Made by a program: the position numbers and the translations under genes. DNA of 64,000 bases, taken from Pelagibius sp. Alg239-R121. Its GTDB lineage: Bacteria; Pseudomonadota; Alphaproteobacteria; Kiloniellales; Kiloniellaceae. Positions 1 through 64,000 of the stretch are shown piece after piece (the first letter of the stretch is position 1; every line of letters begins with the position of its first letter). The notes below the pieces were generated by a model. It did not search any database. It was given only the letters and a program-made list of their open reading frames with translations, and was not told the origin of the DNA. The stretch lies in assembly GCF_947331435.1 (NCBI RefSeq), contig NZ_CAMZOF010000001.1, forward strand, positions 1-64,000, given 5' to 3'.

Positions 1-422
1 TGAAACAAACACATCCCACATAGACCGCCGACCGCGCATCCCTTCCAAATTCATATTAACAATGTCAAAGAACAGGCAACACGGTATCGAATCTCCCTGC
101 CGGTTGTTCCGGCGAGGCGACCCAGCCCCGTGCTGCGGGGCGGGTTATATGCCTGAGGCCCTAGGGTGTCAAACCCTTTTGTTGCATTTTTTTTGCTGTC
201 TTCGGGCCACCCTGGCGCTAGCGGGCGAAAGCCGCTGAATTCTGCGGCTTTCCGTCGAATTCATCATTTGATTACGCTCATTTGCGCACCGCGATCACGG
301 CGCGCCGAAACCGGATTATGTGATTCGCCTGTAACGACTCGAAGAGACGCTGCCACATCGCTTTATAAGACCGGCCTATTTCCTGCTAAAATAGCGGAAC
401 AAACAAAGGGGGAAGCGTTTCC
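1..422. other. Left-edge intergenic region, no gene recognised
   Basis: I see no convincing coding sequence on either strand. A short open frame that starts near 166 has no family resemblance and runs into the next gene. A T-rich run near 186-194 follows a weak 5-bp dyad (agggt/accct) near 163-177 and could be the end of a transcript, but it is too weak to call a terminator. Confidence 0.5.
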
Positions 423-1601
423 GTGAGCAGGATAGACCGTATTGAGATCCACGAATTCACCTTCGAGGTCGAAAACCTCGGCCTCGAGAGCGAATCTGAG
501 AAAGCCGTCTATAACATCGGCTATAAGCCGGGCGGCAGGATCGAACTCTCGAAATACGCCGTGATCATTCGCGCCGACGACGGAACCCAGGGCGAATACG
601 TCACTCATTGGGTCGGCACCAAAGCGGCCCTGGCGCAAAGCCTGATGATGGCACCGAACCTCATCGGCCGCGATCCGGAACAGCGCGAAGGCATCTTTGA
701 CGACCTGAAAAGAGAGTTCCGGCAATACGATCACATGGGGCATGGTCCGCTGGATATCGCGCTCTGGGATCTTGCCGGCAAGAAATACGGCACCTCTGTC
801 GCCAAGCTGCTCGGTGGATACCGTGATCGGCTGCCGGCCTACGCCAGCACCTATCATGCCGACCGCTGCGGTGGCCTGGACAGCAAAGAAGCTTTCGTCG
901 ACTTCGCCGAACACTGCCATGAGCTCGGCTATCGCGCCTTCAAGATCCACGGCTGGCACGACGGGGACGCGCGCGAAGAATCCGAGAACGTCCGCTATAT
1001 GGGTGAACGAATCGGCGACCGCATGACCCTGATGATCGATCCCGCCTGCGAACTGCGCACTTTCGCCGATGCCCTTTATGTCGGGCATGCCTGCGACGAT
1101 GCGGGGTTTTTCTGGCTCGAGGATCCCTTTCGTGACGCCGGCACCTCGGCCTTTGCCCATAAAAGGCTGCGCGAGAAGATCAAGACGCCCCTCCTGCAGA
1201 CGGAACACATCCGCGGCATCGAACCCAAGGCCGACTTCCTGCTGGCCGGCGGCACGGACTTCCTGCGTGCCGACCCTGAGTACGACATGGGCATCACCGG
1301 CTGTATGAAGATCGCCCATCTCGCCGAAGCCATGGGCGTGGACTGCGAGATCCATGCCTGCGGGCCCGCCCACCGGGCCTGCATGTCTGCGATGCGGAAC
1401 TCAAACTTCTACGAGGTGGCTTTGGTGGGGCCGGATTGTCCCAACGCCGTCCCGCCGGTCTATACCTGCGGTTACAGCGACGAGCTGGATTCCGTCGATG
1501 ACGAAGGCTGTGTTGCAGTGCCAAATGGGCCTGGCCTGGGAGTCGCCTACGACTGGGATTTCATTCAAAGCAGGCGCACGGCCTTGCATAGCTTCGAATA
1601 G
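423..1601 (+). CDS. Enolase-superfamily (mandelate racemase/muconate-lactonizing type) enzyme
   Basis: The 392-residue product has the two-part layout of the mandelate racemase/muconate-lactonizing branch: an N-terminal capping domain (about 1-130) and a TIM-barrel domain. Members abstract a proton alpha to a carboxylate using Mg2+; substrates are usually sugar acids, amino acids or cycloalkanoates. The barrel shows FKIHGW (the position where a catalytic Lys usually sits), then MIDPAC, WLEDP and LLQTEHIRG. The Asp, Glu and Glu at successive strand ends fit the metal ligands. MIDPAC differs from the more usual D-x-N. Translation starts at GTG 423. It stands alone, ahead of cell-wall genes, so the context does not reveal the substrate. 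Family assignment is firm; the specific reaction is unknown. Confidence 0.85.
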   Translation: MSRIDRIEIHEFTFEVENLGLESESEKAVYNIGYKPGGRIELSKYAVIIRADDGTQGEYVTHWVGTKAALAQSLMMAPNLIGRDPEQREGIFDDLKREFRQYDHMGHGPLDIALWDLAGKKYGTSVAKLLGGYRDRLPAYASTYHADRCGGLDSKEAFVDFAEHCHELGYRAFKIHGWHDGDAREESENVRYMGERIGDRMTLMIDPACELRTFADALYVGHACDDAGFFWLEDPFRDAGTSAFAHKRLREKIKTPLLQTEHIRGIEPKADFLLAGGTDFLRADPEYDMGITGCMKIAHLAEAMGVDCEIHACGPAHRACMSAMRNSNFYEVALVGPDCPNAVPPVYTCGYSDELDSVDDEGCVAVPNGPGLGVAYDWDFIQSRRTALHSFE

Positions 1602-1877
1602 CTTAACTCTCGACGGCAATTGACTTTTTGCACAACAGATTGCCGGCAAAGGGCTCTGTCACGCCACAACCGATGGATAAGGATCCGGCAAGCCTTGCGT
1701 CACGCTGCACAGCAATGACACAGGCGGAACAGAGATTTTACACGGACGACGCCCGCTAAGGCTTTGCTTTCAATCGCAAATAATCTTGGGACTTCACCAA
1801 AAATTAATGTATATGGTTAACCTTACTAGGGGGGCCGGAACTCGGATTCGGCTAATGTTACACGGAGAGTTCGAGTT

Positions 1878-3752
1878 TTGACGTTTCGCCAACCCACTAA
1901 CCTGTCTGTTCTGGGCAAAACCACCAGTATTTTCAGCACCGGCAAGTTCGAATCAAGCAGCCTATCGCAGCTTAAGCACAACTTGCTGGCCGCAGGCGTC
2001 GTGACGGCGGGCCTGATGGGCGTCTTTACCTTCGGCGTTGGGGCCTGGACCATCGGTGGATGGGTTTTCGGATCCGATACTGCGAGCGTCCAGACGGCCG
2101 AAATCTCAAGCCAGGCCACGACCTCAGCCCAAGCGGGGACCTCAATCCAAGCCAGTACCTTAACCAAGAGCGAAAATACCGCGGAACCGGAATCCGCCCC
2201 TGAAAGGGAACTCGTGGTACGGGTCAGCGACGACAGCGACCAGAACAGCCAGCCACCCGAGAAACCTGAAATCACGCAAACCGCCGCCCTCAACGACGTC
2301 GCAGGCGTCGAAGAGAAAATCGACAATGGCGAAGAAGCGACCGACTCTGTACCGGCTGGCGGGAGCGCGGCTGCCACTGCCTCTAACATCACGGCTCAAT
2401 TTGCCGAAGCTCTCGCAGGCGTCGGCGACGACACGCGAATCTCCCGCGAAGACAGTATCGCCTTCGCCATGCCCACGCTGGACGCCGATGGCACAAGCAC
2501 ACTGGAGCCCAGAACCGTTACGGTATCGCGCGGCGATACACTGATGGGTCTGATGGTTGGCGCCGGTGCCGGCCGTTCGGATGCCCATGAGGCGATCACT
2601 GCGCTGCGCGACGTTTACAGCCCGCGCCGCCTCCGGCCCGGGCAGGATATCGAGCTGGTTTTCGCTCCCATCTCCGAAAACGACGAAGAAGAAGCCAATG
2701 CGCAAGGCAGCGTCGACGATACCGCCGGTGGCGGTCAGTTGATGGGTATGAGCCTGCAGAGTGCCGTGGACGAAATCGTCCGGGTTGCCCGCGCGGCCGC
2801 AAGCGACGACTTTGTTGCCGAAACGATTGCCCGCCCTCTTGACCGTCAGGTCCTGCACGGCAGCGGCACAATCGATAGCAGCCTCTTCGTCGCAGCGCGC
2901 AATGCGAACATTCCCAACTCGGTTATGATCGAGTTGATGCGGGCCTTCAGCTACGACGTGGACTTCCAACGCGAAATCCAACCCGGCGATAAATTCGACC
3001 TGCTGTACGAAGCCTTCTACGATGAAGACGGCAAGATGGCGAAGACGGGCAATATCCTGGTCGCGTCGCTGACATTATCGGGTACACCGCTCAACCTTTA
3101 TGGCTTCACGCCGTCGAGCGGCTTCACGGACTTCTTTGACGAAAAAGGCCAGGCAGTGCGTAAGGCGCTTCTGCGTACGCCGGTTGACGGCGCCCGCCTG
3201 TCGTCAGGCTTCGGCCGCCGCAAGCACCCGATCCTGGGATATACCCGCATGCACAAGGGCCTCGACTTCGCCGCGCCGCGCGGTACGCCGATCTATGCGG
3301 CTGGTGACGGTGTGATCGAACGGGCAGGCCGGAACGGAAGCTATGGCAAATACGTTCGTATCCGCCATCACTCCAGTTACAAAACCGCTTACGCCCACAT
3401 GAAGGGCTTCGCCAAGGGCGTAAAAAAAGGCAAGCGCGTCAAGCAAGGTCAGGTCATCGGTTACGTGGGAACCACCGGCCGCTCGACTGGCCCGCACCTG
3501 CACTACGAGGTGCTGCGTGACAACAAGCAGGTCAATCCGCGGAAAATCAAGCTGCCGGCCGGCGAGAAGCTGAAGAAAAAAGACCTGAAGAACTTTCAGT
3601 CCCATCGGGCCGAAATCGACCAGCTCCGCGAAGACGTCATCGCCCGTAACGCACAGATGGTTCAGGCCAAACCGGCCGACTGCAAAGCGCAACGGACCGT
3701 CGATGAAAGCGGCAGTACCACCGCAGATGCCGCCAGCGCCGACGGCTGTTAG
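1878..3752 (+). CDS. M23 family murein metalloendopeptidase with LysM-like domain
   Basis: The product is 624 residues, starting at TTG 1878. One membrane segment lies at about residues 36-62 (AAGVVTAGLMGVFTFGVGAW). A low-complexity, acidic, Ala/Thr/Ser-rich linker follows, then a LysM/OapA-like module around TVSRGDTLMGLMVGAG (about 213-260), and a C-terminal M23 domain (about 435-560). The M23 zinc site is complete: HKGLDFAAPRGTP supplies the first His and Asp, and GPHLHYEV supplies the HxH. Family members cut peptide cross-links in peptidoglycan in the periplasm; the closest functional models are MepM-type endopeptidases, which make room for new strands. All ligands are present, so this looks like an active enzyme rather than an EnvC/NlpD-type activator. 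A class A PBP lies shortly downstream. Confidence 0.92.
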   Translation: MTFRQPTNLSVLGKTTSIFSTGKFESSSLSQLKHNLLAAGVVTAGLMGVFTFGVGAWTIGGWVFGSDTASVQTAEISSQATTSAQAGTSIQASTLTKSENTAEPESAPERELVVRVSDDSDQNSQPPEKPEITQTAALNDVAGVEEKIDNGEEATDSVPAGGSAAATASNITAQFAEALAGVGDDTRISREDSIAFAMPTLDADGTSTLEPRTVTVSRGDTLMGLMVGAGAGRSDAHEAITALRDVYSPRRLRPGQDIELVFAPISENDEEEANAQGSVDDTAGGGQLMGMSLQSAVDEIVRVARAAASDDFVAETIARPLDRQVLHGSGTIDSSLFVAARNANIPNSVMIELMRAFSYDVDFQREIQPGDKFDLLYEAFYDEDGKMAKTGNILVASLTLSGTPLNLYGFTPSSGFTDFFDEKGQAVRKALLRTPVDGARLSSGFGRRKHPILGYTRMHKGLDFAAPRGTPIYAAGDGVIERAGRNGSYGKYVRIRHHSSYKTAYAHMKGFAKGVKKGKRVKQGQVIGYVGTTGRSTGPHLHYEVLRDNKQVNPRKIKLPAGEKLKKKDLKNFQSHRAEIDQLREDVIARNAQMVQAKPADCKAQRTVDESGSTTADAASADGC

Positions 3753-3789
3753 ATCCTGAGCATTTTTTAGGTTCTCTGGCGACCGCACC

Positions 3790-3812
3790 GTTTTCACTGA
3801 AGCAGTGAAAAC
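3790..3812 (+). terminator. Hairpin 3' of the M23 gene, shared motif TTCACTG..CAGTGAA
   Basis: A perfect 10-bp inverted repeat (gttttcactg / cagtgaaaac) with a 3-nt loop lies 37 nt after the M23 stop. No long T-run follows, so termination is only possible. The core recurs at 51735-51751, which suggests a dispersed intergenic element. Confidence 0.45.
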
Positions 3813-4042
3813 CGTGGGTCAGCATCAAGTGCATCGTCAAAACTGTGATTGAACAAGGCCCGCGCAAGGGCCCGCGGCAATTCCAATTCGGCCGGCTCAA
3901 CGCCGTATGCTGCCGCGCCTTTCATCATCGACACCCTTCCACGGGAAAAGCTGAACGTCCGATGAACGGAGCATTCAGAGAAGGCTCAGCCCCCACCTGA
4001 TACCAATTGGGCAATCGGGTACGGCAAGGGAGAGCCACAGCG

Positions 4043-4621
4043 ATGAGATGCCTCAAAACACCAGTGCTTTGTTTTCTGTTTGGATTGCTTTTCGTTTTTG
4101 CGGTTCTCGTCAACGTTTCTGCGGCTTCCGCCGACGACGACGATCATGATGACAGGCGTCACGCCCATCAAAGTGAATGGCACCATCATGGGCATCACAA
4201 AAAACATCATCATGGGAAAGGCCGAAAATATCGCGGGCAACACTGGGTTCGTCACTACGATGACGACGATCACGACGAGAACTGTGAATACGAAGTTGGC
4301 CGCTCACATCGCCATCACAAGGGCCACGGGCACGGCGGCCGCAAACACCGGCAATACGACGAGTATGAGTATCAGTCGGACGAGCGTTATCTGGACGACG
4401 ATCAACCTCTAGATATCCGGCCGGAAGATACCGTCACTTGGCGAAACCCGAGCCTGCCCAGTCAGGAACCGCGTCAGCCAGAGGTGCGCTTCGACAGCGA
4501 GACCTCCGAATCTGGTCCTTGCAGGGAATACACTACGACAGCGAGAGTTGGCGGCCGGCTGCAGCAGATCTACGGTCACGCCTGCCGTCAGCCGGATGGG
4601 GCCTGGAAATTTGTCCAGTGA
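4043..4621 (+). CDS. Secreted His/Asp-rich protein with C-terminal surface-antigen-like motif
   Basis: I place the start at ATG 4043, with aagggagag about 10 nt upstream; the frame is open further upstream. The 192-residue product begins with a signal peptide (MRCLKTPVLCFLFGLLFVFA...ASA). It continues with a strongly His- and Asp-rich stretch (HHHGHHKKHHHGKGRKY) that could bind metal ions. The last about 35 residues (CREYTTTARVGGRLQQIYGH followed by ACRQPDG) match the C-terminal signature of 17-kDa surface-antigen and glycine-zipper outer-membrane proteins of alphaproteobacteria. Its 3' end overlaps the 5' end of the PBP gene, so the two are probably co-expressed. The product is periplasmic or surface-located; function is not known. 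A metal-buffering role is inference from composition. Confidence 0.7.
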   Translation: MRCLKTPVLCFLFGLLFVFAVLVNVSAASADDDDHDDRRHAHQSEWHHHGHHKKHHHGKGRKYRGQHWVRHYDDDDHDENCEYEVGRSHRHHKGHGHGGRKHRQYDEYEYQSDERYLDDDQPLDIRPEDTVTWRNPSLPSQEPRQPEVRFDSETSESGPCREYTTTARVGGRLQQIYGHACRQPDGAWKFVQ

Positions 4622-6902
4622 CCATAAGGTAAGCCCAGAGCGAAATAGCTTGCACATAAGGAGCGCTTGGCGGAATCAGGCAAAGCGCGCAGGCCTGCTG
4701 GTGCTGACCGGTCTTCTGTTTGTCTGCGCGTCGATCGGCTATTTTGCCTACGATCTGCCCCTGGCATCGAATCTCGAGACACCGTCAGGGCGTTCGTTCA
4801 GCTTCACGAACACCGACGGTAACGGCTTTGCCTTTCGTGGTGTCTACCAGGGCGAAGCGCAGACCTTTGAAGCCCTGCCTGCAGATTTCGTACAAGCCGT
4901 AATCGCGATCGAAGATCGCCGGTTTTTCGATCACGCGGGAATTGACTGGCGCGGCATTGCCCGCGCCACCTGGACCAACTTAAGAGCCGGCGGAGTTCGC
5001 CAAGGCGGCAGCACTCTGACCCAGCAATACGTCAAGCTCGCCTACCTGTCGCCGGAACGCAGCTTGCGCCGAAAAATCCAGGAGGCGATCCTCGCGGTTT
5101 GGCTCGAGTCCAGGCTGAAGAAGAAAGAGATCTTCCGGCGCTACGTTAACCTGGCCTACTTCGGTGCCGGCGCCTATGGCGTCGATGCGGCTGCTCAGCG
5201 CTATTTCGGAAAGCCTGTCGGCAGATTGGACCTCGCCGAAAGTGCCATGCTTGCGGGCCTGATACGCGCACCGTCTCATCTGGCGCCGACGCACAATCTC
5301 GAGGCGGCACAAGCGCGAGCAGGAACCGTGCTTAAGGCAATGATACAAACAGGCCGCATCGAAGAAGACCGCGCCACCAAAGCCATCGCCCGGCCGGCAA
5401 GTCCGAAGACCCTGGCCGGCACCTCAGCTTCAGACGCCTACTTCGCCGACTGGGCACAAGGACAGACGCGCGAACGCCTGGGAGCCGCCTATGGCGATTT
5501 CAATGTCCACACCACTTTGAACCCATCGATGCAGGCCATCGCCGAATCCGTCATCAACGAACGGCTCGCACAGTCGGGGCAGAAGCTTGAAATCGGACAG
5601 GCGGCTCTGGTGGCCATGACACTCGACGGTGCGGTCGTTGCCATGGTCGGCGGAAGAGACTACCGCACGAGCCAGTTCAATCGAGTCACGCAAGCACGAC
5701 GCCAACCCGGTTCTCTGTTCAAACTGTTCGTCTATCAGGCCGCTTTCGATGCGGGGTTCTCACCTGACAGCAGATTGACCGACAAAGCCATTACCGTGGA
5801 AGGCTGGAGCCCGGAAAACTACAGCAAACGCAACCTCGGACCGGTGACGCTGCGCGATGCCTTTGCAAAATCAATCAACACGGTCGCCGTCCAACTCGCG
5901 GAAAAAGTCGGCCGCGAAAAGATTATCGAGGCCGCGGTCGGAATGGGGATCACGTCGCCCCTTACGGCAAACCCGAGCCTCGCGCTGGGAACTTCGAGCG
6001 TGAACCTCCTGGAGATCACCGCTGCCTATGGCGCGGTTGCTGCCGAAACAGCGCGCTTGGAGCCGTATGGCGTCCGCGCGATCGACGCCGGCGGGCAGCC
6101 GCTGTTCCAGCATCAGACAGCCGGAGGCACGAAGCCGGCCAATACAAGGCGCCGGACCCGGAAGGTCTTGCGCGACCTCCTGGCGTCAACGGTCGAACAT
6201 GGCACAGGGCGCGCCGCAAGAATCGGCGAAGCGGCGGGCGGTAAGACCGGCACCAGTCAGGATCATCGCGATGCCTGGTTCGTCGGTTTTTCGAATGATC
6301 TCGTAGTGGGAGTCTGGGTCGGGAACGACGACAACCGACCGATGAAGGGTGTCACCGGTGGTGGATTGCCTGCTGAGATTTGGCACGACTTCATGCTGCG
6401 CAGCAGGCCGTTCCGTCATCAGGCGGCCACCAGAATCAAACTGACAAAGCTCCCCCATATCTCCGCGCCGGCCGATATCACGGCTCGCGGCAAAGACAAG
6501 AGAGAAGACGCAGGCCTCCCCGGCTTAAAGTCCGATACAGCAAAAAAGCCACTCCCATTGGGTTCGCAGCAACAGCAGCCTCGGAAACCGGAACGCTTCA
6601 GGGGTTCGCCCAAGGTCATAGACACGGCAACCCTGCGGTTCGGTGAAACCGAGGTTCGCCTGGTGGGCGTCGGCAGAGGCAGCGAAAGCTTCATCGGCAA
6701 TATGACGAGCTATATCGGCGAGCGGCAGGTGCTCTGCAAGCCTTACACCGTACAAACCCACCGCTGCGAAGTCGGCGGCTTCGACCTGTCAGAAGTCGTG
6801 ATTTTCAACGGCGGCGCCAGGGCTGCAAACGACGCCCCCGCCTATCTTCGAAAAGCCGAGAAAAGGGCGCGCAAAGGCCGGCGTGGTATCTGGGCAAGAT
6901 AG
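4596..6902 (+). CDS. Class A penicillin-binding protein (PBP1-type) fused to a C-terminal SNase-like domain
   Basis: This is a bifunctional murein synthase. An N-terminal membrane anchor (GLLVLTGLLFVCASIGYFA) is followed by a GT51 glycosyltransferase domain with IAIEDRRFFDHAGIDW and RQGGSTLTQQYVKL. A transpeptidase domain then shows SLFK (about residue 373, the acylated Ser), SINT, and KTGTSQDH (about 550). After a charged, Pro-rich linker the last about 93 residues (676-768) resemble a staphylococcal-nuclease fold: a DTATLRF start, EVRLVGVG, a central HRCEVGGFDLSEVVIFNGG, and a C-terminal RRGIW. Two catalytic acids of nuclease appear replaced (Gly and Ser at the D40/E43 positions), so the domain is probably non-catalytic. 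Start choice: ATG 4596 lies inside the preceding gene; TTG 4650, just outside it, is a good alternative. Confidence 0.9.
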   Translation: MGPGNLSSDHKVSPERNSLHIRSAWRNQAKRAGLLVLTGLLFVCASIGYFAYDLPLASNLETPSGRSFSFTNTDGNGFAFRGVYQGEAQTFEALPADFVQAVIAIEDRRFFDHAGIDWRGIARATWTNLRAGGVRQGGSTLTQQYVKLAYLSPERSLRRKIQEAILAVWLESRLKKKEIFRRYVNLAYFGAGAYGVDAAAQRYFGKPVGRLDLAESAMLAGLIRAPSHLAPTHNLEAAQARAGTVLKAMIQTGRIEEDRATKAIARPASPKTLAGTSASDAYFADWAQGQTRERLGAAYGDFNVHTTLNPSMQAIAESVINERLAQSGQKLEIGQAALVAMTLDGAVVAMVGGRDYRTSQFNRVTQARRQPGSLFKLFVYQAAFDAGFSPDSRLTDKAITVEGWSPENYSKRNLGPVTLRDAFAKSINTVAVQLAEKVGREKIIEAAVGMGITSPLTANPSLALGTSSVNLLEITAAYGAVAAETARLEPYGVRAIDAGGQPLFQHQTAGGTKPANTRRRTRKVLRDLLASTVEHGTGRAARIGEAAGGKTGTSQDHRDAWFVGFSNDLVVGVWVGNDDNRPMKGVTGGGLPAEIWHDFMLRSRPFRHQAATRIKLTKLPHISAPADITARGKDKREDAGLPGLKSDTAKKPLPLGSQQQQPRKPERFRGSPKVIDTATLRFGETEVRLVGVGRGSESFIGNMTSYIGERQVLCKPYTVQTHRCEVGGFDLSEVVIFNGGARAANDAPAYLRKAEKRARKGRRGIWAR

Positions 6903-6932
6903 CGCCGGCCCCTCGCGGTTCAGGCAAACCCG

Positions 6933-9524
<2,592 letters not shown>

Positions 9525-9946
9525 ATTTAGAGCCTTCCTCGTCCGCGCCCGATAAATCTGGCACGCAGTCGACGATGCAAAGAGTTTCTCTGACCATGCC
9601 CACAGGATAGCAGCACACGGTAACCACGACGTTGATGAAGATCACCCGTCAAACTGCATATGGGACTGTTGCATAAAAGACACAAGATACGAATCGCCGC
9701 ATTCGATGCTTATGTGAAATTTCGAACTCCATCTGCCCCGACAACCCAGTATTAGATGATCGTTGGACCTAATCTCTTTGAGTTGTTAGGGTTCCGTCCT
9801 CCATTAAGAGAACCCGGCATTCCGCACAGGATTCCAACCCGCCAGACCACTGCACGAATTTCTGGATCTATCGACCAGACGGCCTTGGTATGGCCACCAC
9901 AAGCGGATCGGTCGGCGCATCAAAGAACCAGCAGGGGGCGCCTTCG
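9525..9946. other. Divergent intergenic region between clpB and the MOSC gene
   Basis: About 420 bases hold the clpB leader on the minus strand and the leader of the MOSC gene on plus. I see no RNA gene or strong dyad. The frame of the MOSC gene is open upstream of its likely ATG but lacks conserved sequence there. Confidence 0.5.
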
Positions 9947-10711
9947 ATGGCGATCACGATCACAGATATCCGCCGCTACCCGGTCAAGGGAATGTCTGGT
10001 CAGCAGCTCGACAGGATCAACGTTACAACCGGCCTCGGTCTGCCCGACGACCGCCGCTTCGCTCTGGCGCACGGCTCGACTTCGTTCGACAGCAAAGATC
10101 CTCAGTGGATGCCAAAGAGCAACTTCCTGATGTTGGCCAAGAACGAAAAACTCGCACAACTAAAGACGGCTTTCGATTCGGAAACCGGACATCTGTCGAT
10201 TGAGCGCGGCGGCAAACAGGTGGTGAACGCCAAAATCACGGATCAGATGGGACGAATGATCGTTGCCCAGTTCTTTGCCGGTTTTCTAGGTGACGAAGCC
10301 CGCGGCGCGCCCAAATTGGTGGAGTCGCCGGGTCACATGTTCAGTGACGTGCGCGAAAAATGTCTGTCCATCATAAATCTGGCGTCGGTTTTGGATCTCG
10401 AGCGGGTTGCCCGGGCTCAACTGGATCCGATTCGCTTTCGCGGCAATATCATGATCGAGGGCACGCCGGCGTGGAGCGAGTTCGACTGGGTCGGCCAGGA
10501 AATCGAAATTTCAGGCGTCCGCTTGAAGGTTCTCAGCGAGATCAAACGCTGCCCTGCAACAAGCGTCAATCCTTCGACCGCCGAGCGCGACATCAACATC
10601 CCACTCACGATTCAACGGGGATTCGGACACTTTAATATGGGAATCTACGCCGAAGTGTTGAACGACGGCGAGATATCGATCGGCGACAGCCTTGCCGTGG
10701 GAACTGCCTAG
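9947..10711 (+). CDS. MOSC domain protein (molybdenum-cofactor sulfurase C-terminal type)
   Basis: The start at ATG 9947 is set by aggggg about 9 nt upstream and by homology, since MOSC proteins begin close to ITDIRRYPVKGM. The 254-residue product has an N-terminal MOSC_N beta-barrel (DIRRYPVKGMSGQQL, GLPDDRRFAL) and a MOSC domain with FRGNIMIEG, FDWVGQEIEI and RCPATSVNP, the last holding the conserved Cys. MOSC domains carry sulfur or bind molybdenum cofactor, as in YiiM, YcbX and mARC enzymes that reduce N-hydroxylated compounds. There is no fused ferredoxin domain here, unlike YcbX. It converges on the DUF4167 gene across a strong bidirectional terminator. The exact substrate is unknown. 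Confidence 0.88.
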   Translation: MAITITDIRRYPVKGMSGQQLDRINVTTGLGLPDDRRFALAHGSTSFDSKDPQWMPKSNFLMLAKNEKLAQLKTAFDSETGHLSIERGGKQVVNAKITDQMGRMIVAQFFAGFLGDEARGAPKLVESPGHMFSDVREKCLSIINLASVLDLERVARAQLDPIRFRGNIMIEGTPAWSEFDWVGQEIEISGVRLKVLSEIKRCPATSVNPSTAERDINIPLTIQRGFGHFNMGIYAEVLNDGEISIGDSLAVGTA

Positions 10712-10818
10712 TACACCTGAGGTCGCTTCAGGATTTTCACTGGTTCGTCGAGAAACGTGAAGCCTCTACGCAATAGGCATCGAATCCGAACCAGCGATGA
10801 GTTCCACCCATCGGCACA

Positions 10819-10863
10819 ACAAAGCCCGCCAACAACTTCGTAAAGTGTCATGGCGGGCTTTGT
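10819..10863. terminator. Bidirectional intrinsic terminator between MOSC and DUF4167 genes
   Basis: A perfect 13-bp inverted repeat (acaaagcccgcca / tggcgggctttgt) encloses a 19-nt loop that itself can pair actt/aagt. It lies between two convergent stops and carries T-rich edges on both strands. Confidence 0.8.
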
Positions 10864-10935
10864 CATGTTTCGATGGTCGTGCCAACCAGAGTTTGACTCA
10901 CATTCTCGATCTCTTCCGTCGAGAATGATTGTGCT

Positions 10936-12018
10936 CTATGCGTTGGCGGCGTTCGGTTCGTCCGAACCTTCATCCTTTTCAGCGGCAGGAGCAGCCTCCA
11001 CAACCACTTTGCGGGGACGACCACGCCGCTTCGGCGCGGGAGCAGGCTCTGCTGTGTCGACCGCCGGGGCTGCTTCCACGACCGGTGCACCAGTCGCTGC
11101 TGTCTCCTGGGTCTCTTCCAGAGGACGTTTCCTAGGCCGGCCACGCCGCTTAGGAGCCGGCGCTGCTTCAGCCGCAGGCACGTCGTCAGCTGTCGCTTTT
11201 GTTGAGGCTTCCGTTGCGGCGGCGACAGGTTTGATCGCGGCAGGAATAGATTCTTCCAACGAAGGTGTCGCCGGATCCGGCGGCCTCTTTGACTCCGCTC
11301 GCGCTGCTGGCGCCGGCTGAGACTCGGTGGCCCTGGGACGTCCCCGGCCGCGTTCGCCTAAGCGGCCGCCCCGCGGCGCCCGGCGTTGACCTTCATCGCC
11401 AGACAGAGGAAGTTCGTTTTGCGAGTTGCGCTCGGAAAATGCAGGTGCATTGCCAGGTGTTACCTCGGGCTGCGGTTCAAGACCTGGGACCTCAGTGTCG
11501 TTGCGCGCAGGGCCGCGGCCGCCACGCCGATCCTGATAGCCGGACCGTTCAGAGCGCCCTTGTTCAGACCGACTCTGGTCCGAGCGTCCCTGATCTGAAC
11601 GACCCTGATTGCCACGGCCGGACTGCGTGCCCTGAGGAGACTGATTGACCTCGATCTCGCCATTTGCCTGAGGTGCCGCGTTGCCTTGCGCCATCTGCGC
11701 ACCGGTGCCGTTTTGGCTTGGCGCGGTATGGGCACGATGCGAACCTGCCGACTCCGGATCGGTGCTGTCATTGACGATGCGATAATAGTGTTCGGCATGC
11801 TGATAGTATGCCTCAGCCGCTATTCGATCACCTGACGACGTCGCGTCCCGGGCGAGGCCAACATACTTTTCGTAAACCTGACTCGCGTTGCCGCGAATCC
11901 GGCCGTCTGGGCCGTTGCTGTCATAGGTTCCCGAACGATGCTGGCCACCGCTGTGTTGCTTGCGATTGTTCGTACGACCGCGCGGTCGCCGACCGCCATT
12001 AGAATTTTGCTGTCTCAT
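10936..12018 (-). CDS. DUF4167 domain protein with long basic, Ala/Pro-rich tail
   Basis: The first about 85 residues match the alphaproteobacterial DUF4167 family: an Arg/Asn-rich beginning (MRQQNSNGGRRPRGRTNNRK), then an alpha-helical stretch with QVYEKYVGLARDATSSGDRI and EAYYQHAEHYYRI. The remaining about 270 residues are low complexity: Gln/Gly/Arg/Ser-rich repeats (GRSDQGRSDQSRSEQGRSER) and three PKRRGRPRK-type AT-hook motifs. The composition suggests nucleic-acid binding, perhaps RNA. The family is usually found next to prmC and prfA, as here, but its biochemical role is not established to my knowledge. It is transcribed in the same direction as prmC, 174 nt downstream. Confidence 0.88.
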   Translation of the reverse strand: MRQQNSNGGRRPRGRTNNRKQHSGGQHRSGTYDSNGPDGRIRGNASQVYEKYVGLARDATSSGDRIAAEAYYQHAEHYYRIVNDSTDPESAGSHRAHTAPSQNGTGAQMAQGNAAPQANGEIEVNQSPQGTQSGRGNQGRSDQGRSDQSRSEQGRSERSGYQDRRGGRGPARNDTEVPGLEPQPEVTPGNAPAFSERNSQNELPLSGDEGQRRAPRGGRLGERGRGRPRATESQPAPAARAESKRPPDPATPSLEESIPAAIKPVAAATEASTKATADDVPAAEAAPAPKRRGRPRKRPLEETQETAATGAPVVEAAPAVDTAEPAPAPKRRGRPRKVVVEAAPAAEKDEGSDEPNAANA

Positions 12019-12192
12019 CGTTCACTTACTTAAGAACGGAATAAATGCCGCTCGCACCACTGTCTTCTCAATCGAAAGCTCAGTCTAGCGAGAATGAACC
12101 ACGCACACTTTTCAGGATCGTGGGGCGCCCCTCAGGACGCAAGAGCAATTGCTCGGCAAAGCCAACCTAGCGGTCCGACTCCCCATTTCCAA

Positions 12193-13089
12193 CTACTTTT
12201 TTGCCTTGACTGCAAAACAACAGCGTTCGACCCCGGAAAGATCACACCTCCGCCAGGGCAAACCAAGGCCGGCGTCCAGCAGCATCGCCTCAACAGCCTC
12301 CGCCTGACCAACGCCGACTTCCAGTGCCAACAGGCCGGAGTCTTTCAGCAACACTGCGGCTTCAGGGATCAGAATCCTATAGTCCCGTAGACCATCCGGC
12401 CCTCCCGTCAAAGCCTGCAAAGGATCGTAGTCCGCGACCTCCGGCGCCAAATCCGCAATTTCGGATTCGGCAATGTACGGCGGGTTGCTCAGAATAATAT
12501 CCCAGGTTCCAATCAGGCCCGATGTCCAGTCGTGGCACGCGAAATCAGCTCGCGACCCAAGCCCGAGGTTTCTTGCGTTTTCCTCTGCAACTGCCAACGC
12601 CTGCCTGGACATGTCAACACCGAGTCCTCTGGCATTGGGCAATTCGGATAACAGTGCCAAAAGCAAACAACCCGTCCCCGCACCCAGGTCGAGAATCCGC
12701 AGAGGCTGTGCTTTATCCTCGGCCCACGCAAGAATCCCCTCGATCAGGGTTTCACTGTCGGCGCGCGGGTCCAGCGTGTCAGGGGTGATTTTGAACGTGA
12801 GACTCCAAAACTCGCGCTCGCCGAAGATGCGTGAAACGGGCTCGCGTTTTTCCCGCCGGCATACCACAGCTTCAAATGCCTGCTGCTCAGACTGCGTCAA
12901 AGCCTTGTCCGGTTCACGCAGCAACGCCGAAGCACCTCCAGGAAGAATCGCTGCCAGCAAGAGGCGGGTGTCGCGGCGGGGGCCTTCGATCCCCGCAGTT
13001 TTGAGACGCTGGGATGCAAGATTCAGCGCCTCCGCTGCCGTGATGGTCGTAGAATCGTGCATCGATGAAGCTTTTGGTGCAAGAATCAT
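12193..13089 (-). CDS. prmC: Release factor glutamine N5-methyltransferase PrmC
   Basis: The 298-residue protein methylates the Gln of the GGQ motif in peptide release factors using S-adenosylmethionine. It has the N-terminal helical domain and a Rossmann methyltransferase domain with [19 protein letters not shown] and the diagnostic NPPY motif ([10 protein letters not shown]). The start ATG overlaps the prfA stop by 4 nt (ATGA), which fixes this start and shows translational coupling to its own substrate, RF1. A second ATG nine codons in is possible. The protein acts in the cytosol. Confidence 0.96.
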
Positions 13090-14162
13090 TGAATTTCGGC
13101 GAGCTTTGCCGCCTGATTTTCGGCAATTAAGGGCCCAATCAGCTCCCCCAAAGCCTCTCCGGTGATCACTTTATCCAACTTGTAGAGCGTCAGATTGATG
13201 CGGTGGTCGGTGACGCGGCCCTGGGGGAAATTGTAAGTCCGGATTCGCTCGGAACGGTCACCGCTCCCGACCTGGCTGCGGCGATTCTCGGCGAGCTCGT
13301 CCTCTTGCTGCTGGCGCATGTGATCGTAGAGACGGGCGCGCAGCACCTTCATCGCCTTGGCCTTGTTCTTGTGCTGGGATTTCTCGTCCTGACACTGCAC
13401 CACGACCCCGGAGGGCAGGTGAGTGATGCGAACGGCCGAGTCGGTGGTGTTCACATGCTGGCCACCGGCGCCCTGAGCGCGGTAGGTATCGACGCGCAGA
13501 TCCTTGTCCTCGACGTGAACGTCGACATCTTCAGCCTCCGGCAATACCGCCACCGTTGCGGCTGAGGTATGGATCCGCCCGCCCGATTCGGTCACCGGAA
13601 CCCGCTGAACACGATGGACGCCGGATTCGAACTTCAGTTCAGCGAAAACCCCGCGGCCTGAGATGGCAGCGCTGGCTTCCTTGACGCCGCCGATGCCCGT
13701 GTCGGAGAAATCCAGCACTTCGAAACGCCATCCGTGGGAATCCGCAAAGCGCTGATACATCCGGAACAGCTCCGCTGCAAAAAGCGCGGCTTCGTCGCCG
13801 CCCGTTCCCGCCCGGACCTCCAGGATGGCATTGCGCTCGTCGTCCTTGTCCTTTGGCAGCAACAGCAGCTGCACCTCGTGCTGCAGCTTGGGGATCCGTT
13901 CCTTGAGGCCGTAGAACTCCTCCTCCGCAAGCGCCTTCATTTCGGCATCGGAGTCGCCATCGGTCATCATTTCGGCGAGATCGGCCATCTCATTCTGTGC
14001 CTCACGAAGCTGCGTAATCGCCTCGACGATCGGCGTAACGTCGGAGAACTCCTTGAGCATGGCCGTATAGTCGCTTGAGCCCGGATCATTATGGTGCGCC
14101 AAAAGGTCGCGCAATTCGTCATGGCGCGCCGCTACGGCATCAAGCTTTTCGTCCAGGTTCAC
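13086..14162 (-). CDS. prfA: Peptide chain release factor 1
   Basis: RF1 recognises UAA and UAG stop codons and triggers peptide release. The 358-residue protein has the N-terminal helical domain, a central domain and the GGQ catalytic loop ([18 protein letters not shown]). The GGQ Gln is the residue methylated by PrmC, encoded by the next gene with a 4-nt overlap. The RF1-type codon-recognition region lies in the middle domain. GTG at 14162 is the start, 6 nt after the hemA stop, so hemA-prfA-prmC is a tight operon, an arrangement also known from enterobacteria. Confidence 0.97.
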
Positions 14163-14168
14163 GCCCTG

Positions 14169-15572
14169 CTACTCCTTCAAACTCTCGTCACTACGAGCCA
14201 AACTCTCGCCGCTTCCAGCGGCTTCACCGACGGAATCCGCGCTTTCATCAGCCTCGTCCACATCGTCTCTGACGCCTTGCGCCAGCCCAAACAAACGCCG
14301 GGCCGCGGAAGAAAGGCGTTCCTCATCCGGTCTCTCGGGACCTTCATCAGCGGCATTCTCGCGCAGCACCTTTGATGGTTCGTGGAGAAGCCGATTGATC
14401 AGCAAGCGTGTCGCACCTTCGGCGTCCAGCTTTCCTTCGCTTAAAACCTGGTCCCGCACAACTTCGAAATGACGGCGCAGATCCGCGACAGCCGGACCAG
14501 CCGCCCGCTCAGCCCAGCGGCGTTCGAAGCGCAGCAGCTCTTCGCCCACAATCTTCCAGGCTGCCATCGTCGCTGTCTCGCGCGAAACCTTACCGGCCAG
14601 CGCCAGCTTCTCCAAGTCGTCGAGATCGTAGACGTAAACGCCATCCATCTCGCCGACCTCAGGGGCAACGTCTCCCGGAGTCGAGGCATCGACCACGAAG
14701 ATCGGTTTCTTGCGCCGTTGCCGGAGCGCCGCCGCTATCATCGCCGGCTCAAGGCTATAGCGCCCGCCCCCTTCGGCCGTGATAACGATATCGGCAGCCG
14801 CCAGAGCCAAATCGAGCTGTCCCCAGGGGCGGGTATGACACCCGAACCGATGAGACGCAATCTCTGCCCGGCGGTCGGAGCTGTGCAGAACCGTCAAATT
14901 CGCGAGCCCGGCAGCCCGAAACTCGACCGCAAGCAACTCACCCATTTCGCCGAGGCCAACCAGGAGACCCGCACATCTTGCAAGATCGCCGTGCAGGTCC
15001 CGCGCGGTTTGCAGTGCCGAAGCAATCAGGGAAACGGGCTGCTGGGCGACCGGTGTCTCGCTGCGCACGCGTTTCGCCGTGGCGAAAGCCGCCTGCATGA
15101 CCGATTCGATCAGCGGTCCGCCCATGTCCTGTTCGATCGCCTGCCGATGGCTCGACTTGACCTGTCCAAGAATCTGCGGTTCGCCAATCATCTGGCTGTC
15201 TAATGAGGAGGTCACCGCGAAGACATGACGCAAGGCCGCACGTCCCCGGTGAAAATAACCCTCTTCATCCAGGATACGATCGTCGCCGCCGATCCGCCGC
15301 GCCATAACCTTACGTAAAGCGGATTCGGTCGTGCATTCCGCCTCGGCCCCAGTCATGCGGTCGCCGACTGATTGAGACGCAACAATATCGAGCCTCTCGC
15401 AGGTCGATATCACCAGCGCTTCGCGCAGACCCACGGCCTGCAGGTCATCGAGAATAAGCGACTGATCGGCTTCTTCGGCAAAGAGCTGTTCGCGCAGCGC
15501 CAGCGACGCTGTCCGCTGGCTGATGCCAATCACGACAAGACGTTCGGTAGGAGGCAGGTCTGCGGCGGCCAC
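14169..15572 (-). CDS. hemA: Glutamyl-tRNA reductase
   Basis: HemA reduces glutamyl-tRNA to glutamate-1-semialdehyde with NADPH, the first committed step of C5-pathway tetrapyrrole synthesis. Visible features are the N-terminal catalytic domain with GISQRTASLALREQL and STCERLDIV (nucleophilic Cys), the NADPH-binding domain (GLLVGLGEMGELLAVEF), and the C-terminal dimerization domain. At 467 residues it is longer than the usual about 420, owing to an acidic Ser/Asp/Glu-rich tail of about 50 residues after LFGLAQGV. TCERLD differs from the common TCNR but keeps Cys and Arg. The start is GTG 15572, 10 nt after hisS. Many alphaproteobacteria use the ALAS (Shemin) route, so a C5 enzyme here is of taxonomic note. 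Confidence 0.93.
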   Translation of the reverse strand: MAAADLPPTERLVVIGISQRTASLALREQLFAEEADQSLILDDLQAVGLREALVISTCERLDIVASQSVGDRMTGAEAECTTESALRKVMARRIGGDDRILDEEGYFHRGRAALRHVFAVTSSLDSQMIGEPQILGQVKSSHRQAIEQDMGGPLIESVMQAAFATAKRVRSETPVAQQPVSLIASALQTARDLHGDLARCAGLLVGLGEMGELLAVEFRAAGLANLTVLHSSDRRAEIASHRFGCHTRPWGQLDLALAAADIVITAEGGGRYSLEPAMIAAALRQRRKKPIFVVDASTPGDVAPEVGEMDGVYVYDLDDLEKLALAGKVSRETATMAAWKIVGEELLRFERRWAERAAGPAVADLRRHFEVVRDQVLSEGKLDAEGATRLLINRLLHEPSKVLRENAADEGPERPDEERLSSAARRLFGLAQGVRDDVDEADESADSVGEAAGSGESLARSDESLKE

Positions 15573-15582
15573 AATCCGCCCG

Positions 15583-16827
15583 CTAGCGATACCGGGCGAG
15601 GTGCTCGATCACTGCATCCAGGGAAACGAGTTCCTGTTCGCCTGAGTCCAGATCGCGGATCGTGGCGGAGTTGTTCGCCAGTTCGTCCTCACCCAACAGC
15701 ACGGCGGCGCGAGCTCCCAGTTTGTTTGCACGCTTCATACGCTTGCCGACATTACCACTGAACCCCAGTTCAACGCCATATCCGGCATGACGAAGCTTCT
15801 GAGTCAGCGTCAGAGCGATTTCTTCGGTTGCCTGCCCCACGGGAATCACCGCAATTGGCCTGGGTACCGGCGGATCACGATCCATCAACATGGAAAGCCG
15901 CTCGATACCGGCGGCCCAGCCAACACCCGGCGTCGCCGGCCCGCCCATGGTTTCGACCAGACCGTCATAGCGGCCGCCGGCCAGCACCGCGCTCTGGGCG
16001 CCGAGCAAGTCCGTCGTGAACTCGAAGGCCGTGTGACAGTAGTAGTCCAAACCGCGGACCAGACGGGTGTTGAGCTCAAAGGCTATGTTCAGACGTTCGA
16101 GGCCCTGTTTGACCGCCGCAAAAAAGTCCTGGCTCTCCGCATTCAGATAGTCACTGAAGACGGGGGCCCCTGCGACCAACTTCCGGTCGCCTTCATTCTT
16201 CGAATCGAGAATCCGCAAGGGGTTGCGTTCCAGCCGGTCCCGGCTGTCGCTCGATAAGGCATCACTGTGATCAGAGAAATACTCGACGAGGGCGGCACGG
16301 TAGGCCTGGCGGCTGTCGGTATCGCCAAGGGTATTGAGTTCCAGCTTGGTATTCTCGTAAACGCCCAGCCCTGAAAGAATATGCGCCCCCAGTGCAATCA
16401 GCTCAATGTCGCCCTGCGGTTTCGGCACCCCAAGAAGCTCGGCACCGATCTGGTGGAATTGGCGCTGACGGCCTTTCTGCGGCCGCTCGTGCCGGAACAT
16501 GGGGCCGGCGTAGAAGTACTTCAGCGGCAATTGCTGGCTCAAACCGCCAGACATCAGGGCGCGCGCCACTCCGGCCGTGTTCTCCGGACGCAAGGTGATC
16601 TGCTCCCCCTCCTTCATGGAAAAGGTGTACATTTCCTTGGTGACAATGTCGGAGGTATCGCCAAGCGTACGCTTGAAGACTTCGGTAAACTCGAAGATGG
16701 GAGTCGCCATCTCCAGATAGCCGTAACGCTCCGCGGTTTCGCGCGCGATATCTATGACGGCGCGCTGGCGCCGCATCTCGTCAGGCAGTATGTCGCGTGT
16801 GCCGCGGACTGGTTGCAGGGCTGACAC
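15583..16827 (-). CDS. hisS: Histidyl-tRNA synthetase
   Basis: This 414-residue class II aminoacyl-tRNA synthetase charges tRNA-His. The class II motifs are visible: motif 2 around FRHERPQKGRQRQFHQIG, the histidine-binding signatures LVRGLDYYCHTAFEF and AQSAVLAGGRYDGL, and motif 3 GVGWAAGIERL. The C-terminal anticodon-binding domain follows (PIAVIPVGQATEE). GTG 16827 is preceded by a ggag ribosome site. It lies between ispG and hemA, all co-directional, and is probably co-transcribed with both. Confidence 0.97.
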   Translation of the reverse strand: MSALQPVRGTRDILPDEMRRQRAVIDIARETAERYGYLEMATPIFEFTEVFKRTLGDTSDIVTKEMYTFSMKEGEQITLRPENTAGVARALMSGGLSQQLPLKYFYAGPMFRHERPQKGRQRQFHQIGAELLGVPKPQGDIELIALGAHILSGLGVYENTKLELNTLGDTDSRQAYRAALVEYFSDHSDALSSDSRDRLERNPLRILDSKNEGDRKLVAGAPVFSDYLNAESQDFFAAVKQGLERLNIAFELNTRLVRGLDYYCHTAFEFTTDLLGAQSAVLAGGRYDGLVETMGGPATPGVGWAAGIERLSMLMDRDPPVPRPIAVIPVGQATEEIALTLTQKLRHAGYGVELGFSGNVGKRMKRANKLGARAAVLLGEDELANNSATIRDLDSGEQELVSLDAVIEHLARYR

Positions 16828-16882
16828 TTTTTTTCTCCAGGATTCTCTGAATTTTTAGTCTGAAATCTGTGCGGACCGCGCT

Positions 16883-18028
16883 CTATTCCGCGGCGGCATT
16901 CCGCCCGGTACCGGCAGCCTTCTCAGCCTCCATCTCGGCCTCTATCTCTGAAGCCTTGGCTTCGACCAGTTCGACCAGATGATCGACGATATTCTCGTCT
17001 TTCAGGCGGTGGTCCTGCAGGCCGGATACATAGACCTGGTGGGTACCGTTCCCGCCACCGGTAAAACCGATGTCGGTCTCCCGCGCTTCGCCGGGTCCAT
17101 TGACCACACAACCGATCACCGAAAGGGTCATCGGCGTGGTGATATGCGCGAGCCGTTTCTCCAAGACCTCGACAGTCTGGATGACATCGAACTGCTGACG
17201 GGCACAGGACGGACAGGAGATCACGTTTACACCGCGATGCCGCAGATTGAGCGATTTCAACAGATCGAAGCCGACCTTGACTTCCTCCACCGGATCCGCC
17301 GACAGCGACACCCGCAAAGTATCGCCGATACCGGCCCAAAGCAGAGCCCCCAGGCCGATCGAGGACTTGATGGTTCCGATGCGCAATCCACCGGCTTCCG
17401 TCACACCGATATGCAGCGGGTAGTCACAAACATCGGCCAGGCCCTGATAAGCCGCCACCGCAAGAAATACGTCGGAGGCCTTGCAGGAGATCTTGAATTC
17501 GAAGAAATCGTTGTCCTCGAGAATACGGATGTGATTGAGCGCCGAATCGACCATCGCCTCCGGGCAAGGCTCGCCATACTTTTCGAGCAGATCGCGCTCC
17601 AACGATCCGGCATTTACACCGATCCGCATGGAGCAGCCATGATCTTTCGCGGCTTTGACCACCTCGCGAACGCGTTCGCTGCTGCCAATGTTGCCCGGAT
17701 TGATCCGCAGGCAAGCGGCGCCGGCTTCGGCGGCTTCGATGGCCCTTTTATAGTGAAAGTGGATGTCGGCAACGACCGGAACCGAAATCTGAGGAATGAT
17801 TTTCGCCAGGGCTTCCGTCGATCCCTCATCCGGACAGGAAATGCGCACGATATCCACACCGGCTGCTTCCATTGCCTGGACCTGCGCGACCGTCGCGGCA
17901 ACATCAGTCGTCAAGGTGTTGGTCATGGACTGCACCGTTATGGGTGCATCGCCCCCTACTTTGACCTCGCCAACACTGATTTGACGGGATTTGCGGCGAT
18001 AGATATCCCGATAGGGCCGAACACTCAT
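16883..18028 (-). CDS. ispG: 4-hydroxy-3-methylbut-2-en-1-yl diphosphate synthase (GcpE/IspG)
   Basis: IspG is the [4Fe-4S] enzyme that converts MEcPP to HMBPP in the MEP isoprenoid pathway. From ATG 18028 the product is 381 residues, close to the family norm; the open frame extends about 57 codons upstream without conserved sequence, so I reject the longer start. The N-terminal TIM barrel is clear ([40 protein letters not shown]). The C-terminal cluster domain supplies the ligands: [11 protein letters not shown] gives two Cys, and [16 protein letters not shown] gives the third Cys and the Glu. It lies between rodZ and hisS in the common alphaproteobacterial order. Confidence 0.96.
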
Positions 18029-18263
18029 GATTTCGCTCTTACCCGTAGTTCTGTTGCTGTGTAAGCGCCGAATCCTGCCGTCTTTTCCCGCGCCTAACAT
18101 ACCTGGCCAATAAGGATGACGGCAGCCTCCGGGAAGAGGAGACAAGCTGGATGGCCCGCAGTGCGTTTGCAGGCGGGAAAATGCGCTCTTTGCACCCAAA
18201 CTTCAAGGGTGGAGGCACTTCAGGACGATAGGAGGCATACCGGGACTTGCGCCTGCCCGATGA

Positions 18264-19802
18264 CTACTGGGGTGTTGCCCCGGCCAGGAGAACCTGAGGA
18301 TCGAGTGCCAGATCGCGGCGAACCGAGCCGACCGGCCCCAGGGGCGCCAAAAGCGTGCCATCAACCAGGACATCGATACCGCCGGCGTTTCCAGTCAGGA
18401 GAGTCAGGCCCTGTTGGTTGGGAACCCGATAGGTGTCGCCCTCACGCAGAACCCGCGTCAAAAGCAGCTCATTCGTGCTGTCTCTGACCTGAACCCAGGC
18501 GTCCTGTGTCGCGCGGAGGATAATCCGTGCATCCGAGTTGTCCTCGCCGTAAATCTGCGGCTGGGTGGCATCGGGTATCGCCACGAGCTGTGTCGTCACG
18601 GGTGCTGCCGGCGCCGCAGGAATCTCTGTGGAAGCAGCAGTCTGGTTGGTTGCGGCCTGGTTGGCTGCAGCCTGGTTGGTTGCGGCCTGGTTCGTGACGC
18701 TCTGGGATGAAATTACGGTGGTGCCGGTTCCGGAGGAGGTTTCCGATACAGCCGTATCATTCGACGTTCCGGACTGATTCTGCGGTAAAGGCGCGGCCAA
18801 AGTCGCAACGGCAACGGTCCCTTGGCCAACCCTATTGCCTGCTGTCGCGTCACCTGCCTGACTACTGGTCGGCACGCCAGAACCGCTCTGGCTGGAGGTT
18901 TCGGCAATTTGAGGAGAAACGGGACTAGCCGTCACGGCATCTTCCGTCCCGCTCCGGCTAGATAAGGAAGGCACTGCGGGTTCGGCCTCGCCAGACCCGG
19001 TCGTACCAGACCCGGTCGTGCCAGACCCGGTCGCACTGCTCGAAGCACTTTGCGTAACCGTCGGCAATGCGGCCGCGGCCGTAGAGGGCTGTGCTTCACT
19101 CTCCTGAGGCTTTGGAACTTCAGTTTCGGAAGATTGCGATTCCGCGACCGGCATAGCTGCGGCATCTGAATTCCCGGCGGTCATGCTATCGGTGGAAAGC
19201 GCCTCGCCGCTCGCTGTATTGTTGCCGGATTCGGCATCAGCAGCCCCGGGTTCAGCGTCCGCAGTTCCGGCAACGGCAGTGCGTTCAGAATCAGGTCCAA
19301 TCGTCAACTCGCCGTCGAAAAGCGCCTGTAACCGATCGGGCAGGGCCGGAATGAAATCTGCGAAACCGGAATCCCGGTTGGAAAGATAGTGCCAGCCGCC
19401 ATAGGCCATGGAGCCCATAAGCAATGCCACGAACAGGATTGCACCGCCCGGAACCTTGCCTTCGGGAACCGGCGACGGAAACACCAGTTGAGTCTGGTCA
19501 TCAAGACCGTCAACGTCATCCCGGAAGCGTTGCACGATCTCTTCTTCATCGAGATCGAGATACTCGGCGTAGGTCTTGATGAAACCGAGCGCGTAGGTCG
19601 GACCAGGCAAGGCGTCATAGCGCCCCTGTTCGATCGCTTCCAGATAAACATAGCGGATGCGCAGAGCCTCAGCGACTGTTTTGAGATCCTGTCCCAGGAG
19701 CTTGCGATGACGCCGCAAGGTCGCAGAGACGGTCTCACGTGGGGCGAGGCTCACGTCGCCGACATTCAGTACAGGTTCTTGATCGTCTTTTTTAGGCTTC
19801 AC
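18264..19802 (-). CDS. rodZ: RodZ-like cytoskeletal protein (HTH, membrane anchor, DUF4115)
   Basis: RodZ links MreB filaments to the cell-wall elongation machinery. The 512-residue product has an N-terminal HTH_25 domain (VSATLRRHRKLLGQDLKTVA, IRYVYLEAIEQGRYDALPG, YALGFIKTYAEYLDLD), a single membrane segment at about 125-145 (GAILFVALLMGSMAYGGWHY), a very long periplasmic low-complexity linker, and a C-terminal DUF4115 beta domain (RIILRATQDAWVQVRDSTNE). The start is GTG 19802. The linker is expanded by 15-bp coding repeats (GSGTT and NQAAT units), making the protein longer than E. coli RodZ (337 residues). ispG follows downstream after 235 nt. Confidence 0.9.
   Translation of the reverse strand: MKPKKDDQEPVLNVGDVSLAPRETVSATLRRHRKLLGQDLKTVAEALRIRYVYLEAIEQGRYDALPGPTYALGFIKTYAEYLDLDEEEIVQRFRDDVDGLDDQTQLVFPSPVPEGKVPGGAILFVALLMGSMAYGGWHYLSNRDSGFADFIPALPDRLQALFDGELTIGPDSERTAVAGTADAEPGAADAESGNNTASGEALSTDSMTAGNSDAAAMPVAESQSSETEVPKPQESEAQPSTAAAALPTVTQSASSSATGSGTTGSGTTGSGEAEPAVPSLSSRSGTEDAVTASPVSPQIAETSSQSGSGVPTSSQAGDATAGNRVGQGTVAVATLAAPLPQNQSGTSNDTAVSETSSGTGTTVISSQSVTNQAATNQAAANQAATNQTAASTEIPAAPAAPVTTQLVAIPDATQPQIYGEDNSDARIILRATQDAWVQVRDSTNELLLTRVLREGDTYRVPNQQGLTLLTGNAGGIDVLVDGTLLAPLGPVGSVRRDLALDPQVLLAGATPQ
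18642..18691 (-). repeat. 15-bp coding minisatellite in rodZ (NQAAT/NQAAA units)
   Basis: Three near-perfect 15-bp units (ctggttggttgcggc and variants) followed by a partial fourth encode Asn-Gln-Ala-Ala-Thr/Ala repeats in the periplasmic linker. Unit length is a multiple of three, so copy-number change keeps the frame. Confidence 0.85.
18991..19035 (-). repeat. 15-bp coding minisatellite in rodZ (TGSGT units)
   Basis: Three 15-bp units (ccagacccggtcgta, ...gtg, ...gca) encode Gly-Ser-Gly-Thr-Thr-type repeats in the same linker. It is independent of the other rodZ repeat but has the same period. Confidence 0.85.
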
Positions 19803-20196
19803 GATATGATTCGCGCCATGATGTTGATTTGAGTGACATAGAAAACCTAAGCATCACGGAAATCTAGAGCATCTTGGTTAACAATGGGTTTTTATTTTGT
19901 GTCGCAAAACAGCAAACAGGTCTAGGAATTTCAATGCATTCCTCTATCGCGCCCGGTGCCGTTTCGTTCGGCCACCCGTCTTTTAGCAAAGATAACGTGC
20001 CGGCAGCAATGGGCTAGACCTGGACGATGATTGCCGGATCAGATGATAGTATCCGCAATACCGGGGCTTGCAGGCCTGATGCGGCTCCTCGCAACTCACG
20101 ATTTGACACAAATATGACGTCATCAAGTCCGAGAGAGAGTCTGATCGCTTTTCTCTGAATCGGCGACAACCGTGAATCAGTCCGCCATTCATATGG
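19803..20196. other. Intergenic region between ptsP and rodZ
   Basis: Nearly 400 bases separate the ptsP stop from the rodZ start. A 75-codon frame on minus (19983-20210) overlaps ptsP's end and has no family features. I see no RNA gene or strong hairpin. The rodZ promoter is expected here. Confidence 0.5.
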
Positions 20197-22620
20197 CTAG
20201 AGTTCAACACCCTGCTCTTTAGCGTAGCTCCGCAACCGGTCCCGCAGGCTGTGGTCGGGCAGTTCCAGCCAGCTCGGCAGCAGAGTTTTCAGCGGTGCCA
20301 GATTTAAACTGCGGATCATGGTCTTAACCGGCGCAACGCTCGGCGCGGGCATCGAGAGGCTTTCAAAGCCGCAGCCAAGAAGCGCCATGGCTTCCAGGGG
20401 ATGCGCCGCCATGTCACCGCATAGAGAAAGTGCGACTTGCTTCGCGCTGGCCTGGCTGGCGATGCCATGCAGGAGCTTTAAAAACCCAGGTGCAAGCACG
20501 TCATAGCGCCGCACCAGCCGCGGGTTTCCACGATCGGCAGCAAAATGAAACTGAAACAGGTCATTGCTGCCGACCGAAACAAAATCGACTTTGTCCAAGA
20601 GTGCCGGTAGTTGCCAATACAAAGAAGGCACTTCCAGCATCACACCTGCCTTGACCATAGAGGGCAGGGTCCGTCCTTTTACGCCTTCGCGCTCAATCTC
20701 CCGGTCCAGCAGTGCCCGTGCCGTTTCAAACTCGGCAACATCACTGATCATCGGGAACATGATCCGCAGTTCGCCGCCTTGCGATGCCCGCAACAGCGCG
20801 CGAATCTGCTGACGCAGAACCGCCGGACGATCCAGTCCGATTCGTATTGCCCGCCAGCCCATGGCCGGATTTTCGTCAACTTCGCCCTGCCAGTACGGCA
20901 AAACCTTGTCGCCTCCGACATCCAGCGTCCGGAAAACAACAGGCTTGCCATCCGCCTGCTCGACGACGCGGCTGTAGAGTTCGGTCTGCGCGGTCACGCC
21001 CGGAAAAGTATCGCGGACCATAAAGGCAATTTCCGTGCGATAGAGACCGATGCCGTCGGCGCCGCTGTCGTGAAGGTGCGGAATATCGATCAGCAGCCCG
21101 GCGTTGATGTTCAGAGCAATCCGCAGACCATCGAGCGTCACCGGCGGCAGGTCGCGTGTCGCGGCAAAAATCTCCTTGCGCCGGTCCCGCTCTGCGATCG
21201 TGCTGGCAAAGGTTGCCTGAACTTCTTCATTGGGACGCAACAGCACCTGTTCGTTGTCGGCGTCAACGACGATACGGTCGCCGGGCCGGGCGGAAGTCAC
21301 GATGTCCCGGCAACGGCCGATGATCGGAATGTTCAGGGCGCGGGCCATAATGACGACGTGCGCGGTCGGCGATCCTTCCTCCAGAACCACAGCACGCAAT
21401 CGCGTGGCGTCGTAATCCAGCAGTTCCGCCGGCCCGAGATTGCGGGCGATAAGAACCATATCGTCAGGTAAATCCTGAGGGCCGGTCCCATCGAGCTCCA
21501 GCAGGTGGTGCAGGAGCCTGTTTCCGAGGTCCTCCAGATCCGAAAGACGCTCCTTGAGATAAGGATCCTTTACCTTCGCCATGCGGGTGCGGGTATCGAC
21601 CTGAATTTTCTCGACAGCCGCTTCAGCCGTCAGTCCGCTGAGAATCGCTTCGTCGATCCGGCCGATCCAGCCTTTGTCCTCGGCAAACATCCGATAGACT
21701 TCAAGAATCTCGCGATGCTCACCGAGCTCCGCGATATCGGCACGTGCCAGGAGATCATCGATCGCCCCCCGCATTTCAGCAACGGCGGTGACCAGTCGCT
21801 CCCGCTCCTCTTCCGGATCATCGGCAATCACCTGAGAGATCACGATCCCGCGGGTATGCGGCACAGCCTGTCCGATCGCGAGGCCGTCGTTCAGCGCCAG
21901 GCCGTCGAGGCGCATGGGCTTACCCTGGCCGTCATCGCCAGCGGCGGTTTCATCCAAGAGAGCGATTTCACCACCGGCGAAAAGCTCGGCCAGCAGCATG
22001 GCGACGGTTTCGAGGGCTTCAACCTCTTCATCCGTGTAGTTGCGCGGCGTTACGTTTTGGACCGCGAGCACACCGATCACGCGGCCTGCGCGCTGAATCG
22101 GGACGCCCAGGAGCGACTGATAGTTCTCCTCTCCGGTTTCCGGCCGGTAAGCGAAGTTCGGGTGCTTTTGGGCATCGGACAAAGCCAACGGCAGAGCCAG
22201 GGCTGCGACCTGCCCGACGATACCTTCCTCGACGTGCAGCCGCGTCTGATGAACGGCCTCGGGCTTCAGGCCCATGGTCGCGAAGAGCTCAAGCACGTCA
22301 CCCGAGCGCAAAACGTAAATCGAACAGACCTCTGCAACGATATCCTGTGCGATCAGCTTGACGATCTTATCGAGCTTCATCTGGCTGCTGCCGCGCTCCT
22401 TCATCAGGTCGCGCAGCAGGCGGAGCAGGCGCCGGGATCCGGCCCAATCATGAGACCGGCCGTCGTGAGGCTTTGAATCGGGAGACTTTCCTTCAGGCAC
22501 CTTGGCCGAAGGACCTGGCTTGCTTTTATCGCTCAGCGGTTCTGCATCCGTCGAATCGCTCACCGCAGGGTCTATTCGACCCCGATTCTGCATCGATGGG
22601 TTGCGAGGAGGAGCATTCAT
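20197..22620 (-). CDS. ptsP: PtsP, phosphoenolpyruvate-protein phosphotransferase of the nitrogen PTS (EI-Ntr)
   Basis: The 807-residue protein autophosphorylates from PEP and passes phosphate to NPr, the first step of the regulatory nitrogen PTS. After a basic, probably disordered 50-residue lead comes a GAF sensor domain (about 70-210; IVAEVCSIYVLRSGDVLELF, ESLLGVPIQRAGRVIGVL-like pattern), then the PEP-utilizer N domain. The phospho-His swivel domain (GSPTAHVVIMARALNIPI, with His as the acceptor) and the PEP-binding TIM barrel (GIGLYRTEIAFM, LDVGGDKVLPYW, FVSVGSNDLFQF) follow. The GAF domain separates EI-Ntr from sugar EI and in relatives senses glutamine. It is 44 nt downstream of lysC, a common alphaproteobacterial pairing. 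Confidence 0.95.
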   Translation of the reverse strand: MNAPPRNPSMQNRGRIDPAVSDSTDAEPLSDKSKPGPSAKVPEGKSPDSKPHDGRSHDWAGSRRLLRLLRDLMKERGSSQMKLDKIVKLIAQDIVAEVCSIYVLRSGDVLELFATMGLKPEAVHQTRLHVEEGIVGQVAALALPLALSDAQKHPNFAYRPETGEENYQSLLGVPIQRAGRVIGVLAVQNVTPRNYTDEEVEALETVAMLLAELFAGGEIALLDETAAGDDGQGKPMRLDGLALNDGLAIGQAVPHTRGIVISQVIADDPEEERERLVTAVAEMRGAIDDLLARADIAELGEHREILEVYRMFAEDKGWIGRIDEAILSGLTAEAAVEKIQVDTRTRMAKVKDPYLKERLSDLEDLGNRLLHHLLELDGTGPQDLPDDMVLIARNLGPAELLDYDATRLRAVVLEEGSPTAHVVIMARALNIPIIGRCRDIVTSARPGDRIVVDADNEQVLLRPNEEVQATFASTIAERDRRKEIFAATRDLPPVTLDGLRIALNINAGLLIDIPHLHDSGADGIGLYRTEIAFMVRDTFPGVTAQTELYSRVVEQADGKPVVFRTLDVGGDKVLPYWQGEVDENPAMGWRAIRIGLDRPAVLRQQIRALLRASQGGELRIMFPMISDVAEFETARALLDREIEREGVKGRTLPSMVKAGVMLEVPSLYWQLPALLDKVDFVSVGSNDLFQFHFAADRGNPRLVRRYDVLAPGFLKLLHGIASQASAKQVALSLCGDMAAHPLEAMALLGCGFESLSMPAPSVAPVKTMIRSLNLAPLKTLLPSWLELPDHSLRDRLRSYAKEQGVEL

Positions 22621-22664
22621 AACACGATGATCTTACACCAGTTCGGCACAAGATGTGTGGCGTT

Positions 22665-23885
22665 TTATGCCGCATCTAGACCATAGGCTGTATGCAGGCT
22701 GCGCAGGGCAAGTTCGGCATACTCTTCGGCAAGCAGCACGCTGACCTTGATCTCAGAAGTCGAGATAACCTGGAGGTTGATCCCTTTCTCAGCCAATGCC
22801 GTGAACATTTTCTTGGCGACGCCTGCATGGCTCCGCATGCCCACGCCGATAACCGACACCTTCACCACATTTGGATCCGAAGTCAGGGCGTCGTAGCGCA
22901 GTTCGTCCTTGTGCGCCTCCAACACCGCAACGGCGCGCTCCATGTCCGTTTTGGTCACCGTAAAGGTCATATCGGTCGAATTGCCGTCGGCGGAATAGCT
23001 CTGAACGATCATATCGACATTGATCGAGGCATCTGCCAGAGGACCGAAGATACCGGCGGCGATGCCGGGGCGGTCGGGAACCCGGATCAGAGTGATCTTG
23101 GCTTCGTCCCGGCTGTAGGCAATTCCACTAACTAGTGCGTCTTCCACGATTTCATCCTCGTCAACAACCAGCGTTCCTTCGGTGTCATTGAAACTGGACC
23201 GCACCTGAACGCGGACCGAATGTTTCATTGCCATCTCGACGGAGCGGGTCTGCAAGACCTTGGCGCCCTGGGACGCCATTTCCAGCATTTCTTCGTAGGT
23301 TATCTTTTCAAGCTTGCGGGCTTTGGAGACGATCCGCGGATCCGTCGTATAGACCCCGTCGACATCGGTATAGATGTCACAGCGGTCCGCCTGCAGCGCA
23401 GCGGCCAGTGCAACAGCCGAAGTATCAGATCCGCCGCGGCCGAGAGTCGAAATTCGGCCATCGGGGCCGATTCCCTGAAAACCGGCAAAGACGGCAACCT
23501 GTCCCTCGCCAAACCGGCGGACAAGATCGTCCACTTCGATGTCCCTGATCCGCGCACTGCCGTGACTGCCGTCAGTTTTGATCGGCGCCTGCCAACCCAG
23601 CCAGGAGCGGGCGTTTACGCCAATGGATTGCAGCACGATGGCAAGCAATCCGCTGGTCACCTGCTCTCCGGAGGATACGACCACGTCATATTCGCGCAGA
23701 TCGGCAAGCTTGGCGGCAGAGTCGACGTAACCGATCAGCTGATTGGTTACTCCGGACATGGCGGAAACGACAACGGCCACTTCATGACCCGCATCGACTT
23801 CGGCCTTAACCCGTTGTGCGACGTGGCGGATGCGGTCTAGATCAGCCACCGAAGTACCACCGAATTTCATCACGATTCGGGACAT
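22665..23885 (-). CDS. lysC: Aspartate kinase
   Basis: Aspartokinase phosphorylates aspartate, the entry step to lysine, threonine, methionine and diaminopimelate. The 406-residue protein has the amino-acid kinase fold with KFGGTSVADLDRI, SSGEQVTSGLLA, LGRGGSDTSAVALAAAL and DVDGVYTTDPRI. Two C-terminal ACT domains follow (about 265-400; ITLIRVPDRPGIAAGIFGPL, VSVIGVGMRSHAGVA), the usual sites of feedback control by lysine and threonine. ATG 23885 is the start. It diverges from ubiG across about 130 bp and precedes ptsP in the same direction. Confidence 0.97.
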   Translation of the reverse strand: MSRIVMKFGGTSVADLDRIRHVAQRVKAEVDAGHEVAVVVSAMSGVTNQLIGYVDSAAKLADLREYDVVVSSGEQVTSGLLAIVLQSIGVNARSWLGWQAPIKTDGSHGSARIRDIEVDDLVRRFGEGQVAVFAGFQGIGPDGRISTLGRGGSDTSAVALAAALQADRCDIYTDVDGVYTTDPRIVSKARKLEKITYEEMLEMASQGAKVLQTRSVEMAMKHSVRVQVRSSFNDTEGTLVVDEDEIVEDALVSGIAYSRDEAKITLIRVPDRPGIAAGIFGPLADASINVDMIVQSYSADGNSTDMTFTVTKTDMERAVAVLEAHKDELRYDALTSDPNVVKVSVIGVGMRSHAGVAKKMFTALAEKGINLQVISTSEIKVSVLLAEEYAELALRSLHTAYGLDAA

Positions 23886-24016
23886 AACGACCTTGAACTA
23901 AATAAGGAAACGATCAGGTTGCCCGCAGAGCGGCGGCTATCCATACTCTTTAGCAGGGGCACGTGGCAAGTATGCCGCCGAGCCCGGCATGTAATATTTT
24001 ATCGAAACGGATCGAC

Positions 24017-24781
24017 ATGACCAAGGTTCAAGACCGCACGAGCGTTGACGCGGCTGAAATCGAGAAATTCTCGGCCATTGCCGCCGAGTGGTGGGACCCG
24101 GCAGGAAAGTTTCGCCCACTCCATCAGTTGAATCCCACGCGTCTTGGTTACATCCGCGACCACGTCGCCGCACACTTCGGTAAAGATCCTGCCGCGAACC
24201 AGCCGCTCGCAGGCCTGAGCATTCTGGACATCGGCTGCGGCGGCGGGCTGCTGAGTGAGCCTCTGACCCGCCTGGGCGCCAGGATGACGTCGATCGACGC
24301 GGCGGAAAAGAACATCGGGGTCGCCAGCACCCATGCCGCGGAAGCAGGATTGGAAATCGACTACCGTCACGCGACCGCGGAGGATCTCGCGGCGAAGGGA
24401 GAAAACTTCGATGTGGTCCTGAACATGGAAGTCATCGAGCACGTCGCCGACGTAAATTCCTTTTCCCAGGCCGCCTGCGCCCTCGTGAAAGACGGGGGTG
24501 CGACCGTGGCCTCGACTCTCAATCGGACCCCGAAATCCTATCTCATGGCTATCCTGGGCGCGGAATACCTTCTGCGCTGGCTGCCGCGCGGGACTCATGA
24601 CTGGCGAAAGTTTCTCCGGCCGTCCGAACTCACCAGCCTGCTGCGGGCGCAGGGAATGAAGGTCGAGGATATCAGTGGTGTCGTTTACAACCCGCTGAAT
24701 GAGAGCTGGCGGCTGTCCCGGCGGGATCTGGACGTCAACTACATGCTGTTTGCAACGAAACCCAAAGCAGATCTCGTTTAG
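24017..24781 (+). CDS. ubiG: Ubiquinone biosynthesis O-methyltransferase UbiG
   Basis: UbiG performs both O-methylations of the ubiquinone ring. I place the start at ATG 24017 (MTKVQDRTSVDAAEIEKFSA); the 18 upstream codons lack homology. The 254-residue product has the family's N-terminal helix (KFSAIAAEWWDPAGKFRPLH, LNPTRLGYI), the SAM-binding motif LDIGCGGGLLSEPLTRLGA, and the membrane-associating region near NRTPKSYLMAILGAEYLLRW. It acts at the inner face of the cytoplasmic membrane. It is divergent from lysC, a typical arrangement in alphaproteobacteria. Confidence 0.96.
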   Translation: MTKVQDRTSVDAAEIEKFSAIAAEWWDPAGKFRPLHQLNPTRLGYIRDHVAAHFGKDPAANQPLAGLSILDIGCGGGLLSEPLTRLGARMTSIDAAEKNIGVASTHAAEAGLEIDYRHATAEDLAAKGENFDVVLNMEVIEHVADVNSFSQAACALVKDGGATVASTLNRTPKSYLMAILGAEYLLRWLPRGTHDWRKFLRPSELTSLLRAQGMKVEDISGVVYNPLNESWRLSRRDLDVNYMLFATKPKADLV

Positions 24782-24856
24782 ACGGAATCGCTCTTGGCGA
24801 TCTGTTGCACCAATGAATCTGCTCTAACTATTTGAAATAGAATAGCTAACCGGCAA

Positions 24857-25387
24857 TCAGGAGTCGTGGCGAGGCACCCAGGGAACACGGGCAAATTCAA
24901 CACCCTCTTCCTCCAGGGCCTTGGCATCCTCATCGCTGGATTCGCCGTAAATGCCCCGTGCTTCCGTCTCGCCGTAGTGAATCTTTCGGGCTTCTTCCGC
25001 AAAGTTCGTCCCGACATAATCGCAGTCGCGTTCGACATTGTCGCGCAGATCACTCAGCGCGCGCATTACCTCGGCGACCTTTTCCACGTCGGCGTTGGTC
25101 GTCACGGAGCCCGAGGCACTGGCGGGTTTTGCAGGTAAGGCCGGCGGCGCGGGAAGCGCGGCGGCGGGGACTTCTGCCGGTACAGGCGCGGGGCTGACGG
25201 CCGAAGGTTCCTTGTTCTGCCGACGCGTTGTGACGTTCGGCGCCATCAGGGCCTTTTCAACCCGTTTCGATCCGCAGACCGGGCAGCGTACGACCCCGGC
25301 TTCAATCTGCTCATGATAGGAAGCGCTGTCTTTGAACCATGCCTCAAAGACATGTTCCTTCTTGCATCTCAGATCAAAAACTATCAT
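24857..25387 (-). CDS. DUF1178 family protein with N-terminal zinc-ribbon-like Cys motif
   Basis: The 176-residue product matches DUF1178: a start with MIVFDLRCKKEHVFEAWFKD and VRCPVCGSKRVEKALMAPNV, so Cys8 and CPVC may form a small zinc site. A Pro/Ala-rich spacer leads to a conserved C-terminal half (RDNVERDCDYVGTNFAEEAR, HYGETEARGIYGESS, ARVPWVPR). No biochemical function is known to me. It converges on ubiG with 75 nt between stops. Confidence 0.9.
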   Translation of the reverse strand: MIVFDLRCKKEHVFEAWFKDSASYHEQIEAGVVRCPVCGSKRVEKALMAPNVTTRRQNKEPSAVSPAPVPAEVPAAALPAPPALPAKPASASGSVTTNADVEKVAEVMRALSDLRDNVERDCDYVGTNFAEEARKIHYGETEARGIYGESSDEDAKALEEEGVEFARVPWVPRHDS

Positions 25388-25500
25388 CTCGCCTTACCCA
25401 TCCCGTTACAGACGGCCGAAGCCGCATGCAGGGCAAAAAAACTGTCTGAAACCCACCTTAGCAGTGATAAGACTCGTGAAACACCCAGGGATCAAGAAAA

Positions 25501-26064
25501 ATGACATCAACGACGCCGGCCTGCCCGAACGCGGCGGAACCGCAGAGTCCTGAGGCGTCCGGCTGGATACGGCGTTTTGCAGGTCTGATTCCGGCGGGCG
25601 GCGCGGTTCTGGACCTTGCCTGCGGCGGCGGGCGCCATAGCCGCCTCCTGCTTCAGCTCGGTCATCCGGTCACTGCCGTCGATCGGGATCTCACGCGCCT
25701 GGGCGGGCTCGACTCCCACGATGACTTCAGTGCGCAATGCCATGATCTCGAAGACGGCAGCGCCTTCCCGTTTTCGGCAGGAAGCTTTGCCGGCGTGGTG
25801 GTGACGAACTATCTCTACCGTCCGATTATTGCGGATATCGTCCGGGCCGTGGCGCCGGGCGGCATATTGCTGTACGAGACCTTCGCGCAGGGCAACGAAC
25901 GCTTCGGTCGCCCGTCCAATCCCGACTTTCTCCTGGCGCCGGGCGAGCTGCTCGACGCGGCGGCCGGACAGCTTCGCGTGCTCGCCTACGAAGACCTCGT
26001 CGTCGAACGGCCCAAACCGGCGGCCGTTCAACGCATTTGTGCGCGCCGCGAGCTATTGGCCTAA
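25501..26064 (+). CDS. Small class I SAM-dependent methyltransferase
   Basis: The 187-residue protein has a Rossmann methyltransferase core: VLDLACGGGRHSRLLLQLGH (motif I), TAVDRDLTR (motif II), and VVTNYLYRPIIADIVRAVAP with GGILLYETFAQGNERFGRPS. The last block is typical of the TehB/SAM methyltransferase group common in alpha- and betaproteobacteria. The substrate is unknown. It starts at ATG 25501. It diverges from DUF1178 and converges on the glutaredoxin gene. Confidence 0.85.
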   Translation: MTSTTPACPNAAEPQSPEASGWIRRFAGLIPAGGAVLDLACGGGRHSRLLLQLGHPVTAVDRDLTRLGGLDSHDDFSAQCHDLEDGSAFPFSAGSFAGVVVTNYLYRPIIADIVRAVAPGGILLYETFAQGNERFGRPSNPDFLLAPGELLDAAAGQLRVLAYEDLVVERPKPAAVQRICARRELLA

Positions 26065-26129
26065 TGCGGCAGTTGGAGAGCCCTTGCCTGTGACGGAGGC
26101 GAACCCATCACGCGTCTTGGTCACAGCCG

Positions 26130-26158
26130 CGGGACCGGTCTGTGCGGTGACGGTCCCG
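26130..26158. terminator. Possible terminator hairpin between convergent genes
   Basis: An 8-bp GC-rich inverted repeat (cgggaccg / cggtcccg) with a 13-nt loop lies between the methyltransferase stop and the glutaredoxin stop. There is no clear T-run on either side, so the call rests on position and stem. Confidence 0.4.
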
Positions 26159-26182
26159 GGTGCTTCGGGGGGCGCGGCTCGT

Positions 26183-26461
26183 TTAAGAGGCCTTCATCAG
26201 TAACGGATCGAGGTTGCCGCGCTGTTCCAGAGCATAGAGTTCGTCGCAGCCGCCGATATGCTGGCCGTCGATGAAGATCTGCGGGACGCTGGTGCGTCCG
26301 CCGGCGCGCTGAACCATTTCGGAGCGGCGCCGCGGCTGCAGCATAATGTCGATCTCGTCATACTTCGCACCCTTCGCCTCAAGCAGGCGTTTCGCCCGCG
26401 CGCAAAAACCGCAAAGCATGCTGGAATAGACTTCGATCACAGGATTTTGTTGTTCCGACAT
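26183..26461 (-). CDS. grxC: Glutaredoxin 3 (GrxC-type, CGFC active site)
   Basis: From ATG 26461 the product is 92 residues; a gagag ribosome site lies just upstream, while two further in-frame ATGs (26476, 26497) would add short unconserved tails. It is a dithiol glutaredoxin: IEVYSSMLCGFCARAKRLLE holds the active site, TSVPQIFIDGQHIGGCDE gives the cis-Pro TVP-like loop and the GG glutathione-binding motif. The active site is CGFC instead of the usual CPYC, which may change redox potential. It acts in the cytosol with glutathione. comF lies upstream in the same direction. Confidence 0.93.
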   Translation of the reverse strand: MSEQQNPVIEVYSSMLCGFCARAKRLLEAKGAKYDEIDIMLQPRRRSEMVQRAGGRTSVPQIFIDGQHIGGCDELYALEQRGNLDPLLMKAS

Positions 26462-26653
26462 TTCGCTCTCTGACATTAAATTATCGCCGCCATTCAATTA
26501 TCGCCGCCGCCGGCAGAACAGGGACCTCTTCGCGCGGTTCGAGCCGCAGAAATCTATATAACCCCCGAGATTTGGGGTCGTCATCGCCAAATTACAGCCC
26601 GGCAGGCCTCAATCACCGTAATTTTACCGCCACAACCTTAATCAAATGCGCGG

Positions 26654-27442
26654 TCATGTCCGTAAAACCCGCGCCAGCGTCAAGACATCGACCGCCGCGG
26701 CGCCTCCGGCGCGCAGGCTTGCGACACAGGCGGCGATGGTCGCACCGGTTGTATAGACATCATCGACCAGAAGAACCCTTCGGCCCTCGATCTGGCCCCG
26801 CTGAGACGGCCGGACCCGAAAGGCGCCCGCCACGTTGCGGTGCCGTGCCGTGCCGCTCAGGTGCCCTTGTGGGCGGGTGGCGCGGCGGCGTTCAAGAACC
26901 AGTGCATGGAAGGCGATGCCCCGGCTTTGCGCTAATTTCTGCGCCAGCAGCGCCGACTGGTTGTAGCGGCGCAGAAACAGCCGCCGCCAATGAAGCGGCA
27001 CCGGAACGACGACATCGGCCGCCGCGAGCAGATCACCGCCGGCCAACGCCATCCAGTTTGCGAGGGTCATCGCCGTCTCGGTCCGGTCGGCATGCTTAAA
27101 AGCCAGGATGAGAGCCCGGCTGGCGTCGTCGTATCCCAGCGCGGCACGGGCCCGGTCGAAGCTTTTGGGTTTGTGGAGGCAGTCGGCGCAGAGGGGTGCG
27201 TCCGCGTTTCCCCGGCCCTGGGAAACCGTCTCGGCCCCTTCAAATTCAAACGGAAATCCGCAGCTATGGCACCAGGGCGGCGCGAGGAACCTCAGGTCCT
27301 TCCAACAGTCGGCGCAGACGGTGCCGTTGCGCTCGACAACCACGCGGCACTTCGCACAGGTGGGCGGTAAAACCGCATCAAGCGCCCGGCGCGCGATCAT
27401 CGTGACAGTCTGCATGTGAGCGAGCATGCCCCGTGCCGGCAT
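26654..27442 (-). CDS. comF: ComF family phosphoribosyltransferase-like protein
   Basis: The product has an N-terminal zinc-ribbon (LPPTCAKCRVVVERNGTVCA followed by DCW, then CHSCGFPF) and a type I phosphoribosyltransferase domain with the PRPP loop RVLLVDDVYTTGATIAACV. The ComF family is linked to DNA uptake in competent bacteria but is widespread in non-competent species, where its role is unsettled. The start is uncertain: ATGs at 27442, 27415 and 27400 are all possible and none has a strong ribosome site. It is followed by grxC and diverges from the NDUFAF5-like gene. Confidence 0.9.
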   Translation of the reverse strand: MPARGMLAHMQTVTMIARRALDAVLPPTCAKCRVVVERNGTVCADCWKDLRFLAPPWCHSCGFPFEFEGAETVSQGRGNADAPLCADCLHKPKSFDRARAALGYDDASRALILAFKHADRTETAMTLANWMALAGGDLLAAADVVVPVPLHWRRLFLRRYNQSALLAQKLAQSRGIAFHALVLERRRATRPQGHLSGTARHRNVAGAFRVRPSQRGQIEGRRVLLVDDVYTTGATIAACVASLRAGGAAAVDVLTLARVLRT

Positions 27443-27576
27443 GGGAAATCAATCCTTTGCACAAAGCATCACTGCCGCCGATGTTCGATTGCCGGTCATT
27501 TGCCAAGCGGGCCGAACTTTGATATCGCCCAGGCGTTCCTGCCCGGGTTAACACCGGGCTAACAACGGATAACGCG

Positions 27577-28536
27577 ATGAGCGATGTAATGAATGTCTTC
27601 GACCGTGCACTGGTGCGCAGGCACCACGACCGGGCAGGAGAGACGATCGCAGACTACAGCTTCCTCTTCGACGCCGTCGCGCAAAGGCTCGCGGACCGGC
27701 TGCTGGACGTGACGCGGCGCTTCCCCAGATGCCTTGACCTCGGCTCCCGGGGCGGGGCCATGGCGCGTGCACTGGCAGAACGGCGCGACATCGAGCTGAT
27801 GGTCCAATGCGATCTGTCACCCGCCATGGCAAAGGTCGCCGGAACGCCGTCCCACAGGGTCGCGGCGGTGAGCGCGGACGAAGAATTCCTGCCTTTTGCG
27901 CCCGGCAGTTTCGAACTTGTTGTCTCCAATCTCTCCCTGCACTGGACCAACGACCTTCCTGGCGCCCTGATTCAGATCAGGCAGATTCTCAAGCCGGACG
28001 GCCTGTTTCTGGGCGCCATGCTGGGCGGCGAGACCCTGCACGAACTCAGAACCGCCCTGATGCAGGCCGAAATCGAGCTGGAGGGCGGCGTAAGCCCGCG
28101 CCTCTCTCCGCTTGCGGATCTGCGCGACGCCGGTGCTCTGCTGCAGCGGGCCGGATTTGCTCTTCCCGTCGCCGACGTCGACCGCATCACCGTGAGCTAC
28201 CCCAATGCCCTAAAGCTGATGCAGGATCTCCGCGGCATGGGGGAGACCAACGCAATCCACACGCGCCGCCAGACCATGACGCGGCGCAGCACCCTGTTTC
28301 GGGCGGCGGAAATCTATCAGGAAACGTTCGGTGACAGCGACGGCCGGATACCCGCGACGTTCGATATTCTAACCCTGACCGGCTGGGTGCCGGACGCTTC
28401 GCAGCAACAACCGCTGCGCCCCGGAAGTGCGCGCAGCAGGTTGGCCGACGCGCTGGGTGTGGACGAGATTGGAACCGATGAGAGCGCGGGGACGGCGGCG
28501 CATACACGGTCCAAGGATCCAAAAGACCAAAGCTAG
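27577..28536 (+). CDS. NDUFAF5/BioC-like SAM-dependent methyltransferase-fold protein
   Basis: The 319-residue protein starts MNVFDRALVRRHHDRAG after a four-codon lead, the hallmark of the alphaproteobacterial homologues of mitochondrial NDUFAF5. Features include RCLDLGSRGGAMARALAER (motif I), VSNLSLHWTNDLPGALIQI, LFLGAMLGGETLHELRTALM and LMQDLRGMGETNA. NDUFAF5 hydroxylates an arginine of complex I subunit NDUFS7; whether the bacterial protein does this or methylates malonyl-ACP like BioC cannot be decided here, though the sequence pattern favours the NDUFAF5 group. The C-terminal about 40 residues are unconserved. It converges on mutT across the 32-bp tandem repeat. Confidence 0.85.
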   Translation: MSDVMNVFDRALVRRHHDRAGETIADYSFLFDAVAQRLADRLLDVTRRFPRCLDLGSRGGAMARALAERRDIELMVQCDLSPAMAKVAGTPSHRVAAVSADEEFLPFAPGSFELVVSNLSLHWTNDLPGALIQIRQILKPDGLFLGAMLGGETLHELRTALMQAEIELEGGVSPRLSPLADLRDAGALLQRAGFALPVADVDRITVSYPNALKLMQDLRGMGETNAIHTRRQTMTRRSTLFRAAEIYQETFGDSDGRIPATFDILTLTGWVPDASQQQPLRPGSARSRLADALGVDEIGTDESAGTAAHTRSKDPKDQS

Positions 28537-28550
28537 CTGCCATGGCCACT

Positions 28551-28658
28551 CGCACAGTTGCGTGGGCTCTTAGAGCAAGTCGCGCAGTTGCGCGCGGGCC
28601 TCTAGAGTAAGTCGCGCAGTTGCGCGGGGGCCTCTAGAGTAAGTCGCGCAGTTGCGCG
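28551..28658. repeat. 32-bp tandem repeat made from the 3' end of mutT
   Basis: Units at 28573-28604, 28605-28636 and 28637-28658 (partial) repeat with period 32, and a degenerate copy precedes them at 28551-28572. Each unit contains gtcgcgcagttgcgcg, whose cgcgca/tgcgcg arms form a hairpin. The rightmost copy is the real mutT end (codons for QLRDLL and stop). The other copies repeat these codons and a stop downstream of the gene. The array lies between convergent genes and may serve as a terminator. Confidence 0.85.
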
Positions 28659-29095
28659 ACTAGTGGCACGTCGGCTTCAGGCATCGGATAATCTCCAAGA
28701 CGTGCCGGGCGAACCCATTTCAGCGCCTGCCCTTCCCGCGGTGTCACCATGCCCTGCCAGATTCGACAAACGAACAGGGGCATCAGGAGATGAAAATCAT
28801 CGTAGCTATGCGAAGCAAAGGCGAGCGGCGCAAGGCAACTCTCCCGCGTGTCGATCCCAAGCTCTTCTTCAAGCTCCCTGACCAGCGCCTGCTCCGGGGT
28901 TTCCCCTGCATCGAGTTTGCCGCCCGGAAACTCCCAGAGTCCGGCCATCGCCTTGCCGGCCGGCCGCTGTGCAATCAGAACCCGCCCATCACGATCAATC
29001 AGCGCGACGGCAGCAACAAAGACCAGCGGTTTTGCCGCTGCAGCAGCACGTTCGCCAGCGGCCCAGCAGCCACCCAGATCCGATTCCTCTGTCAT
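28634..29095 (-). CDS. mutT: MutT-type Nudix hydrolase (8-oxo-dGTP diphosphatase)
   Basis: From ATG 29095 the product is 153 residues; the frame extends upstream into argJ, but this ATG, 11 nt after the argJ stop, fits the family. The Nudix box is complete: GKLDAGETPEQALVRELEEE then LG. Upstream VFVAAVALIDRDGRVLIAQR and KAMAGLWEFPGG are typical of MutT, which hydrolyses oxidised dGTP to prevent A:T to C:G transversions. The pairing argJ-mutT is common in alphaproteobacteria. The gene's last codons and stop are repeated downstream. Confidence 0.93.
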   Translation of the reverse strand: MTEESDLGGCWAAGERAAAAAKPLVFVAAVALIDRDGRVLIAQRPAGKAMAGLWEFPGGKLDAGETPEQALVRELEEELGIDTRESCLAPLAFASHSYDDFHLLMPLFVCRIWQGMVTPREGQALKWVRPARLGDYPMPEADVPLVAQLRDLL

Positions 29096-29106
29096 GCTGC
29101 CCTGCT

Positions 29107-30339
29107 TTAACTTCGGTAGTCTGCGTTGATATCGATGTAGCCGTGCCCAAGATCGCATGTCCAGACGCGGGCGGACCCGTCACCAACGCCTACATCCACG
29201 GCAATTTCGATGGCCTGCCCCTTCATATGTTCGGCGACGGGGGCTTCATCGTAGCCGGGAACAACCCAGCCGTTTTTAGCAACCTCGATACCGCCGATCT
29301 TGATCGAGAGGCGGTCTCGGTCCGCGCGCTCGCCTGCTTTTCCCACTGCCATGACAATGCGGCCCCAATTGGGGTCTTCCCCAGCAACCGCCGTCTTCAC
29401 CAGCGGCGAATTGCCGATCGCGAGCCCGATGGTCCTAGCCGCCAACGGCGTTTCGGCACCCGCAACGTCGATGGTAACGAACTTACTTGCGCCTTCGCCG
29501 TCCTTGACCACCTGGATGGCGAGATCGCGCAACAGATCCTCAAGGGCAGCACGAAAGCCGGTCAACGCAGGATCGGCCATTCCGGTCGGTAAAGAATTTT
29601 CCGCCTTGCCGGTCGCAAGCAACAGAACGGTATCGCTGGTCGAGGTGTCACCATCGACGGTAATCGAATTGAACGTCCGTTCGTTGGCATCGGCCAGCAA
29701 ATCCTGCAGCAGGGCCGAGGGCAGATTGGCATCGGTCGCGATGAAGGACAGCATCGTGGCCATATCCGGAGCGATCATCCCGGAGCCTTTGGCAATGCCG
29801 TTGATCGTCACCGGCGTGCCCGCGATTTCCGTCCTCCGGCTGGCACCCTTCGGATAGGTGTCCGTCGTCATGATTGCCGCCGCCGCTTCCGGCCAAGCGT
29901 CCGGACGCAGCCCCTCGGCCAATTCCGCGAGGGCGCTGGTCAAGCGCTCGTCTGGTAGCGGTTCGCCGATTACGCCCGTCGAAGCGACGAAGACCTCTTC
30001 GGCGCGGCAACCGACCAAACCGGCGACGGCATCGACGGTCCGCTCGACTGAGCCGGTTCCGGCCGCGCCAGTGAAGGCGTTCGCATTTCCGGAATTGACC
30101 ACAACCGCCCGTGCAGAGCCATGGGTCAGCGCTTCCCGGCACCAGAGGACGGGCGCCGATGCGGTCAAAGACCGGGTTAAAACTCCGGCAACGGAAGAGT
30201 CGGGTTCAAGCACCATAATGCAGACATCGGTCCGGTCGCGGTAGCGCAGGCCACAGGCGCCGGTCGTGATCTCCAGACCGGCAATCGGCGGCATCACCGG
30301 AAAGGCGGCTGGCGCCAGGGGGGAAACTTTTATGGACAT
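29107..30339 (-). CDS. argJ: Bifunctional ornithine acetyltransferase / N-acetylglutamate synthase
   Basis: ArgJ transfers the acetyl group from N-acetylornithine to glutamate, closing the arginine acetyl cycle; bifunctional forms also use acetyl-CoA. The start ATG 30339 has an excellent ggaggtg ribosome site, so the 10 upstream codons are rejected. The 410-residue precursor self-cleaves at the Ala-Thr bond in MIAPDMATMLSFIATDAN, where Thr becomes the N-terminal nucleophile of the beta chain. VVNSGNANAFTGAAG and VFVASTGVIGEPLP (oxyanion region) are also present. It is upstream of mutT and downstream of a parvulin gene. Confidence 0.97.
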   Translation of the reverse strand: MSIKVSPLAPAAFPVMPPIAGLEITTGACGLRYRDRTDVCIMVLEPDSSVAGVLTRSLTASAPVLWCREALTHGSARAVVVNSGNANAFTGAAGTGSVERTVDAVAGLVGCRAEEVFVASTGVIGEPLPDERLTSALAELAEGLRPDAWPEAAAAIMTTDTYPKGASRRTEIAGTPVTINGIAKGSGMIAPDMATMLSFIATDANLPSALLQDLLADANERTFNSITVDGDTSTSDTVLLLATGKAENSLPTGMADPALTGFRAALEDLLRDLAIQVVKDGEGASKFVTIDVAGAETPLAARTIGLAIGNSPLVKTAVAGEDPNWGRIVMAVGKAGERADRDRLSIKIGGIEVAKNGWVVPGYDEAPVAEHMKGQAIEIAVDVGVGDGSARVWTCDLGHGYIDINADYRS

Positions 30340-30358
30340 CGCACTGCACCTCCAACGA

Positions 30359-30391
30359 TTTACAGCCACCTGATATTCAGGTGGCTGTAAA
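30359..30391 (-). terminator. 14-bp perfect hairpin just upstream of argJ
   Basis: The arms tttacagccacctg / caggtggctgtaaa pair perfectly around a 5-nt loop. It lies after the parvulin stop and about 5 nt before the argJ ribosome site. No T-run follows on minus, so it may be a weak terminator, a processing site or a translational control stem. Confidence 0.55.
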
Positions 30392-30429
30392 GCAATTGGT
30401 AAAGTGATACTGAAGATATCGGCCGGAGG

Positions 30430-31314
30430 CTACTGGCTTGTGCCCTCACTCGTGCTTTCGCTTGTACCTTCCGTCGCGGGTGCGGTTTCTTCGGCATCCG
30501 GTGTGACGATTTCGATTTCGGCACCTTCGCGCAGTTTCGCGACGATATCCTGATAGGCACCACGCGAGAGTTCGGAGCGCAGGTCCGCCTCCATATCTTC
30601 AAAGGCAGGCTGCTCACCCAGGCGGCTCTCCTCGACCTTAATCACATGCCAGCCAAACTGGGTTTTGACCGGCTCTTTACTGTGCTGTCCGGCCTCCATG
30701 GCGAAGGCGGCTTCGGAGAATTCGGGAACCATCTGGCCTTCACCGAAAAAGCCCAGATCACCGCCCTGCGAACCGGAAGGGCCGGTCGAATGCTCGCCTG
30801 CCAGCGCCGCGAAATCAGCACCGCCATCCAGCTCGACAATCAAGTTTTTGGCCTGATCTTCCTCTTCGACGAGGATATGGCGGGCGCGAATCTCTTTTTG
30901 AGGCGGATTTTCGGTCACAAACTTATCGTACTCGGCGCGAATCTTCTCGTCGGTCACCTGTGCCTCAATCTCGCGCAACACATAGATCTGGGAGATAATC
31001 TGACTTTCCGCGCGCATAACCCGCTCGCGCACCTCTTCGTCGTCCGCCAAACCGGCGTCACGGCCAGCCTTGCCCACGAGCCTGAGGTCGATGACCTGTT
31101 CAATCAACTGAGGAAAGATCAACGCAATCTGGGACTGCTGCTGCGGCGGCAGATTCTGTGCGAGCGCGAGCACCTCCGACTGAAGGATATCTTCACCGCC
31201 GACCCGTGCAACAACGGGATCGTCTCCCGCTCCACTATCCTGTGCCTGAACCGGAAGAGCAAATGCGACCGAGAGGGCACAAAATGCAGGAACCAAAAGA
31301 TTTTTGATGCGCAT
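30430..31314 (-). CDS. Periplasmic parvulin-type peptidyl-prolyl isomerase (PpiC/SurA family)
   Basis: The 294-residue product has a signal peptide (MRIKNLLVPAFCALSVAFAL...VQAQ), a helical N-terminal chaperone region, and a parvulin domain (about 140-235: IRARHILVEEEDQAKNLIVE, LGFFGEGQMVPEFSEAAFAM, VKTQFGWHVIKVEE). Such proteins catalyse proline isomerization and chaperone outer-membrane and exported proteins in the periplasm. The C-terminus is a low-complexity Thr/Ser/Glu tail. A second parvulin gene lies directly upstream on the same strand, and secA diverges beyond it. Confidence 0.92.
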   Translation of the reverse strand: MRIKNLLVPAFCALSVAFALPVQAQDSGAGDDPVVARVGGEDILQSEVLALAQNLPPQQQSQIALIFPQLIEQVIDLRLVGKAGRDAGLADDEEVRERVMRAESQIISQIYVLREIEAQVTDEKIRAEYDKFVTENPPQKEIRARHILVEEEDQAKNLIVELDGGADFAALAGEHSTGPSGSQGGDLGFFGEGQMVPEFSEAAFAMEAGQHSKEPVKTQFGWHVIKVEESRLGEQPAFEDMEADLRSELSRGAYQDIVAKLREGAEIEIVTPDAEETAPATEGTSESTSEGTSQ

Positions 31315-31333
31315 GTCAGCGACTCCTTAACAA

Positions 31334-31358
31334 GGCCGGAACACCGGCCCTTTTATTT
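31334..31358. terminator. Weak GC hairpin with flanking T/A runs between the two parvulin genes
   Basis: The 6-bp repeat ggccgg / ccggcc with a 4-nt loop is followed on plus by cttttattt. On minus, the direction of both genes, the T-run is missing after the stem. Functional termination of the upstream parvulin transcript is therefore doubtful. Confidence 0.3.
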
Positions 31359-31514
31359 AAATTATGCCGTTATGTTGCATGCAGACTGCCCAGGCACAAG
31401 TCCGCTTGCGTAACAGTTGGGTGAAATGCTGGGTGAAATCCTGCGGCTTGATTCCATTTGGATACCGGCGAAATCTTTCCCGACACAGCCACCAGCCCAT
31501 CGGGCCATGGCATC

Positions 31515-32654
31515 CTATTTTTCTGGAAACAGTTCCATATCCGCATCGGCCCGAAGCTTCTTCAGAACGCCATTGATCCTCAGCCTGGCAAGCTCTTCAC
31601 GAAGTTTCGGCGCGAGTTCCTCGTAGGTCGGCAGAACCGCCTTGCGCTCACTTTCGACTTTAATCACGTGCCAACCGAACTCGGTCCGAAAAGGCCGGCG
31701 ACTGTAATCCCCGACGCGCAGATCAAATGCCTCGGCAGCAAAGCCTGGATCGAGACTGTCCCGGCGCATAAAGCCCAGATCACCGCCCCGCGATGCGGAA
31801 TCGCCGGTCGAATAGCTTCGCGCCAGTTCCGCGAAGTCGAGACCGTCATCCAATGACTGCACCACTGCGCGCGCTTCGGCACGGCTCTTAACCACAACAT
31901 GGCGCAGATGGCGCTCACTTAGAGCAGCATTGGCCCGCAATACTGCGAAGTATCGGGTCCGCACATCCGCCTCGGGAATCTTTGAGGCGATGTTCCGGGC
32001 CACATAAGCATCCCTGACAAGGATATCCTCATAGGCCTTAACCCGGCGCTGCAGGTCTTCGTCCTCGTCCAGGCCACCGTCCCGGCCTGCATTGGCGAGA
32101 AGCTTCAGATCGATCAAACGGTCCAGCAGCGCGGGAAAAATCGATTCGATCTGACGCCGGTACTCAGGTGGAAGATCACGCGCAGATTCCAGCACGTCTT
32201 TCCAACGGATTTCTTCGCCTTCAACCACGGCAACCACGGGATTGCGGCGAATCATCTCCTGCATCGCAGAACCCAAGGTTTGCGACGATGCATCACCTCC
32301 GTCACCGGATCCGCCCGCCGCGGCACCTTTTGGCCGCTGCGGCCCGGCAAGCGGCGCAATCGGCTCGACGAGCAAAGGCGAGCCCTGGCGCAGGGGAATT
32401 GAAGGCTTCGTCTGCTGAACGCCATCCTGAGCCGACGGATCGATTGTCGATTCCGCTGCGTAGTCCAGGTCGGTTAGGCTGTCCGCACCGGATTGCGCCC
32501 AGGCCTTTGATACACCCAATTCAGCCCAACCGGAGGCGCCTGGAAGTGACTCTGTGGAAAACAGCAGTCCCACGGCAATGACGGCGGCGAAGATTGCACC
32601 GCTATGTATAGATCTCGAACGGCTGGTAGATCTCAAATGGCTGGGCCGCGGCAC
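31515..32654 (-). CDS. Second parvulin-type peptidyl-prolyl isomerase
   Basis: The 379-residue product has an N-terminal signal or anchor (IFAAVIAVGLLFSTESLPGA), a Ser/Gly-rich linker, and a helical region (VEGEEIRWKDVLESARDLPP, EYRRQIESIFPALLDRLIDL). The parvulin domain follows (SERHLRHVVVKSRAEARAVV, SRGGDLGFMRRDSLDPGFAA, FRTEFGWHVIKVESERKAVL). The same order of segments and several shared phrases (QIESIFPALLDRLIDLKLL; DLGFM; FGWHVIKVE) show it is a paralogue of the next gene, with a longer lead. It is likely periplasmic and membrane-tethered. It diverges from secA across about 320 bp, a location consistent with a role in export. Confidence 0.88.
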   Translation of the reverse strand: MPRPSHLRSTSRSRSIHSGAIFAAVIAVGLLFSTESLPGASGWAELGVSKAWAQSGADSLTDLDYAAESTIDPSAQDGVQQTKPSIPLRQGSPLLVEPIAPLAGPQRPKGAAAGGSGDGGDASSQTLGSAMQEMIRRNPVVAVVEGEEIRWKDVLESARDLPPEYRRQIESIFPALLDRLIDLKLLANAGRDGGLDEDEDLQRRVKAYEDILVRDAYVARNIASKIPEADVRTRYFAVLRANAALSERHLRHVVVKSRAEARAVVQSLDDGLDFAELARSYSTGDSASRGGDLGFMRRDSLDPGFAAEAFDLRVGDYSRRPFRTEFGWHVIKVESERKAVLPTYEELAPKLREELARLRINGVLKKLRADADMELFPEK

Positions 32655-32977
32655 GCTATCTCCTCAAAACGTCTCTGACAGATCCTTGGGGCCAGTGGAC
32701 TCTCATCTTGCATGAAGGACTGATTGGAACAAGGGCGGGCAACAAGAAAGCAGGGTCCCGGCCGCGAGTCCATTTCAGCCAATCGGAAAACTACACGAAG
32801 AACCCTATCCATATGGATTGTGTTCTGGATCATGGTTAAATCCTGTAACCGCTGAATAACAATGCCGCTCAATCGCTTGTGCCCAGGGGCAGCCAGCGTT
32901 GACAGGCACCTCCCGGGCGCCTATTTGTCACTCCGAGTTCCACTTGTTTTCCGTTTAATTTCTGTTCGAGGTCATAA
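32655..32977. other. Divergent promoter region between parvulin gene and secA
   Basis: About 320 bases with no open frame of interest. It should hold the promoters of both flanking genes. I found no SecM-like leader peptide or strong hairpin. Confidence 0.5.
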
Positions 32978-35725
32978 ATGTTCGGCGCGCTCGCAAAGCG
33001 GCTGTTTGGATCTGCTAACGACCGTTATGTCAAAGGTCTTAGCCAAACCGTCGACGCCATCAATGCTCTCGAACCAGAGCTGGAAGCCCTGAGTGACGAG
33101 GATCTGCGGTCAAAAACCGCGGAATTCCGCCAACGCTTGACAGACGGCACTGCGCTTGACGACTTGATCGTCGAAGCCTTTGCCACCGTACGCGAAGCCG
33201 CGAAACGGACCCTCGGGCAGCGTCATTTCGACGTGCAGCTTATCGGTGCCGTCGTCCTGCATCGCGGCCTGATCGCCGAAATGAAAACCGGCGAAGGCAA
33301 AACCCTTGTCGCGACCCTCGCCGTTTATTTGAACGCGCTCTCCGGCAAGGGCGTGCATGTCATTACGGTTAACGACTACCTGGCACAACGCGATTCCGAG
33401 TGGATGGGCCAGATCTACCGATTCCTAGGACTGACCGTCGGCTGCATCGTTTCAGGCCTGCCCGACGAAATGCGCCGCGAAGCCTACAAATCAGACGTTA
33501 CCTACGGCACGAACAACGAATTCGGTTTCGATTACCTGCGCGACAATATGAAGTTCCATCTGGAAGAGATGGTCCAGCGGGACTTCAACTATGCGATCGT
33601 CGACGAAGTGGACTCGATCCTGGTCGACGAGGCCCGCACCCCGTTGATTATTTCGGGTCCTGCCGAGGATTCTTCTGAACTTTACATTAAGATCAACACC
33701 CTGATCCCCAAGCTCGAAGCCGAACACTACGAGATGGACGAAAAGGCCCGCGCCGTCACGCTGACCGAGGTTGGTACGGAACGGATGGAGGAGTTGCTCC
33801 ACGAGATCGACATGCTGGACGGCGGTTCGCTGTACGACATCGAGAACGTCAGCGTCCTGCACCACGTTAATCAGGCGTTGCGCGCCCATCAGCTTTTCCA
33901 GCGCGACAAAGATTATATTGTCAAGGACGACAAGGTCGTCATCATCGACGAGTTCACTGGACGCATGATGGAGGGACGGCGGTTTTCCGAAGGTCTGCAT
34001 CAGGCCCTGGAAGCTAAAGAAAACGCCAAGATCCAGCAGGAAAACCAGACCCTCGCCTCGATCACCTTCCAGAATTACTTCCGTCTTTACCCCAAATTGG
34101 CCGGCATGACCGGTACGGCCATGACCGAAGCGGCCGAATTCTCGGACATCTATCACCTTGATGTGATCGAGATCCCCACCAACCTGCCTTTCATCCGCGA
34201 AGACCACGACGACGAGGTTTATCGGACCGCGCGGGAAAAGGACACCGCCATCCTGACCCTGATCAGGGAATGCCAGGAACGGCAGCAGCCGGTCTTGGTG
34301 GGCACGGTGTCGATCGAAAAATCCGAGCATCTGGCGGAGTTGCTGAAAAAAGAAAAAATTCCCCATAAAGTCCTGAATGCCCGCTACCACGAGCAGGAAG
34401 CCTTCATCATCGCTCAGGCCGGTGCACCGGGCTCGGTCACCATCGCCACCAACATGGCGGGCCGGGGTACCGATATTCAGCTTGGCGGTAACGTCGACAT
34501 GCGGCTCAAACAGGAAGCCGGCGATATCGAAGACGAGGCCTTAAAGGCCACAAAGACGACCGAGATTGAAGCCGACGTCTCCGCAAAGCAGGGCGTTGCC
34601 AAGAGCGCCGGCGGCCTGTTCGTGATCTCGAGCGAACGCCATGAAAGCCGGCGGATCGACAATCAGCTCCGTGGCCGCTCCGGCCGTCAGGCCGACCCCG
34701 GCGCGTCCAAGTTTTTCCTGAGCCTGGAAGATGACCTGATGCGCATCTTCGGCTCGGAACGTATGGATTCCATGCTGCAGAAACTGGGCCTTCAGGAGGG
34801 CGAAGCCATCGTCCACCCCTGGGTTAACAAGGCCCTCGAAAAGGCTCAGCAGAAGGTCGAGGCGCGCAACTTCGAGATTCGTAAGAATCTTCTGAAGTTC
34901 GACGACGTCATGAACGATCAGCGCAAGGTCATCTACGAGCAGCGCAAGGACCTCATGCGCGCGAGCGAAGTGCACGAGACCATCGTCGACATGCGCCACG
35001 AAGTGATTGAGGACCTGATTACCCGCTGTATCCCCGCCAATGCCTATGCGGAACAGTGGGAAATCGGCAGCATTCATGAAGAAGTGCTACGGCTGTTCGG
35101 CCTCGACCTGCCGGTTGCCGACTGGGCCCAAGAAGAGGGCATCGCAGATCAGGAGATCCGTCAGCGCATCACGGACGCCGCCGACAAGAAGATGGCGGCC
35201 AAAACCGCCAACTACGGCGTCGAGGTCATGCGGAGCCTGGAAAAACAAATCCTGCTGATGGTGCTCGACAAGCAGTGGAAGGACCACCTGCTGTCGCTCG
35301 ATCATCTGCGCCACGGCATCTCGCTGCGCGCCTATGGTCAACGCGATCCCCTGAACGAGTATAAAAAAGAAGCCTTTGAGTTATTCGAGGCCATGCTCGC
35401 GGAGGTGCGTGACGAAGTAACTTCGCTGCTCAGCCGCCTGGAATTGCGTGCCGCAGAGCCGGAAGCCGCACAGATCCAGCGTGCGCCGCAGGAGATGCAC
35501 GAAACCCGGCAAGATCCGGCGTTGGTCGGTGCTGGTGCAGGGGCCGGTGCGGGTGCCGGTGATCAGGGCAGCGGCGAAGCAGCAGCAGTTCCGACCCAAA
35601 CACGCGCGGCGGCAGCCAACGTCAATCCCAACGATCCCTCGACCTGGGGCAAGGTTCAACGCAATGCCCAGTGCCCCTGCGGATCCGGCAAGAAATACAA
35701 ACAGTGCCACGGCAAGCTAGCCTGA
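32978..35725 (+). CDS. secA: Protein translocase ATPase SecA
   Basis: SecA drives secretory proteins through SecYEG at the cytoplasmic membrane. The 915-residue protein has Walker [21 protein letters not shown], Walker [20 protein letters not shown], the preprotein cross-linking domain, NBD2 ([40 protein letters not shown]), the helical scaffold and the C-terminal SEC-C zinc site [17 protein letters not shown] Gly/Ala-rich linker ([12 protein letters not shown]) precedes the zinc site. The length is normal. Two exported parvulins are encoded divergently. Confidence 0.98.
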
Positions 35726-35762
35726 TCCTGTCTCCAAAATAGATCCGGGAATAACATGCAGC

Positions 35763-36548
35763 TTACGCCGCTTGAACGGGTGGCTCCATGGCGCCGGTCA
35801 TGATCGCCACCGCATCGGACATGGAGCAATCCTGCGGCCTGATGACGGCGATACGGCGCCCCAGCCTGTGGACATGGATACGGTCTGCGATCTCAAAAAC
35901 ATGAGGCATGTTGTGCGAGATCAAGACGATGGGCAGGCCCTTGGATTTAACATCCAAAATGAGATCCAGAACCCGGCGGCTTTCCTTCACACCGAGTGCG
36001 GCCGTGGGTTCGTCCATGATCACGACCTTTGAACCGAAAGCCGTGGCCCGGGCAACGGCAACGCCCTGACGCTGTCCACCCGAGAGGGTTTCGACTGCCT
36101 GATCGATGTTCTGTATGGTCATCAGGCCCAGCTCGGTCAGCTTCTCCCGCGCAATGCGGCGCATCTTGGTTCGGTCAAGCTTGCGGAAGAGCGAGCCCGC
36201 CAGCCCCTCGGACCTGATTTCACGCCCCAGAAAGAGATTGTCCGCGATTGAAAGCGCGGGCGACAGCGCGAGATTCTGATAGACCGTCTCGATTCCCGCT
36301 TCGCGGGCTTCCATCGGCGAGCGGAAGTGAACTTCCTTGCCGTCCAACCGGACCTCTCCGTGATCCGGAAACACAGCTCCGGTCAAGGCCTTGATCAGCG
36401 TCGACTTTCCGGCACCGTTATCGCCGATTACGGCGAGAACCTCGCCGGGATACAGCTCGAACTCTGCGTGATCCAGGGCGACCACACGCCCATAGCGCTT
36501 TACCAGTCCACTTGCCTGCAGAACGGGCTGTTGTGTCCTCCCGGTCAT
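35763..36548 (-). CDS. Sugar ABC transporter ATP-binding protein (FrcA-like)
   Basis: I place the start at ATG 36548, whose 4-nt overlap with the permease stop (ATGA) shows coupling; the frame extends far upstream but only as a shadow of the permease. The 261-residue ATPase has Walker A GDNGAGKSTLIKALTG, signature LSGGQRQGVAVARA, Walker B KVVIMDEPTAALG and the H-loop VLISHNMPH. It is a single ABC module, not the double module of RbsA/XylG, which is typical of the FrcA group. It energises uptake with the adjacent permease and binding protein. Confidence 0.92.
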   Translation of the reverse strand: MTGRTQQPVLQASGLVKRYGRVVALDHAEFELYPGEVLAVIGDNGAGKSTLIKALTGAVFPDHGEVRLDGKEVHFRSPMEAREAGIETVYQNLALSPALSIADNLFLGREIRSEGLAGSLFRKLDRTKMRRIAREKLTELGLMTIQNIDQAVETLSGGQRQGVAVARATAFGSKVVIMDEPTAALGVKESRRVLDLILDVKSKGLPIVLISHNMPHVFEIADRIHVHRLGRRIAVIRPQDCSMSDAVAIMTGAMEPPVQAA

Positions 36549-37600
36549 GTCGAAACCTTCCTGATCCATTGATCGAGCGCCACAGCGACGATGATCAGCA
36601 TGCCCACGGTAAATTCCTGCCACAACACATCGACACCGGCGATTTTGAGGCCCGAACGGAACACGCCGACGGTCAGTGCGCCGACCAAAGTGCCCAGGAT
36701 GGAACCGCGGCCGCCGAAGAGGGAACAGCCACCGATGACGACAGCGGTGATCGCGTCCAGGTTTCCCTCGTAGAAGCTCTGGGGACTGACCGAACCCAGC
36801 CGCCCGATCGCGATCCAGCCGCCGAGCGCACAAATGGCGCCGGCCACCGCGTAGACGGAGATCAGCGTGCGGTTCGTGCGAATACCCGACAGTTCCGCCG
36901 CATCCTTATCATCGCCGACCGCGTAGATGTGCCTGCCCCAGGCGGTCCAGTTCAGGATGTACCAGAAGAGCCCGAACAACCCGATCATCAGGAAGGACCC
37001 GTAGGTAAACTGCGCACCGAACACACCGACCCGTTCGCCGAAGAATTTGAGCAGCGGGGCAATAGAATCAATGTCCGAGCTGCGCACGGTCTGGGCTTCC
37101 GAATACCAGAGGTTAAGCGCAAAGAAGATCGACCAGGTTCCAAGCGTCACAATGAAGGGCGGCAAACGCAGGCGCGTAATGAGAAAGCCGTTGAGAAAAC
37201 CGCAGAGGGTTCCAACCGCAAAACCGGCGAAGAGCGCAAAACCGACCGGGAGACCATAAGTCACACCGAGCCGCCCCATGACAACCGAGCTCAGAACCAT
37301 GATCGCCGCAACAGAAAGATCGATGCCAGCCGTCACGATGATCAGGGTCTGGGCCACTCCAAGGATCCCGATCACGGTGACCTGTTGAATGATCAGGGAA
37401 AAATTGAAGGGCGTAAAAAACCGTTCGCCGGCAATCACGCCGAAGGCCGCCAGACTGAACAGCAATACGATCAAAGGCGCGGCTGTCGGGTTGGCATGCA
37501 GAAAGTAGTGCAGTTTCGCAAGCGGCCCGTGCGCTTCGTCTTCAAAGGACGCGACCTGCCCCTCTGCAGCCGCCGTCTCAAGACGATCCGTATCCGCCAT
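36545..37600 (-). CDS. Sugar ABC transporter permease (FrcC-like)
   Basis: The likely start is ATG 37600, with agagggtg upstream; the 42 codons above it show no conservation. The 351-residue product has about eight to ten membrane segments typical of the RbsC/FrcC (BPD_transp_2) family, for example APLIVLLFSLAAFGVIAGE, VIGILGVAQTLIIVTAGIDL (with the conserved GIDLSVAA) and VVIGGCSLFGGRGSILGTLV. A soluble N-terminal lead of about 40 residues precedes the first segment. It forms the membrane channel of a ribose/fructose-type importer with its neighbours. It is inner-membrane located. Confidence 0.92.
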   Translation of the reverse strand: MADTDRLETAAAEGQVASFEDEAHGPLAKLHYFLHANPTAAPLIVLLFSLAAFGVIAGERFFTPFNFSLIIQQVTVIGILGVAQTLIIVTAGIDLSVAAIMVLSSVVMGRLGVTYGLPVGFALFAGFAVGTLCGFLNGFLITRLRLPPFIVTLGTWSIFFALNLWYSEAQTVRSSDIDSIAPLLKFFGERVGVFGAQFTYGSFLMIGLFGLFWYILNWTAWGRHIYAVGDDKDAAELSGIRTNRTLISVYAVAGAICALGGWIAIGRLGSVSPQSFYEGNLDAITAVVIGGCSLFGGRGSILGTLVGALTVGVFRSGLKIAGVDVLWQEFTVGMLIIVAVALDQWIRKVST

Positions 37601-37780
37601 GATCTGGGCACCCTCTTCTAAGGTCTGTTGAAATTCAGGATGTCGTCGCGGCATGCCGGGATTAACTGCGAACAAGGTCCGCAGGGCGCGCCGAAACCCG
37701 CCGCCCTGCAGCGGCGGATTTCGCAATCATCAGCCAGAGGTCAGACCACTGAAGTGATCAGATCAGCCCCAGCACTCAGA

Positions 37781-38839
37781 TCATCCCCAGCACTGGGTCA
37801 GACCGTCCTTGGAAGAAATCGAGGGAACGCCGTCGACGGGCTCGTCCGTGATCAGGGTCACGCCGGTGTCGAAGAAGTCCAGTCCCGGAGTGTTCTTCGG
37901 CTTATCCCCGCTCGCGGCAAAAGCGGCCACCGCTTCCACGCCCAAGGCAGCCATCTTGAGCGGGAACTGCATCGAAGTCGCGCCGATGATCCCGTCGGAC
38001 ACATTTTGCACACCAGGGCAACCGCCATCGACCGAAACCACCAGCACGTCCTTTTCCTTCCCGAAGGCCTTCAGCGCTTCGTAGGCGCCAGCCGCCGCAG
38101 GCTCGTTGATGGTGTGGATCAGATTGATGCCCGGATCCTTCTGAAGGAGGTTTTCCATCGCCGTGCGCCCACCTTCTTCCGAACCTGCCGTCGAATCGCC
38201 ACCGACGAGGCGGGGATCATCTTCGTCGTACATCTTTTTCACGTCTTTGACATCGATGCCGAAACCTTTGAGGAAGCCCTGATTGCGCAGGACATCGACG
38301 GTGATTTGTGCTTCGGACAGATCCAAAGTGGCGATTTTCGCGTCCGCGCTCGAAGATCCCATCTTGGCGGCAGCCCACTGGCCGATCAGCTCACCGGCCT
38401 TGAAGTTGTCGGTCGCGAAGGTCGCATCGGCCGCATCGATCGGATCGAAGGGCGTATCCAACGCAATCACCAGAACACCGGCTTCGCGGGCACGCCGTAC
38501 TGTATCGGTCAGTGCCGCAGGGTCGGACGGTGTAATCAGGATGCCTTTCGCACCCGCCGCCACCAGGCTCTCGATGGCCGAGATCTGCGCTTCGTTGTCG
38601 CCGTCGTATTTGCCGGCAAAGCTGCGCAGTTCCATACCGAGCTCAGTGGCCTTGGCCTCGGCGCCTTCCTTCATCTTGACGAAAAAAGGGTTGGTGTTGG
38701 TTTTGGTGATCAAGCCGACGATCGTGCCTTCGGCGTAGGCAGGGGACGCCGCAGGAAGCGCCGTTGCAGCGAATGCCGCCGCGCCAAGCAGGGCTGCGCC
38801 TGCAATTGAGGTCGTCAGGGACTTTAGTTTTTTCGACAT
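37781..38839 (-). CDS. Periplasmic sugar-binding protein (FrcB-like, PBP1 family)
   Basis: ATG 38839 with ggagga 6 nt away is the start. The 352-residue precursor has a signal peptide cut after AYA ([20 protein letters not shown]...SPAYA). The mature part is a type I periplasmic binding protein ([56 protein letters not shown]), close in pattern to fructose/ribose-type binding proteins such as FrcB. It delivers sugar to the permease and ATPase encoded next. It diverges from the ROK regulator gene, and the 43-bp palindrome lies just upstream, so its expression is probably repressed without substrate. The sugar is inferred, not shown. Confidence 0.92.
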
Positions 38840-38994
38840 GGATGGTCCTCCCATAGATCGAGAGCGGACTTTTCCGTCCGCGATGTTCGTTCTCAAAGAG
38901 GTGTTTGCGCTCAAACGCGCCCTTAGCGGAAAACCGAGCCTCAGGCCCGTCCGCGGACAAACACCCGTATCTATAGAGTTACCGAACACCCCAG

Positions 38995-39037
38995 GGCTGT
39001 CAATAAATAAATCAATTTGATTTATTTATTGACAGCC
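38995..39037. promoter_or_regulatory. 43-bp perfect palindrome, probable ROK operator with outward -35 boxes
   Basis: Two perfect 21-nt arms (left arm starts ggctgtcaataaataaatca, right arm ends tttattgacagcc) meet at a single central base. It lies between the divergent sugar-binding-protein and ROK genes. Each outer end includes a TTGACA hexamer pointing outward (39029-39034 on plus; 38998-39003 on minus), so a bound repressor would cover both -35 regions. The -10 matches are weak. Binding by the ROK protein is inference. Confidence 0.8.
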
Positions 39038-39101
39038 TCCTGCAAGATCCACATTCTTGCGCAAGCTGCATCCCCGCGTATGGAATGATGGATAGCTCCG
39101 A

Positions 39102-40355
39102 ATGACGCTTGAGGAAGCATCGAAAAACCCTGAATCAGCCGGAACAGGCTTGCAGCGTGCCGCGAAACTGGGCGGCGGTACCAACCAGACCGGGGCGCGC
39201 GCCTATAACGAACGGCTGGTCCTGTCGCTGATCCGGCGCAACGGCCGGCTGGCGAAGGCCGAACTGGCGCGCATGACGGGTCTCTCGGCCCAGACCATCA
39301 CGCTCATTGTCAAAAGTCTCGAAGCAGACGAATTGGTCATGAGAACGACACCGACCCGCGGCAGAGTCGGGCAGCCGTCGGTCCCCTTCTCTCTCAACCC
39401 CGAAGCGGTCTTTTCCTTCGGGCTGAAGATCGGCAGGCGGAGCGCAGAGCTGGTGCTCTGCGACTTCAACGGCGTGGTCCGGGGGCGTGCCAGCAGATCC
39501 TATCCCTATCCCACACCGGCCTCGGTCCTGGAATTCGCACAGCGGCATATGGCGGAAATGCTGGATAGTTTGCCGGAGCATCTCCACAGACGGGTCGTCG
39601 GCCTGGGCATCGCGATGCCCTTTGAAATCTGGAACTGGAAAGACCAGATCGCCGGCCCGGCCGATATTCTGGACCAGTGGCGCAACTTCGATATCAGGAC
39701 GGAAATGGCGGCGGCGAGCGGCCTTCCGGTGATCACCTCCAACGACGCCTCGGCCGCCTGCGCAGCCGAAATTTCGCAGGCCGACAATCTGCAGAACCTC
39801 GACTTTCTCTACTTCTTTATCGGCTGGTTCATCGGCGGCGGGCTGGTGCTGAGCGGCTCGCTCTTTCCGGGCCGGACCGGCAATGCCGGCGCCCTGGGCT
39901 CCATGCCTGTGACCTCGCCGGACGGGCCGGTTCAACTGATCAAGCGCGCCTCGCTCTATCTGCTCGAAGAAATGCTGATCGAAGACGGGCACGACCCGGC
40001 GATCATCTGGTCGCCCGACGGCAACTGGGACGCAATCGAGGACACGCTGGGGCGCTGGCTTGCCATCGCCGCAGATGCGATCGCCCAGGCCATCGCCGCC
40101 GCGACATCGGTGATAGATTTTCAGAGCATCCACATCGACGCTGCGGTACCTCCAGGCATTCGGGAACGCATTGTTGCGGAAGTCAATGCAGCGTTCGAGA
40201 AGCAGGACCGCCAGGGCCTGGTGCCGGTCAGTGTCGTGGCTGGCGGGGTCGGGACCGATGCCCGCGCAATAGGCGCTGCAATGCTGCCGATCCTGGCCAA
40301 TTTCACCCGTGACCGGGAGGTCCTGTTCAAGGACGTTCAACTGGGTGAAGGCTAG
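39102..40355 (+). CDS. ROK family transcriptional regulator (FrcR/XylR-like)
   Basis: The 417-residue product has an N-terminal winged-helix domain (NERLVLSLIRRNGRLAKAEL followed by ARMTGLSAQTITLIVKSLEA) and a ROK sugar-binding/kinase-fold domain (VVGLGIAMPFEIWNW, FFIGWFIGGGLVLSGSLF, GRTGNAGALGSMPV). The usual ROK zinc signature CxCGxxGC is not seen, which is common among pure regulators. It diverges from an FrcB-type binding protein gene, the same arrangement as frcR in rhizobial fructose systems. It should repress the transporter, and itself, through the palindrome at 38995-39037 and be released by sugar or sugar phosphate. Confidence 0.92.
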   Translation: MTLEEASKNPESAGTGLQRAAKLGGGTNQTGARAYNERLVLSLIRRNGRLAKAELARMTGLSAQTITLIVKSLEADELVMRTTPTRGRVGQPSVPFSLNPEAVFSFGLKIGRRSAELVLCDFNGVVRGRASRSYPYPTPASVLEFAQRHMAEMLDSLPEHLHRRVVGLGIAMPFEIWNWKDQIAGPADILDQWRNFDIRTEMAAASGLPVITSNDASAACAAEISQADNLQNLDFLYFFIGWFIGGGLVLSGSLFPGRTGNAGALGSMPVTSPDGPVQLIKRASLYLLEEMLIEDGHDPAIIWSPDGNWDAIEDTLGRWLAIAADAIAQAIAAATSVIDFQSIHIDAAVPPGIRERIVAEVNAAFEKQDRQGLVPVSVVAGGVGTDARAIGAAMLPILANFTRDREVLFKDVQLGEG

Positions 40356-40438
40356 GGTGCGGAGACATAACCTGTATCAGCCCACTTCCACCCGGGCAGA
40401 ACGAACCGGACAGGCGGACGCGCAGTCAACAAGTTCCA

Positions 40439-40469
40439 GCAGTCAGCCATCTCTCGCAGTCAGCCATCT
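40439..40469. repeat. Short direct repeat, two 14-bp copies 17 bp apart
   Basis: The sequence gcagtcagccatct occurs at 40439-40452 and 40456-40469, downstream of the ROK gene. It is small and may have no function. Confidence 0.6.
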
Positions 40470-40536
40470 TTTGCTAATAAATTGGCGGTAGGTTCATGCC
40501 CACCCGCAATAAGAATTCCGATTCGAGAAGATCGAT

Positions 40537-41082
40537 TTGGCTGAGATGGCATTCGCGACCCCTCTGAAATCCGAGATAAACGCAAAGCTTTTGTCCTACT
40601 GGCAAAGTCTGATCACGGCACCAGAGACAATGCCGACCCGGCCGGCCTACTGCCCGATCGACATGCCACGGGAGATCCTGCCGCACGTCTTTCTCTGTCA
40701 AATTTCTCCAGATCCCTTCGAAGTCCTCATCCGCCTGCAGGGAACCTACATCGTGGAACGGGCGGGACAGCATCACAGCGGCAAGACGATCACTGCTGAA
40801 ACCTTTGGAACCGACTATCGCGCGGTCAAACAGGTCTATCGGAAGGTCTACGAAGAGGCCGTGCCTCTGGTGACCGAGGAAAGAGTGGCCTCACCGGACG
40901 GACTTTACGTCGTGATGGAGGTCCTGCACCTGCCGCTGGCAGACGGCGACTGCAAGGATAAGGTGTCCTTTGTGACCGGAAGCCTTGATATCATCGGCGG
41001 GAACAGTAAATCCTGGATGGAATTTCGAGCCCAGCAATGGTCGGTCATTCGATCGGATCTCCTGCACAGCGTTGCCGCCTAA
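40537..41082 (+). CDS. PAS_5 family single-domain protein
   Basis: The 181-residue product matches the PAS_5 (DUF1488-unrelated) group common in Rhodospirillales: LLSYWQSLITAPETMPTRPA, PREILPHVFLCQISPDPFEV, IRLQGTYIVERAGQHHSGKT and VMEVLHLPLADGD. The pattern of W...P...I.P..I...L...F........R..G..... is the family signature. There is no output domain, so it may bind a ligand and act on a partner. The start is TTG 40537, well spaced from gagaag; ATG 40546 is the alternative. A second PAS_5 gene lies at 52461-53030. Function is unknown. Confidence 0.75.
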   Translation: MAEMAFATPLKSEINAKLLSYWQSLITAPETMPTRPAYCPIDMPREILPHVFLCQISPDPFEVLIRLQGTYIVERAGQHHSGKTITAETFGTDYRAVKQVYRKVYEEAVPLVTEERVASPDGLYVVMEVLHLPLADGDCKDKVSFVTGSLDIIGGNSKSWMEFRAQQWSVIRSDLLHSVAA

Positions 41083-41310
41083 TTCACCTTCCATCACCCT
41101 TCCTGCACTGTCTGCGCTGCCAACAGGATGGGCGGAAGATCATGAGATCTGCACGAAAAGCACGATTTCCTAACGCAAGAGTGATGCGGAGCCTCTGTCA
41201 ATTCGCTTAACATCGTCCTACATGTTTGACTGCATCAATGTCGTAGGGTCGCGCAGCTCAGCCTCCGCTTCAGTTGGTGAAAGCGCATTCGATACGAGGA
41301 GGGATGGAAA

Positions 41311-41829
41311 ATGACGGAAACAGCAACGCTTGCCGGCGGATGCTTCTGGGGTATGCAGGAGCTGATACGCAAGCTTCCCGGCGTGGAAAGCACACGCGTT
41401 GGCTACACCGGCGGGAAAACCTCTTCGCCGCAATACAGAGATATCTGCACCGGCACGACGGGCCATGCGGAAAGCATCGAAATCAGCTTCGATCCGGAGC
41501 GGACCAGTTACCGCGACATCCTGGAGCTGTTTTTCCAGATACATGACCCCACCACAGAAAACCGCCAGGGGAACGACCGGGGCAGCCAATACCGGTCGGC
41601 CATCTTCTATGCGACCGAAGAGCAGGCACAGGTCGCGCGCGACACCATCGCCGATGTCGAAGCCTCGGGACTCTGGCCGGGTGCCGTCGTGACCGAGGTG
41701 GTTCCTGTGATGGAGTTCTGGGAAGCAGAGCAGGCCCACCAGGACTATTTGCAGAACCATCCAGGCGGCTATACCTGCCACTTCCCGCGGCCAAATTGGC
41801 GTTTGCCCCGCCGGGACGCAGCCGAGTAA
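41311..41829 (+). CDS. msrA: Peptide methionine-S-sulfoxide reductase MsrA
   Basis: MsrA repairs the S-epimer of methionine sulfoxide. The 172-residue protein has the catalytic [19 protein letters not shown] (GCFWG with nucleophilic Cys), the GYTGG motif, [11 protein letters not shown] and [19 protein letters not shown]. The short C-terminus lacks an obvious resolving-Cys cluster, apart from [10 protein letters not shown] where one Cys remains and may resolve the sulfenic acid. A clear gaggaggg ribosome site precedes ATG 41311. A strong terminator follows. Confidence 0.96.
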
Positions 41830-41857
41830 GACACACCGCACTGAACGGATACCCTGA

Positions 41858-41893
41858 CAAGGCCGCTGAAACGTCCAGCGGCCTTGACCTTTT
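41858..41893 (+). terminator. Intrinsic terminator after msrA
   Basis: An 11-bp GC-rich stem (caaggccgctg / cagcggccttg) with a 7-nt loop is followed by accttttc. It begins 29 nt after the msrA stop and ends before the LysR gene. Confidence 0.85.
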
Positions 41894-41946
41894 CGGTCAT
41901 AATCAATCACTCTATCGCGCTATTTTCTCCATTTTGGCGACGATGG

Positions 41947-42840
41947 ATGGATACGATTGAAGGGATGCGGAGCTTTGCGGCCGTTGCGGCCGAGGGCTCT
42001 TTTACCGGCGGCGGCAAGCGCTTGGGGCTTTCCACCAAACTGGTGAGCAAATACGTCCGCCAGCTGGAGGAGCGTCTGGGTGTCCAATTGCTCAACCGAA
42101 CCACCCGCAGCGTTGCGCTGACAGACGTGGGCCGCGTCTATTACGAGCGGTGCCTCAGCCTCCTCGATGCTTTCGACGAGGTCGAAGCCGCGGTTCAGGA
42201 CCGGCATCGCAAACCGCGCGGCAAGATCCGCATGACCGCCCCTACCAGTTTTGGCGAGCGGGATCTGACTCGCCTGTTAGCAGGTTTCCTGAAGCAGGAA
42301 CCGGAGATCTCCATCGACCTGGAACTGACCAACCGCCATGTTTCGCTGGTAGACGAAGGCTTTGACCTGGGTCTCCGAATCTCCTCCCTGACCGACTCGA
42401 CCATGATCGCGCGCAAACTTGCCCCCATGCGGGTGGTGATCTGCGCAGCACCCGATTACCTCGACAAAAAGGGTCGACCCGATCATCCGGCCGCCCTGGC
42501 CACCCACGACTGCATCATCGACACCAACTTCCGGGTCGCGCCGAACTGGCCCTTCAGGATCGACGGCACAGCCACCAGCGTTACCGTCAAAGGGCGGTTT
42601 CACGTCAATACGCCACGGGCGACCGCAGAGATGGCTGCTGCCGGCCTTGGAATTGCACTCTGTCCGCATTACGCGGTGCAAAGCTTTGTTGAGGCGGGGC
42701 AACTTGAGCTTCTCTTCGTGGAGTATGAGGCCTTCGATTTCGGGATCCACGCCATCTATCCCCACAACCGGCACTTAACGGCGCGGGTCCGTGCTTTGGT
42801 GGACTATCTGGCAAAAGAACTTAGGCAGAGCAGAGGATAG
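41947..42840 (+). CDS. LysR family transcriptional regulator
   Basis: From ATG 41947 the product is 297 residues, a normal LysR size; the 21 codons upstream are unconserved. The winged-helix N-terminus reads MDTIEGMRSFAAVAAEGSFT, RLGLSTKLVSKYVRQLEERL, VQLLNRTTRSVALTDVGRVY. The C-terminal effector domain follows. Its pattern belongs to the CrgA/AaeR-like group that often controls neighbouring redox or aromatic-compound enzymes. The next genes, a glutathione transferase and a flavin/iron-sulfur fusion, are co-directional and plausible targets. That link is inference. Confidence 0.92.
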   Translation: MDTIEGMRSFAAVAAEGSFTGGGKRLGLSTKLVSKYVRQLEERLGVQLLNRTTRSVALTDVGRVYYERCLSLLDAFDEVEAAVQDRHRKPRGKIRMTAPTSFGERDLTRLLAGFLKQEPEISIDLELTNRHVSLVDEGFDLGLRISSLTDSTMIARKLAPMRVVICAAPDYLDKKGRPDHPAALATHDCIIDTNFRVAPNWPFRIDGTATSVTVKGRFHVNTPRATAEMAAAGLGIALCPHYAVQSFVEAGQLELLFVEYEAFDFGIHAIYPHNRHLTARVRALVDYLAKELRQSRG

Positions 42841-42988
42841 CTCCACCATTTATCTACAAATTGTTCATAATCATTCCATAAAACTGCGTATTATCTTCTG
42901 AATGGCTTTCCTCTAAATCTCAAGCTGTAAGGGCGGCCCTGTGATCGCCGCTCTATTAGGCCAAGCAGAGATTAGAAGGAACCCAATC

Positions 42989-43609
42989 ATGTCGAACGCC
43001 ATCCGTATCCACCGTCACGCCCTGTCCGGCCATTCCCATCGCGTGGAACTCTTCGTCAGCCTCGCCGGTATCGTCCACGAGCTTGTCGATGTCGATCTGC
43101 TCGCCGGCGAGCACACCAAAGAGCCGTTCTTGAGCCTGAATCCTTTCGGGCAGGTCCCGGTGATCGAAGACGGTCGAGTCACTTTGGCGGACGCCAACGC
43201 CATCCTCACCTACCTCGCCAAGAAATATGCTCCGACCTGGTTACCCGAGGACGCCGAGGAAGCCGGCGAGGTTCAGCGTTTTCTGTCGCTTGCCGCAGGG
43301 CAGATCAGTTACGGCCCCGCAGCCGCGCGCCTGATCAACGTTTTCGGTGCCGACCGGCACGCAGAGACGGCAAAAGCCACTGCCGCCTGGGCCTTCCAGC
43401 GATTGGACGCTCATCTCGACGGCAGAGACTGGCTGGTCGGCAACAACCCAACCATCGCCGATGTGGCGATATACAGCTACACTGCCCATGCGCCGGAGGG
43501 CGGCATCTCCCTTGAGCCCTACCCAAACATCCGGTCCTGGCTAAGCCGCGTGCAGAATCTCAAGGGCTTTGTTCCGATGCAGGCAAGCAAAGCCAGCCTC
43601 GCTGCTTAA
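42989..43609 (+). CDS. Glutathione S-transferase family protein
   Basis: The start ATG 42989 follows agaagga. The 206-residue product has the thioredoxin-like N-domain (RIHRHALSGHSHRVELFVSL, PFLSLNPFGQVPVIEDGRVT, LADANAILTYLAKKY) and the helical C-domain (LDAHLDGRDWLVGNNPTIAD, VAIYSYTAHAPEGG). Ser or His near residue 10-15 may activate glutathione. This belongs to the bacterial beta/theta-like or Nu group; the substrate is unknown. The next gene, a PNPOx/FNR/ferredoxin fusion, starts 62 nt downstream, so the pair looks like one detoxification operon. Confidence 0.92.
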   Translation: MSNAIRIHRHALSGHSHRVELFVSLAGIVHELVDVDLLAGEHTKEPFLSLNPFGQVPVIEDGRVTLADANAILTYLAKKYAPTWLPEDAEEAGEVQRFLSLAAGQISYGPAAARLINVFGADRHAETAKATAAWAFQRLDAHLDGRDWLVGNNPTIADVAIYSYTAHAPEGGISLEPYPNIRSWLSRVQNLKGFVPMQASKASLAA

Positions 43610-43671
43610 CACGTTTGGTCCCCACGCCGCGGCGCAGATGTAACCGCGCCCCAATTTTTTTGGAGGCACCG

Positions 43672-45810
43672 ATGTCCGTGAAAATACAGCAGACTCATGA
43701 CGGCTGGGCCCATGCAGCCTCTCCTTTTCATGCCGGCGAACAAGAGGTCCAGGAACGGGTCGGTGTACGCGACGTCATGGAAAGCTTCGGCCGCCGCGTC
43801 GTGCGGGACTTCATGCCCGATCAGCATCGCGCCTTCTTTGCACAGCTGCCCTTCGTCGCCGTGGGCAGTGTGGATTCACAGGGTCAGCCCTGGGCGTCGC
43901 TTCTTGCCGGCGAGCCAGGCTTTATGGTCAGCCCGGATAAGCGACAGCTTCAAATTGACGCAAAACCGGTGACCGGTGATCCCTTAACGGAAGCCCTGGT
44001 ACCGGGTACATCCCTGGGCCTGCTCGGTCTTGATTTCGCAGACCGCAGGCGCAACCGGTTAAACCTGCGGGTGGATTCGGTTGCCAATGGAATTATTGCT
44101 CTGACCGTGGACCAGTCCTTTGGCAACTGTCCGCAATATATTCAGACCCGCAGCCTTTCCTTCACCCGCGACCCAAAGCAAGAGGGAGCCGCCGGCGCCG
44201 TCACGCAAATCAAGCGGCTGGATGAAGAAGCCCGCACGATGATCACATCGGCCGATGCCTTTTTCGTCGCCAGTTCATACGAGGCGGGTGAAGACCAGCG
44301 CCGTGAAGGCGCCGATGTCTCCCACCGCGGCGGCCGGCCGGGCTTCGTTAAAGTCGAACAGGGGCCCAATGACGACGTCCTGACCATCCCGGATTACAGC
44401 GGCAATTCGCACTACAACACACTGGGAAATTTTTTGCTGAATCCCAAGGCGGGACTGACATTTATCGATTTCGAAAACGGTGATCTGCTGATGTTGACCG
44501 GAGAGGTCGAGATCATCTGGGACGGGCCCGAAGTAGAGGCCTTCCAGGGCGCCGAGCGGGCCTGGCGCTTTAAGGTCACGCGTGGCGTCCGCGCCAGAGA
44601 TGCCCTTCCGCTGCGCTGGCGCTTCGGAGAGTATTCACCGAACAGTCTGATCACGGGGAACTGGCAGGAAGCCGAAGCCACCCTTGCCGCCGAAGCCAAA
44701 CGGAACGCCTGGCGCGACTACCGGGTCACACGGATTGAAGACGAAAGTGAAGTCATTCGGTCGTTTTACCTGGAACCGATTGACGGCGACGGTCTGCTCG
44801 GCTTCGAGGCCGGGCAATACCTGACGATCCGCGTCACGCCCGAAGGCCAGGAAAAGCCGGTGGGCCGAACTTACACCCTCTCCTCGGCGCCTTCCGATAA
44901 GTTCTACCGCATCTCGGTTAAGCGAGAGCCCGGGCGTTCGGACGAACATCCCGAAGGCCTGGTCTCAAACTTCCTGCACGATAGAATCACCATCGGCGAC
45001 AAAATCGAAGCCAGGGCACCGCGTGGAGACTTCACCTTCGATGCCGCAGAGAAGCGCCCCGCCGTTCTGCTGGCCGGCGGCGTTGGAATCACACCGATGA
45101 TCTCCATGGCGCAACACGCGGTCCACGAAGGTCTTCGAACGCGGCATCTGCGGCCCATCACCTTGATCCATTCGGCGCAGACCACGACGCAGCGTGCATT
45201 CTTCGAAGAGGCCAGCAGGCTGTCGGAAGCCAGCGGCGGCCTGGTCCGCAGCTTTTCGCTGATCAGCCGCCCGGCAAAGGACGAGCGTCCGGGCCGGGAC
45301 TTCCATGGCCAAGGACGCATCACGGCCGACGTCCTCCGAGAGATCCTGCCGCTTGACGACTACGACTTCTTCCTCTGCGGACCGTCAACATTCATGCAGG
45401 GTCTTTACGATACACTGCGCGGTCTTGGGGTTCGCGATGCGCGGATCGCTGCGGAAGCCTTCGGACCGGCTTCACTGGTCAGGCGCCCGGACGAAGGCAC
45501 GACGATCGCGGAAATACCGAAGGGCGAGGAAGCGGAGAATGCTTTGGTCGCCTTCGCAGACTCGGATTTCGAACAGCGCTGGAGCCCGGAGGCCGGGACA
45601 CTTCTGGAACTGGCAGAAGCACACGGCCTGAGCCCCGATTACGGCTGCCGGAACGGCACCTGCGGGACCTGCGCAACAAAGCTCAATGCCGGATCAGTCG
45701 CCTACCGCAGCATACCGTCGGCGTCGGTCGCTGAAAACGAAGTGCTGATTTGCTGTGCCGTGCCGGCCAAAGACGACACGGGGAGCGAGCGCGTCGAGCT
45801 GGCTCTATAA
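43672..45810 (+). CDS. Three-domain flavoenzyme: PNPOx-like, ferredoxin-NADP reductase and 2Fe-2S ferredoxin
   Basis: From ATG 43672, with ttggagg upstream, the product is 712 residues. Residues about 1-330 form a pyridoxamine-phosphate-oxidase-like flavin domain (RAFFAQLPFVAVGSVDSQGQ, DFADRRRNRLNLRV). Residues about 345-590 form an FAD/NAD(P) reductase module (LGFEAGQYLTIRV, GRTYTLSSAP, VLLAGGVGITPMISM, DDYDFFLCGPSTFM). The last about 85 residues hold a plant-type 2Fe-2S site (DYGCRNGTCGTCATKLNAG plus the Cys in EVLICC). Electrons would run from NAD(P)H through FAD and the cluster to a substrate at the PNPOx-like flavin. Fusions of this type are known in bacteria, but their physiological substrate is not settled. 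A GST gene precedes it. Confidence 0.9.
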   Translation: MSVKIQQTHDGWAHAASPFHAGEQEVQERVGVRDVMESFGRRVVRDFMPDQHRAFFAQLPFVAVGSVDSQGQPWASLLAGEPGFMVSPDKRQLQIDAKPVTGDPLTEALVPGTSLGLLGLDFADRRRNRLNLRVDSVANGIIALTVDQSFGNCPQYIQTRSLSFTRDPKQEGAAGAVTQIKRLDEEARTMITSADAFFVASSYEAGEDQRREGADVSHRGGRPGFVKVEQGPNDDVLTIPDYSGNSHYNTLGNFLLNPKAGLTFIDFENGDLLMLTGEVEIIWDGPEVEAFQGAERAWRFKVTRGVRARDALPLRWRFGEYSPNSLITGNWQEAEATLAAEAKRNAWRDYRVTRIEDESEVIRSFYLEPIDGDGLLGFEAGQYLTIRVTPEGQEKPVGRTYTLSSAPSDKFYRISVKREPGRSDEHPEGLVSNFLHDRITIGDKIEARAPRGDFTFDAAEKRPAVLLAGGVGITPMISMAQHAVHEGLRTRHLRPITLIHSAQTTTQRAFFEEASRLSEASGGLVRSFSLISRPAKDERPGRDFHGQGRITADVLREILPLDDYDFFLCGPSTFMQGLYDTLRGLGVRDARIAAEAFGPASLVRRPDEGTTIAEIPKGEEAENALVAFADSDFEQRWSPEAGTLLELAEAHGLSPDYGCRNGTCGTCATKLNAGSVAYRSIPSASVAENEVLICCAVPAKDDTGSERVELAL

Positions 45811-47430
45811 TCAGAATCGTCCGTCGTAGGCGCGTTCGCCTATTTCGGCGGCGATGAGGGTGAACCCCTCTTTCGACGCCAGTCCGGATTCCACCGCAAC
45901 GGCCATGTCGGCACGGTTATCAACCGCAATGCCACGCCCACCGAGAGCTTCAGCCAGGGCCGGGAAGTCGGTGCCGCCGAAGTCGACGGCCAGATTGCGC
46001 AGGCCCTGACCACGCTGCTTCAATTCGATGAGGGCAAGCGAACGGTCGACGAAGACCACGACGACCAGCGGCAGTTTCAGATCGCGCAGGGTCGTCAGCT
46101 CGCCCAGGATCATTTCCAGGCCGGCGTCTCCGGTAAAGGCCACGACCGGGCGTTCCGGCGCGGCGAGTTTGAACCCCATGGCAATCGGCAAAGCACAACC
46201 CATCGTGCAGAGGCCGCTGGACTGAAGCAAACCACGGGGCTGCGGACAATCCCAGAGCTGGCTAAGCAGGATACGATGGGCGCCGCTGTCGGCCGTTGCG
46301 ACTCCATCTGCGGGCAGGAGTCGACGCACTTCCTCGATGGCGGCACCGGGTCCCCAGTCCTCGTTGGTGCGAAAGGCCGCGCGAAGGGATTCGCGTACGG
46401 CCGCCGCCTCGCCGCCGGACCAATGCTCTGCTTTAGATGCCCCGGAATGGCCACCGATGGCCTGCAATCCGGAAACGATATGACCGACAAATGTCACGGA
46501 CGCATCGTGCATGCCGTGATGATTGGGCGCGGCGGTGACCTCGATCACGGGGACTTTTTCCGGGTCCCAGGGGCGACACCAGTTCTGGCGCATTTCGATC
46601 GGATCGTAACCGGCCAGCAGAATCAGATCGGCCTGCGCCACAAGCGGCAGCAGATGCTCATCGGCGAGCGGCGAGAGGCCGGCGCCACCGAGCGATAGAG
46701 GATCGCCTTCCGGCAAAATACCCTTGGCTTTGTAGGTGGTGATCACAGGGATCCGGTGTTCCCGGGCAAAGTCGGCAACGCCTTCTTCACCGCCTTGCGC
46801 GAGAACCTCCAGCCCGGCCAGCAAAAGCGGCCGTTCGGCAGAAGCAAAGAGATCGCAGGCCTTCTCCAGGTCGGGTCCGGGCGCGGGCGCTGCCGGGGCG
46901 TAGTGAACCGGGACGATCTTGCGCGGCTCCGGCTGATCGGCGCCGGCGACGGACATCGGCACATCGATGTGCACCGGGCCCGGCCGTCCTTCCATCGCAA
47001 TTGTCAGAGCCTTGGCGACGATTGTCTCAACGGCGCCATCGGTCAGGGTGAAGCTGGCCTTCGTAATCGGATCCAGAAGCGCGCGGTGATCGAAGACCTG
47101 GTGTGTGTAACCGGCAGCGGTGGCTTCATCCACGCAACCGGTCAGGAAGATCAGCGGCACCCGATCCTGCTCGGCATTGGCAATCACGTTCACGGCGTTG
47201 GCGACACCCGGGCCCAAAGTCGCAATCAGGACACCCGGCGCGCCGCTTGCGTGATAGCTGCCCTCAGCCATGAAGCCCGCGGAATTTTCGTGCTTGGTCA
47301 GCGTGAAATCCAGACCGGCGTCCGATAAAGCGTGCATCACGGTCAGGACCTCGCCACCGGGAATGCCAAAGGCGTGGCGGCAACCCGCGTCGTAAAGTGC
47401 CTGAGCGAGAATGTCAGCGGCCGTGGTCAT
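45811..47430 (-). CDS. Thiamine-diphosphate-dependent enzyme (acetolactate synthase-like)
   Basis: ATG 47430 with aggagt upstream is the start, giving 539 residues. The three ThDP domains are clear: the PYR domain with catalytic Glu (LTKHENSAGFMAEG), a central domain, and the PP domain with GDAGLEMILGELTTLRDLKL. The metal motif normally ends with Asn-Asn or Asn-Asp; here the position reads VVVVFVDRSLALIELKQ, so Val replaces the first Asn. Family members decarboxylate 2-keto acids or condense the product. The stop abuts the convergent flavoenzyme stop with no spacer. The desulfinase-like gene is 56 nt upstream on the same strand, so the two probably form one operon. Confidence 0.88.
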   Translation of the reverse strand: MTTAADILAQALYDAGCRHAFGIPGGEVLTVMHALSDAGLDFTLTKHENSAGFMAEGSYHASGAPGVLIATLGPGVANAVNVIANAEQDRVPLIFLTGCVDEATAAGYTHQVFDHRALLDPITKASFTLTDGAVETIVAKALTIAMEGRPGPVHIDVPMSVAGADQPEPRKIVPVHYAPAAPAPGPDLEKACDLFASAERPLLLAGLEVLAQGGEEGVADFAREHRIPVITTYKAKGILPEGDPLSLGGAGLSPLADEHLLPLVAQADLILLAGYDPIEMRQNWCRPWDPEKVPVIEVTAAPNHHGMHDASVTFVGHIVSGLQAIGGHSGASKAEHWSGGEAAAVRESLRAAFRTNEDWGPGAAIEEVRRLLPADGVATADSGAHRILLSQLWDCPQPRGLLQSSGLCTMGCALPIAMGFKLAAPERPVVAFTGDAGLEMILGELTTLRDLKLPLVVVVFVDRSLALIELKQRGQGLRNLAVDFGGTDFPALAEALGGRGIAVDNRADMAVAVESGLASKEGFTLIAAEIGERAYDGRF

Positions 47431-47486
47431 GGAAGACTCCTGGAATTGGGTCGGCAAATCAGGGAAAAAGGGACTGGATGGGGCTG

Positions 47487-48701
47487 TTACCGCGGCAGGT
47501 TCAGATAGCCGTCGCGGCTTTGAGGCAGCTTGCGGCCCAGGATAGACGAGGCGATGACCGTGCGCAGAATCTGGGCCGTACCACCGCCAATGGTGAACAT
47601 GCGCGCGTCGCGCATCATGCGCTCCATGGGATTGTTGCGCGAATAACCCGCTGCGCCGAAAACCTGCAGGGCATCGCTGGTCACTTTAATCGCCATCTCG
47701 GACGCAAAGACCTTGGCCTGCGCTGCCTCCAGCACATCGGGAAACCCCTCGCCCGCTGCGGCTTTGTGCAGCAGGGCACGGGCGGCATCGACCTGGATCG
47801 ACATATCGGCCAGCATCCACTGCAGGCCCTGAAATTCGCAAATCGGACGACCGAACTGCTCACGACTCTTGCTGTAGTCAAGGGCTTTTTCGTAGGCGCC
47901 CGCCGCCAGACCAAGCGCCACCGTGCCTGCGCCGACGCGCTGGGCATTGTAAGCGGTCATGAGCGCGCCGAAGCCCCGCCGCAGGCCCTGCGGCGGCATC
48001 AGCAGCATGTCCTTATGAACCGCAAGATCTTTGAAAAGGATTTCGGTCTCGGGAATACCACGCAGACCCATGGTGGGTTCGCGGCGGCCGACGATCAAAC
48101 CGGCCTCCGGCTGCCCCACCTCAAGATCAGGCACCTCATCACGCACCACGATGAAGCCACCGATTCCCTGTTCGGCCGCGCCGTCGAAGACGCGGGCAAA
48201 GACCAGATGCAGGCGCGAGACGCCACCACCCGTGATCCAGTGCTTGCCACCATTTATGATGTAGTAATCGCCCTTACGGTCGGCACGGGTGATCATCTCT
48301 GTTGCGGCGCTGCCGGCGGTCGGCTCGGTGATGCAGATGGCCGGCTTGTCGCCACTGAGCACGATGTTGGCAGCGAGGGATTTTTGCGCCTGGGTGCCGT
48401 ACGCCATGATTGCGCCGATAGCGCCCATATTGGCCTCGACCGCGATGCGCCCGGTGACGCCGCAGACTTTGGCCATCTCCTCGATCACCAAGGTCGCATC
48501 AAGATAACTCAAACCGGCGCCCCCGTGCTCTTCTGGGATGGTCATACCGAAGAAACCCGCCTCATTCAGGGCGCGGACGTTGTCCCAGGGATAGGTTTCT
48601 TCGCGGTCTATGGCTGCGGCGCGCTGTGCAATAACCTCCTGCGCCAAGGCGCGTGCCCGGGCGCGCAACTCTATCTGATTTCCAGACAGGTTTTCCGGCA
48701 T
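47487..48701 (-). CDS. Acyl-CoA dehydrogenase-fold protein, probable 3-sulfinopropanoyl-CoA desulfinase-like
   Basis: The 404-residue product has a full acyl-CoA dehydrogenase fold (MTIPEEHGGAGLSYLDATLV, KPAICITEPTAGSAATEM, KHWITGGG, REQFGRPICEFQGLQWMLAD). The catalytic Glu is missing at both usual sites: the MCAD site reads TIGGGTAQIL (Gly373) and the isovaleryl-type site reads YNAQRVGAG (Gln254). An Arg sits at residue 85 (VTGRIAVEANMG). A Gln in place of Glu together with an Arg near residue 84 is the pattern described for the desulfinase Acd, which releases sulfite from 3-sulfinopropanoyl-CoA. ggagac precedes ATG 48701. The fold is certain; the desulfinase role is a good hypothesis only. 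An ordinary dehydrogenase with another base is the alternative. Confidence 0.72.
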   Translation of the reverse strand: MPENLSGNQIELRARARALAQEVIAQRAAAIDREETYPWDNVRALNEAGFFGMTIPEEHGGAGLSYLDATLVIEEMAKVCGVTGRIAVEANMGAIGAIMAYGTQAQKSLAANIVLSGDKPAICITEPTAGSAATEMITRADRKGDYYIINGGKHWITGGGVSRLHLVFARVFDGAAEQGIGGFIVVRDEVPDLEVGQPEAGLIVGRREPTMGLRGIPETEILFKDLAVHKDMLLMPPQGLRRGFGALMTAYNAQRVGAGTVALGLAAGAYEKALDYSKSREQFGRPICEFQGLQWMLADMSIQVDAARALLHKAAAGEGFPDVLEAAQAKVFASEMAIKVTSDALQVFGAAGYSRNNPMERMMRDARMFTIGGGTAQILRTVIASSILGRKLPQSRDGYLNLPR

Positions 48702-48944
48702 TGCAGTCTCCTCAAAGTTTGATTCCCAGCACGACAGTTGCCGGTTTGACGCTTCTCAATCAGTTTAGCTGGAGAGGCAGGGATTTGGCGAGTGCGATGA
48801 GTGGCTCGGCGGTGACAACCCATCCAACCCTGGGAAGATCTGAGCATGAAGATGCCTAGGCCATGATACCATCAGACGGCATTATTTTACGAACCACCCT
48901 GACTTGAGCCGACCAAAACCGCACCATCTTTTTCTCAGGATGCC

Positions 48945-48963
48945 ACACTATCTGATATAGTGT
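48945..48963. promoter_or_regulatory. Dyad symmetry upstream of the PAS histidine kinase gene
   Basis: Arms acactat and atagtgt flank a 5-nt centre. The site covers an alternative GTG start (48960) and lies 30 nt before ATG 48993. It may be an operator; gatatag inside it also resembles a -10 element. Confidence 0.45.
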
Positions 48964-48992
48964 TCGACCTAGCCACGGGATCGAAGTTGTTC

Positions 48993-50054
48993 ATGGAACA
49001 GAGTGAGCTTGATCTCTTAGACAGCATCGGAAACCCGGTTTTCGTTCTGGATCTGCAGCCGTCGCGCTGGTTGACCTATATCGCCTGGAATCAGGCCGCT
49101 GTGGAGCGAAGCGGTTTTAGTAAAGAGCAAGTCATCGGGAAAACCGCGCGCGAAATCTATCCGGGACGCTTGGGGCGGGCGGCCTATGACCGGCATGCCG
49201 CTGTCGCCGAATCGGGGATGCCGGCCAGCTACGAAATCGTACTACCGCTGTCTTTCGATGACCGAGTCGTCAAAACCACGCTGATGCCCCTGAGAAACGC
49301 GGAGGGTAAAGTGCATCGGCTCATCGGCTCCTCGATCGACCTTTCATCGGAACGCCAACAGCAGACGGCCCGAATTCTGGCGGCCGCGGAGGTGAAGGCC
49401 CTCACAAGCGAAATGGAACAGTTCGTCGCCATGGCGGCGCATGATCTGCGTACACCGATGCTGAACGTGCAGGAAATTGCCTACATGCTGCGGGACGGCT
49501 TTGAAGATCATGGCGACGGGAAGCTGGAACTCATCGAACTGCTCGAGACGGTGAGTATCAAGGCGACAACACTGATCTCCGAAGTTTTGTCCTACGCAAG
49601 AGCGGTAAATGCTGAGATCAGGCAGGTCGAGTTCGATTTTGGCGAGCTCTGTGCAAACATATTTACCGTACTTGATCCGCAGGAGGAACATCGCCTGGTA
49701 TCATCGGCGGCGCGCTTGATCTCCGATGATGTCGCCCTTCAAATTATTCTTCGCAACCTTATCGATAATGCGGTCAAGCATTCAGGACGAGGTTGCGTCG
49801 ATGTACGCATTTGCGTTGCCGCGGCAGGCGACGACTGTCTGGAGTTTACGGTTCGTGACAATGGGCGAGGTTTCGATGACCCGTCGCTTGCCTTCTTGAG
49901 CAGCGGCACATTCCGCACGGAAAGCGGTTTTGGGTTGCTCGGCATTAAGCGCCTGGTCAACGCCCGGGGCGGTAAAATTCATGCCGAAGTCCCTAAAGAT
50001 CAAGCCGGCACAATTATCAGCTTTACCTTTCCAGGAAAAATATCAGACCAATAG
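48993..50054 (+). CDS. PAS domain sensor histidine kinase
   Basis: I choose ATG 48993; the earlier GTG at 48960 lies inside a dyad. The 353-residue product has a PAS domain (about 10-125: DSIGNPVFVLDLQPSRWLTY, YIAWNQAAVERSGFSKEQVI), a HisKA dimerization helix with MAAHDLRTPMLNVQEIAYML (phospho-His in AHDLRTP), and an HATPase_c domain with NLIDNAVKHSGRG, VRDNGRGFDDPSLAF and GFGLLGIKRLVNARGGKI. There is no membrane segment, so it should sense an intracellular signal. No response-regulator gene is adjacent, making it an orphan kinase. A LysE-type exporter follows 44 nt later. Confidence 0.93.
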   Translation: MEQSELDLLDSIGNPVFVLDLQPSRWLTYIAWNQAAVERSGFSKEQVIGKTAREIYPGRLGRAAYDRHAAVAESGMPASYEIVLPLSFDDRVVKTTLMPLRNAEGKVHRLIGSSIDLSSERQQQTARILAAAEVKALTSEMEQFVAMAAHDLRTPMLNVQEIAYMLRDGFEDHGDGKLELIELLETVSIKATTLISEVLSYARAVNAEIRQVEFDFGELCANIFTVLDPQEEHRLVSSAARLISDDVALQIILRNLIDNAVKHSGRGCVDVRICVAAAGDDCLEFTVRDNGRGFDDPSLAFLSSGTFRTESGFGLLGIKRLVNARGGKIHAEVPKDQAGTIISFTFPGKISDQ

Positions 50055-50098
50055 CTGGTATTGCCCCCTGCGAGAACACCACAACTGGAGTCAGCAGC

Positions 50099-50725
50099 TT
50101 GATCGACCAAACAACACTCATCACCTATCTTATCGTGCTCCTGGGCTTCGTTTTCATCCCGGGACCGGCGGTCCTGCTGACACTGGCGCGGGCCAGCAGT
50201 TCGGGGACGAGGGTAGGGCTTGCGACCGGTCTGGGCATTGCCGCCGGGGATCTGGTGCACACGGCGATGGCAGTGCTGGGGATCTCAGCGGTTATTCTGA
50301 CATCCGCAGTGCTTTTCAGCCTGATTAAGTACCTGGGAGCCGGTTATCTGATCTACCTGGGCATCCGCGCGATTCTCGAGAAACCGCAAACCGGTCAACA
50401 GAATCGCAACTCCGGGCTTACACCGCCAAAGGCGTTCCGTCAGGCGGTTCTTGCCGAAGTCCTAAACCCAAAATCCGCCCTGTTTTTTCTGGCCTTCCTG
50501 CCACAGTTCGTGCAGCCCGGAAACGGCGCCGTGGCCCTGCAGCTTACCACTCTCGGCGTTCTCTTTGTCCTGATGGGTCTCTTCAGCACAGTGGTGGTTG
50601 CGATCTTCGCCGGCCATGTCGGCGCATTCCTGCGCCGCAATCCCGCCGTCCTGCGCTGGCAGGGAAAGGTCGTCGGCGGGATCTACTGCGCCCTGGGAGT
50701 GCGGCTCGCCCTGCAGGAGCGGTGA
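50099..50725 (+). CDS. LysE family amino-acid exporter
   Basis: The 208-residue inner-membrane protein has six hydrophobic segments typical of the LysE/RhtB family, with the conserved LLGFVFIPGPAVLLTLARAS near the N-terminus and VGLATGLGIAAGDLVHTAM. The middle is a short loop (RAILEKPQTGQQNRNSG) followed by AVLAEVLNPKSALFFLAFLP, the family's NPK motif. Members export amino acids or small metabolites using proton motive force. TTG 50099 is the start with ctggag upstream. It follows the histidine kinase gene closely and may be co-transcribed. Confidence 0.92.
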   Translation: MIDQTTLITYLIVLLGFVFIPGPAVLLTLARASSSGTRVGLATGLGIAAGDLVHTAMAVLGISAVILTSAVLFSLIKYLGAGYLIYLGIRAILEKPQTGQQNRNSGLTPPKAFRQAVLAEVLNPKSALFFLAFLPQFVQPGNGAVALQLTTLGVLFVLMGLFSTVVVAIFAGHVGAFLRRNPAVLRWQGKVVGGIYCALGVRLALQER

Positions 50726-50737
50726 ATTTTATGCGGA

Positions 50738-50887
50738 TTACGCGCTGCCCGATTTCGCCAGATCGATAAAGGCCCGCCGCCGTCCCTTGCCGTACCGCCG
50801 TGCCAACGCGAAGCCCGCCAATCCGAGATCAAAGAACGCCAGCTTGCCCGATTCCGGGACCAGCGCCCCCCTTGGCGCTGCCGCTCC
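50738..50887 (-). pseudogene. Possible relic of a PEP-CTERM sorting signal
   Basis: On minus, the frame between stops at 50738-50740 and about 50888-50890 reads GALVPESGKLAFFDLGLAGF followed by ALARRYGKGRRR. This follows the PEP-CTERM pattern: P-E-x-G, a hydrophobic stretch with GLAG, then a basic cluster. The hydrophobic part is broken by a Lys and an Asp, there is no start codon, and there is no upstream gene body. If real, it is the degraded 3' end of an exosortase substrate gene. The match could also be chance. Confidence 0.35.
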
Positions 50888-51113
50888 CTAGCCGATGGAC
50901 AGCAAGGGTGAATGATCAGTTTGAATGGAGGCCGGACCTGGAAGGTCGCGCCGATGACGATCCCCAAGGCCTGCTTATGCCAGCCGCGACAAAGCCAGCA
51001 TAACGGGGATTTACAAGAGGGGTCCTGTAGACAGCCCAAACCGCGGGCAATTGTGTACAAAATTTTGTATTTCTGGGAGCCTTACACCAAAGACAACGGT
51101 GGAGCAGCGCCTG

Positions 51114-51614
51114 ATGCTGACCAAAGTTGCCGGAATGTTTGTCAAAATCGCCTTCGCCAGCGACGCCGATGTATTTTTGGCGCGCGGTCAGGCGACGCGG
51201 CCCGTTGCCCGCTTCAACCGGCGTGGTGAGGACGCGCTCTACCTGAGTCCCGACGAGATAAGTGCACGAGTTGCAATGGGCCAGTACGTGAAGCCCGGCG
51301 ATCCACCGCGTGTCCTGATCCGCTACGAAGTCGAGCAGTGTGATCTCTTCGATCTGAGGCACCCGGACGCCGCTTCCACCTATACCCTGGCCCGTCAGCG
51401 CTGGCAGGACGCCCTGGCACGCGGCGAGGAGCCGGCGTCCTGGCGTGCCGCGGATGAGATCCGTCAAGCCGGCCACGTCGGATTGATCGATCCTTCGCGC
51501 CGCAGGCCGGGCCTTTGGCATATCACCCTGATGCGCTGGAATGAGCCGGGCGCCCCGCGCGTGGTGCCTGTCGGCTCCCCGATCCCGATCGAGGTTGATC
51601 CCGGCCATCGGTGA
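51114..51614 (+). CDS. RES-domain-like protein
   Basis: From ATG 51114 with ggtggagc upstream the product is 166 residues. The layout recalls the RES domain (MbcT/ParT NAD+-degrading or ADP-ribosylating toxins): an Arg-containing lead (VFLARGQATRPVARFNRRGE), then DALYLSPDEISARVAMGQYV, RVLIRYEVEQCDLFDL, and a C-terminal block GLIDPSRRRPGLWHITLMRW with the family's Pro-Ser. The conserved Glu expected after the ALYLS motif is not evident, so activity is uncertain. No Xre-type antitoxin gene is adjacent, as would be normal for a toxin pair. A rearranged or inactive member is possible. Confidence 0.6.
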   Translation: MLTKVAGMFVKIAFASDADVFLARGQATRPVARFNRRGEDALYLSPDEISARVAMGQYVKPGDPPRVLIRYEVEQCDLFDLRHPDAASTYTLARQRWQDALARGEEPASWRAADEIRQAGHVGLIDPSRRRPGLWHITLMRWNEPGAPRVVPVGSPIPIEVDPGHR

Positions 51615-51734
51615 AGGCGCGTCGGCGACGACCAACCCGCTGCATAGCCGAGAAAAACAATCCCTCGGAGCCGGTCCGCTTGACTACTGACAGAACCATG
51701 TCAGGAGGTGTCGGTTAGAGTGCCATTCATCCTT

Positions 51735-51751
51735 TTCACTGAAACAGTGAA
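51735..51751. repeat. Second copy of the TTCACTG..CAGTGAA hairpin
   Basis: Arms ttcactg and cagtgaa flank aaa. Together with the preceding tt it matches the hairpin at 3790-3812 in 17 of the core positions except the loop. Located between the RES-like gene and a PNPOx gene. Confidence 0.55.
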
Positions 51752-51822
51752 TAACGATCAGACTCTAGTTTGCGGAAGCTTCGAAGTGATTGATTTGAAG
51801 CCGGTAGCAAGGAGGGAAACTC

Positions 51823-52371
51823 ATGGCATTCCAAACAAATCGACTGAACAAGCGCTTCAAAAAATTCATTGAAAAACAGAAGCTGTTCTTTGTTGCCACA
51901 GCTGCGCCGGAAGGACGGGTCAACCTTTCTCCCAAAGGCCTCGATTCCCTGAAGATCATTGACGACAATCAAATCGTCTGGCTGAGCGTAACGGGCAGCG
52001 GAAACGAAACGGCCGCACATCTTCTCAAGACACCGCGGATGACCTTGATGTTCTGCGCGTTTGAAGGAAGCGCCCTGATTTTGCGCGTTTTCGGAACAGC
52101 TGAAGTGATCTACCCCCGGCACGATGAATGGGAAAGACTATACGGTCTGTTCCCGGATTACGCCGGCGCGCGGAATATCTTTAAGCTGAAGATCGATCTT
52201 GTCACCACCTCCTGCGGCACAGGTGTCCCGGAGATGGCCCTCGTCCGGACCCGGGCGGAGACGGAACTGGTGCCTTGGTATGATGAAATGGGGACTGATG
52301 GCGTCGATGCCTTTTGGCGCGAGAAAAACGTCAAGAGTATCGACGGCGAGCCCACGGGCATCTTCGAGTAA
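51823..52371 (+). CDS. Pyridoxamine 5'-phosphate oxidase family flavin-binding protein
   Basis: The 182-residue product belongs to the split-barrel flavin-binding family: FIEKQKLFFVATAAPEGRVN, LSPKGLDSLKIIDDNQIVWL, GNETAAHLLKTPRMTLMFCA, LRVFGTAEVIYP. Such proteins reduce or store F420 or FMN-type substrates, or oxidise pyridoxamine phosphate, and the exact activity cannot be read. The C-terminal half (TTSCGTGVPEMALVRTRAET) is typical of a subgroup of small PNPOx-like proteins. aaggaggg precedes ATG 51823. It is not the PNPOx domain of the flavoenzyme at 43672, from which it differs in sequence and size. Confidence 0.88.
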   Translation: MAFQTNRLNKRFKKFIEKQKLFFVATAAPEGRVNLSPKGLDSLKIIDDNQIVWLSVTGSGNETAAHLLKTPRMTLMFCAFEGSALILRVFGTAEVIYPRHDEWERLYGLFPDYAGARNIFKLKIDLVTTSCGTGVPEMALVRTRAETELVPWYDEMGTDGVDAFWREKNVKSIDGEPTGIFE

Positions 52372-52460
52372 AGCAATTGGCCAGGACGGCGCTTTAAATA
52401 GCATAAACCCGTGCTACCCGGCCAAGGGTCGGGCATGGCTGGGCAAAAGCCGTCTAAAGA

Positions 52461-53030
52461 TTATTGCGCAGATGTTTGTTCAATCGTTTTCAGCGGGAGG
52501 GATGTACTTCGCGCGGTACTCAGAATTTCCGACAAAGAAAACGGCATGCCCTCTGACTTGAAGGTGGTCACGAACAAACCAATAAGAACGTCCACCTCAT
52601 TTACACTGTTAAGGGTCGGAAACACTATTCTTTCGTAAAAATGACTGTCTTTCTCAAAATCAAAGTTGTTTATCACATGGTGTATATTGAGAGCGAAGGC
52701 AGCATCGCAAAAATCACTGTGAATTATTTTGTAGACGTCGCTGCTCACAACATTTTCGAAATCCTCGCCGGTAATGTTTCTATGATAGGCATTGCAGATA
52801 GCGGTACCGGCAAGGCGCACCCTAAATCTCCGGGCCGCGCGGTCCACATCCATCAGAAAGACAAAAGGCAACAATTCCGGGATTTCTGTGGGCTCGATGT
52901 CCGTGCGCAAGGGGATCCGGCGATCGCCCCGTTTCGATAACCAGTAGTGCAGCAGGCCCCGAACCCTCGGATCCCGTATATTCGAATCGAACGATTTCAG
53001 GTCGCTACCAAATTCGTTCCTGTGATCCAT
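52461..53030 (-). CDS. PAS_5 family single-domain protein
   Basis: The 189-residue product (ATG 53030; GTG 53033 and TTG 53045 are possible) has the same PAS_5 pattern as the gene at 40537: VRGLLHYWLSKRGDRRIPLR, EPTEIPELLPFVFLMDVDRA, FRVRLAGTAICNAYHRNITG, and a C-terminal Leu-rich stretch. The two share little beyond the family signature. It lacks an output domain. It converges on the PNPOx gene and is followed by a 431-base gene-free stretch upstream. Function is unknown. Confidence 0.75.
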   Translation of the reverse strand: MDHRNEFGSDLKSFDSNIRDPRVRGLLHYWLSKRGDRRIPLRTDIEPTEIPELLPFVFLMDVDRAARRFRVRLAGTAICNAYHRNITGEDFENVVSSDVYKIIHSDFCDAAFALNIHHVINNFDFEKDSHFYERIVFPTLNSVNEVDVLIGLFVTTFKSEGMPFSLSEILSTARSTSLPLKTIEQTSAQ

Positions 53031-53461
53031 CACGAGCGGTCCCAAATAAGCCGTTCGAACTGTGCCGAATAGAGCGAAACACTAGCCACAACCGCCGAAA
53101 ACGGCGATCTTCAGTCTTTTTAACCCTAATCCGCATTAATTCGCAATCATACGAAAGCCTGGGGACCTCGGCCTCTTAAGGTGAAAAGCCTTAGAAAACG
53201 GATAATCTCTGTCTGTGATTGCGCGGCTGTTGATTGCAGAGAGGCTTCGCAACGATTTCCACACACTTTGGGTATATTTTGAGCCGCCTGGAGTGGAGCT
53301 GATCTTGATGGGAACAAGTAAAGGCGCGTACTGACCTCTAGCTATACCTACGAGAGGTTGATTCGCATTCTTCGCAGGTTCGGCAAGAATTGATCAAGCA
53401 CCGGATAAAACGGCATCTAATTTTCAGGACGGCGCGACAGGGGTCGCGGGAGTAGGACGGC
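53031..53461. other. Intergenic region ahead of the pentapeptide-repeat genes
   Basis: About 430 bases without a recognisable gene. Promoters for the minus PAS_5 gene and the plus pentapeptide gene must lie here. I found no strong dyad or RNA. Confidence 0.5.
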
Positions 53462-54514
53462 ATGCTCGGAGAGAGCAACAACATCGTCATAAACGATCGC
53501 CGCATTACCATGGAAGCCCTGGAAAAGCTGATGGTGGCGCAGCGCCGCTTTGCCAAGGGCCAGAAAGCGGCCGGACGGATTATCCTGAAGGAATGCGAGC
53601 TCGTAAACCTGGATTTCTCCTCGTCTTGCTTTGCAGGCGCCCACTTCATCGCCTGTAACTTCTCGGGCGCCGATCTCACCGACGCCGACTTCAGCCGGAC
53701 GGTGCTCTTCGGATCGAAGTTCGAAAACACCAACCTCACGCGCACAAATTTCGAAATTGCGAACCTGCAAGCCGCGGTCTTCGATCAAGCCATCTTGCAT
53801 GAAACCCGTCTCAATAAGGCGGATATCCGCAAAGGAACCCTGATTCGCGGCCAGGAGAAGGACAACACCGCGGTTTACCGCGAGATCGAAACCTCCTTCC
53901 GGGAAGCCGCACTGACCGGCGCCAACTTCGAAAACGCCTCTCTGCGCGGCGTAAATTTTTCAAGCGCCCTGCTCGATGGGGTCAATCTGAAGGGCGCAGA
54001 CCTGAGCGGTTCCCGCTTTCATGGCGCGCAAATCAAGAACGTCGATGTATCCCAGGCGATGGTTCTGGAAGCGGATTTTCGGTCGGCCTCCTTCGAGAAT
54101 GTCATCCTCGGGGAAAGTGCCCTGATCCTGGCTGCGACGGCGCAGGTCAAACCGGTCACCGAGGAAGAGTTGGAGGCTGTCATCCAGCAGCACGAGACCT
54201 GGGTTGATTCAGGCGGCAAAGAAGGCAAACGCGCTTCCTTCGACGAACAGAATCTCGCCGGTCACGATTTGACTGGCCATAACCTGGCCACGGTTTCCTT
54301 CAACTACGCCAATCTCTCCGGCGTGCAGTTTTCAAGAATGGTCCTGGCGGCCTGCAACTTTGAATATGCCAATCTTCGTGACGCGAATTTATCGGGCAGC
54401 GATCTGCGCGGCGCCGATTTCAGCAATGCCGTGTTGACCGGCGCCAAGCTGGACGGCTGCGACATCGGCACGCTGCCCGATACCGGCCTTGCAACACAGT
54501 TTCCCAGCACCTGA
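53462..54514 (+). CDS. Pentapeptide-repeat protein, first of a tandem pair
   Basis: The 350-residue product is built of A(N/D)LXX units: for example SGADLTDADFSRTVLFGSKF, ENTNLTRTNFEIANLQAAVF, LKGADLSGSRFHGAQIKNVD. It should fold into right-handed quadrilateral beta-helices. The middle is interrupted by a helical insert holding VIQQHETWVDSGGKEGKRAS, a conserved piece in alphaproteobacterial members, followed by a second repeat block. There is no signal peptide, so it is probably cytosolic. Some pentapeptide proteins mimic DNA and protect gyrase, but no such role can be claimed here. ATG 53462 is preceded by ggagtagg. A paralogue follows after 254 nt. Confidence 0.88.
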   Translation: MLGESNNIVINDRRITMEALEKLMVAQRRFAKGQKAAGRIILKECELVNLDFSSSCFAGAHFIACNFSGADLTDADFSRTVLFGSKFENTNLTRTNFEIANLQAAVFDQAILHETRLNKADIRKGTLIRGQEKDNTAVYREIETSFREAALTGANFENASLRGVNFSSALLDGVNLKGADLSGSRFHGAQIKNVDVSQAMVLEADFRSASFENVILGESALILAATAQVKPVTEEELEAVIQQHETWVDSGGKEGKRASFDEQNLAGHDLTGHNLATVSFNYANLSGVQFSRMVLAACNFEYANLRDANLSGSDLRGADFSNAVLTGAKLDGCDIGTLPDTGLATQFPST

Positions 54515-54678
54515 ACGCAAAAATTCCAAGCACCTGACCGCGAAAACCTGAAGCTCTGCCGCGCCTTTACGAAGCGCTGGCAACATCAACGATTTGTATA
54601 GCTTTAGCAGCGATAATCAATTTTGAATGATCGTTCTTGATTGGAATGGTCGCGGTCTTTGTGCGGACGGATGGCCGC

Positions 54679-54706
54679 GGGCAGATAGCCTCGGGCAGAT
54701 AACCTC
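54679..54706. repeat. Two 14-bp tandem units in the spacer of the pentapeptide pair
   Basis: The sequence gggcagatagcctc at 54679-54692 is followed directly by gggcagataacctc at 54693-54706. It is short and of unclear meaning. Confidence 0.6.
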
Positions 54707-54768
54707 GGGCGAACGCCGTTCGAGCCCATCATTGCAGTAAACTGAACCGGAAACGACTTGGGGACGGC

Positions 54769-55830
54769 ATGTTCAGACCGAACCACAACATCGCCATAAG
54801 TGACCGACGCATTACCCCCGAAGTTCTGTCGAGGCTGACAGCCGCGCAGAAACGATTTGCCAAGCGCGAAAGATGCGCCAGGCGCATCATCCTGAAGCAA
54901 TGCGACCTCGCGAATCTGGACCTGACCTCGACCTGCTTTGCCGACGCGCACTTCATTGCCTGTAACTTCTCCCGCGCGAACCTCACCGATGCGAGTTTCA
55001 GCAGGGCGGTTTTGTACGGATCGAACTTCGAGCGCGCGAACCTCACGCGGACAAACTTCGAAAGCGCCAATCTCAGGGCCGCTGTCTTCGACCATGCCAA
55101 ATTGCATGAAACCTGCCTCAACAAGGCGGACATCCGCAAAGGGACGCTTATTCACGGCCAGGAAAGCAGTGGTGACGCGGTCTACGACGAAATCGAGACC
55201 TCGTTTCACGAGGCCGAACTGCGCGGAACCAACTTCGAGAATGCCTCCCTGCGCAGCGTAAACTTCTCGGGCGCCAAACTCGATGGCGTGAAGCTGAGGG
55301 GCGCTGATATGAGAGGTTCCCGCTTTCACGGCAGCGATATGAAGAACATCGATGTCACCAGCGCCATGCTTCAGGACGCGGATTTTCGTTCGGCGGCTTT
55401 TGAGAACGTCGAACTCGGAGAAAGCGCCCTGATTCTGGCGGCGGCGGCGCCCAGCGAACCCCTTGCACGGGAAGAACTGGAATGCATCATCCAGAGCCAT
55501 GAGGCCTGGGTCGATTCAGAGGGCAAAGAAGGAAAGCGCGCATCCTTCGCCGAACAGAATTTGTCCGGTCATGACCTGTCCGGCCGGAACCTGGCCACGG
55601 TCTCGTTCAATTACGCAAATCTATCCGGCGTGCGGCTTTCCCGAATGGTCCTGGCGGCCTGCGATTTTCAGTACGCCAATCTGCGCGGTGCAGATCTGAC
55701 CGGCAGCGATCTGCGAGGCGCCAATTTCTGCCACGCCGTCACCACCGGTGCGGAACTGGAAGGCTGCGAAATCGGCCCGCTCGAGGACACCGGCCTCAGA
55801 ACCCGGATGCCGGATAGGCAGTCCGCATAG
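54769..55830 (+). CDS. Pentapeptide-repeat protein, second of a tandem pair
   Basis: The 353-residue product parallels the previous one over its whole length: the same start region (NHNIAISDRRITPEVLSRLT versus SNNIVINDRRITMEALEKLM), the same repeat blocks (SRANLTDASFSRAVLYGSNF, RGADMRGSRFHGSDMKNIDV), and the same insert (IIQSHEAWVDSEGKEGKRAS). This is a local gene duplication that has since diverged by many substitutions. Both frames are intact, so both copies are probably used. ATG 54769 follows gggga. Its C-terminus adds a few residues (TRMPDRQSA). Function is unknown as for its partner. Confidence 0.88.
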   Translation: MFRPNHNIAISDRRITPEVLSRLTAAQKRFAKRERCARRIILKQCDLANLDLTSTCFADAHFIACNFSRANLTDASFSRAVLYGSNFERANLTRTNFESANLRAAVFDHAKLHETCLNKADIRKGTLIHGQESSGDAVYDEIETSFHEAELRGTNFENASLRSVNFSGAKLDGVKLRGADMRGSRFHGSDMKNIDVTSAMLQDADFRSAAFENVELGESALILAAAAPSEPLAREELECIIQSHEAWVDSEGKEGKRASFAEQNLSGHDLSGRNLATVSFNYANLSGVRLSRMVLAACDFQYANLRGADLTGSDLRGANFCHAVTTGAELEGCEIGPLEDTGLRTRMPDRQSA

Positions 55831-56013
55831 TCCCTGATCGTTGTTCACCAAAGCGGTTTGCGATTGGCTTGCGTCAGAATCCGCCGCCCCGCAATCCGCA
55901 GGCTGCTGATTTCGGGCGTAAATTTTGAGATTGCGTTTTCGGAGAAACACCAAACGCGATAGAACCAGGATTATCCTAAATCAACCTCAACCGCATAAAG
56001 TGGAGTTGCCTGG

Positions 56014-56970
56014 TCAGGAAAGCCCTTTCTGGCCCATTCCCAGGAACTTGTCGCGGCGCTGCTGCTTTAAGACCGTGCCGTCCTTGCGGCGCATTTCGAC
56101 CAGCAGGCGTTCGACCACATCGCCGACCGCGGTGATGGTGGTGTCGGCACCCCGGTGGGCGCCGCCCAGGGGTTCGGCCACGACCTCGTCAATGACGCCG
56201 AGTTTCTTCAGGTCCTGCGCCGTCAGTTTCAAGGCCTCGGCGGCTTCCTTGGCCTGATCGCCGCTGCGCCACAGGATCGAGGCACAGCCTTCGGGCGAAA
56301 TCACCGAATAGATCGAGTGTTCCAGCATGATGACCGAGTTGGCGGAGGCGAGCGCAATCGCCCCGCCGGAGCCACCCTCGCCGATGATCACGGAAATCAC
56401 CGGCACCTTCATGCCCAAGGAAACTTCGATACTGCGGGCAATAGCCTGGGACTGGCCGCGCTCTTCCGCGCCGATACCGGGATAGGCACCGGCCGTATCG
56501 ACCAGGGTGATCAGGGGCAGGCCGAACCGATCGGCCATCTCCATCAGGCGCTGGGCCTTGCGGTAACCCTCGGGCCGGGCCATGCCGAAGTTGTGCTTGA
56601 CCCGGGCGTGGGTGTCGGAGCCCTTTTCCTGGCCGATCACCATGACGGAGTAGCCCCGGAAGCGCCCGATGCCGCCGACGATCGCAGCGTCCTCTGCAAA
56701 AGCACGGTCGCCCGCCAGCGGCGTAAAGTCGTCGACCAGTTGTTCGATGTAGTGCCGGAAGTGCGGCCGGTCCGGATGGCGCGCGACCTGGCTTTTCTGC
56801 CAGGCTGTCAGGCGGGCATAGGTCTGGCGCAGCAGCCGGTCGGCCTTGCCCTGCAGCTTGGTGACTTCCTCGGCGATGTTCATGTCGCCGCTGTCCGAGA
56901 GATGCCGCAGTTCCTCGATCTTGCCTTCGAGTTCGGCTATCGGCTTTTCGAAATCCAAAAAGTTATGCAT
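56014..56970 (-). CDS. accA: Acetyl-CoA carboxylase carboxyltransferase subunit alpha
   Basis: AccA is half of the carboxyltransferase that moves CO2 from biotin to acetyl-CoA, making malonyl-CoA for fatty acid synthesis. The 318-residue protein begins with [20 protein letters not shown] and a coiled N-terminus, then [60 protein letters not shown] (oxyanion region) and [20 protein letters not shown]. Length and motifs are normal. It works with AccD, AccB and AccC, encoded elsewhere. It faces the TPP-riboswitch operon across a 480-base region. Confidence 0.97.
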
Positions 56971-57448
56971 GACCTTTTCCTGACGACCCCGGTGCGGACT
57001 TCAAACCGCGAACCCGGATCCCCGACCCAATGAACCCGGAGCATCCTGCGCCGTCCCCGGCACCGGCAAGATGCTCAACCCTCTCGTTTCAGATCAAATA
57101 TCCTGCCCCCGACCGAACGCGGTCTGGTGCAGTTTGATCTCGCGTCCTGAACCTGAAATTCGGGTTCGAAAGGACACCAACTTATAGATTCCAGTGTGAT
57201 TCAGCCTCCAAAGTTCGTCACATATCGTGTGGCGAACTCCGGAACCATCACACCAGTGGGGATTATCATCCCGATCTTTGCCCCCCGCAGACCGTCAGGC
57301 AAAGGCTGTACCACAGTTTTAGCACAGCTTCCTCACATCGCGGGCCTGTCTAACACAGCCGGGGGCGGGCGTGAAAGCAATCGCGTTAAAGAATCTGCAA
57401 CAAATCACGAAAAAATCGGCTTGAAATCCGTCTCCCCCGCTCCACGCC
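56971..57448. other. Intergenic region between accA and the thiamin operon, with one dyad
   Basis: No gene is seen. A 10-bp inverted repeat with one G-T pair (gttcgtcaca / tgtggcgaac, 57213-57237) may be a regulatory site for accA, whose start lies about 240 bases to the left. The T/C-rich run near 57441-57450 leads into the promoter of the thiamin operon. Confidence 0.5.
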
Positions 57449-57477
57449 TTGACTTGCCACAGCAGGCACCCGATGAT
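57449..57477 (+). promoter_or_regulatory. Probable sigma-70 promoter of the thiamin salvage operon
   Basis: TTGACT (57449-57454) is separated by 17 nt from GATGAT (57472-57477). Transcription would begin near 57484, a few nucleotides before the riboswitch P1 stem, which supports the call. Confidence 0.6.
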
Positions 57478-57488
57478 CGCGGCCGTTC

Positions 57489-57606
57489 CTAGGGGGGCCT
57501 TATTCCAACCGAGAGGTCGGATTTAACAGGCTGAGATATTGGGCAGGCGTTGAATTGCCCAGTGACCCTTCGAACCTGATCCGGGTAATGCCGGCGCAGG
57601 GAAGGA
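57489..57606 (+). ncRNA. TPP (thi-box) riboswitch
   Basis: The THI-box core is unmistakable: CTGAGA at 57531-57536, ACCCTTCGAACCTGATCCGG from 57564, then TAATGCCGGCGCAGGGAAGG. The 5' strand of the P1 stem is the taggggggcc block near 57489. A GC-rich extension (gggcaggcgttgaattgccc) forms the optional P3a arm. Bound thiamin diphosphate should lower expression of the downstream thiY-like and tenA genes. The expression platform appears to act on translation (see 57661-57745). Confidence 0.96.
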
Positions 57607-57660
57607 AACCGGTCCTCACTGTACGAGGGCTCTCCGCAAAGACCCTCCGCTACTCACTCC

Positions 57661-57745
57661 CGGATCTCCTGGCGCTTTTTCGCGTGAAAAGGCGCTGATC
57701 ATCTGAGTCTCGCATGCGAGGCGAATATCGGATTAAGGAGGTCCG
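57661..57745 (+). promoter_or_regulatory. Shine-Dalgarno-sequestering stem, riboswitch expression platform
   Basis: cggatctcct (57661-57670) can pair with aggaggtccg (57736-57745) over 10 bp with one U-G pair. The second strand is the ribosome site of the ThiY-like gene. A palindrome ctcgcatgcgag (57709-57720) can form inside the loop. Pairing depends on folding upstream, which would be set by TPP. This is inference from sequence complementarity. Confidence 0.6.
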
Positions 57746-57747
57746 CC

Positions 57748-58734
57748 ATGTTGTCCAACTTTACTTTCAAGTCTCCGTTTGGAGCCTTTCGCCTGACCCT
57801 CACCGCCCTCGCGCTGACGATGGTCTCGAGCCTCTCCATCTCAGCAGCCCACGCAGCCGAGAAGACCACCATCCTGCTGGACTGGTTCCTGAACCCGGAC
57901 CACGGGCCGTTGGTGGTGGCGCAGCAGCGGGGTTACTTCGCCGAGGAGGGCCTGGAGGTCGAGCTGATCGAGCCCGCCGATCCCAACGACCCACCCAAGC
58001 TGGTCGCCGCCGGCCGGGGCGATCTCGCGATTTCCTATCAGCCGCAGCTGCATCTGCAGGTCGAGGCCGGTCTGCCCCTGACCCGCATCGGCACCCTGGT
58101 CGCCACGCCGCTGAACACGCTGCTGGTGCTGGACGACGGCCCGATCAAATCCATCGCGGATCTGAAGGGCAAGAAGGTCGGTTTTTCGGTCGGCGGTTTC
58201 GAGGACGCCATGCTGACCGCCATGCTGGCGCGCCACGGCCTGACCACCGATGACATCGAACTTATCAACGTCAACTTCTCGCTCAGCCCGGCGATCCTCT
58301 CCGGCCAGGTCGACGCGGTGATCGGCGCCTACCGCAACTTCGAACTCAACCAGATGGACATCGAGGGGCACAAGGGCCGGGCGTTCTACGTCGAGGAAGA
58401 GGGCGTGGCCGCCTACGACGAACTGATCATGGTCGCCAACAACGAAAAGCTCGACGATCCGCGCTTCCCGAAAGTGCTGCGCGCGCTAGAGCGGGCCGTG
58501 ACCTTCATGATCAACCACCCGGACGAAGCCTGGGGCGATTTCATCAGCTACCGCAAGGAGCTGGACGACGAGCTGAACCGCCGCGCCTGGCGCGACACCC
58601 TGCCGCGTTTTGCATTGCGCCCTGCCGCGCTGGACAAGGGCCGGTATGAGGCCTTCGCCGCGTTCCTGCAGGAACACAAGATGATTGAGAAACTGGTCCC
58701 GGTCGAGGGCTATGCGGTGGAGTTGGATAGATAG
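57748..58734 (+). CDS. thiY: ThiY-like periplasmic binding protein for thiamin pyrimidine precursors
   Basis: The 328-residue precursor has a signal peptide (MLSNFTFKSPFGAFRLTLTA...AHA|AE) and an NMT1/THI5-like domain (TILLDWFLNPDHGPLVVAQQ, RGYFAEEGLEVELIEPADPN, SVGGFEDAMLTAMLARHGLT). The WFLNPDHGP region matches ThiY, the N-formyl-aminopyrimidine-binding component of the ThiXYZ importer. A perfect taaggaggt ribosome site lies 6 nt before ATG 57748, and the TPP riboswitch sits upstream. No ThiX permease or ThiZ ATPase gene is adjacent. TenA, which processes the same precursor, follows. It acts in the periplasm. Confidence 0.92.
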   Translation: MLSNFTFKSPFGAFRLTLTALALTMVSSLSISAAHAAEKTTILLDWFLNPDHGPLVVAQQRGYFAEEGLEVELIEPADPNDPPKLVAAGRGDLAISYQPQLHLQVEAGLPLTRIGTLVATPLNTLLVLDDGPIKSIADLKGKKVGFSVGGFEDAMLTAMLARHGLTTDDIELINVNFSLSPAILSGQVDAVIGAYRNFELNQMDIEGHKGRAFYVEEEGVAAYDELIMVANNEKLDDPRFPKVLRALERAVTFMINHPDEAWGDFISYRKELDDELNRRAWRDTLPRFALRPAALDKGRYEAFAAFLQEHKMIEKLVPVEGYAVELDR

Positions 58735-58791
58735 GGTTTAGAGCCGCTATCGCCGAGTTCGAGGCCAACCCTCTCCGGATTGTTTGGTGAA

Positions 58792-58978
58792 GTTCGACTG
58801 ACGTCGAACCGGCACCGGCCCGGGTTGTTTAATTGAGTTCGGTGCCGGCCCGCTCCCCCTCCCGGCCACTTGGCGGGGTTCGATTAGGTTTCGGCTAGCG
58901 CCGAAACCGGCACCAGCCCGCTCCCCCTCCCAACCACCCAATGCGATTATCCTGTGGGTGGTTGGGAGGGGGAGCGGG
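58792..58978 (+). repeat. Hairpin-rich repeat region between thiY and tenA
   Basis: Four stems follow one another: gttcgac/gtcgaac (58792-58809), ccggcacc/ggtgccgg (58809-58848), ggtttcggc/gccgaaacc (58887-58908) and a 24-bp perfect stem with 14-nt loop (58917-58940 with 58955-58978; inner arm ggttgggagggggagcggg). The phrases ccggcacc(g/a)gcccg and ctccccctccc recur, so this is a repeated palindromic unit of REP type. The last stem ends 36 nt before tenA, where it could slow ribosomes or protect mRNA. It has no T-run. Confidence 0.75.
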
Positions 58979-59014
58979 CCGGCACCGAGACTAAACCAAA
59001 GAGTCCCTTTAAAG

Positions 59015-59713
59015 ATGAGCGACATCACCCCCCAAAATAAAGCGCCCGCCGCTGGCGGCTTCACCGACCGTCTCCGCGACTCTTCCGAGCCATTCTGGAC
59101 AGCAGCAACCACCCACCGCTTCACGCGCCAGCTCGCGGACGGAACCCTGCCGGACGAGGTCTTCGTTCGCTACCTGATCCAGGACTATCACTACGTCGAT
59201 TGTCTGGCCCAGGCCGTCGGCTTCGCGGTCGCGCTGGCGCCCGACATGGCGACCCGCCGTCCCTTAGCTGGTTTCCTCTCGGTCCTGACCAACGCCGAGA
59301 ACGATTTTTTCCTTAAGTCCTTCGAGCGCCTCGGCGTCCCCGAAGCCACCTGGCGCAACACTCCACCATCACCGGTCACGCAAGCCATCTCAGACGCCAT
59401 CGTCGGCGGCGCCAGCGGCTATGCTGGTTCCGGACAATACCCGGAAGCCATGACCGTCCTGCTCTGCTCCGAATGGGTCTACCAGGCCTGGGCGGAACCG
59501 GTCGCAGATGCAAAGCCGCCCCAGCCGCAATACCGCGAATGGATCGAACTGCATGCCACGGCGGAGTTCGTGAAATTTGTGGAGTGGCTGCGGACGGAGA
59601 CGGACCGGGCCTGTAAGGGGTTGGATGCGGCGCGGCAGGCAGGTTTGGTGAAGTTGTTCAGGAAGGTGACGGAACTGGAAGCGGCGTTTTTTGAGGGAGC
59701 TTTTGGGGGTTAG
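59015..59713 (+). CDS. tenA: TenA-family protein (aminopyrimidine hydrolase/thiaminase II type)
   Basis: From ATG 59015 the product is 233 residues; the upstream frame reads through a hairpin region and is rejected. TenA enzymes release HMP from aminopyrimidine breakdown products of thiamin. Visible family features are RFTRQLADGTLPDEVFVRYL, LIQDYHYVDCLAQAVGFAVA and VLLCSEWVYQAWAEPV. In TenA_C enzymes the last block holds the catalytic Cys (roughly LPCxW); here LLCSEW appears to place Ser there, with a Cys one residue earlier. That fits the Cys-lacking TenA_E group, which can deformylate and deaminate N-formyl-aminopyrimidine. Its position behind a ThiY-like gene and a TPP riboswitch supports salvage. 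The alignment is by eye. Confidence 0.88.
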   Translation: MSDITPQNKAPAAGGFTDRLRDSSEPFWTAATTHRFTRQLADGTLPDEVFVRYLIQDYHYVDCLAQAVGFAVALAPDMATRRPLAGFLSVLTNAENDFFLKSFERLGVPEATWRNTPPSPVTQAISDAIVGGASGYAGSGQYPEAMTVLLCSEWVYQAWAEPVADAKPPQPQYREWIELHATAEFVKFVEWLRTETDRACKGLDAARQAGLVKLFRKVTELEAAFFEGAFGG

Positions 59714-59849
59714 TGATGGGTCCCGCATCTTCGGCGGACGCACGAAATACGGCTTGGCTCCCGCCAATTGATGGCAGTCTTCTTCAAAGATCACAATTAT
59801 CCACCTCACCTGCACTGCAGACTAAACAAAACACCAGACCCTTCCGCTG

Positions 59850-60290
59850 TCATTCCTGTCTTTGAATCAGGGCGGTAAGGGCGGATGTGATCTTTGCGAG
59901 GTCGTGGCTTTTGGACAGCTTGTTCATATGTGCGTGAATCATGGGGCCATAGATCGTCCACATTTTTTTTCGCACACGCCGGCCTTTCTTCGTGATCCGC
60001 AGCAGCCTGCCGCGCCGGTCGGACTCGAACACCGACTCTTCCACCAGCCCGTCTTGAATCATTCGGCGAAGCAAACGCGACAGGTTCGACTGTTCGAAGA
60101 TGAGCCCTTTTTCCAGCTCGAAAGGGCGCAGTCCCGGACCACCGGCGCATTCAATCGCCCACAAGGCGTCATACCAGCGCAGGCGGGGCAGGCCCTCTGC
60201 CTTGAGCACAGAATCCATCGCACTGTAGAGGGAATCCTGCGCCCGGTTCAGCGCCATCCACAACGCCGTCTCTTCTGTTGTCGGGTACAT
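59850..60290 (-). CDS. MarR family transcriptional regulator
   Basis: The 146-residue protein has a winged helix with RWYDALWAIECAGGPGLRPF, EQSNLSRLLRRMIQDGLVEE and SVFESDRRGRLLRITKKGRR (the wing), and helical ends for dimerization. MarR regulators sense phenolics, antibiotics or oxidants. It diverges from the YceI gene, and a 20-bp palindrome in the shared promoter (60348-60367) is of the expected size for its operator. It probably controls itself and the YceI/b561/deaminase genes. That is inference from position. Confidence 0.93.
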   Translation of the reverse strand: MYPTTEETALWMALNRAQDSLYSAMDSVLKAEGLPRLRWYDALWAIECAGGPGLRPFELEKGLIFEQSNLSRLLRRMIQDGLVEESVFESDRRGRLLRITKKGRRVRKKMWTIYGPMIHAHMNKLSKSHDLAKITSALTALIQRQE

Positions 60291-60347
60291 ACTCTCAACT
60301 TTCTGTGACCGTACTCACTATTCCGTAGCAACGAACGTCTTTACCAT

Positions 60348-60367
60348 ATAGATGTATTTTCATCTAT
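60348..60367. promoter_or_regulatory. Palindrome in the marR-yceI promoter, probable MarR operator
   Basis: Perfect 7-bp arms atagatg / catctat flank a 6-nt centre, giving a 20-bp site 58 nt from the marR start and 113 nt from the yceI start. Its size fits a MarR dimer site, and tatagat within it resembles a -10 element. Confidence 0.6.
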
Positions 60368-60479
60368 TAACAACAAGCCTTGCCTGTTGCAGAATATCAC
60401 CGCCGGTAGCGAGAAGATTGGCGATGAGATTGGTGATGAGATTTTGGCAAGATGGCGGGCAAACGTGGGAGTGAAAGTA

Positions 60480-61076
60480 ATGCGACTTAAGAGATTTTTC
60501 CGGTTTGTGGCCCTGCCGCTGTTGGTTGCTTTGCCGTCCGCCGGCGCTTTTGCAGCGGAAACCTATTATGCCGACCAGGGGCATACGGAAGTACGCTTCG
60601 GGTGGAACCACGCGGGCGTTTCCATGCAGAACGGTGAATTTATCACGACGAAAGCAACGCTGGTTCTCGATCCGGACAACGTTGAACAGTCTACACTTAA
60701 CGTAACAATTGACTCGGCAAGCGTTTCAAGCGGGTTCGTTCCCCTTGATGACCACCTGAAAAGCAAGGATTTCCTGGAGGTCGAAACCTATCCGGAAATT
60801 ACCTTTGTCAGCACGTCGGTTACGAAAACCGGAGAGATGACGGCCGATGTGACGGGAGATCTTACCATCCATGGCGTGACGAAGCCGGTCACACTGAAAA
60901 CGGCTTTGACGCACCGCGGCGACCATCCGCTCGGTGGGGTTATCGACTACTACAAAGGAAAGTGGGTAGCCTTCTCGGCAACGACGGAGATCGACCATCA
61001 GGCCTTTAATGTCGGCGGGTTCTCAACCGGTCCGATCTCGATCAACATCGTCACGGAAATGAAGGATCGCGAATAG
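60480..61076 (+). CDS. YceI family secreted lipid-binding protein
   Basis: The start is ATG 60480, with gggagtga upstream; the longer frame lacks homology. The 198-residue precursor has a signal peptide (MRLKRFFRFVALPLLVALPS...AFA) and a YceI lipocalin-like barrel: ETYYADQGHTEVRFGWNHAG, TVDSASVSSGF-like strands (VTIDSASVSSGFVPLDDHLK), LEVETYPEITFVSTSVTKTG, GDLTIHGVTKPVTLKT. YceI proteins bind polyisoprenoids such as ubiquinone precursors in the periplasm. The next gene fuses cytochrome b561 to the same kind of domain, so electron transfer to a bound quinone is a reasonable idea. Confidence 0.93.
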   Translation: MRLKRFFRFVALPLLVALPSAGAFAAETYYADQGHTEVRFGWNHAGVSMQNGEFITTKATLVLDPDNVEQSTLNVTIDSASVSSGFVPLDDHLKSKDFLEVETYPEITFVSTSVTKTGEMTADVTGDLTIHGVTKPVTLKTALTHRGDHPLGGVIDYYKGKWVAFSATTEIDHQAFNVGGFSTGPISINIVTEMKDRE

Positions 61077-61203
61077 CGAGCCCCTGGTGGCGGATGCATC
61101 GCAAGCGTGGCACCTTTGAAGGTAAGCTGTACAAAAGCTCTTCGCCGCCGCCCTGCGATAACGCGCGTCCAACTTTGGATCCTTGTTGAGCAAACATAAT
61201 CAG

Positions 61204-62448
61204 ATGCTTCTAAACACGCGGGAAACTTATGGTCTGGTTGCTCAACTCCTTCATTGGGTCACCGCAGGGCTGATTTTGACACTGCTTCCGCTTGGCCTCT
61301 ACATGGAAGGCTTGCCGCAAGGCTCAGCGGAAGCAGTGCTTCAAAAATCCTGGTGGTACTCCCTGCACAAGACACTCGGGGTTCTCCTGTTTCTGGTCGC
61401 GCTCGTCCGGGTGGCCTGGGCTCTGGTTCAACCCCACCCAAGGCCGTTGAACGCGGAGAGGACGCTTGAGAGCCTGGCGGCGCAAAGCGTTCATTGGATG
61501 CTCTACGGGGCGATCCTGTGTATGCCCCTGACCGGCTGGCTGCATCACTCGGCGAGCGAGGGCTTCGCGCCGATCTGGTGGCCGTTCTTTCAGGACCTGC
61601 CGCTTGTTCCAAAAAACCCGCAGCTCGCGGGCATCTTCGGAACGGCACACGTCTTCACCGGCATCCTGCTGGGTCTTGCGTTGGCGCTTCATGTGGCGGG
61701 CGCGCTCAAACACGCCGTCATCGACCGCGACTCCACCTTGCGCCGCATGATACCCGGCCGGTATCACGCGGCAGCGGCAAATCCAACGGCAAGTCCGGTC
61801 GAACCAAGGTTCGCGCGGCTTCCCGCAGTTCTGGCGGCGCTGTCATTCCTGGTCGTCGGCGTGGCGACCCTTACCGATTTTTCGATCAAGCGAACGAACG
61901 GCGGAGCGGACATCGTCATCACGAACGGGGCAGAAGCCTCTTCTGCGGGATGGACACTCGACAAGCAAAAAAGCCGCCTGGACATTCAGATCATCCAGAT
62001 GGGCAATCCCGTTGCCGGCAGCTTCGAGAAGTGGGATGCCGTTGTAAATTTCGACCCCGACAATATTGAAACCGCGTCTCTCGAGGTGCAGGTCGATGTC
62101 GGCAGCATCTCCCTCGGCGGTGTCAGCGAGCAGGCCAAGGGTGTGAACTTCCTCAACGCGGCAATGCATCCGATTGCGAATTTTGTGTCTGAGAGTTTTG
62201 TCCATTCAGGCGAGCACAGCTATGCGGCCGATGGTCAATTGTCTCTGGCAGGACATCGTCAGCCGCTGGCTTTGCCATTCATGCTTCGAATCGAAAACGG
62301 CCGTGCCTATGTCGAAGCCGAACTTACGATCGAGCGGCTCGCGTTCGGCATCGGTGAGAAGGGCTTTACCGACGACGGACAACTGGGATTTGGGGTGCTG
62401 GTCAAGGTCATCCTGGAAGCCGAGAGAGCCGCACCGGGAGCAGAATAA
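61204..62448 (+). CDS. Cytochrome b561-YceI fusion protein
   Basis: The product is 414 residues from ATG 61204; TTG 61183 is also possible. Residues about 1-195 form a four-helix di-heme cytochrome b561 with LLHWVTAGLILTLLPLGLYM, SLHKTLGVLLFLVALVRVAW, SVHWMLYGAILCMPLTGW and AHVFTGILLGLALALHVAGA; the histidines fit heme ligation. A short linker and one more hydrophobic stretch (VLAALSFLVVGVATL) lead to a YceI barrel (about 235-410: WTLDKQKSRLDIQIIQMGNP, GQLSLAGHRQPLALPFMLRI). The protein lies in the inner membrane with the barrel outside. It may pass electrons to a bound quinone or isoprenoid. It follows yceI by 127 nt. Confidence 0.92.
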   Translation: MLLNTRETYGLVAQLLHWVTAGLILTLLPLGLYMEGLPQGSAEAVLQKSWWYSLHKTLGVLLFLVALVRVAWALVQPHPRPLNAERTLESLAAQSVHWMLYGAILCMPLTGWLHHSASEGFAPIWWPFFQDLPLVPKNPQLAGIFGTAHVFTGILLGLALALHVAGALKHAVIDRDSTLRRMIPGRYHAAAANPTASPVEPRFARLPAVLAALSFLVVGVATLTDFSIKRTNGGADIVITNGAEASSAGWTLDKQKSRLDIQIIQMGNPVAGSFEKWDAVVNFDPDNIETASLEVQVDVGSISLGGVSEQAKGVNFLNAAMHPIANFVSESFVHSGEHSYAADGQLSLAGHRQPLALPFMLRIENGRAYVEAELTIERLAFGIGEKGFTDDGQLGFGVLVKVILEAERAAPGAE

Positions 62449-62543
62449 CCCTCGCCCTTCCGCTCGAAATACCAGCGCCGTCATGCTTCACCCCTTGTCA
62501 AAACAAGGAAAGCCCTGAAACAGAAACACAAGAAGGTTGGGAG

Positions 62544-63032
62544 ATGAACGGAAATTGCCGCCGTAAGTTATTAAGGGTCATGGCTTTCGGGCCGGCGCTC
62601 ACTTTTTCGACCGCATCGGGCACTGGTCTCGCGGCACAGAAACGAGAAGAGCCTGAACCCCTCATACAGCCGTCTGAGCAAAATCCCGCGCATTACATCG
62701 CACGCGCAAAGGATCTGGCCGATACCTCAATCAAACTCGGCGACGGCACGGGATACGGTGCCGTTCTTGTGAAGAACGGCCTGATCGTAGGCGAGGGACG
62801 AAATCGGATTTATTCGCTAAACGATCCGACGGCCCACTCCGAAATCGACGCGATCAGGGATGCCTGCCGCCGATTGACGACTCCCACCCTGGAAGGCTGT
62901 GAGATCTTCTGTTCCGCGCGGCCTTGCCAAATGTGCGACACTGCCTGCTATTGGGCGAAACTGAAGCGGATTCATTACGCATCGGCGAAATCCGAAATCA
63001 TCTCCGTAGTCCCGCACTATTCCAGGTGCTGA
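62544..63032 (+). CDS. Tat-type exported nucleoside deaminase-fold protein
   Basis: The 162-residue product belongs to the cytidine/deoxycytidylate/guanine deaminase superfamily: GYGAVLVKNGLIVGEGRNRI, TAHSEIDAIRDACRR (zinc HxE), and CEIFCSARPCQMCDTACYWA (PCxxC). All zinc ligands and the catalytic Glu are present. The N-terminus (MNGNCRRKLLRVMAFGPALT...GLAAQ) looks like a twin-arginine signal peptide, so the enzyme is probably folded in the cytosol and exported, which is unusual for this family. It follows the b561-YceI gene by about 95 nt and may share its MarR control. The substrate is not known; guanine-type or nucleoside deamination are options. Confidence 0.82.
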   Translation: MNGNCRRKLLRVMAFGPALTFSTASGTGLAAQKREEPEPLIQPSEQNPAHYIARAKDLADTSIKLGDGTGYGAVLVKNGLIVGEGRNRIYSLNDPTAHSEIDAIRDACRRLTTPTLEGCEIFCSARPCQMCDTACYWAKLKRIHYASAKSEIISVVPHYSRC

Positions 63033-63190
63033 CGACCAACGATGCTTCCAGGCGGAAGCGGTTTGGGCGTGTACTGTGCACCGATGTTTCACAACACAAA
63101 GCATGCCTATGACCGCTGGCAGAAGAGGTGGGGCAGTATGAGGACCGATCAACTTTAGGTACTTTTGCGTCTCCAAAAAGACTAAGCGTG

Positions 63191-64000
63191 TCACTGCTCC
63201 AAGCGGCCGATCAGGAAGCCCGCGAGCACCGCGAGCGCGGCCAGCGGCAACACCACGTAAAGGGCGTCCGACCAGTTGCCGGTCTGCTCCACGACATAGG
63301 ACGATATCGCCGGACCGGTGAGTTGCCCGATGGCGACACCCTGCAGCATCAATCCGTTGACCGAGGAAACGTGGTTGGGGGACGGCACGTGGACCGGGAC
63401 GCCCGCGAACAAAACGCCCGGGATCAGCCCGCCGAAGGCAGAGAAACAGACGGCCGCCCCGATCCGAAGCATCGGCGGGAAACTGTCGTTCAGAACGAAC
63501 ACCGCCGCGATCGCCAGAATGAGGGAGGTGGCGATGACAATGCTGGCGCGGGAAATGCCGCGGCCGAGCAGCCAGGCCGAGCCGAGGGTGCCGATCAGAT
63601 TGGCGATGATGACGGCGGCGCCGGCCACGCCCGCCGCCGGCACGCTCCAGTGCGCCTGCTCCACGAGAATCAGCGGGACGAAGCTGCTGATGATGAAGAA
63701 CTGCGACGCGTAGGAGCCAAATCCGAGCGCCAGCAGCAGCGGGCCCGGCCGTTTCACGACGACGAGCGTGCCGGCAATGGTCACGGGTTGTTTTTTGGCC
63801 AGATGACCGGGTTGATCGCTGGACGGGTTTTCGGGCGGATATTTCCGCGCCGTGAAAGCGAAGGCGGCGGCAACGATGACAATGGCAGCGGCGGTCACTT
63901 GCCAGACGCCAGGCCATCCGATGTCTTCGACGATCAGTCCTGATACCAGCAGCATGGAGCCCATGCCGGCCGGCATGTAGCTGGACCAGATGCCCATGAC
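63191..64000 (-). CDS. MFS transporter, C-terminal part (start outside the window)
   Basis: The frame is open at the right edge, and the last 268 or more residues carry about eight membrane segments of the major facilitator superfamily: LIVEDIGWPGVWQVTAAAIV, PGPLLLALGFGSYASQFFII, AAVFVLNDSFPPMLRIGAAV, AALAVLAGFLIGRLEQ. A full MFS protein has twelve helices and about 400 residues, so 100 or more residues lie beyond 64000. The substrate cannot be inferred. It converges with the deaminase gene. Confidence 0.85.
   Translation of the reverse strand, partial: VMGIWSSYMPAGMGSMLLVSGLIVEDIGWPGVWQVTAAAIVIVAAAFAFTARKYPPENPSSDQPGHLAKKQPVTIAGTLVVVKRPGPLLLALGFGSYASQFFIISSFVPLILVEQAHWSVPAAGVAGAAVIIANLIGTLGSAWLLGRGISRASIVIATSLILAIAAVFVLNDSFPPMLRIGAAVCFSAFGGLIPGVLFAGVPVHVPSPNHVSSVNGLMLQGVAIGQLTGPAISSYVVEQTGNWSDALYVVLPLAALAVLAGFLIGRLEQ

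Follow-up and report, generated by a model that had tools for sequence, protein, structure and literature searches.

Class A penicillin-binding proteins (PBPs) are regulated partly through accessory domains and partners. The PBP1A family (TIGR02074) combines a transglycosylase and a transpeptidase behind an N-terminal anchor, and PBP1C proteins with BiPBP_C (PF06832) are class A PBPs with a further domain, of about 90-100 residues, at the C-terminus. A further point of comparison is provided by the SNase-like proteins (PF00565) that are exported by Alphaproteobacteria. In active staphylococcal nuclease the catalytic residues are D21, D40, E43 and R87.

Here we describe a class A PBP encoded in a 64,000-nucleotide stretch from Pelagibius sp. 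Alg239-R121, hereafter the window (Table 1). Its core and anchor are those of the PBP1A family, whose cut-off it passes (554.5 vs 508.75 bits), but it adds a C-terminal SNase-like module. As in PBP1C, the extra domain is C-terminal and of similar length. Identity with PBP1C and its BiPBP_C tail was nevertheless rejected: BiPBP_C (PF06832) has no match at E 0.001 in the window genome, the TIGR02073 score falls below its cut-off (359.4 vs 494.2 bits), and so does that of the best-scoring NCBIfam model for this protein, PbpC NF051885 (601.4 bits, cut-off 900). The architecture is the same in a PBP1A family protein of Microvirga ossetica (WP_237050587.1, plasmid record NZ_CP016618.1), the product name of which does not mention the tail. 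No description of a PBP fused to an SNase-like tail was found among the titles and the first parts of abstracts in a full-text literature collection that leaves most subscription journals outside its scope. As far as this search reaches, the architecture is undescribed, which agrees with the initial annotation, where the fusion was not known to be described.

Table 1. Features of the PBP locus, with positions in the window.
Feature	Residues	Position	Strand	Basis
Class A penicillin-binding protein with C-terminal SNase-like tail (ATG at 4596, stop codon ending at 6902)	768 aa	4596-6902	+	ORF, Pfam, NCBIfam, motifs
N-terminal hydrophobic segment, probable membrane anchor	29-47	4680-4736	+	Kyte-Doolittle scan
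Transglycosylase domain, EDRRF motif at 106	88-249	4857-5342	+	Pfam PF00912, 5.4e-62
Transpeptidase domain, SLFK 373, SIN 426, KTGT 550	339-571	5610-6308	+	Pfam PF00905, 3.4e-25
Linker, poorly conserved among relatives	about 605-668	6408-6599	+	Sequence
Compact SNase-like domain	about 669-768	about 6600-6899	+	Profile comparison, alignments
His/Asp-rich ORF	204 aa	4007-4621	+	
M23 peptidase with Csd3_N2 domain		1878-3752	+	

PBP core and SNase ancestry of the tail

The coordinates and length first assigned to the PBP are correct, and its transglycosylase and transpeptidase motifs are intact, as had been claimed. The PF00912 domain contains the catalytic Glu motif (EDRRFFDH) as well as GGSTLTQQ at residue 137 and RKIQE at residue 159, and the PF00905 domain contains SxxK (SLFK), SxN (SIN) and KTGT; we take these motifs to have their customary roles. 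Judged by them, the protein would be a working transglycosylase/transpeptidase. The Kyte-Doolittle scan picks out a second hydrophobic stretch, residues 333-351, where the transpeptidase domain starts; it is taken as a buried strand. With a single N-terminal membrane segment, the rest of the chain, tail included, is predicted to lie in the periplasm. Counted from the start of GKTGT, the chain runs on for 220 residues in the window PBP but for 110-111 in the nearest untailed PBPs (L060-L062). The same genome holds a second PBP, which is of the ordinary kind and untailed.

Matches of the window tail alone to Pfam, NCBIfam and the PDB are weak or absent: its last 107 residues, taken as a single sequence, score 14.3 bits against the Pfam SNase family (PF00565), below the cut-off of 21, and phmmer against the PDB gives no match up to E 10. 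Profiles of relatives were therefore used. Within its own order the tail has SNase-like proteins as matches, with E-values down to 1.1e-5, and closer copies of it occur elsewhere in the class (best 6.1e-20). When 15 close copies were compared by hhalign with nine exported SNases, all nine of which have a Pfam SNase match, the two profiles aligned over 104 columns with a probability of 99.2% and an E-value of 2.1e-19, as against at most 1.1% in five column-shuffled controls. Either half of the tail, built from 38 copies, suffices for a match to the exported SNases (N-terminal half 96.4%, 1.4e-9; C-terminal half 97.3%, 2.2e-11). The profile of the nine exported SNases in turn matches solved staphylococcal nuclease structures at 3.4e-13. 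A five-copy tail profile has only three matches in the PDB up to E 10, all of them in the SNase family (best E 0.23), and in Pfam searches up to E 1 the SNase family was matched by four of five tails.

Profile comparison thus shows the tail to be homologous, at the level of sequence, to the SNase-like superfamily (PF00565), and the likeness to be more than chance. The initial annotation had read the last 93 or so residues as SNase-like and proposed that a class A PBP here carries a degenerate SNase-like module; both proposals stand, the latter also by the replacement of catalytic residues in all 38 tails. The Pfam search that it had suggested fails with the single sequence, while profile-profile comparison succeeds. 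The tail may adopt an OB-fold. A single-sequence AlphaFold2 model of residues 664-768 has five strands and one helix, at a pLDDT (45.4) too poor to be read.

Carriers, distribution and history of the compact tail

The 38 distinct compact tails are distributed over 15 class A PBPs, 2 degraded PBPs, 16 relatives of one membrane protein and 5 other proteins, and every one of them ends within 4 residues of the end of its ORF. The class A PBPs comprise the window protein, 13 from other genomes and one from Microvirga ossetica; three of these 15 were scanned with Pfam (window, L161 and L166), seven were checked by script, and the rest were read by eye. SLFK and KTGT are present in all seven script-checked proteins. 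Membership in the membrane-protein group was assigned by blastp match to one reference protein from genome G337, which is itself counted among the 16. Among five non-PBP carriers scanned with Pfam, one has SH3 domains, one has an LCCL domain and three have no match. A hydrophobic segment is present in 9 of the 12 non-PBP carriers scanned for one, and the tail-bearing proteins other than PBPs look surface-exposed. In five genomes of genus g245 a tailed PBP and a tailed membrane protein occur together, as judged by sequence.

Several individual carriers deserve mention. The tailed membrane proteins at L109 (6739-8196, minus strand), L158, L159, L160 and L157 have an N-terminal part without known identity; those of L109 and L158 have no Pfam match, and a membrane segment is found in four of the five but not in the protein of L157. 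At L156 (3632-5713, plus strand; genome G633) and L220 (genome G897) the PBP part is degraded and the SNase-like tail is kept. A Pfam scan of three PBP-like carriers found both PBP domains in two of them and the transglycosylase only in L156, where there is no Pfam transpeptidase match. L220, a cut locus outside the Pfam scan, has neither SLFK nor KTGT in the available part of its sequence and a weak blastp match.

The tail is not unique to the window. In a sample of the class, compact tails scoring at least 109.8 bits were found in 4 of 385 genomes (G000, G337, G091 and G404); because the next best match scores 54.8 bits, the high-scoring copies form a discrete set. Within the order of the window, only the window genome has a compact tail among 61 genomes; 27 of the 61 have some match to the tail at 1e-4, the best of the others reaching 46.4 bits as against 152.5. 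Compact tails are present in 22 of 199 genomes in the family of G337, in a search that matched ten genomes of genus g245, and in the G667 family in 1 of 15. The G337 family search listed 34 tails, of which three, on frames of 832 aa (G910), 822 aa (G798) and 407 aa (G897), lie outside the examined set. A phylum-wide sample, for which the number of genomes outside the class is not given, contains the compact tail in 6 of 378 genomes, all from the class of the window. Three compact tails were found in 72,556 plasmid records, from Methylobacterium bullatum and Microvirga ossetica, and viral contigs contain no relatives of the tail. Outside the tail, the M. bullatum carrier agrees at 91% with the G337 carrier, a resemblance that makes genus g245 probably Methylobacterium.

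A survey of related PBPs for the same tail, which the initial annotation had suggested, yielded 14 others that are tailed and form one clade with the window. In a tree of the catalytic part with 71 rows (15 tailed PBPs and 56 untailed ones, the latter being loci chosen from searches rather than all PBPs of those genomes, and the degraded L156 and L220 being left out), all 15 tailed PBPs group together with support of 99/98 and no untailed row falls inside. The window branches first in this clade, and the closest untailed neighbours in the tree are three paralogues from genus g6, which belongs to the same order as the window. An earlier, quicker tree with 8 tailed PBPs among 64 rows agrees. The simplest reading of the catalytic-part tree would be a single gain of the tail on the PBP; losses of the tail may have taken place outside the clade. 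A tree built from the tails only was set aside for this purpose, being poorly resolved; in it the window tail is a long branch (1.08) and lies nearest, by path, to tails of membrane proteins.

Active-site residues and constraint

Residues of the tail were read off alignments in the numbering of Staphylococcus aureus nuclease. In the window D21 is replaced by Ala678, D40 by Gly693 and E43 by Ser696, and the stretch containing R87 is deleted, so that none of the four catalytic residues is present; the Gly and Ser initially reported at D40 and E43 are among these replacements. D19 (Asp676) and R35 (Arg688) are retained. The same pattern holds in part across the 38 tails: D19 is kept in all, the D21 position is Ala, Gly or Ser in all, the E43 position is Glu in none and Asp in one, and R35 is Arg, Lys or His in 36. 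The D40 position, Gly in the window, is acidic in 29 of the 38. A Glu stands one place before the E43 position in seven tails, where a small shift of the alignment would therefore matter. Given these two observations, it is not clear-cut outside the window that every acid has been lost.

Aligned with the exported SNases, to which they are homologous over their whole length, the tails lack both the R87 stretch and the stretch after the D40/E43 position, in addition to the replacements of D21 and E43. Two cysteines are invariant in all 38 tails (Cys714 and Cys724 in the window) and align with two cysteines of the exported proteins, which suggests that a disulfide may link them. Thirteen residues in total are invariant, nine of them Gly, Ala, Val, Leu or Trp; these nine may only hold the fold, and a ligand surface is therefore not identified by them.

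In some small stand-alone SNase-like proteins (L092, L094, L096 and L097) the first motif reads VIDAGSL, VIDAATL or VIDAGTI in place of VIDGDT; the D21 acid is thus also missing outside compact tails.

Constraint was estimated by simple pairwise counting, for which six pairs of PBPs and four of membrane proteins were used. In close pairs the tail is under purifying selection: its dN/dS in the three closest PBP pairs is about 0.13, 0.08 and 0.14, and that of the core about 0.11, 0.17 and 0.22. Tail identity in the three wider pairs is 54, 40 and 39%, against 67, 54 and 50% for the core, and tail dN/dS is about 0.5-0.65 at a high dS of 0.69-1.26. The part that varies most, in each of the six pairs, is the linker (identity 26% between the window and G667 PBPs, as against 40% for the tail and 54% for the core). 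All four membrane-protein pairs have a tail that is more conserved than the remainder of the chain, with 93% vs 65% and 89% vs 40% identity in the two closest. The two degraded PBPs are 78% identical in the tail and 54% in the compared body, which covers 443 aligned residues including the linker, the L220 locus being cut.

Possible roles of the tail

A conserved C-terminal module without nuclease residues, attached through a variable linker and found on different kinds of carrier, is best read as a binding domain. A binding role had also been proposed in the initial annotation, with peptidoglycan, nucleic acid or a periplasmic partner as candidate ligands. We consider it rather likely that the tail is a dead-nuclease periplasmic binding module which, on a flexible linker, docks an accessory PBP to some envelope partner. 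The linker would join the class A core to the compact periplasmic module, and the module, which probably works as a docking domain, would recruit or position the PBP through that partner. Other proteins of these bacteria that bear the tail would most likely bind the partner as well. Tentatively, and with the balance of probability against so specific a picture, the tail may be a previously undescribed periplasmic adaptor through which one shared partner is contacted by both an accessory class A PBP and a separate membrane protein, in a so far unrecognised envelope complex of Methylobacterium-like and related Alphaproteobacteria.

The tail might instead bind glycans or peptides of peptidoglycan directly and hold the PBP on nascent wall, as other wall-binding modules do. 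The module does sit on a wall synthase, and another carrier pairs it with a bacterial SH3 domain, a type of domain that often binds the wall. It is also found, however, on relatives of a membrane protein, two of which had no Pfam domain when scanned, and when five tails were searched against Pfam up to E 1 the sole wall-related name was S_layer_C, at E 0.051 and for one tail. We regard direct wall binding as unlikely and prefer a shared protein partner to peptidoglycan, because the carriers include membrane proteins without a known wall domain. That the tail contacts and modulates the catalytic domains of its own PBP is improbable: such autoregulation would fit the tailed clade of the 71-row tree, in which the lack of any untailed PBP implies that the tail is not readily lost, but the module occurs on proteins that are not PBPs and, in the two degraded PBPs, is better conserved than the compared body.

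Binding of DNA or RNA outside the cytoplasm, without cutting, is less probable again. It would be in keeping with the SNase ancestry and with the basic or His residue at the R35 position of most tails, but the residues of D21 and E43 and the R87 stretch are lost, and why a wall synthase should bind nucleic acid is not apparent to us. Scarcely credible, finally, is that the likeness arose by chance, or that an assembly or frame artefact has produced a tail without function. The sub-threshold Pfam score and the 60 other genomes of the order without a compact tail could be cited for it, but it is already contradicted by the relatives, namely the 14 other tailed PBPs, one of them in the Microvirga ossetica plasmid record, as well as by purifying selection in close pairs and by the low scores of the shuffled controls. 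Among Alphaproteobacteria, the clade of PBPs with this conserved, dead-nuclease module offers a concrete handle in the search for new regulators or scaffolds of wall synthesis, and the presence of the module on other proteins too points to a partner in common, which could be fished out. The tail would also be an example of an SNase-like domain reused, without its active site, outside the cytoplasm.

Gene neighbourhood was compared in nine loci, namely positions 1-16000 of the window and eight other tailed loci, with spurious antisense frames included. The genes around the window PBP give no hint of a partner in this comparison, and none of them is shared with the other eight loci, the PBP and frames overlapping it being all that is common. 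The Methylobacterium-like loci do have neighbours in common, and one ORF, a "cyclase-domain protein" according to the L166 record, occurs in both L161 and L166. Directly upstream of the window PBP, the His/Asp-rich ORF (no Pfam match at 0.001) overlaps its start by 26 bases and may be co-transcribed with it. The M23 peptidase lies further upstream on the same strand, possibly a wall hydrolase near a wall synthase.
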